Shown one piece after another: positions 1-64,000 of a stretch of 64,000 nt of DNA. A model generated the notes under the pieces. It did no database searches. It saw only the letters and a program-made list of their open reading frames with translations, and was not told the origin of the DNA. The stretch is from Haloarchaeobius sp. HME9146 (GTDB lineage Archaea > Halobacteriota > Halobacteria > Halobacteriales > Natrialbaceae). How positions within the stretch are numbered: the stretch's first letter is position 1; every line of letters begins with the position of its first letter. The translations under genes and the position numbers were made by a program. The stretch lies in the NCBI RefSeq assembly GCF_025399835.1, contig NZ_JAODVR010000001.1, positions 2,790,001-2,854,000 on the forward strand, read 5' to 3'.

Positions 1-379
1 CGGAGATACCGATACCCTGCTGCCCGCGTGACTGCTCGCGCGCGTGGAAGCGACTCCCGTACAGCAGTTTTCCGAAGACCTTCGGGAGCGATTCCTTGGT
101 GATGCCCGGCCCGTTGTCTTCGACGATGAGACGGTAGTAGTCGTCCGCCTCCTGGATCTCGACGTAGACGTCGGGGAGAATCTTGGCTTCTTCGGCGGCG
201 TCGAGGGCGTTGTCTACGGCTTCCTTGACCGCAGTGACCAGCCCTCGGGCTCCGCTGTTGAAGCCGAGCATCTGCTTGTTCTTCTCGAAGAACTCGGCGA
301 TGGAGATGGCCCGTTGGCTCTCGGCCAACTCCTCGGCGATGCCTGCTTCCTCGCCGAGTGTCGACTGGAAGGACGTCAT
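1..379 (-). CDS. top6B: DNA topoisomerase VI subunit B, N-terminal part (truncated by window edge)
   Basis: This is the ATPase subunit of the archaeal type IIB topoisomerase, which with Top6A relaxes and decatenates DNA in an ATP-dependent reaction. About 126 N-terminal residues are present; the rest lies to the left of the window. The GHKL ATPase fold is clear: motif EAVDNALDA carries the metal-binding Asn, and EDNGPGI is the ATP-contacting Asp-Gly motif. It is followed by [20 protein letters not shown], which is typical of Top6B. The start is the ATG whose complement is CAT at 377-379 ([10 protein letters not shown]...). It diverges from the gene at 494 and from gyrBA, so type IIA and type IIB topoisomerase genes are neighbours here. 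top6A would be expected just beyond the left edge (inference). Confidence 0.95.
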
Positions 380-493
380 TCTGTGGCGCAACGTTTCGCC
401 CGCGGGGTTAAAAGCCGTGTGCAAGCAGGGTGGAAGTGAAGCACCCCGGCCAGTAACGTGATATATGTCCGTCCTGTATCGACGTGTCAAGAG

Positions 494-826
494 ATGCCAC
501 TACTCGGACCCACCGGTACCGATTACACGTTCGTCGTCGTCGCCGTCGCGCTCGCGGCCCTGCTGGTCTCGACGGCGACGCTTCTGACGCTCCGGAACAG
601 CCCGTGGTCCGTCGACGAGACACCGCTGTGGTTCCTCGCCGGCATCGCGTTCTCGGCGGTCAACGCCGTCTTGCTCGCCGCGCTCGCGCTCTACACGATG
701 ACGACCGGGCACGAGGCCTCGACGCTGATGCTGCTCGGCGCGTTCGGCGTGTTCTTCGCCGTCGTCGGCGGCTACCAGCAGACCCGGACCGAGCTGCTCG
801 GCACGTACGACATCGAAGATATCTGA
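494..826 (+). CDS. Small integral membrane protein, unknown function
   Basis: A 110-residue protein beginning [11 protein letters not shown]. It has three predicted membrane helices, roughly residues 10-32, 44-68 and 74-92, then a short soluble tail ending in TYDIEDI. No known motif was recognised. A longer in-frame start exists at 458 (MIYVRPV...), but the internal ATG at 494 gives a protein that enters the membrane directly and is preferred. It sits between the divergent top6B and the gyrB promoter, on the same strand as gyrBA but separated from it by 158 bases. A role in topology is not implied by the sequence. Confidence 0.7.
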
Positions 827-912
827 ACACGTCTCTTTCTCCGCCGGTCGACACCCGAACGAGGACCGGCTGGGCTGTCGTCGCTGCCCCGTGGTCACCG
901 CGCCATCACTGA

Positions 913-2898
<1,986 letters not shown>

Positions 2899-5397
2899 AT
2901 GAGTTCAGAAGCCCCCGAATCCCCCGACGTTCCAGCAGACCGAATCGAACACGTCCGCATCGAGGACGAGATGGAGCAGAGCTACATCGACTACGCGATG
3001 TCCGTCATCGTCGGGCGTGCCCTGCCCGACGTTCGTGACGGCCTCAAGCCCGTCCACCGCCGCATCCTCTACGCGATGCACGACATGGGCGTCACGAGTC
3101 GGTCGAGCCACCGGAAGAGTTCGTCCATCGTCGGCGAGACGATGGGTGACTACCACCCCCACGGCGACCAGGCCATCTACGACACCCTCGTGGGCATGGC
3201 CCAGGACTTCTCCATGCGCTACCCGCTGGTCGACGGCCAGGGGAACTTCGGCAGCATGGACGGCGACCCGGCCGCAGCCATGCGGTACACGGAGGCCCGG
3301 ATGGCACCCATCGCCGAGACGCTCATGGAGGACATCGAGAAGGACACGGTCGACTTCTCCTCGAACTACGACGACCGCCTCGAGGAGCCCGACGTGCTCC
3401 CGGCGTCCTTCCCGAACCTCCTCGTCAACGGCAGCACGGGTATCGCGGTCGGGATGTCCACGAACATCCCGCCGCACAACCTCGGCGAGATCATCGACGC
3501 GACCATCGAGGTCATCGACAACCCCGGAGCCGACGTGAACGACCTGATGGAGCACGTCAAGGGCCCGGACTTCCCGACCGGCGCGAACATCGTCGGCCGC
3601 AACGCCGTCCGCAAGGCGTACGCGACCGGCCGCGGCCGCATCCGCATCCGCGCCGAGTTCGAGGTCGAGGACTGGAAGAAGGACCGGAAACGCATCGTCA
3701 TCACCGAACTGCCCTACCAGGAGAACAAGGCCCGCCTCGTCGAGCGCATCGCCGACAACGTCAACGAAGGCAAGATAGAGGGCATCTCGGACCTGCGCGA
3801 CGAGTCCGACCGTGACGGCGTCCGCGTCGCCATCGACCTCAAGCGCGGTGCGAACGTCGAGGTCGTCAAGAACCAGCTCATCGAGCACCACCTCGAGAAG
3901 ACGTTCGGTGTCATCAACCTCTCGCTGGTCGACGGCCAGCCGAAGGTGCTCTCGCTGAAGGAGACGCTCGAGCACTACATCGACCACCGCAAGGAGGTCG
4001 TCCGCCGGCGCTCGCAGTACGACCTCCAGCAGGCCGAGGACCGCGCACACATCCTCGAAGGCCGGCTGAAGGCGCTCGACCACATCGACGACGTGGTCGA
4101 ACTCATCCGGAACTCCGACGACCGCGACGCCGCGAAGACCGGGCTCGAGGAGACGTACGAGCTCTCCGAGGCGCAGTCAGAGCACATCGTCCGGATGCAA
4201 CTCGGCTCGCTCACCAGCATGGAGCGCGCCGAGATCGAGGACGAGTACGAACAGGTCCAGGAGACCATCGAGTACCTCGAATCCGTCCTCGCCAGCGAGG
4301 AGAAGCTCCTCGACGTCATCAAGACGGAGCTCCGGCAGGTCAAAGACCAGTACGACGACGACCGCCGCACCTCCTTCGTCGCGGACACCGGCGAGGTCAC
4401 GCACGAGGACCTCATCCCGGAGGAGGACGTGCTCGTCGTCTTCACCGAGGACGACTACGTCAAGCGCATGCCCGTCGACACGTTCGACGCCCAGCACCGC
4501 GGTGGGAAGGGCATCATCGGCGGCGACATCAAGGAGGGCGACCGGGTGTCGAAGGTGTTCCGCGCGAGCACCCACGACTACCTCCTCTGTTTCACCAACC
4601 ACGGGCAGGTGTACCAGCTCAAGGGCTACCAGATTCCCGAGATGTCCCGCACCGCCCGCGGGAAGTCGGCCGTGAACATCATCGACCTCGACGACGGTGA
4701 AGAGATAACCGCCGTCGTGAACACGGACGACTTCGAGGAAGACGAGGCCATCACGATGGCCACCCGGAACGGCTACGTCAAGCGGACGAAGACCGAGGAC
4801 TTCCAGAACATCCTCTCGACCGGTATCATCGCCGCCAAACTCGACGACGGCGACGAACTCGTCGACGTCGAGGTCACCGACGGCACGAAGGACCTGGTCA
4901 TCGGCACCGAGCAGGGGATGACCATCCGGTTCGACGAGGACGAGGTCCGGACGATGGGTCGCAACACCCGCGGCGTCCGCGGCATCAAGCTCGACGAGGA
5001 CGACCACATCGCCGGGCTCGTCGCCACCGACGAGGCCGACGAGCGCGCACTCCTGACCGTCACGAAGAACGGCTACGGGAAGCGCACGCTCCTGTCGAAC
5101 TACCGCCGCCAGTCCCGCTACGGGAAGGGTCTCATCGACATCAAGACGAACGAACGCAACGGGACCGTCACGTCGGTGAAGGCCGTCAGCGAGGACGACC
5201 ACGCGGTCGTTATGTCCGAACAGGGCCAGATCATGCGGACCCGCGTCTCGGACATCTCGCTCCAGGGCCGCAACACCATGGGCGTGACCGTGATGGACGT
5301 CGCTGCAGACGATGCGGTCGCGACCGTCGAGGTCGTCCCGACCGTCCCGGATGAACCGGACGAGGTCGACGAGGCCGAAGAGGCTGCCGCCGAGTAA
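2899..5397 (+). CDS. gyrA: DNA gyrase subunit A
   Basis: Breakage-reunion subunit of gyrase, 832 residues. The N-terminal core begins at [20 protein letters not shown]. The catalytic tyrosine is Tyr130 in [10 protein letters not shown]. The six-bladed C-terminal DNA-wrapping domain is present, with a GyrA-box variant QHRGGKG (about residue 535), which argues for gyrase rather than topoisomerase IV. The tail is acidic. The quinolone-pocket segment reads [11 protein letters not shown], so the position equivalent to E. coli Ser83 is Gln91, while the Asp87 equivalent (Asp95) is kept. It follows gyrB with zero spacing. No strong T-tract terminator was seen in the 100 bases after the stop. Confidence 0.98.
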
Positions 5398-5506
5398 GCT
5401 CTCACCGACCCCATCCTTCCGTTCTCCGTACTCGAATAGTCGCTCATTAGCTATGGGCCTCGCGTGCATCCCTCTGGCTACTCGACCATCACGTCGACGA
5501 CCACCA

Positions 5507-5938
5507 ATGCCGACACTCAGCCCCACAGCCCTGACGATTCGAGAGAAGCGCGAACACGCGTGTGCCCTGTTCGAGAGTCGCTGGCAGACGGGCCAGTTCG
5601 ACCCGGACCTCGTCACGGCGGACTACCAGGCCTGCGGACTCACCACGGACCCGGTCGACGCCGCCGGTGAGGCCGCAGCGGTCGCCTCCGTCCACGAAGC
5701 GTTCCCCGACCTCCGGACGACGGTCCGTGCGGTGGTCTGCGAGGGTGACTTCGTGGCCGTCCACTTCGAGGTGACTGGGACACACGAGGGCCCCATCGCG
5801 GGCGTCGCTCCGACGGACGACACGCTCCGGACCGAGGGGATGGTTCTCTACGCCTTCGAGGACGGTCTCATAGCCGAGTCGCGGACGTTCCTCGACCTGC
5901 CGAGCGTACTCGACGGACTGAGCGATACGAGGGTGTAG
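5507..5938 (+). CDS. SnoaL-like / ester-cyclase-like small protein
   Basis: A 143-residue protein, MPTLSPTALTIREKRE.... The pattern of an initial helix, a short insert, VVCEGDFVAVHFEVTGTHEGPIAGVAPT and a final RTEGMVLYAFEDGLIAES strand matches the NTF2-fold SnoaL/ester cyclase family. That family includes polyketide cyclases and many uncharacterised enzymes. No specific substrate can be assigned. A longer in-frame start at 5453 would add a basic, Pro/Arg-rich stretch unlike haloarchaeal proteins, so the ATG at 5507 is preferred. It converges with the arginase gene, with 45 bases between the stops. Confidence 0.75.
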   Translation: MPTLSPTALTIREKREHACALFESRWQTGQFDPDLVTADYQACGLTTDPVDAAGEAAAVASVHEAFPDLRTTVRAVVCEGDFVAVHFEVTGTHEGPIAGVAPTDDTLRTEGMVLYAFEDGLIAESRTFLDLPSVLDGLSDTRV

Positions 5939-5983
5939 GACGAGCCCGTCACGGGTCACCGAGAAACGACGTTTCCGGCGCGT

Positions 5984-6910
5984 TCAGATGATGCGCTTGC
6001 CGAGCCCGCTGGCCGCCAGCTCGGTCGCCAGCTTCGCGGTCTGGTTCTGTTCGTCGAGCACCGGGTTCACCTCGACGAGTTCCAGCGAGCGGAGCACGTC
6101 GTGGTTCCGGTCGTACTCGGCGACGCGTTCGAGCGCGTAGTGCGCTTCGCGGTAGGTGACGCCGCCGTGGACCGGCGTCCCGACACCGGGTGCTTCGTTG
6201 GGGTCGAGCCAGTCGAGGTCCAGGCTGACGTGGATGCCGTCGACGCCCGCGGTCGCGATTTCCAGCGCTTGGTCGACGACCTCGGCGATGCCGTGTTCGT
6301 CGATGTCGGACATGGTGAACACCGTGCCCTCGCTGTCGCGGATGGCCTCTGCTTCGTCGCTGTCGATGTCGCGCAGGCCGACCCAGACCGTGTTCTCCTC
6401 GCTGAGGTTCGGCGAGTTCGCCCACTCCACACCCTCGAAGTCGCGGTAGCCCAGCGCCGCTGCCAGGGGCATCCCGTGGATGTTCCCACTCGGCGAGGTC
6501 TCGGGCGTGTTGTAGTCACCGTGGGCGTCGAACCAGATGGTGCCGATCTCCGCGTCGCGGGAGGCACCCTTCAGCGAGCCGATGGCGATGGAGTGGTCGC
6601 CACCGAGGGCGAGCGGGACGTAGCCGTCGTCGATGGACTCTGCAACTCGGTCGGCGAGGCGGGTACAGACATCCTCGACCTCGCGGACGAACTTCGCATC
6701 GCGGCCCTCCTCGTCCGGTTCCTCCGCCGCCGGGTCGCGCGTCTCCGCTGTCGGCACGAGGAGGTCACCGGTGTCGACACACTCGACGCCTGCCTTCTCC
6801 AGTTGCGCCGCCAGCCCGGCGTAGCGGATGGCCGAGGGTCCCATGTCGACGCCACGTCGGTTCGCTCCGTAGTCGGTCGGTGCACCGATGAGTCTCACCT
6901 TTCTGCTCAT
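5984..6910 (-). CDS. rocF: Arginase (ureohydrolase family)
   Basis: Probably hydrolyses arginine to ornithine and urea in the cytoplasm with a binuclear Mn centre. The protein is 308 residues, the usual size. Metal and substrate motifs in order: GGDHS at 103-107, DAHGD then [13 protein letters not shown] at 128-146, and SLDLDWLDP at 229-237, followed by [10 protein letters not shown]. The [13 protein letters not shown] form is characteristic of arginase; agmatinases and formiminoglutamases differ there. The start ATG (CAT at 6908-6910) opens directly into the Rossmann-like [15 protein letters not shown]; an upstream in-frame extension would be low-quality coding. It diverges from the membrane protein at 7061. 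Agmatinase-type activity cannot be fully excluded without an assay. Confidence 0.93.
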
Positions 6911-7060
6911 GTCCGTCGCTTGTCGTGGCGCACCTATCAACGAACCGGTTGGGACCGTGAGAGAGGGCGCGGGAACGGAGAGAGGTAGTCTGGTTGAAAA
7001 GAAAAACGCGCGCTGTACTTTCCCGCACTTACAAGTCACCGTCTCGCGTTACTCAGTCAC

Positions 7061-7435
7061 ATGAGCACGGACGCCTCGACCAGCTACGACGGCCTGGGGA
7101 ACCTCCCGCTCCGGTTCGTCGTCTGGGTCCTCGCCGCCATCCTCCTCGGGCGACTGTTCCAGAACAACTCGCTGTACGACCTCCGACAGCTTCGTGCCGA
7201 ACAGGTCCTCGTCCGGCTGGGGTCGTTCGCCGTCCTCGGTGCGTTCGTCTACTGGCTCGGGTTCCTGGCACGCCCGGACATCGCCGCCATCGTCATCGTC
7301 GCCTCTGCAGGGTTCATCGCGATGTGGATGCTCCCGTGGCTCATCGTTCGTATCATGGTGTACGCCACCGACAACGAGGAGTACGCCGACGCGCGGAAGT
7401 GGGAAGCGATAACCGCGGGCCGAAAGTTCGACTGA
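7061..7435 (+). CDS. Small haloarchaeal membrane protein, unknown function
   Basis: 124 residues. After a polar N-terminus of about 14 residues there are three hydrophobic segments: about 17-34 (LRFVVWVLAAILLGRLF), 50-68 and 73-96. The soluble tail carries YATDNEEYADARKWEAITAG. No known domain was recognised. It diverges from arginase (150 bases apart) and ends 9 bases before the convergent epimerase stop. The acidic composition and consistent third-position GC support a real gene. Confidence 0.75.
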   Translation: MSTDASTSYDGLGNLPLRFVVWVLAAILLGRLFQNNSLYDLRQLRAEQVLVRLGSFAVLGAFVYWLGFLARPDIAAIVIVASAGFIAMWMLPWLIVRIMVYATDNEEYADARKWEAITAGRKFD

Positions 7436-7444
7436 GTCGTTCGT

Positions 7445-8380
7445 TCAGTCCAGGTACGGCGCGCAGACGCGACGCATCCCTTCTTCGAAGCTGACCTGGG
7501 GCTCCCAGCCGGTCGCTTCGGTCATCTTCGTGTGGTCGGCCATCGTGTGCTGGACGAACACGTCCTCGTCGATGGGGTTCTCGACGTGTTCCGGCTCGAT
7601 GTCCTTCCCCATGATGGTACACAGCGTCTCGACGATCTCGTTCGCGGAGTACTGCTCGCCGGTGCCGAGGTTGTAGATGCCGGTCAGTTCGTGGTCCGCG
7701 GCCGCTTCGAGCCCGCGGACGATGTCGTCGACGTAGGTGAGGTCGCGGGTGTGGGTCCCGTCACCGTAGATGACCGGCGGTTCGTCGTTCGCGAGCCAGT
7801 CGGCGAACTGGGCGACGATGTTGGCGAACTCGCCCTTGTGCTCCTCGGCACCGCCCTCGTAGCCCTGGTAGACGGAGAAGAAACGCATGCCGGCCATCGA
7901 GAGGCCGTGGTAGTTGTGGAAGTACTCGGCGTAGCGCTCGCGGGCGAGCTTGGAAGCCTCGTAGCCGGTGTTCGCGGCGACGTCCATGGACTCCGGCGAC
8001 GGTTCGGTGCGGTTCCCGTAGATGGAGGAGGTCGAGGCGTAGACGACGGTGTCACAGCCGTCCTGCCGGCACTGCTCGACCGTGTTGGCGAAGCCTTCGA
8101 CGTTGACACGAAGGCCGTTGAGGAGGTTCTCGCGGGAGTCCTCGTGCATCTTCAGCGAGGAGAGTGCCGCGAGATGGAAGAGAGCGTCGACGCCCTCGGT
8201 CGGGAGGTCGTCGTCGAGGACGCTCGCCTGGACGAACTCGACGCCGTCGTCGAGGTTCTCGGGCGTCCCGAGGTAACAGTCGTCGACGACGACCACGTCG
8301 TTCTCCTGTGCGAGATAGTTCGCGAGATTCGAACCGATGAAGCCTGCGCCACCTGTGACGAGGACGCGCTTGTCCTGCAT
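7445..8380 (-). CDS. NAD-dependent sugar-nucleotide epimerase/dehydratase (extended SDR, UDP-glucose 4-epimerase-like)
   Basis: 311 residues. The Rossmann motif VLVTGGAGFIGSNLA is at residues 6-20, with the NAD-discriminating acidic pair VVVDD. The catalytic set is intact: a Ser/Thr run in YASTSSIYG and the YEASK (YxxxK) dyad. The sequence resembles UDP-glucose 4-epimerases and related nucleoside-diphosphate-sugar epimerases that supply glycans for S-layer or cell-surface glycosylation. The exact sugar cannot be named. The ATG at 8378-8380 is chosen because it opens at MQDKRVLVTGG; the longer reading frame adds an unlike leader. It is divergently arranged with the regulator at 8507. Confidence 0.92.
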   Translation of the reverse strand: MQDKRVLVTGGAGFIGSNLANYLAQENDVVVVDDCYLGTPENLDDGVEFVQASVLDDDLPTEGVDALFHLAALSSLKMHEDSRENLLNGLRVNVEGFANTVEQCRQDGCDTVVYASTSSIYGNRTEPSPESMDVAANTGYEASKLARERYAEYFHNYHGLSMAGMRFFSVYQGYEGGAEEHKGEFANIVAQFADWLANDEPPVIYGDGTHTRDLTYVDDIVRGLEAAADHELTGIYNLGTGEQYSANEIVETLCTIMGKDIEPEHVENPIDEDVFVQHTMADHTKMTEATGWEPQVSFEEGMRRVCAPYLD

Positions 8381-8506
8381 GCGTCGGGGTCGTTCGGCGA
8401 CGCTTGTATCACTATCGTTTACTGTCCTCACCCTGACGAACTGGACAGTCTGCCGAATCGGCCAGTATCCCACGCCTTTAAGGACGCTAATTACGAATGA
8501 TTTTCC

Positions 8507-9040
8507 ATGTCGTCAATCGAGCTGACCCCGAGCCAGAAAAACATCTTGCAGGCACTCATCAACCTCCATCGGAAAACCGAGGACGCCGTCAAGGGTGAGG
8601 ACATCGCCAAGCGTGTCGACCGGAATCCGGGGACCATCCGCAACCAGATGCAGAGTCTGAAGGCCCTCCAGCTGGTTGAGGGCGTACCCGGCCCGAAGGG
8701 TGGGTACAAGCCGACCGCCGCCGCGTACGAAGCACTCGAGATACAGCAGATGGACGAGCCCGCGACCGTCCCGTTCTTCCACGAGGGCGAGGAGGTCGAG
8801 GACGCCATCGTCGAGGAGATCGACCTCTCGTCGGTCCACCACCCGGAACTCTGTCGTGCCGAGATTCACGTGCAGGGGTCAGTGCGTGACATCCACGAAG
8901 GGGACTCGGTCATCGTCGGTCCGACGCCGCTCTCGAAGCTCCGCATCGCCGGCACCGTCGACGGGAAGGACGACACCAACAACATCGTCATCCTTCGCAT
9001 CGATGAGATGGAGGCACCGGCCGAAGAGCCGGCGCATTAG
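8507..9040 (+). CDS. Winged-helix transcriptional regulator, HrcA-like DNA-binding domain (COG2524 N-terminal type)
   Basis: 177 residues. The N-terminal 75 residues, from LTPSQKNILQALINLHRK through KGEDIAKRV.RNPGTIRNQM to VEGVPGPKGGYKPT, match the archaeal winged-helix domain related to the HrcA DNA-binding region. In methanogens this domain is joined to CBS domains. Here the C-terminal half (VEDAIVEEIDLSSVHHPELCRAEIHVQG...) has no recognisable CBS pair and looks like a small beta-rich sensor domain. Its ligand is unknown. A TATA-like CTTTAAGG centred near 8479 lies 28 bases before the ATG, giving a leaderless transcript. It diverges from the epimerase gene, which is a possible target (inference). 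Confidence 0.85.
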   Translation: MSSIELTPSQKNILQALINLHRKTEDAVKGEDIAKRVDRNPGTIRNQMQSLKALQLVEGVPGPKGGYKPTAAAYEALEIQQMDEPATVPFFHEGEEVEDAIVEEIDLSSVHHPELCRAEIHVQGSVRDIHEGDSVIVGPTPLSKLRIAGTVDGKDDTNNIVILRIDEMEAPAEEPAH

Positions 9041-9109
9041 ACTGCCAACAGTTCGCACACCCGCCGGGGTTTCAACACCTTTGTATCGGTCGGTTTCTGA
9101 GGTTGCCGT

Positions 9110-10267
9110 ATGGCTACGAAGGTCGTCGTGCTCGGCGCGGGCTATGCCGGCGCAGGCACCATCAACGATTTACAGGAGAAGGTCGGCCCGAACGTCGAAC
9201 TGACGTGGGTCGCCGACAAGGACTACCACCTCGTGCTGCACGAGTCCCATCGCTGCATCCGGGACCCGAACGTGCAGGACAAGATAACCATTCCCGTCGG
9301 CGAGATCGCCGACCCCGGGACCGAGTTCATCAAGGGCGAAGTGACGAACGTCGACGTCGACGAGCAGGTCGTCGAACTCGCCGACGACACCACCGTCGAC
9401 TACGACTACGTCGTCGTCGCGATGGGCAGCCAGACTGCATACTACGGCATCCCCGGGATGGCCGAGCACTCGCTCACGCTCAAGAACCTCGACGACGCCC
9501 TCGAGATTCACGAACAGGTGAAAGCGGCCGCCGAGAACGCGACCCGAGACGACCGTGCGACCGTCGTCGTCGGTGGTGCCGGTCTCTCCGGCATCCAGTC
9601 CGCCGGTGAGATCGCGGAGTTCCGCGACAAGCACCGCGCCCCGATGGACATCTACCTCGTCGAAGCGCTCGAAGAGATCTTCCCGCCGGGCGACGCGGAG
9701 ATCCAGGGCGCGCTCCGCAAGCGTCTCGAGGACGCCGACATCGAGATCCTCACGAACGACCCCATCACCGAGGCCGAGGAGGGTACCATCCACTTCGACG
9801 AGGGCGAGCCCCTCGACTACGACGTCTTCCTCTGGACCGGTGGCATCACCGGCCACGACTGCATGGACGAGGTCGACCTCGAGAACGAGCACAACCGCGT
9901 CAACGCGGACATGACCTTCCAGACCTCCGACGAGAACGTGTTCGCCATCGGCGACTCCGCCGTCATCGAGCAGCCCGGCGAGCGCCCCGCCCCGCCGACG
10001 GCCCAGGCCGCCTGGCAGGCAGCCGAAGTCGCCGCCGAGAACGTCGTCCGCGCCATCAACGGCCAGCGCCTCGAATCCTGGACCCACAACGACAAGGGGA
10101 CCGTCGTCTCCATCGGCGACAAGGCGGTCGCCCACGACGTCGACATGCTCCCCATCTCGACGTTCGGTGGCTTCCCGGCCGAGACGCTGAAGAAGCTCAT
10201 CGCCGCCCGCTGGATCGCGACGGTCACCTCCTGGAACCGCGCCCGGAAGTCCTGGGACGCGCTGTAG
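9110..10267 (+). CDS. ndh: Type II (non-proton-pumping) NADH dehydrogenase-like FAD oxidoreductase
   Basis: 385 residues, a two-dinucleotide-domain flavoprotein. FAD-binding GAGYAG is at residues 9-14, the NADH-binding GGAGLSG at 155-161, and the second FAD motif VFAIGDSAV with Asp282 near the C-terminus. The C-terminal tail (LIAARWIATVTSWNRARKSW) is amphipathic, as in NDH-2 proteins that attach peripherally to the membrane. NDH-2 passes electrons from NADH to menaquinone without pumping protons. Sulfide:quinone oxidoreductase is an alternative within the family, but the paired redox cysteines typical of that enzyme are not seen. It lies 69 bases after the regulator, on the same strand. Confidence 0.88.
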   Translation: MATKVVVLGAGYAGAGTINDLQEKVGPNVELTWVADKDYHLVLHESHRCIRDPNVQDKITIPVGEIADPGTEFIKGEVTNVDVDEQVVELADDTTVDYDYVVVAMGSQTAYYGIPGMAEHSLTLKNLDDALEIHEQVKAAAENATRDDRATVVVGGAGLSGIQSAGEIAEFRDKHRAPMDIYLVEALEEIFPPGDAEIQGALRKRLEDADIEILTNDPITEAEEGTIHFDEGEPLDYDVFLWTGGITGHDCMDEVDLENEHNRVNADMTFQTSDENVFAIGDSAVIEQPGERPAPPTAQAAWQAAEVAAENVVRAINGQRLESWTHNDKGTVVSIGDKAVAHDVDMLPISTFGGFPAETLKKLIAARWIATVTSWNRARKSWDAL

Positions 10268-10332
10268 ACCCGACGCCGTCTTTCTCCCCGTCTTCTTACC
10301 TCGACCAGCCAGCCGTGGCTCCCGGTGGGCAG

Positions 10333-11151
10333 TCAGCCCTCGCCGCCCACGTCCGGTTCGGCGGTCCCAGGCTCCCGCTCGACCGCGTTCACGACAGCAC
10401 CGAGCAACAGGACGACCCCACAGAAGTAGAGCCAGGTGACCAGCAGCAGGACGCTCGCGATGAGGTTGCTATCGTCCCCGCTCAGGGAGGCATAGACCTG
10501 GAAGAGCACCTGGAGCAGCGTCCACCCGACGGCCGCGACGAGCGTCCCGGGCAAGACGTCACGTGGCTCGGTCTCGACGTCCGGGAACAGGTAGTACATC
10601 GGGAAGAACGCGACGACGAGCCCGCCGACCAGTACCAGAGGGACCACGAGCCCGATAAACGGGACGAACGAGAAGAACGCGACCACGCTGGTCGCCCCGA
10701 CCATCGCGACGATTCCCAGCGTGAGCGTGGCGAGCATCAGCAGACTCTTCTTCAACTGGCCGACGAACGTCTCCTTCGCGGTCGTCTCGTAGACCGCCGA
10801 GAAGGCGGTATCGATGCCGCGGAACACCTTGATGGCACCCCAGACGAGCGTGAGCACCCCGATGACGGACGCGCCGACAGTGGAGCCCGCCCCGGCGCTG
10901 CGCTGTTGGTCTATCATCACCTCAATGATGCCGCCCACCGACGGGGAGACGCTACTAGTGGTGACCTCGACGATTCGCTCCTGGAGTTCGGGCGCGCCGA
11001 ACACCGAGACCGCGAGGAAGACGAACAGGAGCAACGGGACGAGTGAGACGAAGGCGCTGTAGGCGATGCTGCCGGCGAGGAAGGTCACGTTCTTCTCGCC
11101 GAAGACGCGCTTGACCAGTTTCGCCCGTTCGACGACCGACTGGAGGTCCAT
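10333..11151 (-). CDS. YihY/virulence factor BrkB family membrane protein
   Basis: 272 residues with six predicted membrane helices (about 24-52, 93-110, 138-163, 166-190, 200-222, 230-257). The N-terminal TFLAGSIAYSAFVSLVPLLL is the hallmark of the YihY/UPF0761 family, followed by WGAIKVFRGIDTAF. The family was once mislabelled as ribonuclease BN; its true function is unsettled, with transport or envelope roles suggested. The start ATG is at 11149-11151, immediately before MDLQSVVERA. It converges with ndh (65 bases between stops). Confidence 0.9.
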   Translation of the reverse strand: MDLQSVVERAKLVKRVFGEKNVTFLAGSIAYSAFVSLVPLLLFVFLAVSVFGAPELQERIVEVTTSSVSPSVGGIIEVMIDQQRSAGAGSTVGASVIGVLTLVWGAIKVFRGIDTAFSAVYETTAKETFVGQLKKSLLMLATLTLGIVAMVGATSVVAFFSFVPFIGLVVPLVLVGGLVVAFFPMYYLFPDVETEPRDVLPGTLVAAVGWTLLQVLFQVYASLSGDDSNLIASVLLLVTWLYFCGVVLLLGAVVNAVEREPGTAEPDVGGEG

Positions 11152-11327
11152 ACGTCACATATGGCGACCTGCGACCGTAATCGGCCCCCCTGACGGCGGG
11201 CCCCCACTTGAAGTACCAGAACGGACCGAAACCCGTCGTGTCCTGAACGCAGCCGCGCGGGGAACACGGCGGGTGTGCGACGACCCTCCGCGCGAGCGTA
11301 GTGAGGTTCGTCGCCTGTTCGCCAGAC

Positions 11328-12149
11328 TCAGTCCAGCGACAGCCCGGCGTGCCAGCGGTCGACACCGGCTTCTGCCTTCTTCTCGTCCATCTTCGCGAGT
11401 AGCTTCGTCGCGAGCGACGCACACTCCGAGGCACGGGACTCGCCCTCGGTCCGGAACTCGCCGGTGATTCGGTTTGCGTACACCGAGCAGACCGCGCCAG
11501 CGCGCAGGCCGTAGACGTTTGCGATGGTCATGATGGCAGCGGCCTCCATCTCGATGTTCTTGACGTTGGCCTCCTTGAGGTTCTCGACCAGCTCCTCACC
11601 ACCGGCAGCCTGGAAGTCCTCGAAGCCGGGTCGGCCCTGTCCGGCGTAGAAGGAGTCGGCGGACATCGTGATGCCGGTGTGATAGTCGTAGCCGAGGCGC
11701 TCGGCGGCGGCGATGAGCGCGCTCACGACCTCGAAGTCGGCGGTCGCGGGGTAGTCCTCGCGGACGTACTCCTTGCTCGTACCCTCCTGGCGGACGCCGC
11801 CGGTCGTGATGACGAGGTCGCCGACCTCCATGTCCGGCTGGATTGCGCCACAGGAGCCGACGCGGATGAACGTGTCCACGCCGACGCGAGCGAGTTCCTC
11901 GACCGCGATAGCCGCAGAGGGAGAGCCGATACCGGTCGAGGTGACCGAGATGGGTGTCCCGTCGTAGGTCCCGGTCGCAGTTCGGTACTCGCGGTGGTAG
12001 GCGCGCTCCTCGTGGTCGTCCCAGAACTCGGTTATCTTGTCGACTCGCTCGGGGTTGCCGGGGAGGAGGACCGTGTCGGCCACGTCCTCGGGGCCGACCT
12101 CGATGTGGTACTGCACGTCAGCGTTGGGGTCTTCGCTGTTGCCAGTCAT
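11328..12149 (-). CDS. udp: Nucleoside phosphorylase, uridine phosphorylase-like
   Basis: 273 residues of the NP-I family, which splits a nucleoside with phosphate into base and (deoxy)ribose-1-phosphate. N-terminal VLLPGNPERVDKI is the phosphate-binding segment. GIGSPSAAIAVEEL and FIRVGSCGAI follow, and KNIEMEAAAIMTIANVYGLRAGAVCSV carries the catalytic ribose-binding Met-Glu. Overall it is closer to Udp than to purine-only enzymes. The last gene of the cluster, it lies 48 bases downstream of cytidine deaminase on the same strand. Cytidine to uridine (Cdd) and uridine to uracil plus ribose-1-phosphate (this enzyme) are consecutive salvage reactions. Haloarchaea are reported to use ribose-1-phosphate in a pentose bisphosphate route (established elsewhere). 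Confidence 0.92.
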   Translation of the reverse strand: MTGNSEDPNADVQYHIEVGPEDVADTVLLPGNPERVDKITEFWDDHEERAYHREYRTATGTYDGTPISVTSTGIGSPSAAIAVEELARVGVDTFIRVGSCGAIQPDMEVGDLVITTGGVRQEGTSKEYVREDYPATADFEVVSALIAAAERLGYDYHTGITMSADSFYAGQGRPGFEDFQAAGGEELVENLKEANVKNIEMEAAAIMTIANVYGLRAGAVCSVYANRITGEFRTEGESRASECASLATKLLAKMDEKKAEAGVDRWHAGLSLD

Positions 12150-12197
12150 GGAACCGCGTTACGCGGGCAAGAAAATAGGTCTGTCCACTCGGGTCGT

Positions 12198-12602
12198 TCA
12201 CTCGCCGTCGCGAGCGACCATCTCGGCGGTGATGGTGTCCGGGAGGAGGGTGCCGAGTTCGTAGGCGGCGTAGCCGTCTTCCTCGTCGCACAGCACGACG
12301 AAGTCGTCGTCACAGAACTCCGCAAGGGTCTGCCGGCACATCCCACAGGGCGTCACGCCGTCGCGCTTGCCCGAGGTCACTGCAATCTTGACGAATTCGG
12401 TGTGGCCCTCTTTGATGGCCTGCGAGATGGCGACCTCCTCGGCGTGCAGGCTGTTCGAGTAGTTCGCGTTCTCGATGTTGCAGCCGGTGTAGACGGTGCC
12501 GTCGGCGGTCTCGATGGCCGCGCCAACGGTGTACTCCGAGTACGGTGCGTAGGCTCGGTCGAGCATCTCGCGAGCGGCGGCGATGAGGGCGTCGTCGTCC
12601 AT
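12198..12602 (-). CDS. cdd: Cytidine deaminase
   Basis: 134 residues, the size of the homotetrameric class. It deaminates (deoxy)cytidine to (deoxy)uridine. The zinc site is visible: HAE at residues 53-55 (His ligand and catalytic Glu55) and PCGMCRQ with Cys86 and Cys89. Small tetrameric cytidine deaminases usually have three Cys ligands (CAE); here the first is His, as in the larger E. coli enzyme. GAAIETADGTVYTGCNIENANYS is the conserved substrate loop. The start at 12600-12602 (MDDDALI) is chosen over an in-frame start nine codons upstream because the extension is not family-like. It sits between the permease genes and udp, all on the minus strand. Confidence 0.92.
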   Translation of the reverse strand: MDDDALIAAAREMLDRAYAPYSEYTVGAAIETADGTVYTGCNIENANYSNSLHAEEVAISQAIKEGHTEFVKIAVTSGKRDGVTPCGMCRQTLAEFCDDDFVVLCDEEDGYAAYELGTLLPDTITAEMVARDGE

Positions 12603-12716
12603 AGCACCACGTACGCCGACCCGTCCCAAGTACCCACCGAGACAGGTTGTTCACGCCGACGAATCGTTCAGCACGGTGAATATCGACTCTTCCGTCCGGG
12701 GCCCGTACCGTGCAGT

Positions 12717-12935
12717 ATGTTCCGAACGGTCATGCTCGTGTTCGGCCTGCTGGAGTTCCTGTTCCCGAAGCGGTTCACGAACTTCTGGACGCGCCTGGCG
12801 TACGACACGCCCGAAGAGTTCGAGGTCAAGCCCTGGGTCGTCAAAGCCGCCCGCATCGAAGGGCTCGTGTTCGTCCTGCTCGCGCTCAAGGCGACGATGG
12901 CGCACCGGGCAAAAACGGCGACGGAAGAAGCGTAA
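12717..12935 (+). CDS. Small protein with two hydrophobic segments, embedded antiparallel in the nucleoside cluster
   Basis: 72 residues beginning MFRTVMLVFGLLEFLFPKRF. There is an N-terminal hydrophobic helix (about 1-16), an amphipathic centre FWTRLAYDTPEEFEVKPWVV, and a second hydrophobic stretch VFVLLALKATM. No named family was recognised. It is on the plus strand in the gap between cdd and the second permease, opposite to every neighbouring gene, so it interrupts an otherwise uniform operon. A reading frame that opens far upstream through udp and cdd is antisense noise; the ATG at 12717 starts a plausible short membrane-associated protein. Confidence 0.6.
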   Translation: MFRTVMLVFGLLEFLFPKRFTNFWTRLAYDTPEEFEVKPWVVKAARIEGLVFVLLALKATMAHRAKTATEEA

Positions 12936-12950
12936 CCGGGCTGGCGGCGG

Positions 12951-14120
12951 TCAGTCCTCGTTCGAGTCGTAGTGTTCGCCAGCTGCCGCGGGCGTGCGGG
13001 TCTTGCCGACCAGCACGAGCACGGCGACGACGACCACGTACGGCAGCATGAGGAAGATCTCCGTCGGGATGTCGATCTGGACCCCCTGCAGTCGAAGCTG
13101 GATCGCCTGCAGACTGGAGAACAGGTACGACGCCCCGAACGCCCCGATGGGGTTGTAGTTCCCGAACAGGTAGGCGGCGATGGCGATGAAACCACGCCCG
13201 TCGACCATCGTCTGACCTGCACCGGAGAACTGGCCGATGTTCCCGACCGACAGCGCGGTGCCGCCGATACCGGCGAAGAATCCCGAGAGCAGGACCGCCG
13301 CGTAGCGGACGCGGTGGACGTTGACGCCCACCGTGTCGAGTGCCTTCGGGTTCTCACCGCTCGCGCGGACCCAGTAGCCGAAGCTCGTCCGGTTCATGAC
13401 GTACCACGACCCGGGGACCGCGATGAGCATCATGAACACCATCGGACTCGCCTCGAAGAAGATGGGCCCGATGAACGGGATGTCCGAGAGCAGCGGAATC
13501 GACCAGGTACCGACCGTCCCGACCTGCGGGGTCGAGGGGCGGTTGTAGAACACCTTGGCGGCGAAGGGGGCGAGCCCGAGCGCCACCAGCCACACCGCCA
13601 GACCGGCGATGATCTGGTCCGCCTCGAACTCGATGCAGATGATGCCGAACAGCAGTGCGAACAACACGCTGGTGAGCACACCCGCCAGGAACCCGACCCA
13701 GATGTTCGGCACGAGCACCTGGTAGCCGGGGTCGAGGTGGTAGATGGTGCCGCCCATGTCGAGGTTGATGACCGGCGGGAGGCCGGTCGAGCCACCGGCA
13801 CCGAGGCGCTCGGTGACGAGGACGCTCACGAACGCGGAGACGATGAGCAGTCCCTCGAGCCCGATGTTGATGACACCGCTCTTCTCGGCGTAGATACCGC
13901 CGACGGCGGTGAGCGCGATAGGCACCGCGAGCCGGAGCGACGACTCGATGGTGCTCTGGCTGACGGCGGTCGAGACGATCTTCCCGGCCGTCGACTGTGG
14001 AGCGACGAGGCCCCAGAGTGCGAGGACGCCGATGAAGACGGCCGTCGCGTAGGCCGCCAGTCGGCGGGTTCCGAGGTCGCTCAGACGGTCACCAAGCGTC
14101 TCGGTCTCGGCTTCAGCCAT
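12951..14120 (-). CDS. Nucleoside-type ABC transporter permease (second subunit, NupQ-like)
   Basis: 389 residues of the BPD_transp_2 family, with about ten membrane helices. VGGIYAEKSGVINIGLEGLLIV is the characteristic family motif, and YWVRASGENPKALDTVGVNV is the cytoplasmic loop that contacts the ATPase. The start at 14118-14120 is supported by a strong ribosome-binding site (GGAGGTGA, 5 bases before the ATG); an earlier GTG at 14129 lies inside that site. It overlaps the end of the preceding permease by 8 bases, so translation is coupled. Together with the BMP lipoprotein and ATPase it forms a nucleoside importer by family and by the adjacent cdd and udp. Confidence 0.9.
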   Translation of the reverse strand: MAEAETETLGDRLSDLGTRRLAAYATAVFIGVLALWGLVAPQSTAGKIVSTAVSQSTIESSLRLAVPIALTAVGGIYAEKSGVINIGLEGLLIVSAFVSVLVTERLGAGGSTGLPPVINLDMGGTIYHLDPGYQVLVPNIWVGFLAGVLTSVLFALLFGIICIEFEADQIIAGLAVWLVALGLAPFAAKVFYNRPSTPQVGTVGTWSIPLLSDIPFIGPIFFEASPMVFMMLIAVPGSWYVMNRTSFGYWVRASGENPKALDTVGVNVHRVRYAAVLLSGFFAGIGGTALSVGNIGQFSGAGQTMVDGRGFIAIAAYLFGNYNPIGAFGASYLFSSLQAIQLRLQGVQIDIPTEIFLMLPYVVVVAVLVLVGKTRTPAAAGEHYDSNED

Positions 14121-15405
14121 CGTTCTCACCTCCGTCGGTCGCGACGGCAGCAGTGTCGTCCGTCGCCCCGAAGTCCGGGAACCGCCGGCCGATCATGCGG
14201 AAGAACTCCGGCATGGCGACGAACAGGATGATGAGTCCGGAGAGGACCGCCGTCAGTTCCGGCGGCACGTCCGTCTCGAAGTTGAGCGCGTTGCCTCCGC
14301 TCTTCAGGACGCCGAACAGCAGCGAACTGAAGACGACGCCGACCGGGTTGTTCCCCGCCAGCACGGAGACGGTGATGCCGTCGAAGCCGAGCGACGGCAC
14401 CGAACTCAGGAAGCGACCCGTCGAGGTGAGCACCCAGGCTGCACCGCCGATGCCACCCAGGGCACCGGAGAGCGCCATACTGGCGACCATGGTCCGTTCG
14501 GCATCGACGCCGCCGTAGGTCGCGGCTTCCGGCTGGAGGCCGCTCGTCCGGACGTCGAACCCGAACGAGGTCCGCCAGAGCAGCACGTACACGCCGGCTG
14601 CGAGTGCGAGCGCGAAGAAGAACACCAGCAGCGAGAAGGTTCCCTCGGTGAACCCGAACGGGAGGCTCGGGAAGAACGCGTTCTGGGGAACCGACCGCGT
14701 CTGCGTGATGCCCGCGCCGGGGTCCTGGAAGAACTCCTTCGTGAGCAGGGTCGCGAGGTACAGCGCGACGAAGTTCAGCATGATGGTCGTGATGACCTCG
14801 TTCGCCTCCGCGTACGCCTTCAGCGCGCCGGGAATCGCACCCCAGATACCGCCGAAGATCGCACCCGTGAGGAGTCCGAGCGGGACGAGGACGACCGTCC
14901 CGGCGAGACCGCCAGGGACGACATCGCCGGCTGCGATGAGGACCACCGCCGAGGCGAGTGCCCCGAAGATGAGCTGGCCCTGGGTCCCGATGTTGAACAT
15001 GCCGGCGCGGAACGCGACGGCGACCGAGAGGCCGGTGAACAGCAACAGCGTCGCTCGCTGGAGGAGGACCTCCATCGAGAAGTTCGTCGCCGACCAGCCC
15101 GGCTCCCACGGGAAGCCACCGATGGCTCCGATGAACAGCTTCCCGTAGACGTTGATGGGGTCGTAACACGCGGTCGCGCCGAACAGCGAGATGCTCCCGT
15201 CGAACAGGAGTATCTCGAACGCGCCGGGCAGTGGAATCGCGAGGTGGAACTGCGTGGCCTGCTGGCACGACGCCGCCAGACCGGAGAAGAACACGAGGAA
15301 GCCGCCGACCACGATGGAGAGTACCAGCGCGGCGGCACTGATGAACAGTCGTTCCGCGCCGGAGACGGCGGCGAACCGGTCGAGGATGTCTCGAAGTCGG
15401 CTCAT
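14113..15405 (-). CDS. Nucleoside-type ABC transporter permease (first subunit, NupP-like)
   Basis: 430 residues of the BPD_transp_2 family with about ten membrane helices. The motif FRAGMFNIGTQGQLIFGALA corresponds to the NIGLEGQ signature of this class. A family-typical loop, WRTSFGFDVRTSGLQPEAA, precedes the final transmembrane pairs. The start ATG overlaps the ATPase stop by 4 bases (ATGA) and is preceded by GGAGG, so the two are coupled. The C-terminus is acidic and soluble. Substrate is inferred from context (nucleosides), not from residues in the permease. Confidence 0.9.
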   Translation of the reverse strand: MSRLRDILDRFAAVSGAERLFISAAALVLSIVVGGFLVFFSGLAASCQQATQFHLAIPLPGAFEILLFDGSISLFGATACYDPINVYGKLFIGAIGGFPWEPGWSATNFSMEVLLQRATLLLFTGLSVAVAFRAGMFNIGTQGQLIFGALASAVVLIAAGDVVPGGLAGTVVLVPLGLLTGAIFGGIWGAIPGALKAYAEANEVITTIMLNFVALYLATLLTKEFFQDPGAGITQTRSVPQNAFFPSLPFGFTEGTFSLLVFFFALALAAGVYVLLWRTSFGFDVRTSGLQPEAATYGGVDAERTMVASMALSGALGGIGGAAWVLTSTGRFLSSVPSLGFDGITVSVLAGNNPVGVVFSSLLFGVLKSGGNALNFETDVPPELTAVLSGLIILFVAMPEFFRMIGRRFPDFGATDDTAAVATDGGENDG

Positions 15406-16952
15406 CGTCCCTCCTCGGCCCGGACCGTCTCCAGTCCGTCTGGCTGTTCGCCGGCCATCAAGAGGCCGATGTCTTCTTCTGTCGCTTCGTCCGGGTCGAC
15501 GACGTCCATGATCTCTCCTTCGTACATCACACCGAGTCTGTCGGATAGCTGGCGGACCTCGTCGAGCTTCGACGAGACCAGCAGGATGGCGCGCCCTTGC
15601 TTGCGGAGTTCGAGGATCTGCTCGTGGATGAACTCCGTCGAGCCGATGTCGACACCCCGCGTCGGGTGGGTGGCGACGACGACCCGCGGGTCGCGGGCGA
15701 ACTCGCGGCCGACGATGAACTTCTGCTGGTTCCCGCCGGAGAGCGAGTGTGCTTCGGCGTCCGGGTTCGGGGGACGGACGTCGTACGTCTCGATGATGTC
15801 TTCCGCGTGGTTGCGAACCGTGTCCCAGTCGATGCGGCCGTTCTCGGCGTAGGGCGCGCTGTGTTGGCTCCCGAGCAGGCCGTTCTCGACGAGGTCGAAG
15901 TCCATCACGAGCCCGCGCTCGTGGCGGTCCTCGGGGATGTAGGCCATCCCGTCGTCGATGCGCTCACGCCGGGTCTTGTCGGTGATGTCCTCGCCTTCGA
16001 CGTGGATGCGTCCTTCCGAGGGAAGTCGCAGGCCGGTGACGGCCTCGACGAGTTCCGCCTGGCCGTTGCCGTCGACGCCCGCGATGCCGAATATCTCGCC
16101 CTCGCGGACCTGGAAGGACACGTCGTTGACCACGTCGATGTTCTCGTCGTCCGTGACGGTGAGTGTCTCGACCTCGAGCCCGGTCTCCCCGGGCTCCTGG
16201 TCGGGTGCGTCCACTTCGAGGAGCACCTCTCTGCCGACCATCTTCTCGGCGAGTTCCTCCCGCGTCACGCCGTCGGCGGACATCGTCGCGATGGTCTTGC
16301 CGTCCCGGAGGACGGTGATGTCGTCGGCCGAGTGCATCGCCTCGCCGAGCTTGTGCGTGATGAAGATGACCGTCTTGCCCTGGTCGGTCAGCTCGTCGAT
16401 GACGGCGAACAGGTCCTCGACCTCCTGGGGCGTCAGCACGGCCGTCGGCTCGTCGAGGATGAGCGTGTCGGCACCGCGGTACAGCGCCTTCAGGATCTCG
16501 ACGCGCTGTTGCACGCCGACGCTCACGTCTTCGACGGTCGCGGTGGGGTCCACGTCGAAGCCGTATCGCTGGCTCAGCTCGCGGACCTCCTGTCTCGCCC
16601 GGTCCTTGTCGACCACGAGGTCGAAGTACTTCCGGGGTTCGTTCCCGAGGACGATGTTCTCGGTTATCGTCATCGGGTCGACCAGCATGAAGTGCTGGTG
16701 GATCATCCCGATACCGGCGTCGATGGCATCGCGCGGCGAGTCGAACGCTCGTTTCTCACCGTCGACGTAGATGTCGCCCTCGTTCGGCTCTAGCAGGCCA
16801 TAGAGGACGTTCATCAGCGTCGTCTTCCCGGCCCCGTTCTCGCCGAGCAGGGCGTGCACACTGCCCTTCTCGACGGTGAGGTTGACGTTGTCGTTAGCGA
16901 TAACGCCCGGGAACCGCTTCGTGATACCTTCGAGGCGAATAGCGTCAGTCAT
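15402..16952 (-). CDS. Double-domain ABC ATPase of a nucleoside/sugar importer (RbsA/NupA-like)
   Basis: 516 residues with two ABC domains in tandem. Domain 1 has Walker A GENGAGKTTLMN (about residues 36-47), signature SVGVQQRVEI and Walker B LILDEPTAVL. Domain 2 has the degenerate Walker A GVDGNGQAEL, signature LSGGNQQKF and Walker B-like VVVATHPTRGVD. One competent and one degenerate site is normal for this family of ribose and nucleoside importers. It starts 41 bases after the BMP lipoprotein gene and overlaps the next permease by 4 bases. It energises uptake by the two flanking permeases. Confidence 0.94.
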   Translation of the reverse strand: MTDAIRLEGITKRFPGVIANDNVNLTVEKGSVHALLGENGAGKTTLMNVLYGLLEPNEGDIYVDGEKRAFDSPRDAIDAGIGMIHQHFMLVDPMTITENIVLGNEPRKYFDLVVDKDRARQEVRELSQRYGFDVDPTATVEDVSVGVQQRVEILKALYRGADTLILDEPTAVLTPQEVEDLFAVIDELTDQGKTVIFITHKLGEAMHSADDITVLRDGKTIATMSADGVTREELAEKMVGREVLLEVDAPDQEPGETGLEVETLTVTDDENIDVVNDVSFQVREGEIFGIAGVDGNGQAELVEAVTGLRLPSEGRIHVEGEDITDKTRRERIDDGMAYIPEDRHERGLVMDFDLVENGLLGSQHSAPYAENGRIDWDTVRNHAEDIIETYDVRPPNPDAEAHSLSGGNQQKFIVGREFARDPRVVVATHPTRGVDIGSTEFIHEQILELRKQGRAILLVSSKLDEVRQLSDRLGVMYEGEIMDVVDPDEATEEDIGLLMAGEQPDGLETVRAEEGR

Positions 16953-16993
16953 CTCTTATCCCCCCGGTCGTGGCCCATTGTGGCACCACCTAT

Positions 16994-18136
16994 CTACGGT
17001 GTCTGTGGGACGGAGATGTCTCCGTTGATGATGTCCTCGCGGGACTGGGAGATCTTGTCCTTGATGGACTGGGGAATCTCGGAGCCGAGGGTCTGGCCGT
17101 AGACACACTCGACACCGTTGCGCTCGAGACCGAGCGTGATGACGCTGCCACCCTGGAACTCGCCGTTGACCTCGGACTCGATCGCCTCGAAGACGGCCGT
17201 GTTCACGCGCTTGACCATGCTCGCGAGGATGTACTCCTTGAAGTCCGGGTCGCTGCGGGACTGGTCGGCGTCGACGCCGATGGCGAACTTGCCCTTCTCC
17301 TTTGCGGCCTGGAACACGCCGAGACCGGTCGCACCGGAGGCGTGGTAGACGATGTCCGCACCGGAGTCGTACATCGAGGCGGCGGCTTCCTTCCCGGCCG
17401 TCGGGTCGTTGAACGAGCCGATGTAGGAGCTCTGGACGTCGATGTCGCTGTTGGCGTACTTCGCACCGGCCTCGAAGCCGGCCTGGAACTTCTCGATGAG
17501 CGGGGCCTTCACGCCACCGACGAAGCCGAGCGTCGTGGAGTCACCGCTGGTCTCGGCCTGGGCGGTGGAGAACGACTGCGAGGTGAGGAGGCCAGCGAGG
17601 TGGCCGACCTGGAACGAGCCCTCGTGCTCCTTGAACACGTAGTTCGCGACGTTGTCCGCCTCGACGACGGAGTCGACCAGCATGAAGTGCTGGTCGGAGT
17701 AGCGACTCGCGTTCTCCTTGAGCGCGTCCGTCTGGGCGAACCCGATACAGCTGATCAGGTCGTAGTTCGGGTCGGTCTCCTGGGCGAACTGGCGCTGGGC
17801 CGGCTTGAAGTCGGAGTTCGTCTCCGGCTGGGCCTCGTCGAAGGCGATGCCGAGTTCCTCTTTGGCCTGGATTGCGCCGCGCTGTGCCATGTCGTTGAAC
17901 GACTTGTCGCCGAGGCCACCCGTCGCGTACACCATCCCGACGTTGGCCGCGACCTCGCCGGTGGAGGTGGACTGCTCCTCGGTCTGCGTGTCGGTCTCGT
18001 CACCGGAGGATTCTGTGGACTCTTCGGTCGGCGTACTGGTCGAGCCAGAATCGTCAGTACTGCTGATACATCCCGCAAGTGCGATGGTGCCTGCCACACC
18101 TGCACTCTTCAAAAACGTTCGTCTGTCACCCTTCAT
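16994..18136 (-). CDS. BMP-family substrate-binding lipoprotein (nucleoside importer)
   Basis: 380 residues. The N-terminus is a Tat lipoprotein signal: DRRTFLKSAGVAG, then IALAGC with the lipobox Cys. A Ser/Thr/Glu-rich linker follows, then the BMP/PnrA domain (VGMVYATGGLGDKSFNDMA, GFAQTDALKENA, GADIVYHASGATGLGVF). BMP proteins bind purine or pyrimidine nucleosides outside the cell. An alternative ATG lies at 18149-18151, but the TATA box at 18164-18169 places transcription start near 18136-18140, so the shorter, leaderless start is chosen. First gene of the transporter operon; downstream genes follow in order ATPase, permease, permease. Confidence 0.93.
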   Translation of the reverse strand: MKGDRRTFLKSAGVAGTIALAGCISSTDDSGSTSTPTEESTESSGDETDTQTEEQSTSTGEVAANVGMVYATGGLGDKSFNDMAQRGAIQAKEELGIAFDEAQPETNSDFKPAQRQFAQETDPNYDLISCIGFAQTDALKENASRYSDQHFMLVDSVVEADNVANYVFKEHEGSFQVGHLAGLLTSQSFSTAQAETSGDSTTLGFVGGVKAPLIEKFQAGFEAGAKYANSDIDVQSSYIGSFNDPTAGKEAAASMYDSGADIVYHASGATGLGVFQAAKEKGKFAIGVDADQSRSDPDFKEYILASMVKRVNTAVFEAIESEVNGEFQGGSVITLGLERNGVECVYGQTLGSEIPQSIKDKISQSREDIINGDISVPQTP

Positions 18137-18163
18137 ATGTCGTTGTACCATGAACGACCGTGA

Positions 18164-18169
18164 TTTAAA
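18164..18169 (-). promoter_or_regulatory. TATA box of the nucleoside transporter operon
   Basis: TTTAAA centred about 28-30 bases upstream of the BMP gene ATG at 18136, giving a leaderless transcript. The adjoining stretch to 18378 is unusually AT-rich for this genome (aaatattt near 18210, aaatatata near 18265) and may hold further promoter or operator sites, but no clear gene. Confidence 0.55.
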
Positions 18170-18378
18170 CCCGTCGGACCGCCCCCGGGCACGCACGCTC
18201 ACGCAGGAAATATTTAGAGAATAGTAGTATGGAAGAATACTGGTGGTACGGAATCTGGGGGAGAAATATATACACTGGAATGCCATGACATTGCAAGGTA
18301 ACGAACCACATACGTCGCATCTGCTATTCGTTCAGCAAAACGACAATAGGCCGGTGTTTCGGTCAGTTATTCGTCCGA

Positions 18379-19749
18379 TTACTGGACATCAGCGACGGCC
18401 GCTTCGACGGTGTCGACCGCGGTCTCGACCAGCGAGTCGACGTCCTCGCTCTCGGCGTAGACCCGGACGTACGGTTCGGTTCCACTCGGGCGAACGAGCA
18501 CCCAGGAGCCGTCGGGGCGGTCGATGCGGACGCCGTAGTCGGTGCCGACGTCGCCCTCGGGGAACGTCTCGGGGAGCGTGGTCGCCAGTCGCTCCATCGC
18601 CCCGGCTTTGGCGTCGTCCGGGCAGTCGACGCTGACCTTCCGGTACGGTCGCTCCGTGATGGGGGACCGGAGGGCGTCGAGCCCGTCGTGGTCGGCGACG
18701 AGCCGGGAGATGACCGCAGCGCTGACCACACCATCGATCCAGCCGCCGAACGCGGTGTGGATGTGCTTCCACGGTTCGGCCGCGAACACGACGCTCGTCT
18801 CCCCGTCACCGGCCTCGCGCTCACGTGCGATACCTTCGTGGAGCGCGCCGAGTCTGACCCGCTCGACGCGCCCGCCGGCGGCCTCGACCTGTTCGTCGAT
18901 GCGGGCGGATGCGTTGGGCGTCGTCACCACGACCGGGTCTCCAGCGTCCGATTCCCGGGTGTAGTGCCCGGCCAGCATCGCGAGGACGGTGTCCTCGTGG
19001 ACGATCTCGCCGTCGGGCGTCGCGATGACGATGCGGTCGGCGTCGCCGTCGTGGGCGATGCCGAGGTCGAAGTCACCGTCTTCGAGGAAGGCGACGAGGT
19101 CGGTCAGCGTCTCGGGCGTCGGCTTCGACTCTCGTGCCGGGAAGTGCCCGTCGACGTTCGCGTTGAGCGCGACGACGTCAGCCCCGAGCCGTTCGAGCAC
19201 CTGGGGCGTCGCGAGACTCGCCATCCCGGTCCCGCAGTCCACGGCGATGCGCCGGCCTGCCAGGGGGTCCGCCGTGCGGCTGCCGAGGTCACGGGCGTAC
19301 TCGACGACTGCTGCCTGGTACTGGTCGAGGACGGCTTCCCGGTGACCGTCGCCCCACTCGTCCCACGGGACGGCCGGTGTCTCACCCTCGACACGGTTCT
19401 CGAGTCGTGTCTCCGCATCCCGGTCGTACTCGACGCCATCGGCGAACATCTTGATGCCGTTGTCCGCAGGTGGGTTGTGGCTGGCGGTTATCATGACCCC
19501 GCGTCGTCCCTGTGAGGCGAACGCCAGTGCTGGGGTCGGGAGCTGCCCGACACGAGCAACGGTCGCACCCGAACTCTCCAGCCCGGCCTCCATCGCCGCG
19601 GCGAGCGCCGGTCCCGTCTCACGACCGTCTCGGCCGACCACGAACGTCTCGCCGTCGAGTCCGGCCGCGCGACCGACCGCCAGCGCCAGTTCCGGTGTCA
19701 CGACATCGGCGACTGGCCCACGAATACCTGCAGTCCCGAACAGTGTCAT
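18379..19749 (-). CDS. Alpha-D-phosphohexomutase family enzyme (phosphomannomutase/phosphoglucosamine mutase/phosphopentomutase-like)
   Basis: 456 residues, full length. It begins FGTAGIRG. The phosphoserine loop TASHNP has the active Ser at residue 90, the Mg loop DGDADR is at 234-239, and the C-terminal phosphate-binding loop is RPSGTEPYVRVYAE. The sugar-binding loop, usually GEPSGH or GEESGH, reads AAEPWKHIHTAFGGWIDG here, so the substrate is uncertain. It sits 242 bases upstream of the nucleoside-importer operon, on the same strand. Some archaeal members interconvert ribose-1- and ribose-5-phosphate, which would fit nucleoside salvage (inference); a role in glycan sugar supply is equally possible. 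Start at 19747-19749, MTLFGTAG. Confidence 0.88.
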   Translation of the reverse strand: MTLFGTAGIRGPVADVVTPELALAVGRAAGLDGETFVVGRDGRETGPALAAAMEAGLESSGATVARVGQLPTPALAFASQGRRGVMITASHNPPADNGIKMFADGVEYDRDAETRLENRVEGETPAVPWDEWGDGHREAVLDQYQAAVVEYARDLGSRTADPLAGRRIAVDCGTGMASLATPQVLERLGADVVALNANVDGHFPARESKPTPETLTDLVAFLEDGDFDLGIAHDGDADRIVIATPDGEIVHEDTVLAMLAGHYTRESDAGDPVVVTTPNASARIDEQVEAAGGRVERVRLGALHEGIAREREAGDGETSVVFAAEPWKHIHTAFGGWIDGVVSAAVISRLVADHDGLDALRSPITERPYRKVSVDCPDDAKAGAMERLATTLPETFPEGDVGTDYGVRIDRPDGSWVLVRPSGTEPYVRVYAESEDVDSLVETAVDTVEAAVADVQ

Positions 19750-19883
19750 GGCGGTGGATTCTGTGGGGCGATACGTATGTGTTGGCATCCGAGACGAGCG
19801 ACAACCCTGCATTTAAGCACGAGTACGTCGAACCTCGGGGCGATGCCTCGGCTACCGCCAGTGCCGCAGGGGGACAGGGGAGC

Positions 19884-20519
19884 ATGTACGACGTGAGCGA
19901 CACGCTTCCGGTGGCGGAGCTTCGGCCCGGGACGAACGTGCTCGTCACCGGCCCGGCGATGTCCGGAAAGTACGACCTCCTCTGTGGGCTGCTGGCGGAC
20001 GGCCGTCGTGCTGGTGACGCCGCACTCGTGGTGACGACACAGAACGACGCCGGGACGGTCCGCGGCCAGATCGGGATGGCAGACGCCGACACGCCGCCGC
20101 TCGGTATCGTCGACTGCGTCTCCAAAGAGCGCGGCGTCGAACCCGCCGAACACGACCTGAACCGGTTCGTCTCCTCGCCCGGCGAGTTCACCGGCATCGG
20201 GATGTCCTCCTCCCGGCTGCTCGAGGACTTCGCACGACAGGACCAGCAGACCCGCGTCGCACTGGACTCGGTCTCACAGCTCCTGATGTACGCCGACGTG
20301 AAGACGGTGTTCCGCTTCCTCCACATCCTCACCGGCCGCATCAGCGCCGCGGGTGCCATCGGCTTCGCCACGCTCGACGCCAACGCACACGACGAACAGA
20401 CCGTCAACACGGTCCGGCAGCTGTTCGACGGGATGGTAGAGACACGGACCGGTGCCGAGGGAAGAGAACTCCGTATCGTCGGCTTCGGGTCGGAGCCGAC
20501 GGAGTGGACCGGCTTCTAG
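19884..20519 (+). CDS. RecA/KaiC-superfamily relative with degenerate P-loop (haloarchaeal HTR-like protein)
   Basis: 211 residues. The RecA-like core is recognisable: a P-loop-like TGPAMSGKYDLL, then a strand and acidic region, with SRLLEDFARQDQQTRVALDSVSQLLMYADVKTVFRFLHILTGRI as in GvpD/RAD55-type proteins. The Walker A lacks the Ser/Thr after Lys (Tyr instead), so ATP hydrolysis is doubtful. These proteins are common in haloarchaea and linked to sensing; function is unknown. A TATA-like ATTTAA at 19811-19816 suggests transcription from about 19840, a leader of about 44 bases, and translation from ATG 19884. Its stop shares a CTAG with the stop of the convergent gene at 20516. Confidence 0.75.
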   Translation: MYDVSDTLPVAELRPGTNVLVTGPAMSGKYDLLCGLLADGRRAGDAALVVTTQNDAGTVRGQIGMADADTPPLGIVDCVSKERGVEPAEHDLNRFVSSPGEFTGIGMSSSRLLEDFARQDQQTRVALDSVSQLLMYADVKTVFRFLHILTGRISAAGAIGFATLDANAHDEQTVNTVRQLFDGMVETRTGAEGRELRIVGFGSEPTEWTGF

Positions 20520-20992
20520 AGTTCGACGCCGCTCGGAATCAGGCTCTGACTCCGCAGCAAGCCGCCGTCCTCGTTGTAGACGAGGAAGGTGCTCTTGTCG
20601 TACGTGACGAAGGACTCGCCTTCGAGCGACACGTTCACCGTGTACTCGCCTTCCGTCTCGGCCGACTCGCCGTAGCGGCGGGCCGCCTTGATGAACCGAA
20701 GCACGTCATCTGCGTCCTCGTTGAGTTCCAGGATGAAATCGCCCGTCACCCGGTTCGTGACGCTCACGACGCCGCGAGCCTGACCGTCCTCGTCGAGTGC
20801 CGTCTGGAGACGGAACGCCACGTCGGTCTCCTCGGCGTCGAGCGGTTCACCGTCGGTTCCTGTGAGGCGCTCCTGGAGCGTCGATACGGGACCCTCGAAC
20901 TCGATGGTTACCGTCGGCTTCTCGGGGGTGCCGTCGTCGTCTTCGACCCAGTCGACGTTGCCAACCTGCAGCGTGAAGTAGTCGCGCCTCAT
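20516..20992 (-). CDS. Conserved haloarchaeal protein (DUF5793-like), unknown function
   Basis: 158 residues, beginning MRRDYFTLQVGNVDW. It is a beta-rich, acidic, soluble protein without membrane segments. The pattern MRRDYFTL...VDWV...TVTIEF and a central VSVTNRVTGDFILELNEDADDVLRFIKAARRYGE is recalled from a halobacterial domain of unknown function (DUF5793); this is from memory and unchecked. The start at 20990-20992 is preferred over an earlier ATG seven codons upstream. The stop (TAG) overlaps the stop of the convergent HTR-like gene in one palindromic CTAG, so the two ends overlap by 3-4 bases. Confidence 0.75.
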   Translation of the reverse strand: MRRDYFTLQVGNVDWVEDDDGTPEKPTVTIEFEGPVSTLQERLTGTDGEPLDAEETDVAFRLQTALDEDGQARGVVSVTNRVTGDFILELNEDADDVLRFIKAARRYGESAETEGEYTVNVSLEGESFVTYDKSTFLVYNEDGGLLRSQSLIPSGVEL

Positions 20993-21119
20993 TCCTCGGA
21001 GGCGGCTTAGCACTCACGAGGTAAGAACGTAACGCCCAGACAGGCGCATGCGTAAGAGAAGCCGCCAGTGGTCGACGCGCTTCGACAGGTTTTATCCCCG
21101 TCGGGGAGGGCCTCGAAGT

Positions 21120-21674
21120 ATGGTCTGGATCAACTCGGAGTACACCGAGGAATTCGCCGTCCTGACGGCGTGGCTCTCGATGTTGCTCCCGTGGTCGGTC
21201 GCCTACGGCCGTGCGTCGCTGGTCGGTGACGCCGCCAAGGAGACCACCGTCGTCATCCTGCGGTTCCCGTTCTTCGGCATCAGATACGTCCTCGGCTCCG
21301 GCTTCATCGACGGCACGACGCTGAAGACCCCGCTCGGGTTCTACAACGAGACCGCCGGGACGATTCCCGAACAGGCAGCAGCCCACCTCGGCTGGACGCT
21401 GGCGGTCGGCGTCGTCGTCCTGTTGCTCGTCGTGAGCCTGCTGATGTACCTGGAGGTCGACGAGGTCATCGACAGACTGCCCGGTCGGGGTGTCTACGCT
21501 GTCGGCGTGCTCATGCTCGCCCTCGCCAGCGTCTACCTCTGGGCGGCCCTTCGGCTCAACGGCTCGCAGAACACGAAGATACTCGGTATCCAGCAGTTCG
21601 TCCCCGTCGGCCTCGTCGGGACGTTCCTCCTGCTCGTCTTCGCTGTCCTCAACCTGTTTGCACAGCGAACATAG
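21120..21674 (+). CDS. Haloarchaeal membrane protein with four helices, unknown function
   Basis: 184 residues, MVWINSEYTEEFAVLTAWLSMLLPWSVAYG.... Hydrophobic segments lie at about residues 11-29, 92-112, 124-145 and 160-180; between the first two is an exposed loop (LGSGFIDGTTLKTPLGFYNETAG). No known domain was assigned. A TATA-like TTTTAT at 21090-21095 lies 28 bases before the ATG, so the transcript should be leaderless; this decides the start over an in-frame upstream codon at 21048. Confidence 0.8.
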   Translation: MVWINSEYTEEFAVLTAWLSMLLPWSVAYGRASLVGDAAKETTVVILRFPFFGIRYVLGSGFIDGTTLKTPLGFYNETAGTIPEQAAAHLGWTLAVGVVVLLLVVSLLMYLEVDEVIDRLPGRGVYAVGVLMLALASVYLWAALRLNGSQNTKILGIQQFVPVGLVGTFLLLVFAVLNLFAQRT

Positions 21675-21792
21675 GCCTTCTCGCGACCGAATTGGCCGCC
21701 TGATTTAAGTGACGGCCTCGCTTACGTGGCTGACAACGTACGGTCGTCCCCCCGTCGGCGGTCGCTCCCTCGCCGCCGGTCGGCCGGCAATC

Positions 21793-23490
21793 ATGCCACA
21801 CGAAGAACATAACCGGTCGAACACGCAGTCTCGTGGCGTGAGCGACCGCTCCGCGAGCCTCGCGGCGACCTCCAACGCGACCTCGCTCACCGACCGCATC
21901 AAGCGGACGCTCCAGATGCTCAGGGGGACGACCATCTCCCGCGAACCGTACTACCCCGACGAACACGGACCGCTCGTCACCTTCGACGGCCTCGACGGCT
22001 ACGAGGAACACGACCGGTACTGGGTGAACGCACCCTACGCGTTCGTCTCCATCAACCACGACCCGGACGCGAACGAACACCTCTACCACGTCGTCGAGCC
22101 GGAGCTCGATGACTACGAACACGCCCTGCTGGAGACGCTCTTCGAGGACATCCGCGACCCCCTGGTGTACCGGCGGGACCTCGACGACATGGACAGCGAG
22201 CAGGTGCTCGACGACGCCCTGCTCGAACACCTCGAACGCTACGGCGCAGACGTGGACATGCGAACGTATCACAAACTCCTCTACTACCTCTGGCGGGCGT
22301 TCCGGGGCTACGGCAAGCTCGACCCGGTGATGCACGACCCCCACGTCGAGGACATCTCGTGTGACGGGTACGACCTCCCGCTGTTCGTCTACCACGACGA
22401 CTACACCGACATCGAGACGAACGTCTCGTTCGCTTCGGAGGAGCTGGACAACTTCGTCGTCCGCCTCGCCCAGCACTCGGGCCGACACATCTCCATCGGC
22501 GACCCGATGGTCGAGACCACGCTGCCGGACGGTTCGCGTGCCGAACTCGCCCTCGGGGAGGAGGTCACGCCCCGCGGGTCGGCGTTCACCATCCGGAAGT
22601 ACGCCGAGGAGCCGTTCACGCCCATCGACCTGCTGGACTACGGGACGTTCAACATCGACCAGATGGCGTTCCTCTGGCTCGCCATCGAGAACAACAAGTC
22701 GCTCATCTTCGCCGGCGGGACGGCATCGGGGAAGACCACCTCGATGAACGCCATCTCGATGTTCATCCCGCCGCGCTCGAAGGTGCTGACCATCGAGGAC
22801 ACCCGCGAACTCACGCTGTACCACGACAACTGGCTCTCCTCGGTGACCCGGGAACGCCTCCACGAAGGGACCGACGTGACGATGTACGACCTCCTGCGCT
22901 CGGCACTGCGCCACCGCCCGGAGTACATCATCGTCGGCGAGGTCCGTGGTGAGGAGGCCATCACGCTGTTCCAGGCGATGAACACCGGTCACACGACCTA
23001 CTCGACGATGCACGCCGACTCGGTCCGGACGGTCATCAACCGCCTCGAGAACGAACCCATCAACGTCCCCCGGTCGATGGTCCAGAGCCTCGACGTGCTC
23101 TGCGTGCAGACGCTGACCCGGCTCGACGGCGAGCGCGTCCGCCGGAACAAGACCATCGCCGAGATAGAGGGCATCGACCAGCGGACCGGCGAACTCGACT
23201 ACTCCACCGCGTTCACCTGGAACGCCAACGACGATACCTTCACCTCCTCGGGCTCGGAGATACTCGACGAGATTCGTGACGAACGCGGCTGGAGCCAACA
23301 GCAGATGCTGACCGAACTCCGGAACCGCCGCCGGTTCCTGGAGTACCTCTGGGAGAAGGAGATCACGGACTACCGCCGGTTCACGGCGATGATCAACGAG
23401 TACTACGCCGACCCCGACCGCGCGATGGCCCAGATCGAACCGAGCGACGAGGACATCGAGATGACGACCCCCGAGGCCGAGACCGACTGA
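21793..23490 (+). CDS. pilB: Type IV pilus-like secretion ATPase (PilB family)
   Basis: 565 residues, a hexameric GspE/VirB11-type ATPase that powers assembly of archaeal type IV pili. An acidic N-terminal domain is followed by HVEDISCDGYDLPLFVYH, typical of archaeal family members. Walker A is GGTASGKTT with Lys314, the Asp box is LTIEDTREL, Walker B is EYIIVGEVRGEEA, and the His box is MNTGHTTYSTMHAD. The frame extends upstream to 21709, but a TATA-like ATTTAA at 21703-21708 overlaps that start, so the ATG at 21793 (MPHEEHNRSN) is used. It is followed after one base by the membrane partner at 23492. No prepilin gene was seen nearby. Confidence 0.92.
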   Translation: MPHEEHNRSNTQSRGVSDRSASLAATSNATSLTDRIKRTLQMLRGTTISREPYYPDEHGPLVTFDGLDGYEEHDRYWVNAPYAFVSINHDPDANEHLYHVVEPELDDYEHALLETLFEDIRDPLVYRRDLDDMDSEQVLDDALLEHLERYGADVDMRTYHKLLYYLWRAFRGYGKLDPVMHDPHVEDISCDGYDLPLFVYHDDYTDIETNVSFASEELDNFVVRLAQHSGRHISIGDPMVETTLPDGSRAELALGEEVTPRGSAFTIRKYAEEPFTPIDLLDYGTFNIDQMAFLWLAIENNKSLIFAGGTASGKTTSMNAISMFIPPRSKVLTIEDTRELTLYHDNWLSSVTRERLHEGTDVTMYDLLRSALRHRPEYIIVGEVRGEEAITLFQAMNTGHTTYSTMHADSVRTVINRLENEPINVPRSMVQSLDVLCVQTLTRLDGERVRRNKTIAEIEGIDQRTGELDYSTAFTWNANDDTFTSSGSEILDEIRDERGWSQQQMLTELRNRRRFLEYLWEKEITDYRRFTAMINEYYADPDRAMAQIEPSDEDIEMTTPEAETD

Positions 23491-23491
23491 G

Positions 23492-25612
23492 ATGTCCTGG
23501 GCGAACTACGTCCCGCTGGTCATCGCCCTCGTCATCGCACTACCGGTGGTGCTCTCGCCCGTCAGCGTGCACGCCGACCGTATCGTCACCCGGTTCTCGC
23601 TCGTCATCTTCGGGAAGTACATCAGCCAGCGCGGCCGCAAACGGACCCGGCGCAAACAGCTCCTCCGGGCCGCACACATCCCGACGACGTATCGAACCTA
23701 CGCCTCGAAGACCGCCCTCTACACCGGCGTCGCGGCACTCGTCGGCTCCATCCTCGGGATGTACTTCATCTGGCTCGGACTCATCATCCTCGCCGTAGAC
23801 GAGGAGACCATCCGGGCGGTGTTTCCCTCGGATCTGCACTTCCTGACGAACTTCGTCGGCCTGCCGTCCATCTCGGTGTTCGAGTTGTTCGCGCTCATGG
23901 CCGTCACCAGCCTCACCCTCGGTGTCTCGTTCGCGGGGATGACCTACTGGTACCGCTGGTGGTACCCCGACTACCGCGGCGACGAACGCGAGCGCCGCAT
24001 CGAGGCGTCGCTCCCGCGGACCATCGCGTTCATCTACGCCCTCTCGCGGTCGGGGATGGAGTTCCCGAAGGTCATGCGCATCCTCGCGGAGAACCAGCAC
24101 ATCTACGGCGAATCCGCCGAGGAGATCCACGTCGCGGTCCGGAACATGGACATGTTCGGCCAGGACATGATCACCGCTATCCACACGATGGCGCGACGGT
24201 CGCCGAGTTCGCAGTTCAAGGAGTTCGCGGAGAACCTGGCCAGCGTGCTCCAGTCCGGGCGCTCGCTCTCGGAGTTCCTCCACCAGCAGTACCGCGACTT
24301 CCAGGAGGAGGCCGAGTCCCAGCAGGAGAAACTGCTCGACCTGCTCGCCACGCTGGCGGAGGCGTACGTCACCGTCCTCGTCGCCGGGCCGCTCTTTCTC
24401 ATCACCATCCTGGTCGTCCTCGGCATCGCCGTGGGTGACACGCTGGACCCGCTTCGCGTGTTCGTCTACGTCATCCTCCCCTGTGCGAACTTCATCTTCA
24501 TCCTCTACCTGCTCTCGGCGACGGATACCATCGCCACCAGCCGCGGGTACGAGGACGTCGAGGCACCGGTGGACGGGCTCGCCGGGGTTCGCCGGAGCGA
24601 CTCGGCCCAGACCGACGGTGGGTACGATTCCGACGGGAACGCCGCCCGGCTGGCCGCGTATCGCCGGCTCCGGTCGCTTCGGTCCATCCTCGGGAACCCG
24701 TTTCGGACGGTCGTCGAGAAACCCCTCTCGTTGCTCTGGGTGACGGTCCCCCTCGCCGCACTCCTCGTGCTCTTTCGCCTGCCGGGCGTCGTCGATGCCG
24801 GCGGGCTGAACATCCGGGAGTTCGACGACCTCCTCATCCAGGCGGCCCTGTTCGTCATCGGCACGTTCGCCATCGCGTTCGAGGTGCATCGTCGCCGGGC
24901 GGAGGCCATCGAGGCCGCGGTCCCCGACCTGCTCGACCGGCTCGCCAGCGTGAACGAGGCCGGGATGACCGTCGTGGAGTCCATCGACCGCGTGCGCCGG
25001 TCCGAGCTCGGCGCGCTCGACAGTGAGATGGACCGCGTCTGGGCAGACATCAGGTGGGGTGCGGATATCGAGACCGCCCTGAAGCGCTTCGAGGCGCGGA
25101 TGCGAACCAAGATCATCTCGCGCGTGGTCGCCATCACGACGAAGGCGATGAACGCCAGCGGGGACCTCGCGACGGTCCTGCGCATCGCGGCGAAGCAGGC
25201 GAAGGCCGACCGCCGGCTCAAGCGCGCCCGCCGCCAGGAGATGGTGACCTACATGGTCGTCGTCTACCTCGCGTTCTTCGTCTTCCTGTTCATCGTGGTC
25301 GTCCTCTCCATCGTCCTCATCCCGAGCCTGCCCGATGGTGGGACCAGTGCCGCGCTCAATACGACGAGCGGCGGGGCACCCGGCACCGGCCCGCAGAACG
25401 TCCCGGCGGTCGGCGGCGTTGGCCAGACCGGCAGCATCGACAAGGACGAGTACATCCTCGTGTTCTTCCACACGACCGTCATCCAGGGGCTGCTCTCCGG
25501 GCTGGTCGCCGGCCAGCTCTCCTCGGGCGATATCCGGACCGGCGCGAAGCACGCCGCCATCCTCATCGCGCTGGCGTACGCGACCTTCATCGTGCTCATC
25601 CCCGGTCCCTGA
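23492..25612 (+). CDS. pilC: Type IV pilus assembly membrane protein (PilC/TadC type, two T2SF domains)
   Basis: 706 residues, the platform protein that works with PilB. The two T2SF cytoplasmic domains are at about residues 165-290 (RRIEASLPRTIAFIYALSRSGM...) and 470-590 (AVPDLLDRLASVNEAGMTVVESI...), each followed by hydrophobic hairpins, giving about nine membrane helices in all. A central soluble linker holds a Gly/Asp-rich stretch. The C-terminal periplasm-side loop TSGGAPGTGPQNVPAVGGVG is Gly/Pro-rich. It begins one base after the pilB stop, so the pair is an operon. Duplicated T2SF halves are usual for haloarchaeal PilC. Confidence 0.92.
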   Translation: MSWANYVPLVIALVIALPVVLSPVSVHADRIVTRFSLVIFGKYISQRGRKRTRRKQLLRAAHIPTTYRTYASKTALYTGVAALVGSILGMYFIWLGLIILAVDEETIRAVFPSDLHFLTNFVGLPSISVFELFALMAVTSLTLGVSFAGMTYWYRWWYPDYRGDERERRIEASLPRTIAFIYALSRSGMEFPKVMRILAENQHIYGESAEEIHVAVRNMDMFGQDMITAIHTMARRSPSSQFKEFAENLASVLQSGRSLSEFLHQQYRDFQEEAESQQEKLLDLLATLAEAYVTVLVAGPLFLITILVVLGIAVGDTLDPLRVFVYVILPCANFIFILYLLSATDTIATSRGYEDVEAPVDGLAGVRRSDSAQTDGGYDSDGNAARLAAYRRLRSLRSILGNPFRTVVEKPLSLLWVTVPLAALLVLFRLPGVVDAGGLNIREFDDLLIQAALFVIGTFAIAFEVHRRRAEAIEAAVPDLLDRLASVNEAGMTVVESIDRVRRSELGALDSEMDRVWADIRWGADIETALKRFEARMRTKIISRVVAITTKAMNASGDLATVLRIAAKQAKADRRLKRARRQEMVTYMVVVYLAFFVFLFIVVVLSIVLIPSLPDGGTSAALNTTSGGAPGTGPQNVPAVGGVGQTGSIDKDEYILVFFHTTVIQGLLSGLVAGQLSSGDIRTGAKHAAILIALAYATFIVLIPGP

Positions 25613-25656
25613 ACCGAATCCAAACCCTCAGGGTCGTCGCCCGTCACACCTCCGCC

Positions 25657-26301
25657 ATGGACCGCTCCCCGTCGACCACCCGCGAGACCTACGACCGCAT
25701 CGCGGCCCACTTCGCGAAGACCCGGGAGTACGCCTGGCCGGAGGTCGAATCCTTCGTCGACGACGCGCCGACCGGCGGCCGGGGGCTCGACCTCGGCTGT
25801 GGCAACTGCCGCCACGCCGAACTGCTCGCCGCCCACTGCGACAGCGTCGTCGGTCTCGACCTCTCCCGTGGGTTGCTGGAGACCGGCCGCGAGCGCGCCA
25901 CCGACCACGGGTTCGCGGTCGACCTCGTGCAGGGCGATGCGTCCTCGCTCCCGCTCCAGGACGGCTCGGTCGACCTCGCGGTGTACGTCGCGACCCTGCA
26001 CCACCTGCCCACCCGCGAGGCCCGCCGCGCGAGCCTCGACGAACTCGCCCGCATCCTCTCACCCGACGGCCTCGCGCTCGTCTCGGCGTGGTCGACCGCC
26101 CACGACAGCTTCGACCGGGACGAGCCCTTCGACACCGAGGTCGACTGGACGCTCCCCGGCGGCGTCACCGTGCCCCGGTTCTACCACATCTACTCGCCCC
26201 CGGAGTTCGACGCCGACCTCGCCGCCAGTGACCTGCGTATCCAGGCCAGTGAGGTCTCCTCCGGCAACTGCTACGCGACCGTGACCGGTTCGAAACAGTA
26301 A
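25657..26301 (+). CDS. Class I SAM-dependent methyltransferase, Trm9-like
   Basis: 214 residues. The start YDRIAAHFAKTREYAWPEVESF followed by LDLGCGNCRHAELLA and VVGLDLS, then DASSLPLQDGSVDLAVYVATLHHL, follows the order seen in the Trm9/ALKBH8 family. That family methylates carboxymethyl groups on tRNA wobble uridines. The later SAWSTAHDSFD and GVTVPRFYHIYSPPEFDADLA also fit. A role in tRNA wobble modification is therefore plausible but inferred; other small-molecule methyltransferases share the fold. It starts 45 bases after pilC and may be read through from it. tRNA-Gly(UCC), with a wobble U, lies 275 bases downstream. Confidence 0.82.
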   Translation: MDRSPSTTRETYDRIAAHFAKTREYAWPEVESFVDDAPTGGRGLDLGCGNCRHAELLAAHCDSVVGLDLSRGLLETGRERATDHGFAVDLVQGDASSLPLQDGSVDLAVYVATLHHLPTREARRASLDELARILSPDGLALVSAWSTAHDSFDRDEPFDTEVDWTLPGGVTVPRFYHIYSPPEFDADLAASDLRIQASEVSSGNCYATVTGSKQ

Positions 26302-26576
26302 AGACCATAAGGCGTCACCGAGAAACGACAGGTGCGCACACCCGTTGGTGTGGGACTCGCGTGCCGCGGTGGGCCCTCGCGCACGGCTCGCCGTGGCGAC
26401 CGCAGCGACGCGCCCTGCGTCGCAGGTTCGTGCCCCGCGCACGAGCCGCTGCGGGTATTTCGGTACCGAACACTACGACAGGTAGTGGCGTCCCCGTCGA
26501 TGCAATTCCGAAGTGTTTTGTGTCCCTCGGGGCGAACCAGTGAATGCAATCGCAGCACGCGGCTGTGATAGACCGC
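26302..26576. other. Gene-free spacer before tRNA-Gly with a strong hairpin
   Basis: No convincing coding frame. A perfect 7-bp hairpin, GCGACGC-GCCCT-GCGTCGC, sits at 26405-26423 inside a very GC-rich stretch (about 26340-26460). The final 100 bases are more AT-rich and could hold the tRNA promoter. Confidence 0.4.
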
Positions 26577-26647
26577 GCACCGGTGGTCTAATGGCAAGAC
26601 TTTGGCCTTCCAAGCCAACGATCCGGGTTCAATTCCCGGCCGGTGCA
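26577..26647 (+). tRNA. tRNA-Gly (anticodon UCC)
   Basis: 71 bases, without an encoded CCA and without an intron. The acceptor stem GCACCGG pairs with CCGGTGC, with discriminator A at 26647. The anticodon arm is TTGGC-CTTCCAA-GCCAA, with anticodon TCC reading GGA and GGG. The T arm is CCGGG-TTCAATT-CCCGG. The D arm shows GTCT...AGAC. All four arms pair well, so the gene should be functional. Confidence 0.97.
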
Positions 26648-26781
26648 TCCCTTCGTTCGCATCCCTCGATTCTCCTGTCCCGCTGCTGTCACAGTCGAGC
26701 AGTTCTCTGATAGCTCTGTTCGGAAGACGTTCCATGCTATCATGGAACATACTCTCACCCCCTGGGACCGTTACCTTCCAC

Positions 26782-27396
26782 ATGGGGGACTCGTCCAGAG
26801 CGGTCTCGAAGCGGAATCTTCTCGCAGGTGTCGGTCTCGGCGTCATTGGTGGCCTCACCGGATACGGCACCACCATCGGACGAGCCCTGGAGGCCTCGGA
26901 AGCGACGCGACGAGAAACGGATGCTGGGGTGGCGAAGCTCACGAGCGGGGAGCCGACGTTCCCACCCATGCCGCATCTGCCGTTCGTGACCATCGACCTC
27001 ACGTGTACCGACCTCACCGTCACGGTCGAGCCGCGAGCGACGTCGTTCTATCTGCGAACGCGCCACCGTGACGACGAGACCGCCTACGCCTTCAACCGAG
27101 TGCACGGCCCGTACGAGGGCACTGTCACGGACTCGTTCGAGAACCTGCACCAGATAATCATCGACGTCGAGGTGTTCTGGCGAGGAACCATCCTGGCCTG
27201 GAAGGTCCGCCCATCCCGGTGTGACCGTGGGCCGGCCGCCGAACCCGGGACGCTGACGGGACCGATAGAGGTGGGGCCGGGGACGCTCCCGCGCATCAGG
27301 CCGCCGGATACCGCGGCTTCGTGGCCACCGGGACGGAACGGTCTCGAGAACCCAACTCGGACGGGATACATGGAAGTTGATAGATTGGTCGGGTGA
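26782..27396 (+). CDS. Membrane-anchored hypothetical protein
   Basis: 204 residues. After a basic N-terminus (MGDSSRAVSKR) comes one hydrophobic helix, LLAGVGLGVIGGLTGYG (about residues 13-29), then a soluble domain with beta-strand-like segments (FVTIDLTCTDLTVTV, TSFYLRTRHRDDETAYAF, HQIIIDVEVFWRGTILAW). No family was recognised. The frame extends back into the tRNA, so the ATG at 26782, which gives a sensible signal-anchor, is used. It lies 134 bases after tRNA-Gly. Its isolated position behind a tRNA, together with unknown content, leaves open that it was acquired at the tRNA end (weak inference). Confidence 0.55.
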   Translation: MGDSSRAVSKRNLLAGVGLGVIGGLTGYGTTIGRALEASEATRRETDAGVAKLTSGEPTFPPMPHLPFVTIDLTCTDLTVTVEPRATSFYLRTRHRDDETAYAFNRVHGPYEGTVTDSFENLHQIIIDVEVFWRGTILAWKVRPSRCDRGPAAEPGTLTGPIEVGPGTLPRIRPPDTAASWPPGRNGLENPTRTGYMEVDRLVG

Positions 27397-27447
27397 CAGC
27401 TGGCAGGAACCGTTAAGAGTGCTCACGGGCACTCTGCTGTAGAAGAC

Positions 27448-28254
27448 ATGAGTCAGGTGACGGTTCGTATCCTCCACGTGGACGACGACCCCTCGTTCAC
27501 GGAGCTGGTCGGGACGGTGCTCGAACGGACCGACAGCCGACTCACCGTCGAGTCCGTCACGTCACCAGCGAAGGCGCTGGCGATGCTAGACGAGGAGTGT
27601 CCGGACTGCATCGTCAGCGATTACGACATGCCGAGGATGAACGGACTGGAACTGCTGCGGGAGGTTCGAGAACGGGAAGCAGAGATGCCGTTCGTGCTGT
27701 TCACCGGCAAAGGGTCCGAGGAAGTCGCGAGCGAGGCTATCTCCGCGGGCGTCTCGGACTACCTCCAGAAGTCGGGTGGGCTGGAGAAGTACGAGATTCT
27801 CGCGAACCGGGTACGGAACCTCGCCGAAAAGTACCACGCCGAGCGGCGCAACCAGCAGTTCCTCGACGCCATCGAGTCCATCGGCCAGGGCGTGAGCCTG
27901 CTGAACCAGGCGGGCGAGTTCATCTTCGTCAACGACGCCTACGCGAGGTGCTTCGGCTACGAGGCCGACGAACTCGTCGGCGAACACTGGTCGCTCCTGT
28001 ACGAGACCGACGAGGACATCGAGCACATGGCGGGCGTGGTCACCTCCATCCCGGACAACGGCTACTGGACGGGACAGACCCGACAGATTCGCAAGGACGA
28101 GAGTCGCGTCCTGTTGAACCACCAGCTCGCGTTCGCCCGCGACCAGACGATGATCTGCACCGTCGGCGAGCCACAGGAGGCGAACGGGTCCGAGCCGATC
28201 GTCGTCGACGGGCAGGTGTTCGAGGAAGACCAGGTGCACCAGCCCCTGGACTGA
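27448..28254 (+). CDS. Response regulator receiver plus PAS domain protein (REC-PAS, no output domain)
   Basis: 268 residues. The receiver domain (1-120) begins RILHVDDDPSF, with phospho-acceptor Asp58 in VSDYDMP and the conserved Lys in SDYLQKSGG. After a helix (LAEKYHAERRNQQFLDAIES), a PAS domain spans about 128-240 (GVSLLNQAGEFIFVNDAYARCFGYEADELVG...). There is no histidine kinase or DNA-binding domain; the protein ends soon after the PAS core. Haloarchaea often have such stand-alone or kinase-linked REC-PAS proteins. No partner kinase is adjacent. A TATA-like GTTAAG about 35 bases upstream of the ATG suggests a very short leader. Confidence 0.9.
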   Translation: MSQVTVRILHVDDDPSFTELVGTVLERTDSRLTVESVTSPAKALAMLDEECPDCIVSDYDMPRMNGLELLREVREREAEMPFVLFTGKGSEEVASEAISAGVSDYLQKSGGLEKYEILANRVRNLAEKYHAERRNQQFLDAIESIGQGVSLLNQAGEFIFVNDAYARCFGYEADELVGEHWSLLYETDEDIEHMAGVVTSIPDNGYWTGQTRQIRKDESRVLLNHQLAFARDQTMICTVGEPQEANGSEPIVVDGQVFEEDQVHQPLD

Positions 28255-28292
28255 GCACGCAGCTTTACTCTCGCTGGGCACGTAGTTCCACC

Positions 28293-28637
28293 ATGGCGAC
28301 AGCTATCTCGCTGGATGGGCGGACGCTCACCGCCCGCCAGAACGAAGGTGGAGATGTATCGGGGGATACGAGCATGCACTTCCGGCAGGACGGCACACAC
28401 ATCAGTGCCGACTACGCCGGTGGCCGTATCGTGGAGGGCTACCTCGTGGGGACCTTCGACGGCGACCGCTGGGACGTGAGATACGTCCAGTTGAACGAGG
28501 ACGGCGAGACCTCGACCGGGCACTCCATCGGTGACGTGACACTGCTCGACGACGGGCGGGTCCGCGTCGAGGACGAGTGGGAGTGGGAGTCGAAACCGGG
28601 CGGCGGTCGAACCGTGCTGGAAGAAGTCATCGAGTGA
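28293..28637 (+). CDS. Small beta-rich protein of the family often labelled 'N-acetylglutamate synthase'
   Basis: 114 residues. The pattern LDGRTLTARQNEGGDVSGDTSMHFRQDG, then GGRIVEGYLVGTFDGDRWDVRYVQLNEDGETSTGH and a closing VEDEWEWESKPGGG...LEEV, matches a widespread small bacterial and archaeal family. Its members carry an N-acetylglutamate synthase label in databases although they lack the GNAT fold of ArgA. The true function is unknown, and the label should not be taken as arginine biosynthesis. It starts 38 bases after the REC-PAS gene on the same strand. Its 3' end overlaps the stop of the convergent gene by about 11 bases. Confidence 0.8.
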   Translation: MATAISLDGRTLTARQNEGGDVSGDTSMHFRQDGTHISADYAGGRIVEGYLVGTFDGDRWDVRYVQLNEDGETSTGHSIGDVTLLDDGRVRVEDEWEWESKPGGGRTVLEEVIE

Positions 28638-30321
28638 TCGCTGTAGCTGCCAGCTTGGCGGGTCCATCCGTCGTTCCGGTTCCGTTCTGTGTCTCCGTCG
28701 TTCCGGCAGGGACTGACGAGTCCTCCGCGGTCGCCTCGGCGTCCGGGTCACGCACGGCCGTCCCGACCTCGTCGTAGTGGAACGAGACGGTCACGGTCCG
28801 CGGCCCGTCGGGGGTCGACTGGACGTAGCGGACCGAGAGGTCCTGGACCAGTCCCTCCTCGGTCACGACCGCGACGAACCGGTACTCCGAGACGTTCGAC
28901 AGTGACGGCGGTGTGCTCCAGCCGACGATGCGGTGGTAGGTCGTGCCGCCGACGGTGTACGAGGCGCTTCGGATGTTCCGTGCGCTGTCGAGGTACAGCT
29001 CGACGAAGCGCTCGGCCCTGTCCTCGTGGTAGCCCTCGCCGTAGCGCACCGCCACTGGTTGGCGGCTGACCGCGTACGTGTCACCCTTCTTCGTGACGAC
29101 CTGTCGGGTCTCACCATCCGCGACGCTGGTCTGCTCGATGGTGTCGCCCGCGACAGTGATACCGACCATCTCAGACCGGTACGCCGTCTGGTTCTCGACG
29201 GTGACGACCTGCCTGGCCACCTGCCACTCCGGCCCGTCGACCGATGGGTCCGCTACACCGCCGAACTCCAGGGTCCAGCGGTACGACTGACCGGCGAGGA
29301 CGTTCGCGTGCGCCTGGGCGAGCATCGCGGCATCGGTGATACCGTGGTCCGCGAGCCCGGGGGGCCGGTCGTCGAACGGGGTCGGGTCGGTCAGGGTGTC
29401 GTCACCGAAGTCACCGGGATACGGGTCGCTCTCACCGAGTCTGAAGTCGGGGTCCTCGGCGGCGATGCTGGTGTTCGAACCGGCTGCTCCGGTGCCGTCG
29501 CCTGCGTCGTCCGCCATGCCCGGCAGCAACCCGAATGCGATGCCGCCACCGACGACGAGCAGTGACACCACGACGATAGCGAGGACTGCCAGGCGGCGGG
29601 TCGAACCGACTCGGGCCAGGACCGGCCCAACACCGCCTGTCTCCCCGGCCGACGATTCGGCAGCAGCCGTCAGGTTCTCGTCGCCGTGGGGCACATCCGT
29701 CCCTAGGGCGGAACCGTACCGAAGGAACTCGGGCGAGGCTGCGAGCCCGTCGGGTCGTTTCGAGTACCGCGGCGACTGGGCCGGTTCGGCCTGCTCGGTG
29801 TTCGCTGGTGGTTCCGGACCAAGCTGGTCGGTCGCCGTCTCCGGTCGGGCCGTGGTGTCCGAATGGGAAGACTGGCCGGCCGACGGCAGGTCACTCAGCC
29901 GTGTCCCGAGCTGTTCCTCACAGATGGCGTCGACCGGCTCGCGGTCCAGCCCGTAACACGCGAACGTGTAGAGGTCGAGGACGCGCTCTGGTGGGTCATC
30001 GGGCGCGATGGCTGGATGGTAGACGAGTCGCTCGTCGCCCGAGCGAGAAGTGGACTGTGCCGGCCGGTTCTGTATCGATTCGTCAGTCTCGTCTACCGAA
30101 CCAGTCGAATCCGTCGAATCGGCCCGACCCGTCACCAACCGATACCGCGTCCCGTCCCGGACGACCACCGTCTGGCCGGCGGGTCCCGCATCCGACTCCA
30201 GTGTCTCCAGCGTCTCGAACGCCTCGCTATCGACGGCGAGGAGGGCCGCGACGAAATCCTCGAACTCCACCGTCGAGAGGGCGGCGACGAGGTCGTCGAA
30301 TGCGGCGCGAGACGGGGGCAT
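28627..30321 (-). CDS. Large single-pass membrane protein with Pro/Ser/Glu-rich cytoplasmic half, unknown function
   Basis: 564 residues. The first 245 residues are acidic and low in order. They contain a small helical start (FDDLVAALSTVEFEDFVAALLA), a YHPAIAPDDPPERVLDLYTFACYGLD block and a Pro/Glu/Ser-rich stretch. One membrane helix (LAVLAIVVVSLLVVGGGIAFGLL) lies near residues 247-270. The outer domain of about 290 residues resembles haloarchaeal surface proteins with an LAQAHANVLAGQSYRWTLEF start and a beta-rich body (VVTVENQTAYRSEM..., YRFVAVVTEEGLVQDLSVRYV). No enzyme motif was seen. The arrangement, with an inside-facing regulatory-looking half and an outside-facing domain, could be a signalling protein (inference). 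Confidence 0.8.
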   Translation of the reverse strand: MPPSRAAFDDLVAALSTVEFEDFVAALLAVDSEAFETLETLESDAGPAGQTVVVRDGTRYRLVTGRADSTDSTGSVDETDESIQNRPAQSTSRSGDERLVYHPAIAPDDPPERVLDLYTFACYGLDREPVDAICEEQLGTRLSDLPSAGQSSHSDTTARPETATDQLGPEPPANTEQAEPAQSPRYSKRPDGLAASPEFLRYGSALGTDVPHGDENLTAAAESSAGETGGVGPVLARVGSTRRLAVLAIVVVSLLVVGGGIAFGLLPGMADDAGDGTGAAGSNTSIAAEDPDFRLGESDPYPGDFGDDTLTDPTPFDDRPPGLADHGITDAAMLAQAHANVLAGQSYRWTLEFGGVADPSVDGPEWQVARQVVTVENQTAYRSEMVGITVAGDTIEQTSVADGETRQVVTKKGDTYAVSRQPVAVRYGEGYHEDRAERFVELYLDSARNIRSASYTVGGTTYHRIVGWSTPPSLSNVSEYRFVAVVTEEGLVQDLSVRYVQSTPDGPRTVTVSFHYDEVGTAVRDPDAEATAEDSSVPAGTTETQNGTGTTDGPAKLAATAITR

Positions 30322-30406
30322 CAGGTACCTGTCAGAGTTACGTGCTGGACCGACTTAGTGGCTGCACTCCCAGAAATCGACGCTTCGATTCGCCCCCTGC
30401 AGGGGT

Positions 30407-31090
30407 TCAATCGTCACCCGGATCGAACTCGGGGTGCCGGTCGTGGTCGTCCCCTCGGTCGGATAGCTCGACGCTCGTCCCCGTCCCGGTGAACGGGTCG
30501 GTGGGAAGCGCCTGGGAAACGAGTCCGCCGAGGACTCGGGGGGCGGCCGCCACCGTCGCCAGTGCGCCGACCGCGTTGAACACGGCGTCCATCGCGGTAT
30601 CCTCGTCGCTGTAGACGATGAGCCACGGGTGGACGAGCTCGATTCCCTCCCAGACCAGCCCGAGGGCGAGCGTCGTCGTCACGACGGCGGCCGGGACGGT
30701 CCAGCCGGGAACGATGGGTGTCTGGCCGCTGAGGTAGTACGCCCGCGCGAGGATGTAGGTCGGCCCGGCGACGAGTGTCGCGGACATGAGGTGGGTGAGA
30801 TGGTCCCACCACCAGACGGTGTCGTACAGGCCGAGGATACCGCCGAGGGGGTGGACGAACAGCGCGACGCTCACCCAGATGATGTGGAACGGTTCGAGGC
30901 TCACACCGAGTGCCTGCCGGACGATGAGTGGGTGGACCAGGATCAGGACGGCGTAGTGCGGGTAATCGTGGACGGCGTCGGAGGTGAGCGCGAACCCGAG
31001 CAGTATCGACGCGAGTACCAGCCTGACCACGCCCGCGACGGCGCGCCCGAGCGGGGTCCCCCCGACCGCTCGCGAGTGTCCGACAGACAT
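30407..31090 (-). CDS. Polytopic membrane protein, unknown function
   Basis: 227 residues with about six membrane helices. Conserved-looking features are WWWDHLTHLMSATLVAGPTY in the centre and LGLVWEGIELVHPWLIVYSDEDTAMDAVFNAVGALATVAAAP toward the end. This reminds one of the YjdF/DUF2238 group of membrane proteins (low confidence). A soluble acidic tail follows (SDRGDDHDRHPEFDPGDD). The start at 31088-31090, MSVGHSRAVG, is chosen; the frame continues far upstream only as antisense to the acetyltransferase gene. It sits 85 bases from the start of the neighbouring membrane protein on the same strand. Confidence 0.75.
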   Translation of the reverse strand: MSVGHSRAVGGTPLGRAVAGVVRLVLASILLGFALTSDAVHDYPHYAVLILVHPLIVRQALGVSLEPFHIIWVSVALFVHPLGGILGLYDTVWWWDHLTHLMSATLVAGPTYILARAYYLSGQTPIVPGWTVPAAVVTTTLALGLVWEGIELVHPWLIVYSDEDTAMDAVFNAVGALATVAAAPRVLGGLVSQALPTDPFTGTGTSVELSDRGDDHDRHPEFDPGDD

Positions 31091-31219
31091 ACTATCCTGA
31101 GAATCGAGACGAGCGCGGATAAGGTGGAAGCGACCGAAAAGAGACGACCTAACCGGGTCGAAACCGGTGAGAGCGGCTTGCCCGAAAGTGCCTACTGTCC
31201 CGGTACCCTCTGGTGACCC

Positions 31220-31816
31220 GTGACCGACGACTCCCCGTCGCGTTCGTTCGCGTTCCTCGGCTGGCCCGACGACGAGCCGACGCTCAGGCTCGACTACCAG
31301 CGGTTCAGCTACGCCGGGAAGTTCGTCATGACGAGTACGGGGAAGGCGGTGGTCCGCGGCCCGGAGCACGACATGGACGACTCGCGCCCCGACGCGGGCG
31401 AGTACGACCGCGACGTGGTCGCCGCCGTCGCGTTCAACGAGGACCGGACCGACTCCGAGACGGTCTGGCTTCGGTACGTCACGGTCCGCGAAGACCGCCG
31501 CGGCGAGGGTCTCGGCCCTGCCCTCGTCGAGTTCGTGGTCGACCGGGCCCACGACGCAGGGTACGACCGCGCCCGCATCGCCGTCAACAACGCCTACTCC
31601 TACGAGGCGCTGTACCGGGCCGGGTTCGGCTACACTGGGCGCGAGACCGGTATCGCGGAACTCGTCCTCGAACACCCGGTCCCCGCCGGGAATGACCGGG
31701 ACGCCCACGCCGCGGCCTACCGCGACGGGCTCGCCGTCTTCGCGGACCGCGACGACCTGTCGGCGGCCGAGCGCGCGTTCATCGCGGAGAAGCGCGAGCG
31801 CGGCCCGCCCCGGTGA
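31220..31816 (+). CDS. GNAT-family N-acetyltransferase
   Basis: 198 residues with a GTG start at 31220 (MTDDSPSRSFAFLGWPDDE). The acetyl-CoA binding core is WLRYVTVREDRRGEGLGPALVEFVVDRA (the R-x-x-G-x-G/A loop is RRGEGLG), then AGYDRARIAVNNAYSYEALYRAGFGYTGRE, the typical GNAT C-terminal strand-helix. The acceptor substrate is unknown. The N-terminal 60 residues are not standard GNAT and may recognise the substrate. It diverges from the membrane protein gene at 31090. It lies 75 bases upstream of the FEN1 gene on the same strand, without clear coupling. Confidence 0.85.
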   Translation: MTDDSPSRSFAFLGWPDDEPTLRLDYQRFSYAGKFVMTSTGKAVVRGPEHDMDDSRPDAGEYDRDVVAAVAFNEDRTDSETVWLRYVTVREDRRGEGLGPALVEFVVDRAHDAGYDRARIAVNNAYSYEALYRAGFGYTGRETGIAELVLEHPVPAGNDRDAHAAAYRDGLAVFADRDDLSAAERAFIAEKRERGPPR

Positions 31817-31891
31817 GCACGCCGGGGCTCCCTCCAGTCGCAGCCCCGGAATCACCAGTATTGAAAGCCTCCGGCCCGTAGCGACGCCAAG

Positions 31892-32872
31892 ATGGGAAAT
31901 TCAGACCTTCGGGCCCTCGCACACATCGAGGAGGTCCCGTTCGACGAACTCGGCGGTGGCGTCGTGGCGGTCGACGCCCACAACTGGCTCTATCGCTACC
32001 TGACGACCACGGTCCGCTGGACCAGCGACCACCGGTACACCACCGAAGACGGTGACGAGGTCGCGAACCTCATCGGCATCGTCCAGGGGCTCCCCAAGTT
32101 CTTCGAGCACGACCTGACCCCGGTGATGGTGTTCGACGGCGGGCCCTCGGAGCTGAAGACCGACGAGATAGAGTCCCGTCGCGAGCAGCGCCAGAAGATG
32201 GAAGAACGCCTCGAGGAGGCCCGCGAGGAGGGTGACACTGCCGAGGTCGCCCGCCTCGACTCCGCCACCCAGCGCCTTACCCCTGTTATCCAGGAGACCA
32301 GCCGCGAACTCCTGCGCCTGCTCGACGTCCCCGTGGTCGAAGCCCCCGCAGAGGGCGAGGCCCAGTGTGCCCACATCGCGAAGCGCGGCGACGCCGAGTA
32401 CGTCGGCACGGAGGATTACGACGCGCTCCTGTTCGGCGCACCCGTCACCCTCCGCCAGCTCACCAGCAAGGGCGACCCCGAGCGGATGGATCTGTCCAAA
32501 ACGCTCGACGAACTCGACGTGACCCTCGAACAGCTCATCGATATCGCCATCCTCTGTGGCACCGACTTCAACGAGGGCGTCCACGGGTACGGCCCCAAGA
32601 CCGCCCTGAAGAAGATTCGCGAACACGGCGACCTCTGGACCGTCTTCGAGGAGGAGGACGTCTACGTCGAGAACGCCGACCTCGTCCGCGCCCTGTTCCG
32701 CGACCCGAACGTCACCGATGACTACGAGTTCGACACCAGCATCTCCCCCGACGTGGACGCGGCCCGGGAGTACGTCGTCGAGGAGTGGGAGGTGGACCCC
32801 GACGAGGTTCGCCGTGGGTTCGAGCGCATCGAGGACGGCCTGACCCAGACCGGGCTGGACAACTGGACCTGA
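31892..32872 (+). CDS. fen: Flap endonuclease 1
   Basis: 326 residues. This structure-specific nuclease removes 5' flaps in Okazaki-fragment maturation and long-patch repair. Catalytic acids lie in [35 protein letters not shown] and [10 protein letters not shown]. The helix-three-turn-helix DNA-binding motif is [21 protein letters not shown]. The extreme C-terminus, QTGLDNWT, fits a PCNA-interacting peptide (Q-x-x-L-x-x-W), so it should dock on the sliding clamp. The length and order are normal for archaeal FEN1. A 484-base gene-free interval containing a palindromic repeat follows. Confidence 0.96.
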
Positions 32873-33356
32873 AGCGACCGATTCTGTCACTGTTGGGCCG
32901 GTCGGATTCGCCTCTGGAGAGAATGTCGGGTAGTCGCCGTTCTCTCTCGCTGGTGGCAGGACCGCGACCGCCCCGCGCCGCAACCACACCCTCCCCAGCC
33001 GACTCCCTCCGTTCCACTCCGGTCGTCCCTCGCGCGACGCTGGTTCGCGGCCTCCGGCACGCTCACCAGCGCGCGCCAGGCGGTCTTTCAGCCCGTCATC
33101 TGTACTCGAACAATCGGTCTGGCGCGTGCAGGCGGGCGGTCTCGTCCGCCCGCCGAAGCGCGCGAGGGATGACTGGAACGGAGCGGAGCGTAGTGGAAGG
33201 AATCGGCTGGGGAGGCTGTGGTGTGGTCATAGCCACCAGCGCGAGTCATCACGCCGTTCTTACAGGCCACCTCGATACCAATATGGCCCGAGCAACCAAC
33301 CAAGACTGCCAGCCAGAACCAGACAATTAAACCCGACGCCCACCTCACCCCGAGTA
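32873..33356. other. Intergenic interval holding palindromic repeat copy 1 and the BolA-gene promoter
   Basis: No gene is supported. The centre is repeat copy 1 (about 32946-33245, see separate entry). The final 100 bases contain a TATA-like AATTAAA at 33325-33331, about 29 bases before the ATG of the BolA-like gene. Confidence 0.7.
32946..33245. repeat. Long imperfect palindrome, copy 1 of an intergenic repeat family
   Basis: About 300 bases. The left arm (32946 to about 33036) and the reverse complement of the right arm (about 33159 to 33245) align along most of their length. They share CGCTGGTGGC at the outer end, CCCCAGCCGA with its complement TCGGCTGGGG at 33203, and TCCCTCGCGCG at the inner end. 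The 18-mer CACACCCTCCCCAGCCGA at 32985-33002 is identical in two other places in the window. The centre contains a perfect 9-bp hairpin at 33131-33154 with loop TCTCGT. Open frames across it are not conserved between copies, so it is not protein-coding. It could be a MITE-like element or a structured RNA. Confidence 0.85.
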
Positions 33357-33605
33357 ATGACACCCGAGGAAGTCGCCGACATGATCGAAGCGAACCTCGA
33401 CGACGCCCAGGCGACCGTCGAACGCGCCCGCGGCGAGCACGACGACGACCACCTGCGCGCCACGGTCGTCTCGCCCGCCTTCGAGGGCAAGCCGCTTGTC
33501 CAGCAGCACCAGCTCGTCTACGACGCGCTGGGTGAGCACATGACGACCGACATCCACGCGCTGGAGCTGAAGACGTACACGCCCGAGGAGTACGCCGAGC
33601 TGTAG
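33357..33605 (+). CDS. BolA-like protein
   Basis: 82 residues. MTPEEVADMIEANLDDAQATVERA is the first helix. The core HLRATVVSPAFEGKPLVQQHQLVYDALGEHMTTDIHALELKTYTPEEY matches BolA-fold proteins, including the FxGKxLVxQHQLVY segment. BolA proteins often bind [2Fe-2S] clusters with monothiol glutaredoxins or act as regulators; here only the fold is certain. The TATA-like AATTAAA about 29 bases before the ATG gives a leaderless transcript and fixes the start, since the upstream frame runs into the palindromic repeat. Spacing to the next gene is 61 bases. Confidence 0.88.
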   Translation: MTPEEVADMIEANLDDAQATVERARGEHDDDHLRATVVSPAFEGKPLVQQHQLVYDALGEHMTTDIHALELKTYTPEEYAEL

Positions 33606-33666
33606 CGGGGACTCACAGGCTACCGACGAGGACGGCTTTTTTACGCCAGCGGGCTACCGTGTCAGT

Positions 33667-34131
33667 ATGGAAACCCTTCACGGACGCGTTCGCATCGAGT
33701 GGGCAGTCCGGTCGGTCATCACCGCGGTCGTCCTCGGTGGCATCCTGTTCGGGCTCGACCGGGTCGCCGAACTCGGGCTGGGGCTGGCGATTCCCGTCGC
33801 GCTGGCAGTCCTCATCATCGCCATCGGCGTCGGGCACGCGATACTGCTCTACCGCGACTGGCGGTTCGACCTCGAATCCGATTCGCTGTATCTCGAACGC
33901 GGCGTGATTACGCGGGTCGAGACCGCCGTCCCCTACGTCCGCGTCCAGCACGTCGACACGCAGCGCGGCCCCATCGACCGGGTGCTCGGGCTCTCCCGCG
34001 TCGTGGTCTACACCGCGGGCTCGCGCGGGGCGGACGTGTCGGTGCCGGGACTGACACCCGAGCGGGCCCGCCGACTGCGAAACGAGTTGCGCGACCTCGC
34101 GGTCGAGTCCGAACCGGAGGACGCGGTGTAG
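33667..34131 (+). CDS. Bacterial-type PH-domain membrane protein, YdbS-like
   Basis: 154 residues. Two membrane helices (about 13-30 and 36-58) precede one bPH2 domain: DWRFDLESDSLYLERGVITRVETAVPYVRVQHVDTQRGPIDRVLGLSRVVVYTAG. The V.RVQHVD..RGP..R..G motif is the YdbS signature. In bacteria YdbS and YdbT are always neighbours, as here, and are linked to envelope homeostasis; the mechanism is unknown. The stop is two bases before the ATG of the YdbT-like gene, so they form an operon. Confidence 0.9.
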   Translation: METLHGRVRIEWAVRSVITAVVLGGILFGLDRVAELGLGLAIPVALAVLIIAIGVGHAILLYRDWRFDLESDSLYLERGVITRVETAVPYVRVQHVDTQRGPIDRVLGLSRVVVYTAGSRGADVSVPGLTPERARRLRNELRDLAVESEPEDAV

Positions 34132-34133
34132 CG

Positions 34134-35789
34134 ATGCGACTCCATCCAATCTCGGCGGTCTCGCGGGCGCTCCGGTACGGGGTGAACGGCCTCTCGATTC
34201 CGTTCTTCCTCGTGGTGATATTGAACACCGTCGGCGTGGGCTCGGTCGACTGGCTGTTCCTCGTCGCCCCGGTCGGGCTCGTGGTGGGTGTCGCCTACGG
34301 TGCGATGACCTACCTGCGCTACGAGTACGACCTCGGCGAGGACACCTTCGACGTGGCCCAGGGGGTCATCGGGCGAACCGAGCGCGAGATTCCGCTCCGG
34401 CGCATCCAGAACGTCGACGTGTCCCAGAACCTCCTGCACCGGGCCTTCGGTGTGGCAGTCGTCCGCATCGAGACCGCCGGTGGCGGCGGAACCGAGGCGA
34501 CACTTTCGGTCGTCGCGGAGGCCGAGGCGAATCGACTCCGGCGGGAGATTCGCGAGCGCCGGGCACGAGTCACCGCCGAGGAGGCGGCCGCCCCGGCAGC
34601 CGAGACGGCCGCTGAACCCAACGCTGGAGGAGCGGCCGAGACCGGTACCGACGTCGAGGCGGGCGAGCGCGGGCCGGCAACCGCTGCCCAGTCCCCGTCA
34701 GCCCCGCCGGCAGGTGCCGAGTCCAGCGCCACCGAGGGCCAGCGTCCCGCCACCGAACCGACCCAGCCCCGCGAACTGACCAGCGAGGTGTTGTTCGAAC
34801 TCTCGCCGGTCGAACTGCTCGCGCTGGCAGTGACGCGCTTCCGGTTCCGGTCGCTCGCGCTGCTCATCGTCGCCATCCCGCTCGCGGAGGATTTCATCCT
34901 CGGACTGCTGCTCAGTGCCGCGGCTCCCTTCGGCGGCCCGAGCACGCTGGACCCCGAGGTGATGACTGGCCAGGAGATGATCGCGGTCGGTGTCGTCGGG
35001 CCGCCGCTCCTGCTGGCTGCCTCCATCCTGCTGAGCGTCGTGGTCTCCACGCTCGAGTTCTACGACTTCCGGCTGGGCCGCGAGGGCGACGACCTCGTGT
35101 ACGAGCGCGGCCTGCTCCAGCGCTACAGCGGTTCCATCCCCCGTGAGAAGGTCCAGACCATCACGCTCACCGAGACCTTCCTGATGCGGCCGCTCGGGTT
35201 CGCCGGCCTCACCGTCGAGACCGCGGGCTATGCAGGAAGCCGCGCCAGCCAGGGTAGCCAGTCCGCGGTCCCCATCGCGAAACTGGACCGGACGCTCGCC
35301 CTCGCCCGCGAACTGGAGGACTTCGAGGACCTGGAGTTCACCCGGCCCCCGAAACGGGCCCGCCGGCGCTACGCCGTCCGGTACAGCATCCCCATCGTGC
35401 TCCTGCTCGCGGTCGGCTACCTCGTCTCGACGACCGTCGCGCAGATTCCCTGGTACCTCCCTGCGGTCGCCTTCCTGGTGGTCCCGTTCGCTGCCCACCT
35501 GAAGTGGGCGAACCGCGGCTTCGCCGTCGGCGAGGACCACCTGCTCATCCGCGACGGCTTCTGGAACCGGACGACCCGCGTGGTGCCGTACTACCGCATC
35601 CAGACGGTCGTGAGCGAGGCGACCGTCTTCCAGCGCCGCCTCGACCTCGCGACGCTGGTCGCAGACACGGCAAGTTCGGCGACGTTGCTCGGTGGGAGTC
35701 CGACCGCGTTCGACCTCGACGAGTCGACCGTGAACGAGTTGCAGACGGGGCTTCGGGAACGATTGCAGGCGAGTCTGCACGGGACGTGA
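34134..35789 (+). CDS. Multi-PH-domain membrane protein, YdbT-like
   Basis: 551 residues with three bPH2 domains. Each domain follows a pair of membrane helices: about residues 60-150 (TYLRYEYDLGEDTFDVAQGVIGRTEREIPLRRIQNVDV), 310-400 (YDFRLGREGDDLVYERGLLQRYSGSIPREKVQTITL) and 460-540 (NRGFAVGEDHLLIRDGFWNRTTRVVPYYRIQTV). Between domain 1 and the next helices lies a roughly 80-residue linker of Ala, Glu, Pro and Thr (about 143-220), which is absent from the compact bacterial form. It begins 2 bases after its YdbS-like partner. A role in membrane or surface homeostasis is inferred from the family. Confidence 0.9.
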   Translation: MRLHPISAVSRALRYGVNGLSIPFFLVVILNTVGVGSVDWLFLVAPVGLVVGVAYGAMTYLRYEYDLGEDTFDVAQGVIGRTEREIPLRRIQNVDVSQNLLHRAFGVAVVRIETAGGGGTEATLSVVAEAEANRLRREIRERRARVTAEEAAAPAAETAAEPNAGGAAETGTDVEAGERGPATAAQSPSAPPAGAESSATEGQRPATEPTQPRELTSEVLFELSPVELLALAVTRFRFRSLALLIVAIPLAEDFILGLLLSAAAPFGGPSTLDPEVMTGQEMIAVGVVGPPLLLAASILLSVVVSTLEFYDFRLGREGDDLVYERGLLQRYSGSIPREKVQTITLTETFLMRPLGFAGLTVETAGYAGSRASQGSQSAVPIAKLDRTLALARELEDFEDLEFTRPPKRARRRYAVRYSIPIVLLLAVGYLVSTTVAQIPWYLPAVAFLVVPFAAHLKWANRGFAVGEDHLLIRDGFWNRTTRVVPYYRIQTVVSEATVFQRRLDLATLVADTASSATLLGGSPTAFDLDESTVNELQTGLRERLQASLHGT

Positions 35790-35947
35790 GACATTACGGG
35801 GCGGCTCTCGTTTGCTGAATACACCCTCTGAATCCAGCACGCGATTCGTGCCACCCTCCCGGAAGTTCGGGCGCTGTTGTATACGGAGCCCGAAGTGTAC
35901 ACGAGCAAGTGTTGAGGGGTTTCAGTCGGGACCTTGGCCAGGGTGTA

Positions 35948-36619
35948 TCACGCGATACGGCCACCAATGAAGCAGAGGGCTGCTCCCCCAGCGAGGGCAG
36001 CGAGGCGGAGGTTTTCGGCGGCCCCGCTATGTGTTCCCCGGTATCTGTACCGCCCCTGCGAGTAGTACCTGCCGTCGTGAGCGACAACAGCGTGCGTGCG
36101 TGACCAGTACGAGTACCCGTCGAGTGGGGTGGCCGTGCGGACAGTCCCCTCCTCGACGAGTCGCTGGACGCCAGGGCTGATATGTCGTGCGGGTGTGGAC
36201 ACGAGGTCGAGTGCGGTAGCGTTTGAGACGGATCTGAGGCTGACCCTCGTCGTATCATTTTCGTAGTGTCTGACCGTCGGCTGGTAGAACGCCGGGTCGT
36301 GCTCGTAAAAGATGACGAGCTCAGTCTCTGAGTCGAAGCCACGAGCGGCACGATATGTCTCGTCGGAGACGACACGGGGGCCGCCGTCTCTGACGCGGTA
36401 CCCGAGCACGCATGCAGGAGTACTTGGACCGCATACCGCGGCTTCGTCTATCCACGCTAGTCTTCCAGTGAGATTCGGCTCATCAGGAGGGACTGGTTCT
36501 GCGTTGTACTCGTACGTCCAGGCGATTGAACCGATCGGCGCGAAGACGGCTGTCGCGAGCAAGAGCACACCGAGCGAGACGGTGGCGATAGGATAGATTC
36601 GAGAATCCTCGGAGGGCAT
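35948..36619 (-). CDS. Membrane-anchored hypothetical protein with an extracellular domain
   Basis: 223 residues. Membrane helices lie near each end: about 11-32 (TVSLGVLLLATAVFAPIGS) and 204-222 (RLAALAGGAALCFIGGRIA). The domain between is predicted outside, with Cys pairs in AVCGPSTPACVLGYRV, then TYRAARGFDSETELVIFYEHDPAFYQPTVRHYEN, reminiscent of DUF3592-like extracellular domains. No function can be named. The start is MPSEDSR at 36617-36619. Base composition is less GC-rich than neighbours, and similar short sequences flank it (near 35812-35840 and 36698-36722). This isolated gene may have been acquired or moved (inference). Confidence 0.65.
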   Translation of the reverse strand: MPSEDSRIYPIATVSLGVLLLATAVFAPIGSIAWTYEYNAEPVPPDEPNLTGRLAWIDEAAVCGPSTPACVLGYRVRDGGPRVVSDETYRAARGFDSETELVIFYEHDPAFYQPTVRHYENDTTRVSLRSVSNATALDLVSTPARHISPGVQRLVEEGTVRTATPLDGYSYWSRTHAVVAHDGRYYSQGRYRYRGTHSGAAENLRLAALAGGAALCFIGGRIA

Positions 36620-36908
36620 ACTTTGACCTCCACATCGTACGGACACAATTCTTTCTACTGAAGAGACTTATCAGAGGAAAACAATTCACCTGCCCTGATG
36701 AACCCATCCTCTGTATTCAGCACGACACATCTGACAGGATTGATTCAGAACACCGAGTGAAGCGACAGACCAATCCCTCTGACTCCGTCGGCTAGTTTCA
36801 CGTCCAGCAGAAGGAAGTCGGGACCCGATTCGGGTCCTCGATTCTCTCGCCCCATCCACAGCTGTCGGGGGTCGAAAACGCCGAAAAACGGAACCGCGAC
36901 GTGACGTC

Positions 36909-38057
36909 TTAGACCGGCTGGCCGAGCGCTTCCACGTTCTCAAGCGAACGGTTCTTCAGCGCCTCCCCCGTGTTCGCGTCGAACAGGTGGATGGCCTCCT
37001 CGGGGATGTGCGCGACGACCGGCTGGCCGGCCTCGACGCGCTGCATGCCGCCGATGGTCACGATGAACGTGTCCGGGTTGGCCGCCTCGGGGTCGAAGGT
37101 GAGGTAGAGGTTGTTCTCGTCGCCGGTCGGCTCGACCACGTCCACGACGGTCTCGAAGTCGTGGTCGCCCTCGACATCCGAGCGAATCTCGATGTCTTCG
37201 GGCCGGATACCCAGCGTGAGCTCCGTCGCGTCTCCGACGGCGTCGAGCGTCTCCTGGGAAACCGGGTAGGAGAACTTCTCGGCTTCGAGGCGATTGCCCT
37301 GCACCTCGACGTCGAAGAAGTTCATCGAGGGCTCGCCGATGAAGTCCGCGACGAACTCGTTGTTCGGCTCGTGGTAGCACTCCAGCGGCGTCCCGACCTG
37401 CTGGAGGATGCCGTCGTCGAGGATGGCGATGCGGTCGCCCATCGTCATCGCCTCCGTCTGGTCGTGGGTGACGTAGACGGTGGAGACGCCGAGGTCCTCC
37501 TGGATGCGCTGGAGTTCGGTGCGCATCTTCGCGCGCAGCTTGGCGTCGAGGTTCGACAGCGGCTCGTCCATCAGGAACACCGAGGGGTCGCGCACGATGG
37601 CGCGGCCCAGGGCGACACGCTGTTGCTGGCCGCCGGAGAGCTCCCGGGGCTTGCGGTCGAGCAGGTCGCCGATACCCATCATCTCCGCGGCCTCGGTGAC
37701 CTTCTGCTGTATCTCGTCGTCCGGCATGTCCGTCGACTCCTCGAGCCCGAAGCTCATGTTCTCGGCGACGGTCATGTGCGGGTACAGCGCGTAGGACTGG
37801 AACACCATCGCGATGTCGCGGTCCGCCGGCTGCTTGTGGTTCATCAGGTCGCCACCGAGGCGAAGCTCGCCCTCGGTGACGGTCTCCAGCCCGGCGATCA
37901 TCCGCAGGGTGGTGGACTTCCCACACCCCGACGGGCCGACGAGGACCAGGAATTCCCCATCAGCGATGTCGACGTTCACGTCGTCGACGGCCACGATCTC
38001 GTTCCCGTCGTCTTCGACGAACACCTTGGTGATGCCGTCGAGCGTCAGTTCAGCCAT
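36909..38057 (-). CDS. Carbohydrate ABC transporter ATPase (UgpC/MalK type)
   Basis: 382 residues. Walker A GPSGCGKSTTLRMIAGLE lies at about 42-59, the Q-loop in FQSYALYPHMT, the signature LSGGQQQRVALGRAI, Walker B FLMDEPLSNLD and the switch His in YVTHDQTEAMTMGDR. The C-terminal third is the MOP/TOBE-like regulatory domain typical of sugar importers (GIRPEDIEIRSD). It energises the two permeases upstream. It is the last gene of a four-gene operon (binding protein, permease, permease, ATPase), 33 bases after the second permease. The ATP-binding motifs are all intact. Confidence 0.95.
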   Translation of the reverse strand: MAELTLDGITKVFVEDDGNEIVAVDDVNVDIADGEFLVLVGPSGCGKSTTLRMIAGLETVTEGELRLGGDLMNHKQPADRDIAMVFQSYALYPHMTVAENMSFGLEESTDMPDDEIQQKVTEAAEMMGIGDLLDRKPRELSGGQQQRVALGRAIVRDPSVFLMDEPLSNLDAKLRAKMRTELQRIQEDLGVSTVYVTHDQTEAMTMGDRIAILDDGILQQVGTPLECYHEPNNEFVADFIGEPSMNFFDVEVQGNRLEAEKFSYPVSQETLDAVGDATELTLGIRPEDIEIRSDVEGDHDFETVVDVVEPTGDENNLYLTFDPEAANPDTFIVTIGGMQRVEAGQPVVAHIPEEAIHLFDANTGEALKNRSLENVEALGQPV

Positions 38058-38090
38058 CTGTCTTCCTCCTCTGTGTCGTAGTGAATCATC

Positions 38091-39005
38091 TTAGGCGGTT
38101 ACTCCTTTCGCGAACTGTTCTCCGAAGAAGATGTACACCAGCAGCGTCGGCAGCGCCGTGACGAACGCTGCGGCCATGCGCAGCGGGAAGTTTGTCCCGG
38201 ACTGCGAGACGCCGAGGCCTGCGAGGTCCATCGTCACGACCGACGCGTCACCGGACTGTACGATGATGAGCGCGAACAGCAGGTCGTTCCAGATCTGCGT
38301 GAACTGGTAGATGAACGTCACTGCGAACATCGGGATGGACAGCGGCAGGATGATGCGCCGGTAGATCTTGTAGACCGTGGCACCGTCCAGCCGAGCCGCC
38401 TCGACCATCTCACCGGAGAGGTCCTTGTAGTACGAGCGGAACAGCAGCGTACAGATGGGAATCCCGTACGCGGTGTGCGTGATGACGAGTGCCAGGATCT
38501 TCCAGTGGTGCTCCTGGATGAGCGGCAACAGCAATGCGAACGGTTCGAACCATTCCTGCAGCGGGACGATGCTGTACCAGAACTGCGAGAGCGGCACCAG
38601 CACGGCCTGGTACGGGATGAAGATACCCGCGACGAACAGGGCGTAGATGCCGACCTGGCGCTTCCAGTGGACGCTCGTCAGCCCGAAGGCGGCCATGCTC
38701 CCGAACACCGCCGAGAGGATGGTCGCCGGAATCGTCAGCAACAGGCTGTTGAACAGGCCACTCGCGAGGCCGTCGAACGCCTGTGCCCAGTTCTCCAGGG
38801 TGAACGCCGCCGGCGAGAGCGGTGGCAGGTACGGGGCATCGCCCGTGTAGACCGCGTTGCTCTTCAGCGAGGTCATCAGCCCCGTCTCGATGGGGATGAG
38901 GTAGAACGTCGCCATCCCGGCGAGGACGGCGTAGAGCAGGACTCGCCGGAGCGAGTATCCGAATAGCTGTACGGAGTCGTCGGCGGTCGCTGTTGCGTTG
39001 CTCAT
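38091..39005 (-). CDS. Carbohydrate ABC transporter permease (MalG type)
   Basis: 304 residues with six membrane helices. The EAA loop, which contacts the ATPase, is EMVEAARLDGATVYKIYRRIILPLSIP. The first helix is near residue 22 and is followed by a large outer loop (GLMTSLKSNAVYTGDAPYLPP). The ATG overlaps the stop of the previous permease by 4 bases (ATGA), so translation is coupled. Together with the gene at 39002 it forms the membrane channel of a sugar importer. Glucose or another monosaccharide is likely, judging from the binding protein (inference). Confidence 0.93.
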   Translation of the reverse strand: MSNATATADDSVQLFGYSLRRVLLYAVLAGMATFYLIPIETGLMTSLKSNAVYTGDAPYLPPLSPAAFTLENWAQAFDGLASGLFNSLLLTIPATILSAVFGSMAAFGLTSVHWKRQVGIYALFVAGIFIPYQAVLVPLSQFWYSIVPLQEWFEPFALLLPLIQEHHWKILALVITHTAYGIPICTLLFRSYYKDLSGEMVEAARLDGATVYKIYRRIILPLSIPMFAVTFIYQFTQIWNDLLFALIIVQSGDASVVTMDLAGLGVSQSGTNFPLRMAAAFVTALPTLLVYIFFGEQFAKGVTA

Positions 39006-40003
39006 AATTGCCCCCGCTGGTACTGCGTGTAGAGGTACGGCGCGACGATGGCGAGTGCCATCAGGAACAGGACGACCGCGATGGCCGACCCGTACGCCCA
39101 GTTCCCGTTGCTGTACGCCTCACGGACCATGCGGGTCGCGAGGATGTCCGCGGACGGCCCTGGCTGGTACCCCCCGTACATCGAGTACAGGAAGTCGAAC
39201 GCCTTCAGCGCGAAGACGACAAGCACGACCGCCGCACTGATGGTCGCGGTCCGCAGCTGTGGGATGATGATGCGCCAGTACATGCGAACGGTGCTCGCAC
39301 CGTCGACACGTGCGGCCTCGAAGTGTTCGTTCGGAATCGCGCGCAGGCCGGCGAGGTAGACGACCATGGCGTAGCCGCTGAACTGCCAGATGAGCGCGAA
39401 TATCACCGCCGCGAGTTTCAACTGTGGATTCTGGACGATGCCGACGGAATCGAACCCGAGCGACGTGATGACGACGTTGATGAGCCCGGATTCGCGGTTG
39501 TACATGAACAGCCAGAACTTCGCCGTCACGACGAACGAGAGGCTCATCGGGAGCAGGTACACCGTCCGGAAGGTGTTCTCGTACCGGATCTTCTGGTCGA
39601 CGAGGATGGCCAGCAGCAGGCCGAGCACCAGACAGATGGCCGTGAATGCGACCATCAGGACCAGTGTGTTCCGCGCCGAGTTCCAGATGGGTTCGATGGA
39701 CAGGTTCGACCACGAGGGTGTCCCACCGGTGAACGCGATGACGTAGTTCTCGAGGTCGAGGTTGCTGTAGTCCGGCGAGGCCGTAAAGCCGGCGAGGTCC
39801 GTCAGTGAGATGACGACGTTCCAGATGATGGCCCCGTAGACGAACAGGCCCACGAGCAGGAACGGCGGCAGCCAGAACGGTGCGGACTGGACGCTGGTCC
39901 GGTCCAGGAACGACCGTTCCGCCTGCGCCTCGCCACCATCGGTCCGCACCTCCCGCCGACGGTTTGCGAGTGCCTGTTTGAGTTGTGTAAGTTTCTTGCG
40001 CAT
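39002..40003 (-). CDS. Carbohydrate ABC transporter permease (MalF type)
   Basis: 333 residues. After a basic, soluble start (MRKKLTQLKQALANRRREVR) there are about six membrane helices. The EAA loop is HFEAARVDGASTVRMYWRIIIPQLRT. A large loop after the first helix (SLTDLAGFTASPDYSNLDLENYV) is typical of the first permease of CUT1 sugar importers. The gene starts 24 bases after the binding-protein stop and overlaps the second permease by 4 bases. Confidence 0.93.
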   Translation of the reverse strand: MRKKLTQLKQALANRRREVRTDGGEAQAERSFLDRTSVQSAPFWLPPFLLVGLFVYGAIIWNVVISLTDLAGFTASPDYSNLDLENYVIAFTGGTPSWSNLSIEPIWNSARNTLVLMVAFTAICLVLGLLLAILVDQKIRYENTFRTVYLLPMSLSFVVTAKFWLFMYNRESGLINVVITSLGFDSVGIVQNPQLKLAAVIFALIWQFSGYAMVVYLAGLRAIPNEHFEAARVDGASTVRMYWRIIIPQLRTATISAAVVLVVFALKAFDFLYSMYGGYQPGPSADILATRMVREAYSNGNWAYGSAIAVVLFLMALAIVAPYLYTQYQRGQL

Positions 40004-40027
40004 AAAATGTGATACGGCGGTGGTCTC

Positions 40028-41320
40028 TTAGCTGAACGACCCGAGGAGCTGCCTCGTGGTCTTGTCCACGTCGTAGGACTCGATGAAACCACTGAACGCG
40101 TCGAGGACGTTCGTCCGGATCGCCGGCGAGAGGGCGAGGCCGTGCTGGATGGACGGCGGCTGCGCCTCCGAGCTGGTGAAGTCGTCGAACTGGTCCTGCT
40201 GGAACGTGTTCAGCTTGGACGGGTCGGCGTCCTTGCGCGGCGGGATGGAGCCCTTCTTCTGGTTGAAGCGGATCTGGGCGTCCGTCGAGCCACAGTAGCT
40301 GAGGAACGTCTTCGTCGCCTCGGGCGACGGGTTGTTCGACGGGAACGGGAACGAGTCCATGTTGAGGGCGTAGTAGCCGTCGGTGCCCGGGAACGGGACG
40401 TGGTCCCAGTCCTCGCCGTAGTTGAAGTCGTCGTTGCCGCTGTAGGCACCCGCTGCCCAGTCACCCTGGTGGATGAATGCAGCCTGGTCCTTCATGAAGC
40501 GGGAGTTGCCCTCGGTCCACGAGATGGACGCGGAGTCGTCGAAGTAGAACTCCGAGTAGTCCTTGACCGTCTGGAGTGCCTTCTTCACCTGGGCCTCCTT
40601 GCCGTTCCCGTTGACGAAGGCGTTGTAGCCGGACTGGCCGGCCTGCCCGAGCAGCACGGTCGCCCAGAGCTGGACCGTCGACCAGTTGGAGCTGGTCTGC
40701 TGGGCCATCGGGGTCGCGTCGGTGTTGTCGGCGACCTTCTGCATCGCGGCCGTGAGGTCGTCCGGGGTCTCGATGCTGGATGGGTCGACACCGGCCTCCT
40801 CGACGACCGCCGTGTTGTAGAAGAGGTTGTTGATACGGTGGATGTTGAGGGGAACCGTGACGTACGTCCCGTCGAGCTGGGCCTGCTTCTTCGGTCCCGG
40901 CAGGTAGTTGCTCTTCATGTCGTCGTCCCAGACGTCACCCTCGAGGTCGCCGTACGCGCCGGCGAACTTCTCGAGGTTCTTCCCCGGCCACGCCTGCCAC
41001 GTGCTCGGCGGGTTGTTCGACTGCATCCGGTTCTGGATGACCGTCCCGAGGTTCTTCCGGGCGGCACCGTTGACCGGTTCCTCCGCGAACTCCACGTCGG
41101 GGTGTTCCTCCTGGAACCCTTCGAGGAGCGCTGCGATGGCGTCGGAGCCGTCGCCGCTACTCCAGGCGTGGAGCAGTTCGATGGGCTCCTGGCTCTCACC
41201 GCCACCGGTAAGGCCACCGATACATCCGGAGAGTCCTGTCAGTCCGGCTGCACCGGCAGCGCCGGCTGTTTTCAAGATACTACGCCGCGAAACGTCAGAG
41301 GTTGAATCGTGTCCTGTCAT
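40028..41320 (-). CDS. Sugar-binding lipoprotein of an ABC importer
   Basis: 430 residues. Tat lipoprotein signal: SRRSILKTAGAAG, then LTGLSGC with the lipid-anchored Cys. The mature domain begins EPIELLHAWSSGDGSDAIAALLEGFQEEHPDVEF, then QNRMQSNNPPSTWQAWPG. This opening is closest to bacterial and archaeal glucose/mannose-binding proteins, so a monosaccharide is the best guess, not proof. The start at 41318-41320 precedes the signal; the longer frame adds codons across a palindromic sequence at 41333-41347, which is more likely regulatory. First gene of the operon. Confidence 0.92.
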   Translation of the reverse strand: MTGHDSTSDVSRRSILKTAGAAGAAGLTGLSGCIGGLTGGGESQEPIELLHAWSSGDGSDAIAALLEGFQEEHPDVEFAEEPVNGAARKNLGTVIQNRMQSNNPPSTWQAWPGKNLEKFAGAYGDLEGDVWDDDMKSNYLPGPKKQAQLDGTYVTVPLNIHRINNLFYNTAVVEEAGVDPSSIETPDDLTAAMQKVADNTDATPMAQQTSSNWSTVQLWATVLLGQAGQSGYNAFVNGNGKEAQVKKALQTVKDYSEFYFDDSASISWTEGNSRFMKDQAAFIHQGDWAAGAYSGNDDFNYGEDWDHVPFPGTDGYYALNMDSFPFPSNNPSPEATKTFLSYCGSTDAQIRFNQKKGSIPPRKDADPSKLNTFQQDQFDDFTSSEAQPPSIQHGLALSPAIRTNVLDAFSGFIESYDVDKTTRQLLGSFS

Positions 41321-41620
41321 GCCACCACGTGCCTCACGCTGCGTGAGACTTACGGGAGCTTTACGGATGCCCACACTTAACACTTGCCCAAATTAATTCA
41401 CATCCGAGTGAATATTGAAGGTTTACAACGGCTGTAGTACCGTCTTTTCGTTTTCGGAAACTGTCGATTTGGGTATAAACACTGTCCACTCTCAGAGGAG
41501 TTTCGAGATAGTTGATAACATACAACATGGTGGTTCGACGGCGGTCGTCGCAGGTTTCAGCCGGCCAGGTCGGGAACCGATTCGGTGGGTTTTACGCACC
41601 GGCCCGACGACGAATCAGGT
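41321..41620. other. Divergent promoter region between the sugar ABC operon and fumarase
   Basis: 300 bases, AT-richer than neighbouring genes. It contains the palindrome at 41333-41347, an AT-rich tract around 41390-41480, and a TATA-like TTTTAC near 41590-41595 about 28 bases before the fumC ATG. No coding frame was supported. Confidence 0.5.
41333..41347. promoter_or_regulatory. Perfect 15-base palindrome upstream of the sugar ABC operon (candidate operator)
   Basis: CTCACGC-T-GCGTGAG is a perfect 7-1-7 inverted repeat, 12 bases upstream of the ATG at 41320. AT-rich promoter-like sequence (ATTAATT around 41390-41398) lies behind it, so the palindrome would fall in the short leader or just after the start point. 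It is suitable for a dimeric repressor, or could form an RNA hairpin near the ribosome-binding region. The known halobacterial TrmB motif (TACT...GAGTA spaced) was not seen here. Confidence 0.5.
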
Positions 41621-43030
41621 ATGTCCGACGACTTCCGCACCGAGCAGGACAGCCTCGGCGAGATGCAGGTACCGGCCGACGCCTACTGGGGGGCACAGAC
41701 CCAGCGCGCGGTCGAGAACTTCCCCATCTCCGGGCTCACGTTCGGGCGTCGTTTCGTCCGTGCACTGGGCGTCGTGAAGAAGGCCGCCGCGCAGGCGAAC
41801 CGCGACCTCGAGATGATTCCCGAGGACAAGGCGGAGTGCATCATCGAGGCCGCCGACGAGGTCATCGCCGGCGAGCACGACGACCAGTTCCCGGTCGACG
41901 TGTTCCAGACCGGGTCGGGGACCTCCTCGAATATGAACGCCAACGAGGTCATCTCGAACCGCGCCACCGAACTGTACGGCGGCGAGATCGGGAGCCGCGA
42001 GATCCACCCGAACGACCACGTCAACTTCGGGCAGTCCTCGAACGACGTCATCCCGACCGCGATGCACGTCGCCGCCCTCGAAGCCGTCGAGAAGGACGTC
42101 ATCCCGGCGCTCGACACGCTCCGCGAGGCCCTCGAAGAGAAGGCCGAGGAGTTCGACGGTATCGTCAAGACGGGCCGTACCCACCTGCAGGACGCCACGC
42201 CGGTCCGACTCGGTCAGGAGTTCGGCGGCTACAAGACGCAGGTCGAGAAGGGCCTCGTCCGCGTCGACAACACCCGCGAACACCTCGCCGAACTCGCCCT
42301 CGGTGGCACCGCGGTCGGGACGGGGCTGAACACCCACCCCGAGTTCCCCGAGCGCGCCGCCGAGTACATCACGAAGGAGACCGGCGTCCAGTTCCGCGAG
42401 GCCGACGACCACTTCGAGGCACAGGCCGCCCACGACGCCATGTCCGAGGCACACGGTGCCCTCCGGACCGTCGCCGGCAGCCTGAACAAGATCGCGAACG
42501 ACCTGCGCCTGCTCGCCTCCGGCCCCCGCAACGGGCTCGGTGAACTCGAGCAGCCGGAGAACCAGCCCGGTTCGTCCATCATGCCCGGCAAGATCAACCC
42601 GGTCGTCGCCGAGGCCGTCAACCAGCTCCACAAGCAGGTCGTCGGCAACGACGCGGCCGTCTCCGCCGGTGCGGCCGAGGGGCAGATCGACCTGAACCTC
42701 TACAAACCGCTGCTGGCGTACAACTTCCTGCAGTCCGCCGAACTCATCTCGAACGGGAGCGAGGTGTTCGCCCGGAAGTTCGTCGCGAAGCTGGAGGCCA
42801 ACGAGGAACACTGCGAGGAGCAGGTCGAGCAGTCGATGGCGCTCGCGACCGCGCTCAACCCGCACATCGGCTACGACAAGGCCAGCACGGCCGCCAAGAC
42901 CGCACTGAAGGAGGGCAAGACGGTCCGCCAGGTCGTCATCGAGAAGGGCTACCTCAGCGAGGAGGAGGCCGACGAGATCATCGACCCCGAGGCGATGACC
43001 CACCGCGGCATCCTCGGTCAGGACGACTGA
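41621..43030 (+). CDS. fumC: Fumarate hydratase class II
   Basis: 469 residues. It interconverts fumarate and malate in the citric acid cycle. Conserved features: GSGTSSNMNANEVISNRA, HPNDHVNFGQSSNDVIPTAMH, KTGRTHLQDATPV with the catalytic His region, and the superfamily signature GSSIMPGKINPV. All three conserved regions of the aspartase/fumarase family are intact. Aspartate ammonia-lyase is the nearest alternative; the THLQDATPVRLGQEF run favours fumarase. The ATG at 41621 is about 28 bases after a TTTTAC TATA box, so the transcript is leaderless. Confidence 0.95.
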   Translation: MSDDFRTEQDSLGEMQVPADAYWGAQTQRAVENFPISGLTFGRRFVRALGVVKKAAAQANRDLEMIPEDKAECIIEAADEVIAGEHDDQFPVDVFQTGSGTSSNMNANEVISNRATELYGGEIGSREIHPNDHVNFGQSSNDVIPTAMHVAALEAVEKDVIPALDTLREALEEKAEEFDGIVKTGRTHLQDATPVRLGQEFGGYKTQVEKGLVRVDNTREHLAELALGGTAVGTGLNTHPEFPERAAEYITKETGVQFREADDHFEAQAAHDAMSEAHGALRTVAGSLNKIANDLRLLASGPRNGLGELEQPENQPGSSIMPGKINPVVAEAVNQLHKQVVGNDAAVSAGAAEGQIDLNLYKPLLAYNFLQSAELISNGSEVFARKFVAKLEANEEHCEEQVEQSMALATALNPHIGYDKASTAAKTALKEGKTVRQVVIEKGYLSEEEADEIIDPEAMTHRGILGQDD

Positions 43031-43274
43031 CACCCCGTCGAACACCCCCCGCATAGATTCCACAGCCAGATTTTCTCTCGGCACGACACGAGCCCGCTAT
43101 CTGCCACCAACGACCACGCGTGAGGATATCAAGGGCAACGTTTATTACCGGGTAATCCTCTCAGTGGAAGTGAAACAACCGCACGACGGCGTGAACTTAC
43201 CGAAAGTTATCGAGAGACGGAGGAAAGTCGAACAATCCATGGGTGTTATGGTGGTTGCAGTCCAAATTTGTACT

Positions 43275-43508
43275 ATGCACACCTGTCGTAACTGCAACCA
43301 ATCGTTCAGCACAGAGCTTGCCCTAGAGATGCACGTAGACACATGCGAGAAAGGACAGCTCTTTTGTGAGGAATGTGGTGACCGATTCTCCGAGCGCGTT
43401 GCGACACGCGATGGTTGGCATTATCGATGCCCGAACGACGACTGCGACGGGGAAGGACTTGGGGAAGATATTATTCAGATAGAAGATATTCGCGCGGCGA
43501 CGCAGTAA
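43275..43508 (+). CDS. Small zinc-finger protein
   Basis: 77 residues, MHTCRNCNQSFSTELALEMHVDTC.... The first finger is C2HC/C2H2-like: C-x2-C, then H-x3-C. A second module, CEECGDRFSERVATRDGWHYRCPNDDC, has a C-x2-C and a second Cys pair. It is probably a nucleic acid or protein-binding factor; the role is unknown. Coding probability is high because of the ordered cysteines. The start is not certain: in-frame starts lie at 43164 (GTG), 43239 and 43245, and a TATA-like TTTATTA at 43141 would place transcription start near 43168. Confidence 0.75.
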   Translation: MHTCRNCNQSFSTELALEMHVDTCEKGQLFCEECGDRFSERVATRDGWHYRCPNDDCDGEGLGEDIIQIEDIRAATQ

Positions 43509-43694
43509 CGAATCCAGAGACGCTTCTACGGCCAATCGACGACTCCAGAGTGCCACGACGCGACAGCGTGTGCGCCGCACTCATCGGGGCCGGGACTCGG
43601 TTCCCGACCGGGGTCCCCCGCCTGGGCGACCGCCCGTGGCCAGGGTCGCCGGAACTGGACGGTTTTTTACCCCTCCGACTCGGAGCGTAGCGCA

Positions 43695-45563
43695 ATGACC
43701 GACCACGACTACGAGGCGCTGGGACTGGTCGCCGGGCTGGAGATCCACCAGCAGCTCGACACCGCGAGCAAGCTGTTCTGTGGCTGCCCGACCGACCTCC
43801 GCGAGCCGGAGGAGTCCGAGCGCGAGTTCACGCGGTACCTGCACCCGACGAAGTCCGAACTCGGGGAACTGGACGAGGCGGCGCTCGAAGAGAGCCAGGT
43901 CGAACGCGAGTTCACCTACCTCGCGTACGACTCGACCTGTCTCGTCGAGGAGGACGACGAACCGCCCCACCGGCTGGACGACGAAGCACGCGAGGTCGCC
44001 CTCGAGATCGCCCAGCTACTGGACATGGCGCCGGTCGATACGGCCCACGTCATGCGCAAGATCGTCGTCGACGGCTCGAACACCTCGGGCTTCCAGCGGT
44101 CGACCGAGATCGCGACCGACGGCGAGATATCGACCGAGGACGGCCCGGTCCGCGTCGCCGACCTGATGCTCGAAGAGGAGTCCTGCCAGCGCATCGAGGA
44201 ACACGACGACGGCGTCACCTTCAGCCTCGACCGCCTCGGGATTCCGCTGGTCGAGATCGGCACGAAGCCGGACATCTCGACGCCCGAGCAGGCCCGCGAG
44301 GCCGCCGAGCGCATCGGCATGTTGCTGCGCTCGACCGGCCACGTCAAGCGCGGCCTCGGCACCATCCGCCAGGACGTGAACATCTCCATCGCCGAGGGTG
44401 CCCGCGTGGAGGTCAAGGGCGTCCAGAGCCTCGACGACATCGACGACATCGTCCGGAACGAAGCCGGGCGGCAGGTCGAACTCCTCGAGATCCGTGACGA
44501 ACTCGAATCGCGCGGCGCGAGCGTCGGCGAGGTACAGGACGTGACCGACACCTTCGCCGACACCGAGAGCGGCGTCATCCGCGGCGCACTCGACTCCGGC
44601 GGGAAGGTCACCGCCGTTCCCCTCTTCGGGTTCGACGGCCTCGTCGGCCGCGAGATTCAGCCGGACCGGCGTCTTGGGACCGAGTTCTCCGACCACGCCA
44701 AGCGCCACGGTGCCGGTGGCATCTTCCACACCGACGAGCTCCCGGCCTACGGCGTCACCGAGGACGAGGTCGCGGCCCTGCGTGAGGCCGTCGACGCCGG
44801 CGAGGACGACGCCGTGGCCATCGTGGCCGCCAGCCCCGAGGTCGCCGACAACGCCATCGAGGCCGCCGCGAAGCGCGCCGAGACCGCACTCGAGGGCGTC
44901 CCGGAGGAGACCCGCGGCGCGAACGAGGACGGTACGACCCGCTACCTGCGCCCGCTCCCCGGCGCGGCCCGAATGTACCCCGAGACGGACGTCCCGCCCG
45001 TGGACCTCGATCCGAGCGAGGTCGAGACGCCCGAACTCCTGACCGAGAAGGTCGAGCGCTACCAGGACGAGTACGGACTGGACGCCGGCCTCGCCGAGCA
45101 GGTCGCCTACGGCCAGCGCATGCCGCTGTTCGAGTCCGTCGTCGCCGACGGCATCGACGCGACCCTGGCTGCCGGCACGCTCGAATCCACGCTGACCGAA
45201 CTGCGCCGTGACGACGTGCCCGTCGAGACCCTCACCGACGAGCACCTGCGCGACGCGCTCTCGCTCGTCGACCAGGGCGAGGTGCCCAACGAGGGCATGA
45301 ACGACCTGCTGACCGCGCTCGCCGAGGACCCGAGCCTGACGGCCGAGGAAGCCGTCGAGGCCGAGGGCCTGGGTGGCGTCTCCGAGGACGAGGTTCGCGA
45401 GGCCGTCGCGGAGGTCGTCGAGCGGAATTCGGACCAGGTCGAAGAAGAGGGTATGGGCGCGTTCTCCGCGCTCATGGGCGAGTGCATGGGTGCGCTCCGG
45501 GGCAAGGCCGGTGGTGACACCGTGAGTGCCGTGCTCCGCGAGGAGATTCAGAAGCGCGCCTGA
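43695..45563 (+). CDS. gatE: Glutamyl-tRNA(Gln) amidotransferase subunit E
   Basis: 622 residues, the archaeal-specific GatE that with GatD converts Glu-tRNA(Gln) to Gln-tRNA(Gln). The GatB/E cradle domain begins ALGLVAGLEIHQQLDTASKLFCGCP. HVMRKIVVDGSNTSGFQRS and GTIRQDVNISIAEGARVEVKGVQ are classic. A GAD-type insert is present (about residues 270-400), and the tail YqeY-like domain ends GAFSALMGECMGALRGKAGGD. The length and order are normal for GatE. A TTTTTTAC TATA box at 43663-43670 lies about 28 bases before the ATG. gatD is not adjacent. Confidence 0.97.
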   Translation: MTDHDYEALGLVAGLEIHQQLDTASKLFCGCPTDLREPEESEREFTRYLHPTKSELGELDEAALEESQVEREFTYLAYDSTCLVEEDDEPPHRLDDEAREVALEIAQLLDMAPVDTAHVMRKIVVDGSNTSGFQRSTEIATDGEISTEDGPVRVADLMLEEESCQRIEEHDDGVTFSLDRLGIPLVEIGTKPDISTPEQAREAAERIGMLLRSTGHVKRGLGTIRQDVNISIAEGARVEVKGVQSLDDIDDIVRNEAGRQVELLEIRDELESRGASVGEVQDVTDTFADTESGVIRGALDSGGKVTAVPLFGFDGLVGREIQPDRRLGTEFSDHAKRHGAGGIFHTDELPAYGVTEDEVAALREAVDAGEDDAVAIVAASPEVADNAIEAAAKRAETALEGVPEETRGANEDGTTRYLRPLPGAARMYPETDVPPVDLDPSEVETPELLTEKVERYQDEYGLDAGLAEQVAYGQRMPLFESVVADGIDATLAAGTLESTLTELRRDDVPVETLTDEHLRDALSLVDQGEVPNEGMNDLLTALAEDPSLTAEEAVEAEGLGGVSEDEVREAVAEVVERNSDQVEEEGMGAFSALMGECMGALRGKAGGDTVSAVLREEIQKRA

Positions 45564-45655
45564 CTGCTTCCCGCGACACTCTCCGTATTCTCCAGATTCT
45601 CGACTCCCCGTGCTACACAAGACACTTCTCTCTATTTGGCATACTTACCAGATGA

Positions 45656-46096
45656 ATGACGGAAGGTACCACCAGACGCCGGTTCTGTGGGACGGTGGGT
45701 GCAGTTCTTTCCGTAGCAACTGGTGGCTGTCTACAGACACTGTTCGTCGAACAACCGTACGGTGACCTCGTCGTCTCGAACCAGCACGACCGTCGGCATA
45801 CCGTCTCGATCACCGCCTCGAACGACCACTTCATGCACGAGGGAAAGCCAGCAGCGAACCGACGGCTCCAGCAGCCCATCGAACCCGGCGAGACGATTCG
45901 GAAAGCACGTTTCTTCGTCAGTGGTGAAACCGATGTCCGAATCAGCGTCGATGGCGTGTCGGTCGGACACGAAACCGTCGACGTATGGCGGGGTGAAGGC
46001 GGCGAGGACGACCGCCACGAGGAAGCACTCGAAGTGAATATTCGGCCCGATGGAACCACGGTCGTCGACGTTGTGGTGACTCACACTGCGTCGTAA
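45656..46096 (+). CDS. Tat-exported lipoprotein, unknown function
   Basis: 146 residues. The signal is TTRRRFCGTVGAVLSVATGGC: twin arginines, a hydrophobic stretch and a lipobox ending in Cys25. The mature part is a small beta-rich domain (GDLVVSNQHDRRHTVSITA, TIRKARFFVSGETDVRISVDG, LEVNIRPDGTTVVDVVVTH), the kind seen in haloarchaeal surface lipoproteins. No function is known. An alternative ATG 4 bases earlier is out of frame. It is a single gene between gatE and the convergent PAP2 gene (43 bases between stops). Confidence 0.78.
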   Translation: MTEGTTRRRFCGTVGAVLSVATGGCLQTLFVEQPYGDLVVSNQHDRRHTVSITASNDHFMHEGKPAANRRLQQPIEPGETIRKARFFVSGETDVRISVDGVSVGHETVDVWRGEGGEDDRHEEALEVNIRPDGTTVVDVVVTHTAS

Positions 46097-46138
46097 TTCG
46101 GGGTTGTAGAATCGAGGTAGTGGAACCGGGATGACCGG

Positions 46139-47011
46139 TCAGTCAGCCCCGCGCCCGTACGGCTCCCCGGACCCGGCCTGGTCGCGCAGCGCCTTCTTGA
46201 TGCGCGCCTCGTAGGTCACCGGGTCCGAGATGCGCTGGGAGACGTAGAACGACAGCCCGACGAGCACGAGCGCGAACGCCGCGTCGGTCAGCCAGTGGAC
46301 GCCCAGGTAGAACGTCGAGAACATGATGGCGACGGTGAGCCCGCCAGCGAGCCTGGCGTAGCGCGGGGAGCTGTACCGGGAGTACACCGCGGCGAGCGCG
46401 GAGATGCCGGTGTGCAGGCTCGGGAACGCCTTCACGAGCGTGTCGGTCGAGGTGATGCCCTCGGTGATGACGGGGTGGAGGTCGTACATCAGTGCCTCCA
46501 TGCCGGACCCGCCCGTGGCGGTGTGCCCGAGGTACTCGGAGGTGACCGACACCGGGAACGCGAGGAAGTACGGGAGCGCCATGAGGACGAGCATGGCGTA
46601 CGCCGCACAGTAGCGTCGGGCCTGCTCGGGGTCGTGTGCCTTCAGCTTCCAGTAGGTGAACAGCGTGACGAACGGGAACCCGATGAGGTAGACGAACGTC
46701 ATCGCGTAGGTGAGCGGGACCCACGTGACCGTCTGGAACAGCATGACGGTGGTGCCTTCGAGGCCGTAGATGACGGACGTGTAGGTCCGGCCGGCGTAGA
46801 AGTGGTGTGCCATCGTGTTCACGCCGAACGTGACCACCCAGGCCACGCCGAGGTACTTCCAGTCGGTCCGCACGAGCCCGCCGACGAACGACCGGAACGA
46901 GACGTCGGGGACGAAGAGGCGGAAGCCGAGCGCGAAGACGAGCAGCGTCGGCACGGCTACGAGCAAGCTGAACCAGGTGCCGGGGGAGAGGGAGGGCAGT
47001 AGCTGCTCCAT
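46139..47011 (-). CDS. PAP2-superfamily membrane phosphatase/phosphotransferase
   Basis: 290 residues with about six membrane helices. The catalytic motifs are KAFPSLHTG (the P-S-x-x-x-G-H type region) and STFYLGVHWLTDA (the S/Y-R-x-x-x-x-x-H-x-x-x-D region, with the final His and Asp present). It is related to the PAP2-type lipid phosphatases and inositolphosphoceramide-like transferases; the lipid substrate is unknown. The start is 47009-47011 (MEQLLPSLSPG). A TATA-like AATAATAC near 47041-47048 lies about 33 bases upstream. It is adjacent to, but not in operon with, trmJ. Confidence 0.88.
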   Translation of the reverse strand: MEQLLPSLSPGTWFSLLVAVPTLLVFALGFRLFVPDVSFRSFVGGLVRTDWKYLGVAWVVTFGVNTMAHHFYAGRTYTSVIYGLEGTTVMLFQTVTWVPLTYAMTFVYLIGFPFVTLFTYWKLKAHDPEQARRYCAAYAMLVLMALPYFLAFPVSVTSEYLGHTATGGSGMEALMYDLHPVITEGITSTDTLVKAFPSLHTGISALAAVYSRYSSPRYARLAGGLTVAIMFSTFYLGVHWLTDAAFALVLVGLSFYVSQRISDPVTYEARIKKALRDQAGSGEPYGRGAD

Positions 47012-47165
47012 ATGTCTATATACCGATACCGTTCTGTCGTTGTATTATTGTTTCGGTGCGGAGACCACTACGGCTCACCGGGTATGGAGGTCGCATCTGG
47101 GGACTCCAGTGTACTAGTCCGGCTGGAAATAAACCCTTTCTGTAATGTTCGCCGTCCGGGTGGTC

Positions 47166-47954
47166 TCAGTCGTCCTGCCCGGTGGCTTCACCGGGCTCGT
47201 CGCGGTCGGCAGGGTCCCGAGCGACACTCGCGAGCTCCGGGTGGTTCGTCGCCCGCCGGAAGATACCGAGGAGGGAGCGGGCCTCGCGCTGGGTCGGGTG
47301 CGCCCGTCCGAACACGCGGCGAGCCATCCGCAGGGTCTTCGCGCGCTTCTCCTCGGGGTGGTCGATGCTGTCGAGCAGGTCGTCGAACTGGTCGTAGAGT
47401 CGGTCGAGCATCGCCTCCTCGGCGCGCTCGTGCTCGCGGTCCGGCAGCTGGGTCTCCTCGACTGTGAGCCCGCGGAGTTCGTACAGCGTGATGGTCGCGG
47501 CCTGGCCGAGATTGAGGACGGGATAATCGTCGCTCGCGGGAATCGAGCAGACGGCGTCGACCTTCGAGAGCTCCTCGTTGGTCAGGCCATCGGCCTCGCG
47601 CCCGAAGATGAGACAGGCGTCGGCGTCCAGCCCCGCGAGGTCGTCTGCGAGTTCGTCCGGCGTGAAGAAGGGGAACCGGACGTGCTTGCGGCAGTCCTCG
47701 TTGGTCGTCGCGGTGAGGCCGACCGTGTAGTAGTTGTCGACGAGGTAGTCGAAGTCGACCTCCTTCGCGTTCGCGAGCACGTCCTCGCGTGCGCGGCCGG
47801 CGAAGCCCCACGCCTCGCTGTGCTTCTCCTGGGTGCCCTCCGGCGGGTCGACGAGCAGGAGTTCCGACATGCCGAAGTTCTTCATCGCCCGGGCGATGGT
47901 GCCCACGTTCCCCGGCGTCTTGCTGTCGACGACGGCGACTGCTGGTGTCGTCAT
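47166..47954 (-). CDS. trmJ: tRNA 2'-O-methyltransferase TrmJ (SPOUT)
   Basis: 262 residues. Archaeal TrmJ methylates the ribose of nucleotide 32 in tRNA. The SpoU-type knot is seen: VDSKTPGNVGTIARAMKNFG at the start, IFGREADGLTNEEL with the conserved Arg-Glu, and IPASDDYPVLNLGQAATITLYEL forming the SAM-binding knot. A C-terminal helical extension (RMARRVFGRAHPTQREARSLLGI) is typical. The ATG overlaps the stop of the upstream gene (47954) by one base, so the two form an operon. Target specificity (Cm32 or Um32) cannot be settled here. Confidence 0.93.
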   Translation of the reverse strand: MTTPAVAVVDSKTPGNVGTIARAMKNFGMSELLLVDPPEGTQEKHSEAWGFAGRAREDVLANAKEVDFDYLVDNYYTVGLTATTNEDCRKHVRFPFFTPDELADDLAGLDADACLIFGREADGLTNEELSKVDAVCSIPASDDYPVLNLGQAATITLYELRGLTVEETQLPDREHERAEEAMLDRLYDQFDDLLDSIDHPEEKRAKTLRMARRVFGRAHPTQREARSLLGIFRRATNHPELASVARDPADRDEPGEATGQDD

Positions 47955-48502
47955 CAGTTATCGCCCGTCGGGTACTCCTTCGTGATGTCCATGTTCCGGA
48001 TGTCGATGCGCTCCTTGGGCTGGCCGTCGTCGACGCCCGCGTGCTCGTTGCCCTCCAGGTCGTCGGCGTCCGGCAGGTCCGGCTTCGGCAGGTCCAGCGG
48101 GTCCGTCTCGACGTGCTCGACCCCGCCGTAGTCCTCGGGTGCACGCCCGCCGTCTGCGAACCACTCGTGGAACTCGTCCTCGAACAGGTCCGTCTCGGCG
48201 TGCTCGATGCCGCCCTCCTCGCGGAACCAGTAGAGGAAGTCCGGCTCGTGCTCGTCACAGAGCACGACCTCGTTCAGTGGCTCCCCGTACACCACCGACG
48301 CGACGTTGCACTGCTCGACGTTCGCGTCGCCGTGGATCAGCCAGCAGGCGTCACAGGGCCCGTTGTAGACGACGCCGAGGCGCACGAGCCGTCGCTTCGT
48401 GTCCTCGTCCATCTCGTCGAAGGGACGGACCTCGCCCTCCGCGGTGAACACCTCGTCCTCGTCGAAGCGCCACCCCCGGAGACCGATACTTATCTTGCTC
48501 AT
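47954..48502 (-). CDS. Acidic Cys-containing protein in operon with trmJ, unknown function
   Basis: 182 residues, MSKISIGLRGWRFDEDEVFTAEGEVRPFDEMDEDTKRRLVRLG.... A possible metal site is made of PCDACW, EQCN and LCDEHEP. The second half is highly acidic, with a DFLYWFREEGGIEHAETDLFEDEFHEWFADGG block. No named family was recognised. The longer frame reaches back into the palindromic repeat and has no sensible N-terminus; the ATG at 48500-48502 is used. Its stop overlaps the ATG of trmJ by one base, suggesting co-translation and perhaps a shared role in RNA modification (inference). Confidence 0.8.
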   Translation of the reverse strand: MSKISIGLRGWRFDEDEVFTAEGEVRPFDEMDEDTKRRLVRLGVVYNGPCDACWLIHGDANVEQCNVASVVYGEPLNEVVLCDEHEPDFLYWFREEGGIEHAETDLFEDEFHEWFADGGRAPEDYGGVEHVETDPLDLPKPDLPDADDLEGNEHAGVDDGQPKERIDIRNMDITKEYPTGDN

Positions 48503-49105
48503 ACCCGGTGGTATCGGGTCTGTGGGTAAAAACGACGCGTCTTCGGGTGTCGCGATGTGGTACAGAGTTTTCCCGTGTTTCTTCGTACGATGCCATGGAT
48601 TCCGATAGCACGACGACTCGCGCCGATTGCGATGGAAACCGCAACCGCACCGCAGCCACACCCTCCCCAGCCGACTCCCTCCGCATTCGCTCCGGTCGTC
48701 CCTCGCGCGCTGCTGACTCCTGGCTTCGCGTTGCGAGGCGACTCGGTCGCCTCGCGCTCAGCACACTCGTCAGCGCGCGCCTCATCGCTGTTCTGCCGAG
48801 CATCTGTACCCAGCCAATCAGTCTGGCGCGTGCAGGCGGGCGATCTCGTTCGCCCGCCGAACCGCGCGAGGGACGAAGCGCGCAGTGTAGCAACGCGGAA
48901 CGAGCACTGGAGTCGGCTGGGGAGGCCGTGGTTGCGGTGTGGTGCGGAGGCGGTCATCGCCAACAGCGCGAGTGAACTGCTCGTAGTCACCACCAGCACT
49001 GGCCCCAATCACACCTCGAAACCCTCCGACAAGCGCTGACAGAACTCCCGGCAGGTCGAACGGGGAACAGGCCGTTTTTCACGATTCAGACCCCCAACCC
49101 AGGTA
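48503..49105. other. 603-base intergenic interval holding palindromic repeat copy 2
   Basis: No gene is supported. It contains repeat copy 2 (about 48614-48974), the probable promoter of the trmJ-partner operon near 48520-48540, and a T-rich GTTTTTC near 49074-49080 about 28 bases before the dihydropteroate synthase start. Confidence 0.7.
48614..48974. repeat. Long imperfect palindrome, copy 2 of an intergenic repeat family
   Basis: About 360 bases, organised as copy 1. Outer ends share ACTCGCGC with its complement GCGCGAGT. The 18-mer CACACCCTCCCCAGCCGA is at 48657-48674 and its partner TCGGCTGGGGAGG at 48913-48925. The inner ends are TCCCTCGCGCG and CGCGCGAGGGA. The central hairpin at 48835-48858 is GGCGGGCGA-TCTCGT-TCGCCCGCC. 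Compared with copy 1 the loop is identical and the closing pair changes from G-C to A-T. An extra 60 bases lie in the left inner region. Sequence between the arms (CATCTGTAC, GTCTGGCGCGTGCAGG) is also conserved. Confidence 0.85.
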
Positions 49106-50302
49106 ATGAGAGACGTAGACGCCGCCGGGCTCGGCATCGGGGACGGCTACCCGACGCGGGTCATGGGCGTGCTCAACGTGAGTTCGGAGTCGCCGTACAA
49201 GCCGAGCGTCTTCGACGACGCGGGCGACGCGGCCGCGTACGTGGACGAGGAGCTCATCGGTGAGGGCGCGGACATCGTGGACGTGGGCCTCGAATCGGCG
49301 AACAAGAAGTTCGAGGTGCTCTCGGCAGAACAGGAGCTCGACCGCCTCGACGTGGCCCTCGAAACGATCGAATCAACCTCGGGAGACGCCATCTGGTCTA
49401 TCGAGACGCGCTACCACGAGGTGGCCGAGGCGGCCATCGAGGGCGGTTTCGACATGGTGAACGACATCGCGGGCTTCGCGGACCCGAAGCTGCCCGAGGT
49501 CTGTGCCGAGTACGACGTGGCGGTCGCGAAGATGGCCAGCCCGCCGAACCTGAAACGGCCGGGCGCGGTCGAGGAGACACCCTGGGCCGAGCGCAAGGGA
49601 GCCGAGTGGGCCGAGTCGGCGGACTACATCGACCAGGTGTACGAGGCCCTGAAACAGAACGGGCTGACGGACAAGACCATCGTGGACCCCGCCTTCGGGG
49701 GGTGGTCCGAGGCGCAGACGACCGAGCAGGACCGCGAGGTCCTGCGAAGACTGCGGGAGTTCCGCGGGCTGGGCCAGCCCATCCTGGTCTCCATCAACCG
49801 GAAGAACTTCCTGCGCGAGCTGACCGACCGCTCGACCGAGGACGCCCTGGCCGTCTCGCTGGCGGCGACCTCGATGGCCATCGAGCGCGGCGCACACGTC
49901 GTGCGGACCCACGACGTGCGGGAGACGGTCGACGCCTGCGCCGTGGGGGACGCCTTCACGCCGGAGCGGTACCGCGGGGACGCGGACGACGTCGCGGTCG
50001 AGGAGCTCGACGTCCAGACCGAGGGCGACGTGTCGCGACACGTCGAACGCCTCGGAACCGAGGACGTTGCGGCGGACGCGACCCGGGCCGTGTTCGAGGT
50101 GTCCGGGCTCACCGCCGGACAGGCAGAATCGCTCGCCGCGGCGGCGTCTGACGCGGGCGCGGTGTTCGTCACCGGCGCGGACCCCGGAAACGCGGGGCTG
50201 CTCGTCGGCAGTCACCGCGCACTTCGCGAACTGGCCGGTTCGACGCCCGATGACGCCGGTCTGGTCGCTGTCATCGACGCGGTAGATGCGACGGTGGCCT
50301 GA
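49106..50302 (+). CDS. folP: Dihydropteroate synthase-like protein with C-terminal extension
   Basis: 398 residues. Residues 1-275 are a TIM-barrel pterin-binding domain: RVMGVLNVSSES, then GADIVDVGLES, FDMVNDIAGF, ILVSINRKNFLRELTDRS and AHVVRTHDVRETVDAC. It would condense 6-hydroxymethyldihydropterin diphosphate with p-aminobenzoate or a related aryl amine. The usual NVTPDSFSDGG loop is altered to NVSSESPYKPSVFDD. The last 120 residues are an acidic domain (VSRHVERLGTEDVAADATRAVFEVSGLTAGQAESLAAAAS...) of unknown role. The next gene, mptE, makes the pterin substrate. The ATG follows a T-rich TATA region by about 28 bases. Confidence 0.88.
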   Translation: MRDVDAAGLGIGDGYPTRVMGVLNVSSESPYKPSVFDDAGDAAAYVDEELIGEGADIVDVGLESANKKFEVLSAEQELDRLDVALETIESTSGDAIWSIETRYHEVAEAAIEGGFDMVNDIAGFADPKLPEVCAEYDVAVAKMASPPNLKRPGAVEETPWAERKGAEWAESADYIDQVYEALKQNGLTDKTIVDPAFGGWSEAQTTEQDREVLRRLREFRGLGQPILVSINRKNFLRELTDRSTEDALAVSLAATSMAIERGAHVVRTHDVRETVDACAVGDAFTPERYRGDADDVAVEELDVQTEGDVSRHVERLGTEDVAADATRAVFEVSGLTAGQAESLAAAASDAGAVFVTGADPGNAGLLVGSHRALRELAGSTPDDAGLVAVIDAVDATVA

Positions 50303-50653
50303 CCGCGCGCGAGCGACTCGCCGGGGAGCGGCGCGCGGCCGACCCGACCCGAGACCGGACGAGCCGGGCGCAGTGTCCCGTTTCTCAAACGGTGAAAACG
50401 ACCTTTTGAGGAGTGTAAGGGTCGATTATCCCACTAATTTCGAGTGAACAGAATGGTCGAATGGTAGGAACGAATCCGTCGCGTGCAACTGGTTTCGGGC
50501 CGCGAATGACGGAGGAAAGAGAGAAAACTTATACTGGGGCAGTATGAACGAACGGGTGGAAGCCGGGAGGGCCTCTCGGGTAGGGGTACCTTGTAAGAGG
50601 CAATCTCGGCCCACACCAACGGTTATCTTGGACTCACTCTGGTAGCCACAGGT
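50303..50653. promoter_or_regulatory. Intergenic region with terminator-like hairpin and a structured mptE leader
   Basis: No gene is supported. A perfect 6-bp hairpin CCGTTT-CTC-AAACGG at 50378-50392, followed by CCTTTTGAGG, may end the upstream transcript. A TATA-like AAACTTATA at 50525-50533 predicts a start near 50556. The following leader can fold CCGGGAG (50563-50569) with CTCTCGG, or GCCTCT (50571-50576) with AGAGGC (50596-50601); these overlap, so they exclude each other. A closer weak TATA (TTATCTT about 50622-50628) could instead give a leaderless mptE transcript. Confidence 0.45.
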
Positions 50654-51328
50654 ATGGAATTCACCGAGTTCGAACCCGTCTACGAGCGCATCCTGCAGGA
50701 CTTCGGCTTCGGCCGCGAGGGTGACGAGCGCGCCCGTGACGTGCTGGCCGACCTGACGACACCGTTCGACGAGTCACGTCTGTCCATGCTGACGGGCGAG
50801 CGCATCGCGATCTGCGGCGCAGGACCGTCGCTGGCCGAGGACCTCGCGAGCCTCGACGCGGACCGGGTCGTGGCGGCCTCCACGGCCGCGGCGGTCTGTC
50901 GAGAGCACGGTGTCGAGGTCGACGTGTACGTGACCGACCTCGACGCCGAACCGGAGCTGGCGGCGGAACTGAGTGCCGCCGGGACACCGACGGTCGTCCA
51001 CGCGCACGGGGACAACATCGAGACGGTCCGCGAGCTGGTGCCGACGCTGACACAGGAACACGTCCTGCCGACGACGCAGGCGGCCCCGAAGGAGCACGTC
51101 CGGAACTTCGGCGGGTTCACCGACGGCGACCGGGCGGCGTTCCTCGCGGACCACGTCGGCGCGAGCGAACTGGTCTTCCCCGGCTGGAACTTCGAGGACC
51201 CGTCGGTCGGCGCGATGAAGAAACAGAAGCTGGCGTGGGCCGCGCGGTTGCTCTACTGGCTGGAACAGCGCCGCGACGAGAGATTCGAGATTCTCGACGA
51301 GGTTCGAGACGGCTTAGAACTGCCCTAA
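50654..51328 (+). CDS. mptE: 6-hydroxymethyl-7,8-dihydropterin pyrophosphokinase, archaeal MptE type
   Basis: 224 residues. It transfers diphosphate from ATP to 6-hydroxymethyl-7,8-dihydropterin, the step before dihydropteroate synthase. The nucleotide-binding RIAICGAGPSLAEDLASL opens the core, then VDVYVTDLDAEPEL, TVVHAHGDNIETVREL and FGGFTDGDRAAFLADHVGA; these are typical of the MptE/DUF115-related fold, not bacterial FolK. Its neighbour upstream is the DHPS-like gene, so the two consecutive reactions are encoded together. A leader of up to about 98 bases may precede it. Confidence 0.9.
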   Translation: MEFTEFEPVYERILQDFGFGREGDERARDVLADLTTPFDESRLSMLTGERIAICGAGPSLAEDLASLDADRVVAASTAAAVCREHGVEVDVYVTDLDAEPELAAELSAAGTPTVVHAHGDNIETVRELVPTLTQEHVLPTTQAAPKEHVRNFGGFTDGDRAAFLADHVGASELVFPGWNFEDPSVGAMKKQKLAWAARLLYWLEQRRDERFEILDEVRDGLELP

Positions 51329-51353
51329 AGCGCGGGTTGACGCTCGAACGGGG

Positions 51354-52331
51354 TCAGGGTTCGAGGACGACCTTCCCCGAGGACTTGCGAGCTTCGATGT
51401 ACTCGTGCGCTTCGGCGGCGTCTTCGAGCGCGAACGTCTCACCGACGATGACCTCGAGCTCGCCGGATTCGAGGCCCTGCGTCAGATCCGGGACGGCTTC
51501 GAGGACGCGCTGGGGTTTCTGTTGCATGGCCTTGCCGAGGTGGTAGCCGATGACCGACTGGTTGCGGAAGAACATCTCGCTGGTGTCGAGCGTGCCCGGG
51601 ACGCCACTGGCCGCGCCGTAGGGGACGATGCGCCCGAAGTCCTTCGTCGCGCGCACGGACTCGGCGAACACCTCGTCACCGACCCCGTCGAGCGCGAGGT
51701 CGACGCCCTCGCCGTCGGTCTCCTCGAGGACGACCTCGCGGAAGTCCGCCTCGGTGTAGTTGATGGGGTGGTCACAGCCCAGGTCGGCGGCGAGGTCGAG
51801 CTTCTCCTGCGTGCTCGCGGTGCCGAACACCTCCGCACCGGCGCGGTCCGCGAGCTGGACGGCGGCCGTGCCGACTCCGCCCGCGGCAGCCTGGATGAGG
51901 ACGGATTCGCCCTCTTCGAGGCCGCCCCAGCCGAACAGGCAGTTGTGCGCGGTCAGGAACTGGACCGGGAAGCCGGCGGCCTCCGCGAAGGACATGCCCT
52001 CCGGGATGGGGAACAGGCTCTCGGCGTCGGTGACGGCGTACTCGGCGTAGCCGCCCACGCCGACGAGCCCGACGACGCGCTCGCCGCCCTCGTAGGCGAC
52101 GCCCTCGCCGACCGCCTCGATGGTACCTGCGGCCTCGAAACCGGGGCGGAAGGGGGCCTCCGGGCCGCCCGGGTAGTGGCCACGCCGCTGCATGATGTCG
52201 GCGAAGTTGATGCCCGCGGCCTCGACCTCGATGCGGACCTGGCCGGGACCCGGTTCTGGTACGTCTTCCTCGACGACCTGCATCGACCCGGTGTCGCCGT
52301 ACTCGCTGACCTCGATGGCTTTCATCTGCAT
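51354..52331 (-). CDS. NADPH:quinone oxidoreductase-like protein (MDR family)
   Basis: 325 residues of the medium-chain dehydrogenase/reductase superfamily. The N-terminal GroES-like domain begins MKAIEVSEYG and includes GINFADIMQRRGHYPGG, as in zeta-crystallin-type quinone reductases. The cofactor domain has VLIQAAAGGVGTAAVQLA (AAxGGVG, an NADPH site). No zinc-binding cysteines were seen, in line with quinone reductases. Physiological substrate unknown. ATGs lie at 52329-52331 and 52323-52325; the first is about 28 bases after a TATA-like CTTACA and is chosen. It diverges from the D-lactate dehydrogenase-like gene. Confidence 0.9.
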   Translation of the reverse strand: MQMKAIEVSEYGDTGSMQVVEEDVPEPGPGQVRIEVEAAGINFADIMQRRGHYPGGPEAPFRPGFEAAGTIEAVGEGVAYEGGERVVGLVGVGGYAEYAVTDAESLFPIPEGMSFAEAAGFPVQFLTAHNCLFGWGGLEEGESVLIQAAAGGVGTAAVQLADRAGAEVFGTASTQEKLDLAADLGCDHPINYTEADFREVVLEETDGEGVDLALDGVGDEVFAESVRATKDFGRIVPYGAASGVPGTLDTSEMFFRNQSVIGYHLGKAMQQKPQRVLEAVPDLTQGLESGELEVIVGETFALEDAAEAHEYIEARKSSGKVVLEP

Positions 52332-52466
52332 CGCGACTGAGTACTCACTCAGTGCATGTAAGTCTGGGAGAACCGGCGAAACCGTCCACGAGTTCAGGGT
52401 TGTCCCGGCGGTGGCGAGGGTGTCACAGGGGGCAGGTTTAATCCCACCGTCGCCGCACGACAGTAT

Positions 52467-53891
52467 ATGACACACGACGTTGCGTTCCTCGACGACCTCT
52501 CGCTCGCCGAGGACCAGGTGACGACCGTCGAGGCCACACGCGAGAGCCACGCCTCGGACTGGGGCACCCCCGACGGGAAGGAGGTGACACCCGACGCCGT
52601 GGTCTACCCCGAATCGACCGCGGACGTCTCCGCCATCCTCGCCGCCGCGACCGACCACGACGTCCCCGTGACGCCCTACGCCGCCGGGACCAGCCTGGAG
52701 GGGAACGCGGTCCCGGCCTTCGCCGGCATCAGCATGGACCTGATGCGGATGGACGAGGTGACCGACTTCCGGCCGGATGACTTCCAGGTAGACGTCCAGC
52801 CAGGCGTGATGGGCTCGACCGTCGACGAGCGCGCCGGCGAGGCCGGCTTGTTCTTCCCGCCGCTCCCCTCCTCCGGCGATATCTCGACCATCGGCGGCAT
52901 GCTCGCCAACGCCGCCAGCGGCATGCAGACCGTGAAGTACGGCGAGGTCGCGGACTGGGTACTCGAAATCGAGGCCGTCCTGGCCGACGGGTCGGTCATC
53001 TCCGCGGGCTCGCGGGCCGTCAAGACCTCCTCGGGGTACAACCTGCGCGACCTGCTCGTCGGCAGCGAGGGCACCCTCGCGGTCATCACCGAAGCGACCC
53101 TCCGGCTCGCGGGCCGCCCCGAGCAGATTCGCGGCGGCCGGGCCGTGTTCGAGACGCTGGACGGGGCCGCCGCCGCGGTCGAGGACACCATCCAGTCGGG
53201 CGTCGACGTGGCCAAAATCGAACTCGTCGACGCCGAGAGCGCGATGATGGCCAACGCGTACTCGGGCACCGACCTGCCCGACAGTCCACTGGTGTTCCTC
53301 GAGTTCCACCGCAACCACGGTATCGAGCGCGAGGTCGACTTCTGTCGCTCCATCTTCGAGCACCACGGCGCGACCCGGTTCGAGGTCGCCGCAGCCGACG
53401 AGGGGATGGCCGACCTCTGGCAGGCCCGCAAGGACATGGCCTACGCCATGCAGACCTACGACCCCGACCTGACACCGCTCCACCCGGGCGACATCACCGT
53501 CCCCATCTCGAAGTACGCCGACGTCATCCGGTTCGCGAAGGACCTCGCCGACGAACACGACGTGCTCGTCCCCTGCTTCGGGCACGCGGGCGACGGCAAC
53601 GTCCACTACTCGGTGCTGGTCGACGAGGACGACCCCGAGCAGGTCGAGGCTGGCGAGGCGGTGTACAGCCGAATCGTCGAGTTCGCCATCGACTGCGGCG
53701 GGACCTGCACCGGCGAGCACGGCATCGGCCTCGGCAAGCGCGAGTACCTCGAACGCGAGCACGGCGCGGCCACCGTCGAGGCGATGCGGAAGGTCAAGCG
53801 TGCACTGGACCCGACCGACACCCTGAACCCGGGCAAGATGTTCCCGGAGACGGTCGACGGCGGACGAGTCAGGGACCGAGACGGGCGATAA
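52467..53891 (+). CDS. FAD-linked D-2-hydroxyacid oxidase/dehydrogenase (GlcD / D-lactate dehydrogenase type)
   Basis: 474 residues of the VAO/PCMH flavoprotein family. The FAD domain has VPVTPYAAGTSLEGNAVP and PLPSSGDISTIGGMLANAASG, then LRDLLVGSEGTLAVITEATL. The C-terminal FAD-oxidase domain has LVPCFGHAGDGNVHYSVLVDE and GGTCTGEHGIGLGKREYLE with the conserved His residues. Members oxidise D-lactate or glycolate and pass electrons to the respiratory chain. A TTTAAT TATA box at 52437-52442 is about 28 bases before the ATG. It is followed 69 bases later by a D-2-hydroxyacid dehydrogenase gene, which suggests related substrates. Confidence 0.92.
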   Translation: MTHDVAFLDDLSLAEDQVTTVEATRESHASDWGTPDGKEVTPDAVVYPESTADVSAILAAATDHDVPVTPYAAGTSLEGNAVPAFAGISMDLMRMDEVTDFRPDDFQVDVQPGVMGSTVDERAGEAGLFFPPLPSSGDISTIGGMLANAASGMQTVKYGEVADWVLEIEAVLADGSVISAGSRAVKTSSGYNLRDLLVGSEGTLAVITEATLRLAGRPEQIRGGRAVFETLDGAAAAVEDTIQSGVDVAKIELVDAESAMMANAYSGTDLPDSPLVFLEFHRNHGIEREVDFCRSIFEHHGATRFEVAAADEGMADLWQARKDMAYAMQTYDPDLTPLHPGDITVPISKYADVIRFAKDLADEHDVLVPCFGHAGDGNVHYSVLVDEDDPEQVEAGEAVYSRIVEFAIDCGGTCTGEHGIGLGKREYLEREHGAATVEAMRKVKRALDPTDTLNPGKMFPETVDGGRVRDRDGR

Positions 53892-53960
53892 GCCCGAGGC
53901 GAGTCTCAGGTCGTCGGAATCTCCCCCAATCTTGAAGACGGTTTTCCACGACCCCTGTGT

Positions 53961-54890
53961 ATGAACGTCAGGAGCGTCGCTATCGACGAATCGGTCTCGA
54001 CCGTCTTCCCGCCCGAACGACTCCAGCACGCGCTCGAAGACGTCGTCGACGCCGCGACCGTCGACGCCACCACCGACTCGCTCGACTCGTACGACGCCGT
54101 CGTCACGCTCGCGTACCACGAGGAGTACCTGGACGCGGTCGACTGGATCCACTCCATCCAGACCGGTATCGACCGGTTCCCACTCGATGACCTCCGTGAA
54201 CACGACGTGACGCTCACGAGCAGCACCGGCATCCACGGGCCGGCCATCGGGGAGACCGTCGCCGGCTACATGCTCTCGTTCTCGCGCCGGCTGTTGCCGG
54301 CCGTGAAGGCACAGACCCGGCGAGAGTGGTCACCGCCGGAGTGGGACGAGGCGTTCACCCTGACCGGCGAGCAGGTGTGCATCGTCGGGCTCGGCGCGCT
54401 CGGCAAGGGAATCGTCGACCGGGCGAACGGCCTCGGAATGGAGGTCGTCGGCGTCCGGCGGTCCGGTGAGCCTGTCGACGGTGTCGAGGAGGTGTACACC
54501 CCGGACGAGCTCCACACCGCGATTCGGGACGCCCGGTTCCTCGTGCTCGCCGTCCCACTCGTCGAGGAGACGCGCCGGATGGTCGGAGCAGAAGAATTCG
54601 ACCTCCTGGACGACGACGCCATCCTCGTCAACGTCGCTCGCGGCCCCGTGGTCGACGAGTCAGCGCTCATCGCGGCACTCGAATCGGGATCCATCGCCGG
54701 GGCCGCGCTCGACGTCTTCGAGACGGAACCGTTACCCGAGGACTCCCCGCTGTGGGAGTTCGAGAACGTGCTCGTCACCCCGCACTGTGCTGGCTTCACC
54801 GAGGACTACTACCGGAACGTCGCGGGTATCGTCCGGGAGAACGTCGAGAACATCGAGCGCGGGGCGGACCTCCGCAACCACATCGTATAG
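53961..54890 (+). CDS. NAD(P)-dependent D-2-hydroxyacid dehydrogenase
   Basis: 309 residues. The cofactor-binding GLGALGKGIVDRANGLGMEVVGVRRSG is the Rossmann GxGxxG of this family. Catalytic residues lie in LLDDDAILVNVARGPVVDES (Arg), DVFETEPLPEDSPLW (Glu) and VLVTPHCAG (His). It reduces 2-oxoacids or oxidises D-2-hydroxyacids (glyoxylate, hydroxypyruvate, phosphoglycerate-like or lactate-like). The size (about 310 residues, no ACT domain) argues against a classical SerA. It is on the same strand as the oxidase before it; a T-rich stretch about 20 bases before the ATG may be the promoter. Confidence 0.9.
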   Translation: MNVRSVAIDESVSTVFPPERLQHALEDVVDAATVDATTDSLDSYDAVVTLAYHEEYLDAVDWIHSIQTGIDRFPLDDLREHDVTLTSSTGIHGPAIGETVAGYMLSFSRRLLPAVKAQTRREWSPPEWDEAFTLTGEQVCIVGLGALGKGIVDRANGLGMEVVGVRRSGEPVDGVEEVYTPDELHTAIRDARFLVLAVPLVEETRRMVGAEEFDLLDDDAILVNVARGPVVDESALIAALESGSIAGAALDVFETEPLPEDSPLWEFENVLVTPHCAGFTEDYYRNVAGIVRENVENIERGADLRNHIV

Positions 54891-54920
54891 GGGCGGGTGA
54901 CCGTCCCTCGCGGGTCGGCA

Positions 54921-55370
54921 CTATCGCTCGAACTCGCTGTCGCGTGCTGTCTCGCGCTCCGCCGTCGAATCGACCCGTGCCCGTACGTCGTCGAGCGACT
55001 CGTTCTCGAGCAGTTTCTCGGTCCGGGCCTCGAACTCCTCGTCGGAGAGTTCGCCCGCGGCGTAGCGACGTTTGAGTTCCTCGAGGGCGTCGTTCGACCG
55101 CGAGTCGGATGCCGACTGCGAGACCCGGTTGCGGTCGCGACCGCCGCCGAACAGCTGGCGGAGTTCGTCTTTCAGAATCGCGCTCAGCGGGAGGACGACG
55201 ATCCAACCGAGCGCTGCGAATAGACCCGCGTAGGAGCCGAACCCCATCATTCCGAGGACGATGACCGCCGCGAGCGTGCCGAAGACGATGAGCGCGGGGA
55301 GCTTGTCGAAGAGGTCCGCATCGTCGTGGGTCGGGTCGAAGTCGACCTCGTCGGGCCGGTCATCACTCAT
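54921..55370 (-). CDS. SHOCT-domain membrane protein
   Basis: 149 residues. Two hydrophobic segments (about 25-42, ALIVFGTLAAVIVLGMM, and 45-65, SYAGLFAALGWIVVLPLSA) precede a linker and a SHOCT domain: DALEELKRRYAAGELSDEEFEARTEKLL. SHOCT is a short C-terminal helical pair common in membrane proteins of unknown role. The tail is charged and ends ARDSEFER. It converges with the dehydrogenase (30 bases between stops). It starts 71 bases after the stop of the upstream minus-strand ThDP enzyme. Confidence 0.88.
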   Translation of the reverse strand: MSDDRPDEVDFDPTHDDADLFDKLPALIVFGTLAAVIVLGMMGFGSYAGLFAALGWIVVLPLSAILKDELRQLFGGGRDRNRVSQSASDSRSNDALEELKRRYAAGELSDEEFEARTEKLLENESLDDVRARVDSTAERETARDSEFER

Positions 55371-55441
55371 GGTCGTACCAGCCGCATGAGAGGAAATATC
55401 GTTTTCGACTCGGTCGTCGTCTTCGAGTTCGTGTCTGGGCC

Positions 55442-57136
55442 TCAGTCCTCGATGAGCACGTCCACGACCGACGGGCCGGACTCCGCGGCTGCTTCGGCAA
55501 GGGTGTCGTCCAGCTCGGAGACCGATTCCACGAGGTACCCCGACGCGCCGTGGCTCTCGGCGTTCTTCGGGATGTCGACCGGCGGGTCGAAGTCCATGCC
55601 GACGAACTCGTAGTCCGACTCCTCGCCGCCGAACATGCTGACGGTGTTGTCCTTCAGGATGCGGTAGTTCCGGTTGTCCGGGACCACGACCGTCAGGTCG
55701 AGGTCGTACCTGGCCGCGGTGTAGAGCGAGTTCGGGTAGTACAGGTAGGAACCGTCGCCGACGAACCCGTAGACGGTCCGGGGGTCGTCGCTGTCACGCT
55801 CGGCAAGTGCCGCGCCGACAGCCGCCGGCAGGCCGTACCCCAGGCCGCCGCCCTTGTTGCCCATAATCTGTCCCCGCTGGAAGTCCCAGCGCGTGAGCAG
55901 GGCATACCGCGAGGTCACGCCCTCGTCCATGACGAACGCGTCCGGGTCGACCGACTTCATCGCGTCCACGAGGTCGGCCTTCGAGATGGCGTCCTCGGCC
56001 GTCTCGTCCTCGCCCATCGCGTTCATCTGCTGGCTGGCGAGCTGTTTCATCGCGTCCACCTGCACGAGGCGTTCCTCGCGCGTCTCGTCGTCCACGCGGT
56101 CTCGCACCGCCGCCGCGAGTTCGGCCATGACGTGGCCCATATCCCCGGTCACCACGGTCGCGGGGTGGTTCTTCGCACCCTGCCACGGCTGGTCGGTCAG
56201 GTCGACGATTGTCGCGTCTTCGGGCACCAGCGGATTATCGTGGGCCCACAGCGTCGTATTGGTCGAACAGCCCGCGAAGACGAGCGTGTCCGTGTGAAAG
56301 AGCGTCTGGGCTAACTGCTCGTCCGGCGGAACGTGGCTCACCCACTGCTCGTGGTCGGTCGGGAAGTTCACCTCGTAGCCCAGTATCTCGCCGTGGACCC
56401 GCGCGCCCGCCGCCTCTGCGAGGTCGACCGCCGCCTCGACCGGGTCGACGCCCGACCAGGCCTGGTGCCGGCCGACGTGGTCCCCGACGACCAGTACCGG
56501 ATTGTCGGCCTCGGCCAGCGCGTCGGCGGCCTGCTCGATGGCCGCCGGGTCGCCCCGTCCGGGGTTCGGGATGGTCCCCAGCGGCTCCGGTGCCGCGTCG
56601 GTCTCCGCGGTCATCACGTCCAGCGGGAGTGCGAGGAACACCGGGCCAGTCGGCGGCGTACAGGCCACGCGGAACGCCTGCCGGAGCATCGACGGCAGGG
56701 TGTCGACCGATAACACCTCGTCGGACCACTTGGTGAACTGTTCGGTCATCTTCACGAGGTCACCTGACAAGATGGGCTCCTCGTGGCGGAAGTGGCGCTC
56801 GTGGTTCCCCGCAGTTACCACGAGCGGCGCGCCGGCCATGTACGCCCCATAGAGGTTCCCGAGCCCGTGGGCCATCCCCGGCGCGACGTGGAGGTTGACG
56901 ACACCTGCCGGGACGCCCTCGTCCTCGTCCGCGAACTGCCGCCTGACGCTGGCGTACCCGGCTGCCGCCCCGACCGCCACGTCCTCGTGGAGGCCAAGGA
57001 TGTACTCCAGTTCGGAGTCCGCGATGGCGTTCACGACGGGCAGTTCGGTCGTGCCGGGGTTGCCGAAGACGTACTCGACGCCGTACTCGTCGAGCGCGTC
57101 CACGAACAACTCGGCACCCGTTCGGGATTCTGTCAT
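55442..57136 (-). CDS. Thiamine diphosphate-dependent decarboxylase, benzoylformate-decarboxylase-like
   Basis: 564 residues with the three-domain order of the pyruvate decarboxylase family. The N-terminal domain has VEYVFGNPGTTELPVVNAI, the activating Glu in LHEDVAVGAAAGYAS, and VNLHVAPGMAHGLGNLYGA with a His at the place of the benzoylformate decarboxylase active-site His. The ThDP-binding domain has FVGDGSYLYYPNSLYTAA and VVPDNRN, the GDG...N motif. It likely decarboxylates an aromatic or aliphatic 2-oxoacid; the substrate is unknown. Acetolactate synthase is a less likely alternative. The start is MTESRTGAELFVDALD at 57134-57136. Confidence 0.9.
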   Translation of the reverse strand: MTESRTGAELFVDALDEYGVEYVFGNPGTTELPVVNAIADSELEYILGLHEDVAVGAAAGYASVRRQFADEDEGVPAGVVNLHVAPGMAHGLGNLYGAYMAGAPLVVTAGNHERHFRHEEPILSGDLVKMTEQFTKWSDEVLSVDTLPSMLRQAFRVACTPPTGPVFLALPLDVMTAETDAAPEPLGTIPNPGRGDPAAIEQAADALAEADNPVLVVGDHVGRHQAWSGVDPVEAAVDLAEAAGARVHGEILGYEVNFPTDHEQWVSHVPPDEQLAQTLFHTDTLVFAGCSTNTTLWAHDNPLVPEDATIVDLTDQPWQGAKNHPATVVTGDMGHVMAELAAAVRDRVDDETREERLVQVDAMKQLASQQMNAMGEDETAEDAISKADLVDAMKSVDPDAFVMDEGVTSRYALLTRWDFQRGQIMGNKGGGLGYGLPAAVGAALAERDSDDPRTVYGFVGDGSYLYYPNSLYTAARYDLDLTVVVPDNRNYRILKDNTVSMFGGEESDYEFVGMDFDPPVDIPKNAESHGASGYLVESVSELDDTLAEAAAESGPSVVDVLIED

Positions 57137-57460
57137 GCATCGAGTGTCGGGTGGTGGTGACAAAACGATTCGCCTGCTGCGTGTCTCAGTCCGTGGAGCC
57201 AGGATCGGTTGTGTTTCCAGTTCGTCCGCGGCAATCTGGTAAGGCTAGCAGTTCACTCGCGCCGATGGTAATGGAAACCGCCCCGCACAGCACCGCATCC
57301 ACACCCTCCCCAGCCGATTCCGGTGCTCGTTCCGCTCCGCTCCACTGCACTCCTCATCCCTCACGCGCTTCTGTCACTGGCCCTCGCTATCGCTCGGGAC
57401 CGGCGACCGCGCGCGCCAGAATGAAAGAGAGAAGAATCGTCGCAGACTGCTGTGGCCGCT
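57137..57460. other. 324-base interval holding half-copy 3 of the palindromic repeat
   Basis: No gene is supported. The half copy is at 57251-57420. The first 100 bases hold the promoter of the ThDP gene (minus strand). No clear terminator for metY was seen. Confidence 0.65.
57251..57420. repeat. Half copy of the long palindromic repeat (left arm only)
   Basis: It begins TTCACTCGCGC like the reverse complement of the right arm of copy 2, includes the exact 18-mer CACACCCTCCCCAGCCGA at 57300-57317, and continues GTGCTCGTTCCGC and CATCCCTCACGCGC. It then ends at CGCGCGCCAGA near 57420, where the other copies carry on to the central hairpin. The second arm and the hairpin are missing, so this is a truncated copy. 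Confidence 0.75.
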
Positions 57461-58747
57461 TCAGTGCGCCTGTTCGATGGCCTGGTCGAGGTCCGCGATG
57501 ATGTCGTCGACCTCCTCGATGCCGACCGAGAGCCGGACGAGGTCGGGCGTGACGCCGCTGGCCATCTGCTCCTCCTCGGTGAGCTGCTGGTGGGTGGTGC
57601 TGCCGGGATGGATGATGAGCGACTTGGCGTCGCCGACGTTGGCGAGCAGGCTCAGGAGTTCCGTGCTCTCGGTGACGGCGCGACCGGCCTCGTAGCCGCC
57701 CTCGAGACCGAAGGTTATCATGCCGCCGTAGCCGCCGTCGAGGTACTCGGATGCCGTCTCGTGGGTCTCGTGGCTTTCGAGTCCGGGGTAGGTGACCCAC
57801 TCGACCTTCTCGTGGTCCTCGAGGAACTGGGCGACCTCGAGCGCGTTCTCGGAGTGGCGCTCGACGCGCAGGGGGAGCGTCTCGAGCTTCTGAATCGTGA
57901 CCCAGGCGTCGAAGGGTGCCTGCTGGTCGCCGAGGTCACGCAGGCCGCGAGCGCGGGCGGCCATGGCGAAGGCCATGTCGCCGAAGCGCTCCTGGAAGTT
58001 GACCCCGTGATAGGCCGGGTTGTCCCCGGCGACCTCGGGGTAGTCCTCGGCGGTCCAGTCGAAGGAGCCGCCGTCGATGAGGACCCCACCGATGGAGGTG
58101 CCCGAGCCGTGGATCCACTTCGTGGTGGAGTGCCAGACGAGGTCGGCACCGTGGTCGAGCGGGTTGCAGAGGTACGGCGTCGCGAACGTGTTGTCCACGA
58201 AGAGGGGCGCGCCGTGTTCGTGGGCGATGTCGGCGATGCGCTGGATGTCCGGCGTCACGAGCGCCGGGTTCCCGATGGTCTCGAGGTGGACGTACGCCGT
58301 GTCCTCGTCGATGGCCTCGGCGTAGGCGTCGTAGTCCAGCGTCTCGACGAAGCGGGCCTCGACCCCGCGCCGCGGCGCGGTGTGGGTGAAGTAGGTGTAG
58401 GTGCCGCCGTAGAGCGAGGACGCGGTGACGATGTTGTCACCCTCGCCCGCGAGCACGAACGTCGCGAGGTCGAGCGCGGCCATCCCGGAGGAGGTCGCGA
58501 CGGCCGCCACGCCGTTCTCGAGCTTGGCGAGGCGCTGTTCGAGCACCGCATTGGTCGGGTTCATGATGCGGCTGTAGATGTTGCCCGCCTCTTCGAGCGC
58601 GAACAGGCTGGCCGCGTGCTCGGCGTCGTCGAAGACGTACGAGGTCGTCTGGTAGAGCGGCGGTGCGCGCGACCCGGTTGTCGGGTCCGGTTCCTGGCCG
58701 GCGTGGACGCTGTTCGTTGCGAAGCCGTGAGAGTCGTCGTCTGCCAT
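57461..58747 (-). CDS. metY: O-acetylhomoserine sulfhydrylase / Cys-Met metabolism PLP enzyme
   Basis: 428 residues of the PLP-dependent Cys/Met metabolism family. The start GFATNSVHAGQEPDPTTGSRAPPLYQTTSYVF and the long form with VLIDGGSFDW are typical of O-acetylhomoserine sulfhydrylase rather than cystathionine beta-lyase. The PLP lysine lies in HSTTKWIHGSG. YSRIMNPTNAVLEQRLAKLE and SSGMAALDLATF are further family motifs. It makes homocysteine from O-acetylhomoserine and sulfide; cystathionine gamma-synthase activity cannot be excluded. The start at 58745-58747 is MADDDSHGF. No MetX partner is adjacent. Confidence 0.92.
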   Translation of the reverse strand: MADDDSHGFATNSVHAGQEPDPTTGSRAPPLYQTTSYVFDDAEHAASLFALEEAGNIYSRIMNPTNAVLEQRLAKLENGVAAVATSSGMAALDLATFVLAGEGDNIVTASSLYGGTYTYFTHTAPRRGVEARFVETLDYDAYAEAIDEDTAYVHLETIGNPALVTPDIQRIADIAHEHGAPLFVDNTFATPYLCNPLDHGADLVWHSTTKWIHGSGTSIGGVLIDGGSFDWTAEDYPEVAGDNPAYHGVNFQERFGDMAFAMAARARGLRDLGDQQAPFDAWVTIQKLETLPLRVERHSENALEVAQFLEDHEKVEWVTYPGLESHETHETASEYLDGGYGGMITFGLEGGYEAGRAVTESTELLSLLANVGDAKSLIIHPGSTTHQQLTEEEQMASGVTPDLVRLSVGIEEVDDIIADLDQAIEQAH

Positions 58748-59097
58748 ACGTCCGTATCGTCTCACTCGTGCCCTTAACCTACCGACAGCCACAACACTGG
58801 CCTCGTTTCTCTGACGATGGACGGTGGCCACCACGGACGAGCTCCGGACGAGAATAGCCGCCTCTGCACCCCTTGTAGACGAATATGTGCCCCAGGACCG
58901 ACTGCACGACCACTGGCTCGTCACAGATACCGGCAAGAGTGGCTGCCAGAGTACGGCGCGAACGTTGAAATACGAACCAGGAACCACACCCGACGTGCGC
59001 TGAGAATCGCCACGGGACGTGTCGCGGGTGTGTGACACGGCCGTCCCGTGTCCTGTCGCTCCGTGTCGCCTGTTCGCCAGAAAAGGACTCTACCGCG
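58748..59097. other. 350-base interval without a recognised feature
   Basis: No conserved gene, RNA or repeat was seen. Short frames on both strands have amino-acid composition unlike haloarchaeal proteins (rich in Arg and Cys) and are not supported. The first 60 bases should hold the metY promoter. Confidence 0.5.
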
Positions 59098-60102
59098 TTA
59101 CGCGTCCGGTGCGAGCGCTTCCAGCGTCGCGTGAATCTGCTCCTGGGTCGCCGCACGCGGGAAGCCCACGCTGACGGTGTCGACACCCTCGATGTCGGCG
59201 AACTTCTGGAGTTCGTCACTGGCGCGCTCGGGCGTCCCCGCCGCCGTGAAGTCGTCCAGCATCTCGTCGGTGAATATCTCGAGCGCCTCCTCGCGGTCGC
59301 CGTTCATCCAGTTCGCCGCGATAGCGTGGGCCTCCTCCTCGTAGCCCTGTCGCGCCAGCGAGTCGCGGTAGTACGTGCCCATCGCGCCGACGTAGAACGC
59401 GGAGTGCTGGCGGGTCAGCTCCCGGGCCTCCTCGCCGTCCTCCAGCGCACAGCACGTCAGCGACAGCGTGCACTGCTGCTGGCTGCGGTCGCGGTCGCCC
59501 ATCTCGCCACCGCGCTCGAAGTCCTCGAGTCGGTCGCGCATCGTCTCCGGCGTGAAGAGGATGGCGTGCCAGCCGTCGGCGAACCGCCCTGCGAGTTCGA
59601 CCGCCTTCGGCCCCATGCCGGCCACGTCCACACTCGGGGCTGGCTCGGGCGCGTCACAGCGCAGCCGGAACCCGGAGACGTTGAAGTACTCGCCGTTGTA
59701 GTCGAGCTCCTCGCCGGCGAGCACCATCTTGATGATGTCGACGTACTCGCGGGTGCGTCGCAGCGGGTTCCCGAAGTCCTCGCCGTGCCAGCCGCCGATG
59801 ACGGCCGGCCCCGAGGGACCGATGCCGAGGCGGAACCGCCCGTCGGAGACCTCCTGGAGCGTCGCGGCCGTCTGGGCCAGCAGCGCCGGCGACCGCGAGT
59901 AGACGTTCATGATGGAGGAGCCGATGCCGATCTCCTCGGTCGCGTGGGCGATGCTCGTCATGATGGTGACCGCGTCGCGGCCCCACGTCTCGGGGAGCCA
60001 GACGAAGTCGTAGCCCAGTTCCTCGGCCTTGACGGCCTGGTCGACGAAGTCCTGGACGCTCTCCTGTGCGGCGACTGGCAGGTGGACGTGCCGTTCGGTC
60101 AT
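59098..60102 (-). CDS. F420-dependent LLM-class oxidoreductase (NP1902A-like)
   Basis: 334 residues of the luciferase-like monooxygenase fold. The start ERHVHLPVAAQESVQDFVDQAVKAEELGYDFVWLPETWGRDA, then IGIGSSIMNVYSRSPALLAQTAATLQEVSDGRFRLGIGPSGPAVIGGWHG, is the typical order for F420-using members. A haloarchaeal subgroup recalled as NP1902A is the nearest match. It transfers hydride between F420 and an unknown organic substrate. The start at 60100-60102 is MTERHVHLP. It lies 102 bases downstream of the SDR gene on the same strand. Confidence 0.88.
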   Translation of the reverse strand: MTERHVHLPVAAQESVQDFVDQAVKAEELGYDFVWLPETWGRDAVTIMTSIAHATEEIGIGSSIMNVYSRSPALLAQTAATLQEVSDGRFRLGIGPSGPAVIGGWHGEDFGNPLRRTREYVDIIKMVLAGEELDYNGEYFNVSGFRLRCDAPEPAPSVDVAGMGPKAVELAGRFADGWHAILFTPETMRDRLEDFERGGEMGDRDRSQQQCTLSLTCCALEDGEEARELTRQHSAFYVGAMGTYYRDSLARQGYEEEAHAIAANWMNGDREEALEIFTDEMLDDFTAAGTPERASDELQKFADIEGVDTVSVGFPRAATQEQIHATLEALAPDA

Positions 60103-60204
60103 GCTCTGTGAAGGGATGCCACCCCAACAACAAAAAGAGGGATGGAAGTTGTGTGTCGTTGAACTCGGTTTGCTACTGGTAGCAGTTGCTATGGCTCACG
60201 CGAT

Positions 60205-60981
60205 TCAGACGTCCGGCGTCTCCATGATGTTCGGCACGCCGGCCGCGACGATGGTCTGACCCGTCACGTAGGAGGATGCGGGCGAGGCGAGGAACTGCGC
60301 CACGTCGGCGATCTCCTCGCTGGTGCCGATGCGCCGTTTCACCTCCTCGCGGTCGATCTCGTCGGCGGTAACGCCCATCTGTGAGGCCACACCGGGCGTC
60401 GCGACGAACCCTGGCGCGATGCAGTTCACCCGGATGTCGTCGTCGGCCCACTCGAACGCGAGCGTTCGAGTCAGGTTCTCGACCGCGGCCTTCGCCGCGG
60501 CGTAGTGGCTCATGTACGGCGCACCCTGCTTCCCGGCCAGACTGGAGAGATTGAGAACGACCCCACCGTCGTCGGCGAGGTGCTCCTTCGCGGCCTGTGT
60601 GCAGTGGTACGTGCCCGTGAGGTTGATGTCGACGATGGTCGACCAGCCGTTCGGCGAGATATCGTCGAAGCCGGCCATGAACGACGCGCCAGCGTTGTTC
60701 ACCAGCACGTCGAGCCCGCCGAACTCCTCGACGGTCGCCTCGACCAGCGCCTCGACCGCCTCGCGCTCGGTCACGTCACACTCGACCGCGTGCGCATCGC
60801 CCGGCCGGTCGCTCTCCGTGATGGCCTCGGCGACCGGTTCGACGTTCTCCATGTCCCGCGAACAGACGACGACGTCGATGCCGTCGTCGGCGAATCGCTC
60901 CGCCATGACCTTCCCGATACCGCTCGATGACCCGGTGACGATGGCTACGTCACCGTCGACGTGGAACTGGTCGGTCGTCAT
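60205..60981 (-). CDS. Short-chain dehydrogenase/reductase (classical SDR, FabG-like)
   Basis: 258 residues. Cofactor motif VAIVTGSSSGIGKVMAE (TGxxxGIG), then DVLVNNAGASF (NNAG), the catalytic Ser in LNLSSLAG and YAAAK (YxxxK). After the active site, RVNCIAPGFVATPG is normal. It likely oxidises or reduces a hydroxyl/keto substrate; an acyl chain, sugar or alcohol cannot be told. The start at 60979-60981 has a clear ribosome-binding site (GGAGG, about 8 bases upstream), and a TTTTAACT TATA-like box lies near 61037-61044. The F420-dependent gene follows it. Confidence 0.9.
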   Translation of the reverse strand: MTTDQFHVDGDVAIVTGSSSGIGKVMAERFADDGIDVVVCSRDMENVEPVAEAITESDRPGDAHAVECDVTEREAVEALVEATVEEFGGLDVLVNNAGASFMAGFDDISPNGWSTIVDINLTGTYHCTQAAKEHLADDGGVVLNLSSLAGKQGAPYMSHYAAAKAAVENLTRTLAFEWADDDIRVNCIAPGFVATPGVASQMGVTADEIDREEVKRRIGTSEEIADVAQFLASPASSYVTGQTIVAAGVPNIMETPDV

Positions 60982-61184
60982 CGTCGTCCCTCCGCGTCGT
61001 GAACTTGCATACGCTCGGAGAGTGTACGGGGAGTGAGTTAAAAGTGAACGAACCCCACACGAAGGGCCGGGACCATCAAAATTCACCTAATCTTCGATTG
61101 AATCAACGATTTCGTGAGAGATGCTGACAAGTACGTATAAATTCACCCTCGTGGTACCTGTCCAGAACTGAATCGGTCGAGTCG

Positions 61185-62792
61185 ATGAGCAACAGGACAC
61201 CTGAGACGCGACGACACGGGATGACGGTCGCCAGAGACGGTGTCATCGTCGAGAAACGACTCGACGTCCAGACCATGCCGCTCCCTGCGGTGTCGTTCGA
61301 CATCGTCTCGGACCGGACGGAACCGGTCGAGGTGACACTGGTGGAACAGCTCCCGCCGGACCTGAGCGCCGACAGACTGGGGTTCCATCCCGGGTTCGGG
61401 GCCGAGAACTGGACCTGCTACGGTGGGGGTGAACTCGTCTGGCGAGGTCGCCTCGCCCCCGACGAACACGTCCAGACCGTCTTCGGTGTCTGGCTCGACA
61501 GCCCGGACCGGGCGCTCTCTTTGCTCACATCACCGACCGTCGAGGCCATCCGCGAGGTCGGCGAGGATACCGACCCCCTGGTCCTCGACGAATCCTTCGT
61601 CGCGACACCGGATTCCGGACCGACGGAGCTCAAGCGGGCCGTGGAGGCGGCGGTCCCCCAGGAGGCGCTTCGCGCCGAAAGTGGCCTGCCGCAGTGGAGC
61701 GACCTGCCCGAAGCAGGCACCGACCTCACTGCCCCCTCCCGCGAGGCGGTCGGAGAGGTGGTCGCCGCTATCTCGGGTGGAACCGACGTGTCAGCCCACG
61801 ACCGGTACTACCATCTCAGGCTCTCCGTCGAAACCGCGGGCCGCGGCGACCGCGAGGTCTCGGTGCTCGAAGACCTGACCAACGCCCTGTCGGTGCTGTA
61901 CGCCGACGCGGACGACAGGGACGACGGTGCGTGGCGCGTGCTGGACGTGGCCATCGGGACGAACTGGCAGGCCGAACGCATCGTGACTGCACTCGGTGAC
62001 GATCACCGCGTCTCCGGCCTGCTCGTGACGGAACTCACCGGGGCGGTGAACAGTGGAGACCACGACCGCGAGCCCCAGTCGACCAGCCTCTCATCGGGTG
62101 TCTCCGAGAGCGACCCGGTGACCGCGGAGATGGCGTCGACCGTCCTCTTCGGAGAGAGTGCCGCGACTGCCCCCGAGGACGCGGTCGACGAGCAGACCGG
62201 CTCTCCGGAGCCCACAGCGGCGGAAGCTGCGGGGGCGACTGCAAGCGACACGGCCAGTGAACCGCCCACTGACACACCCAGTCAACCGCCAACCGACGCG
62301 CCGAGCACGGCCAGCACGGGTGCGACCGAGGACGATGCCCAGAGCGACGACTTCGGTGCAGGTGCCGTCGACGACTTCGGCGGGTTCGAACCGGCGGAGA
62401 CGACCAGTTCGAGCGTCGAGGAGGGACCGGCAGACGAGGGAACCGACGAGTTCGGTGCCGCCGAGGCGTTCGAGAACGCCTTCGAGTTCGACGACGAGAG
62501 CAGCGGGTTCGACACGTTCGAGCAGGCGGACCCCGAGGAACGTGCCGATTCCGAGACCGACGATGCAGCCGCGGCCGCGGAGACCAGTGACGACGACGAC
62601 GCGGCCAACGACTCGGACGATTCGATGGCGGTGTTCGCCGAGCTCAAAGAAGAGACCGAGCAGGCGAGCGTCTCCGACCTCGACGAGGAACTCGAAGACG
62701 TGGTGCTCTCCCCGAGCGAGGAAGAGGAGTACAGCATCGCCGACCTCCTCGACGACTTCGACGAGGAGGAGAACACGGCGTCACCAGCCTGA
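61185..62792 (+). CDS. Large acidic haloarchaeal protein, unknown function
   Basis: 535 residues. Residues 1-110 form a beta-rich domain (GMTVARDGVIVEKRLDVQTMPLPAVSFDIVSDRTEPVEVTLVEQLPPDL). Residues 110-280 form a second folded region with an alternating pattern (WRVLDVAIGTNWQAERIVTALGDD) that resembles small nucleotide- or protein-binding folds but has no clear motif. From residue 300 the protein is low-complexity, rich in Thr, Ser, Pro, Asp and Glu, with a short helical block at the end (MAVFAELKEETEQASVSDLDEELEDVVLSPSEEEEYSIADLLDDFDEE). No transmembrane segment. It sits 114 bases before an ABC exporter on the same strand; any link is inference. Confidence 0.8.
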   Translation: MSNRTPETRRHGMTVARDGVIVEKRLDVQTMPLPAVSFDIVSDRTEPVEVTLVEQLPPDLSADRLGFHPGFGAENWTCYGGGELVWRGRLAPDEHVQTVFGVWLDSPDRALSLLTSPTVEAIREVGEDTDPLVLDESFVATPDSGPTELKRAVEAAVPQEALRAESGLPQWSDLPEAGTDLTAPSREAVGEVVAAISGGTDVSAHDRYYHLRLSVETAGRGDREVSVLEDLTNALSVLYADADDRDDGAWRVLDVAIGTNWQAERIVTALGDDHRVSGLLVTELTGAVNSGDHDREPQSTSLSSGVSESDPVTAEMASTVLFGESAATAPEDAVDEQTGSPEPTAAEAAGATASDTASEPPTDTPSQPPTDAPSTASTGATEDDAQSDDFGAGAVDDFGGFEPAETTSSSVEEGPADEGTDEFGAAEAFENAFEFDDESSGFDTFEQADPEERADSETDDAAAAAETSDDDDAANDSDDSMAVFAELKEETEQASVSDLDEELEDVVLSPSEEEEYSIADLLDDFDEEENTASPA

Positions 62793-62906
62793 GGACGCGC
62801 TCTTCTCACCCGACGGACAGGCCCCGGACCCACCGACCGGTCTCGGCAATCCTGACCACGAAGCGATGGGACGATAAGGCGATGCCACCACTCGGTTGAT
62901 AACTCG

Positions 62907-64000
62907 ATGGCTTCGTCCGAGGACACGCCGTTCGACCAGTACCGCGCTGACGTAGACCGTCCACTGCTCCGGCTGTTCCGCGAGTACGGCATCCCCCGAC
63001 TGCGCTGGTTCACCGCGGGGAACGTCGCGAACCTCGTCGGCCGAAGCGCGAGTCTGCTCCCGCCGCTGGTCCTGGGGACGGCAATCGACGCCATCTTCAC
63101 CGGCGATGGAAGCTATAGCTTGCCCCTGGTTCCGGCGGCCTGGTTGCCGACCGAGCAGGCCGCACAGTTCTGGTTCTCGGTCGCGCTCATCGTCGTCGGC
63201 TTCGCCGTGACCGGCATCGGGACGTTCCTCTGGGGTGTGACGATGAACCGGTTCGCTCACGGCGTGATGCACGAGGTCCGGACCGACACCTTCGCCGCGA
63301 TGCAGGCGCTCGACATGGCCTTCTTCGACGACAAGCAGACCGGCGAGGTGATGTCGGTGTTGAACAACGACGCGTCGAACCTGGAGACGTTCCTCGACGA
63401 TGCACTCAGTGAGGGGCTGCGCATCGTCGTGATGGTCCTCGGTATCGCCGGCATCCTCATCTACCTCAACGCGCAACTGGCCGCTGTCACGCTCCTGCTC
63501 GTGCCCGCGATGGGCCTGTTCACCTGGTGGTTCATGCGCCGGGTCGAACCGCTGTACAAACGGGTCCGGAGCGACGTGGGCAACCTGAACACGCGCCTGG
63601 AGAACGCGCTCTCCGGTGTGGAGCTGGTCAAGACGACGGGCACCGAGGAGTACGAGACGGGACGGGTTCGCGAGGCCTCCAACGACCTCTACGAGTCCAA
63701 CATGGCCGTACTCACGCTGAGCTACTTCTACCGGCCCGGGATGGAACTCTTGGCCGGGCTCTCGTTCGCCGCGACGTTCCTCGTCGGCGGCCTCTGGCTG
63801 TTCCAGGGCCCGCCGTTCGGGCTCTCGGGCACCTTGACGGTGGGAGAGTTCGTCATCTTCGTCTTCCTGACCCAGCGATTCGTCGAACCGCTCTCGCAGG
63901 CGTCGAACCTCGTCGACTGGTACGAGAACGCGAAGGCCTCCGGCGAGCGTGTCTTCGGCTTGATGGACGTGCCACCCCACGTCGTCGAGGCCGACGACGC
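62907..64000 (+). CDS. ABC transporter, permease plus ATPase fusion (exporter type), cut off by window end
   Basis: The visible 364 residues are the membrane domain of an ABC exporter. The start is MASSEDTPFDQYRADVDRP. Helices follow at about 25-60, 85-110, 165-195, 270-300 and 310-335, with the cytoplasmic loop MQALDMAFFDDKQTGEVMSVLNNDASNLETF and the coupling-helix region typical of MsbA/BmrA-type proteins. The linker GERVFGLMDVPPHV leads into an ATPase domain that is expected just past 64000 but cannot be seen. Substrate unknown. It is on the same strand as, and 114 bases after, the large acidic protein. Confidence 0.88.
   Translation, partial: MASSEDTPFDQYRADVDRPLLRLFREYGIPRLRWFTAGNVANLVGRSASLLPPLVLGTAIDAIFTGDGSYSLPLVPAAWLPTEQAAQFWFSVALIVVGFAVTGIGTFLWGVTMNRFAHGVMHEVRTDTFAAMQALDMAFFDDKQTGEVMSVLNNDASNLETFLDDALSEGLRIVVMVLGIAGILIYLNAQLAAVTLLLVPAMGLFTWWFMRRVEPLYKRVRSDVGNLNTRLENALSGVELVKTTGTEEYETGRVREASNDLYESNMAVLTLSYFYRPGMELLAGLSFAATFLVGGLWLFQGPPFGLSGTLTVGEFVIFVFLTQRFVEPLSQASNLVDWYENAKASGERVFGLMDVPPHVVEADD

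Follow-up and report, generated by a model that had tools for sequence, protein, structure and literature searches.

Several described families of repeated DNA are close to the elements reported here. In the modular bacterial repeats of the BOX type, variable middle modules lie between conserved blocks. The (TGGAA)n satellite DNA, which has a pentamer period, contains the GGA zipper motif, with tandem sheared G.A pairs around an intercalated base; the GNA/G.A-zipper fold has been studied mostly in synthetic DNA and in satellites. The REPINs of bacteria (PMC3116915) are tied to the RAYT transposases of the Y1 type. In haloarchaea, the PATEs of Haloquadratum walsbyi are intergenic, hairpin-bearing, transposase-free repeats that derive from IS605-type elements (PMC3119063). 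The repeats of Haloarchaeobius sp. HME9146 described below resemble the REP/REPIN/BIME group: they are dispersed and extragenic, would form hairpins on a single strand, occur in many copies as singlets and inverted doublets, and are partly vertical in their inheritance. As with REPs, these are short, hairpin-capable units (64 copies, none lying in a called gene among the 53 considered). REP hairpins, however, are short and conserved, whereas the haloarchaeal zippers vary from species to species and from almost every locus to the next.

The window, that is the whole stretch of 64,000 nucleotides analysed, belongs to the main chromosome contig, C1 (3.49 Mb). An earlier note had pointed out two long palindromes in it, at 32946-33245 and 48614-48974, with inverted arms and common blocks, and an exact 18-mer, CACACCCTCCCCAGCCGA (18 nt), present in both and at a third site near 57305. 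Arms, blocks and 18-mer were all found in these places, and GGCTGGGGAGG has 5 occurrences in the window, where 0.05 would be expected. The palindrome is nevertheless not the unit of the repeat. The structures of 300-360 bp exist as tail-to-tail pairs of asymmetric monomers (~130-190 nt each), inverted, whose 5' ends face each other, in both palindromes, across a 41-bp spacer. On its purine-rich strand, called R, a monomer is made of TGGCGCGCGC, a hairpin (H1), GCGCGAGGGAYGA, a second hairpin (H2), RTCGGCTGGGGAGG, GTGTGG, a variable GCGGT-rich stretch and GCCACCAGCGCGAG. An invariant block of 15 nt, apparently unpaired, lies 3' of H2. This modular organization, with a variable middle between conserved blocks, is like that of BOX repeats, the two being compared by description only.

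The left half of the first palindrome is monomer 1 (32946..33078, folded strand minus), whose 5' end, TGGCGCGCGC, is at 33078 and which was the seed of the covariance model R1. Its H1 hairpin (33031..33076, minus strand) has the foot stem CGCGCG/CGCGCG, its H2 zipper (33001..33027, minus strand) reads GAC-GA-CC-GGA-GT[GGA]AC-GGA-GG-GA-GTC, and its invariant core block, AGTCGGCTGGGGAGG, occupies 32990..33004 on the same strand. Beyond the spacer (33079..33119), monomer 2 (33120..33245, folded strand plus) carries the H2 zipper GAT-GA-CT-GGA-AC-GGA-GC[GGA]GC-GTA-GT-GGA-AG-GA-ATC (33168..33204, plus) and the core block AATCGGCTGGGGAGG (33201..33215, plus). In the second palindrome, monomer 3 (48611..48782, minus strand; core block at 48662..48676, minus, C1:2838662) and monomer 4 (48824..48984, plus strand; core block at 48911..48925, plus, C1:2838925) are separated by a spacer (48783..48823) partly similar to that at 33079-33119. 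The third site is a single copy, monomer 5 (57247..57418, minus strand), the H2 of which is a class B zipper. A single monomer is asymmetric: its two ends differ and do not form inverted termini. A classical MITE, judged from the monomer ends, is not supported. A CRISPR was rejected because there is no array, and an attC site because the copies are dispersed singles. The window also contains a separate repeat of ~80 bp at 36705-36790 (query 5306-5391 of window:31400-51300), with 83-91% identical copies on C3 and C4 of a congener and on C2 of this genome. The segment 37302-38028 has many copies, 66-78% identical, in this genome and in congeners, and is probably part of a paralogous gene family.

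In 20 copies, H2 reads as a zipper, a series of 2-bp steps with G-N-A triplets between them, for example GC(GAA)GT(GGA)GT[GAA]AC(GGA)AC(GGA)GC. All of the 80 mirrored steps of these copies are Watson-Crick (55 GC, 25 AT), with zero G.U and zero A.C, compared to 24 of 42 when the steps are paired one step out of register. The H2 of other genera is built of four-base units and G-A loops, and Watson-Crick pairs make up 237 of its 272 mirrored pairs but 69 of 172 shifted ones; the copies counted in these and the other pairing statistics are not independent. H2 falls into the length classes 23/33/43 and 29/39/49, and 21/29/37/45 in other genera, which differ symmetrically, by one unit per arm. Class B copies have extra five-base segments that are complementary except for a mismatch in the middle; GCACC/GGAGC and GTACC/GGAAC are examples. 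The pentamer period and the sheared G.A zipper of H2 liken it to the (TGGAA)n satellite; the latter is a eukaryotic tandem satellite, whereas H2 is a short hairpin of defined extent that belongs to a dispersed element.

The strand on which the structure is maintained can be read from the imperfect pairs. In the H1 foot stem, the three informative pairs of 208 aligned elements give, on R, 478 Watson-Crick, 131 G.U and 4 A.C combinations; read on the opposite strand, the 131 G.U would become 131 A.C. At the foot of H2, where the pattern used to pick the set of 227 elements allows only Y and R (it also fixes some letters of the H1 foot), the Y-R pair is CG in 71 cases, TA in 137, TG in 18 and CA in 1. 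The excess of G.U over A.C in H1 and of TG over CA in H2 therefore indicates that the structure is constrained on the R strand, and a mutational strand bias is no ready alternative because the copies take both orientations relative to genes. Folding of single copies by nearest-neighbour parameters is unremarkable (z from -2.5 to +2.0), so that the structure rests on the comparison between copies. In a free-fold count over the 227 elements, H2 could not be told from shuffles, and fixed-column and mirrored-step counts were used instead; RNAalifold, run on a plain MAFFT alignment of monomers, gave no usable fold, this method being blind to G.A zippers. On these comparative grounds it is well supported that the purine-rich strand is the folded, constrained one and carries both H1 and the G.A zipper H2.

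Quasi-palindrome template switching is able to perfect inverted repeats, and the paired arms might have arisen in this way, with no selection. It would, however, complement the GNA loops too, which stay G-N-A on both arms, and it would act equally on both strands, whereas in the H1 foot G.U outnumbers A.C on one; we hold this origin to be highly improbable. The strand-specific pairing and the compensatory changes in the hairpins would also be expected if the purine-rich strand were a structured non-coding RNA whose family has many copies in the genome. Against this speak the lack of G.U in the 80 zipper pairs and the apex of H1. This apex forms a GNNA tetraloop; in 33 of 41 cases its third base is a pyrimidine, which makes it GNYA, unlike the GNRA loops of RNA. 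GNNA loops are stable in DNA too. GNA triloops, present throughout H2, are described as extraordinarily stable DNA mini-hairpins (Yoshizawa 1997 and Hirao 1994, as cited in PMC6479982). We thus lean towards DNA rather than RNA as the folded strand, a choice suggested by the make-up of the loops and zippers, although the G.U-rich foot of H1 would fit RNA.

The repeat extends far beyond the window. The first element used as a blastn query gave 84 matches in the whole genome, and at least 64 monomer copies, the majority single, were found at 57 intergenic loci, all on C1, with none found on contigs C2 and C3; the core CCTCCCCAGCCGAYT has 59 exact matches genome-wide, every one on C1. Inverted doublets occur above chance: 7 neighbouring pairs, all inverted, are less than 400 bp apart, against 0.5 expected. 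The intergenic, non-coding location proposed earlier holds for the family at large, since gene calls by a home-made codon scorer place 0 of 53 own copies, and 1 of 111 copies elsewhere, inside genes. The copies face neighbouring genes in random orientation: of 52 own copies, 24 have strand R running in the same direction as the gene 5' of it, and the counts for the two co-directional contexts in other genera are 31 and 30. A UTR or terminator element was rejected on account of this randomness. Convergent spacers are over-represented among the copies of other genera, with 36 cases to 13 divergent ones; the background spacers that have no copy divide into 19 convergent and 61 divergent. A conserved upstream motif was sought at -70 to -6 in this genome and in Natrinema, and its information was near zero, not above background. 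Neither an own promoter nor consistent co-transcription was found, and a free RNA gene is disfavoured; with random orientation and no Rfam family to match, an RNA family looks unlikely. The 5' boundary of the monomer is sharp, and no conserved target oligonucleotide was seen there. Copy-free comparison sites were found, where the intergenic DNA is too diverged for readable junctions or target-site duplications.

A nested module (a GAGAGCTTGCTCTC hairpin with GTGGAC...GAGGTCC) was noticed inside two copies, at C1 899382 and 3324708 of this genome. It also lies beside copies in other genera (L095, L134, L146, L158), frequently together with TGGACTGAAAGGGCGAGG. The hairpin repeat seems to be mixed with another, second family of haloarchaeal repeats.

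Under uniform placement, the confinement of the 57 loci to C1 has a P of 3e-5, and the loci are clustered on this contig (mean position 0.40 Mb, Rayleigh p 7e-5). Genes of the orc1/cdc6 type are located at 463, 629, 2183 and 3133 kb; the cluster is near the first two, and the copies at C1:462909 and 627517 lie within ~1.1 kb of two orc1/cdc6 genes, a proximity noticed post hoc. These data, and the fact that congeners mostly keep the same sites, are what would be expected of a chromosome-maintenance or organising site, at which host proteins would bind extruded hairpins, for example at replication forks, while selection holds the copies in place. Such a site accords less well with the gain or loss of sites between congeners, with the few copies on large plasmids of other haloarchaea, and with the distribution described below, in which many genomes have no match and numbers are uneven within a family. 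We consider a chromosome-maintenance role rather improbable; it stays a serious rival because the distribution is chromosome-only and clustered.

By covariance-model search, with E-values that are rough, relatives of the repeat were found in 85 of the 145 Halobacteria genomes sampled and in 36 of their 59 genera, the other 60 genomes giving no match. Copy numbers are very unequal within a family; a count of 24 per genome, the highest that this survey could give, stands for at least 24. A scan of a prokaryote genome collection with the core pattern gave haloarchaeal sequences in every case among the matches listed. Seven plasmid records match, the best being a 987-kb Natrinema replicon, in six places, and zero matches were obtained in the viral contigs and phages searched. 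The Rfam covariance models gave zero matches to the repeat, and the family was not met in a limited search of the open-access literature. Judged from these searches, it is a family of dispersed extragenic repeats that extends over the haloarchaeal class. Since it is dispersed, structured, intergenic and conserved in relatives, a decayed local duplication, the case that the earlier note had set against its own proposals, is refuted. As to those proposals (a MITE-like element, a structured RNA or a chromosome-organising site), a structured family spread over the genome is what stands; the classical form of the first is not supported, the second is disfavoured and the third is retained as a rival.

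Comparison with congeners indicates that sites and hairpins do not have the same history. The region 418-741 kb is colinear with congener G003, in which 13 of the 17 loci are common in position and orientation; the copy at 493265 is absent there (67 bp instead of 329), and no recognisable copy was found for the loci 418430, 452704 and 585067. More shared sites were found with G003 beyond this first colinear comparison. In the 60 nt of 5' flank, the mean identity over 26 shared sites is 0.71, compared to 0.58 between unrelated sites, and the best match is the true partner in 18 of 26 cases; the 15-nt core has a mean identity of 0.95. In contrast, the identity of H2 is 0.60, against 0.59 for unrelated sites (true partner best in 1 of 26), and that of H1 is 0.58, against 0.56 (5 of 26). 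With values so near the unrelated level, the hairpins have thus been exchanged or replaced at standing sites. A replaced H1 or H2 is always another well-paired hairpin, and identical H2 sequences are found at different loci within the genome. In the inverted pair at C1 664457/664721 (C1 2268970/2269232 in G003), the inner H1-H2 segment is flipped while the outer tails are in place, and the sites 899382 and 740792 have a single copy in one species and an inverted pair in the other. Both window pairs are missing at the corresponding place in G003, and the first is also missing from a short spacer in G002; at one Natrinema site the element is present in five species and absent from two others. 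What looked like inverted pairs in the congener, at the sites 1347752 and 903474, was rejected as chance anchor matches. An 86-bp element with a MITE look and the ends CTATAGTAG/CTACTATAG was noticed beside a repeat in Natrinema mahii (L140:5737-5823); four relatives have the repeat but not this element at the L140 position, and an identical copy of the element exists at G129:C5:11707.

That hairpin content should be swapped while genomic places stay fixed is unusual. Independent reinsertion at hot spots could mimic the swapping; the identity of flanks, which reaches 0.95 at shared sites, argues against it. The simplest mechanism would be ectopic gene conversion, and intermolecular gene conversion is documented in a polyploid haloarchaeon, Haloferax volcanii (PMC8223754).

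The explanation that we prefer, and to which we give about an even chance, is that of a REP/REPIN-like extragenic family, the copies of which would be spread by a putative enzyme acting on folded single strands, while gene conversion would exchange the hairpins. The anatomy is well supported; the mechanism we infer. The substrate would be the folded single strand, more probably DNA that replication exposes than RNA; a putative trans-acting enzyme would recognise it and occasionally insert a new copy, such insertions being presumably rare. The invariant blocks that border the hairpins may supply the homology for ectopic gene conversion, taken to be efficient in polyploid haloarchaea, and the swapping of hairpins between loci through these blocks would be frequent. 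Against this explanation, the candidates for a mobilising enzyme are absent: a profile search of this genome found neither PF01797 (Y1_Tnp) nor PF07282 (TnpB), and Y1_Tnp is also lacking in at least 7 genomes with at least 24 matches. The family is not counted among the REPINs because the genome has no Y1/RAYT transposase; REP-like anatomy without Y1/RAYT and TnpB therefore led us to propose a REP-like element with a putative trans-acting enzyme.

The absence of PF01797 and PF07282 also led to the rejection of an IS200/RAYT or TnpB origin. The repeats are similar to the PATEs in being haloarchaeal, transposase-free, intergenic and hairpin-rich, and in occurring as singles that lack inverted termini, and could on this account be terminal remnants of IS200/IS605-type transposons or derivatives of them like the PATEs. 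They differ from them in the lack of TnpA and TnpB in the genome, the latter speaking against a PATE/IS605 origin, and in the lack of a conserved target oligonucleotide at the 5' boundary, which makes such a descent very doubtful. Beyond the REP/REPIN-like explanation, a more daring reading, unlikely in our estimation, would make these repeats self-diversifying chromosomal ssDNA structures: G.A-zipper hairpins would serve as cassettes, and a dedicated system of single-strand recombination or conversion, bordered by the invariant blocks, would exchange them among intergenic sites that stay fixed, perhaps giving each site a distinct structural identity for chromosome organisation.

The finding adds an archaeal repeat family that spans a class, has no Rfam model and did not turn up in the limited literature search. 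Its purine-rich strand offers clean comparative evidence, from a natural genome, for GNA/G.A-zipper hairpins. For archaea, the complete turnover of hairpins at fixed sites may serve as a natural assay of ectopic gene conversion or single-strand recombination; it would also be a lead to a putative enzyme or nucleoid factor.
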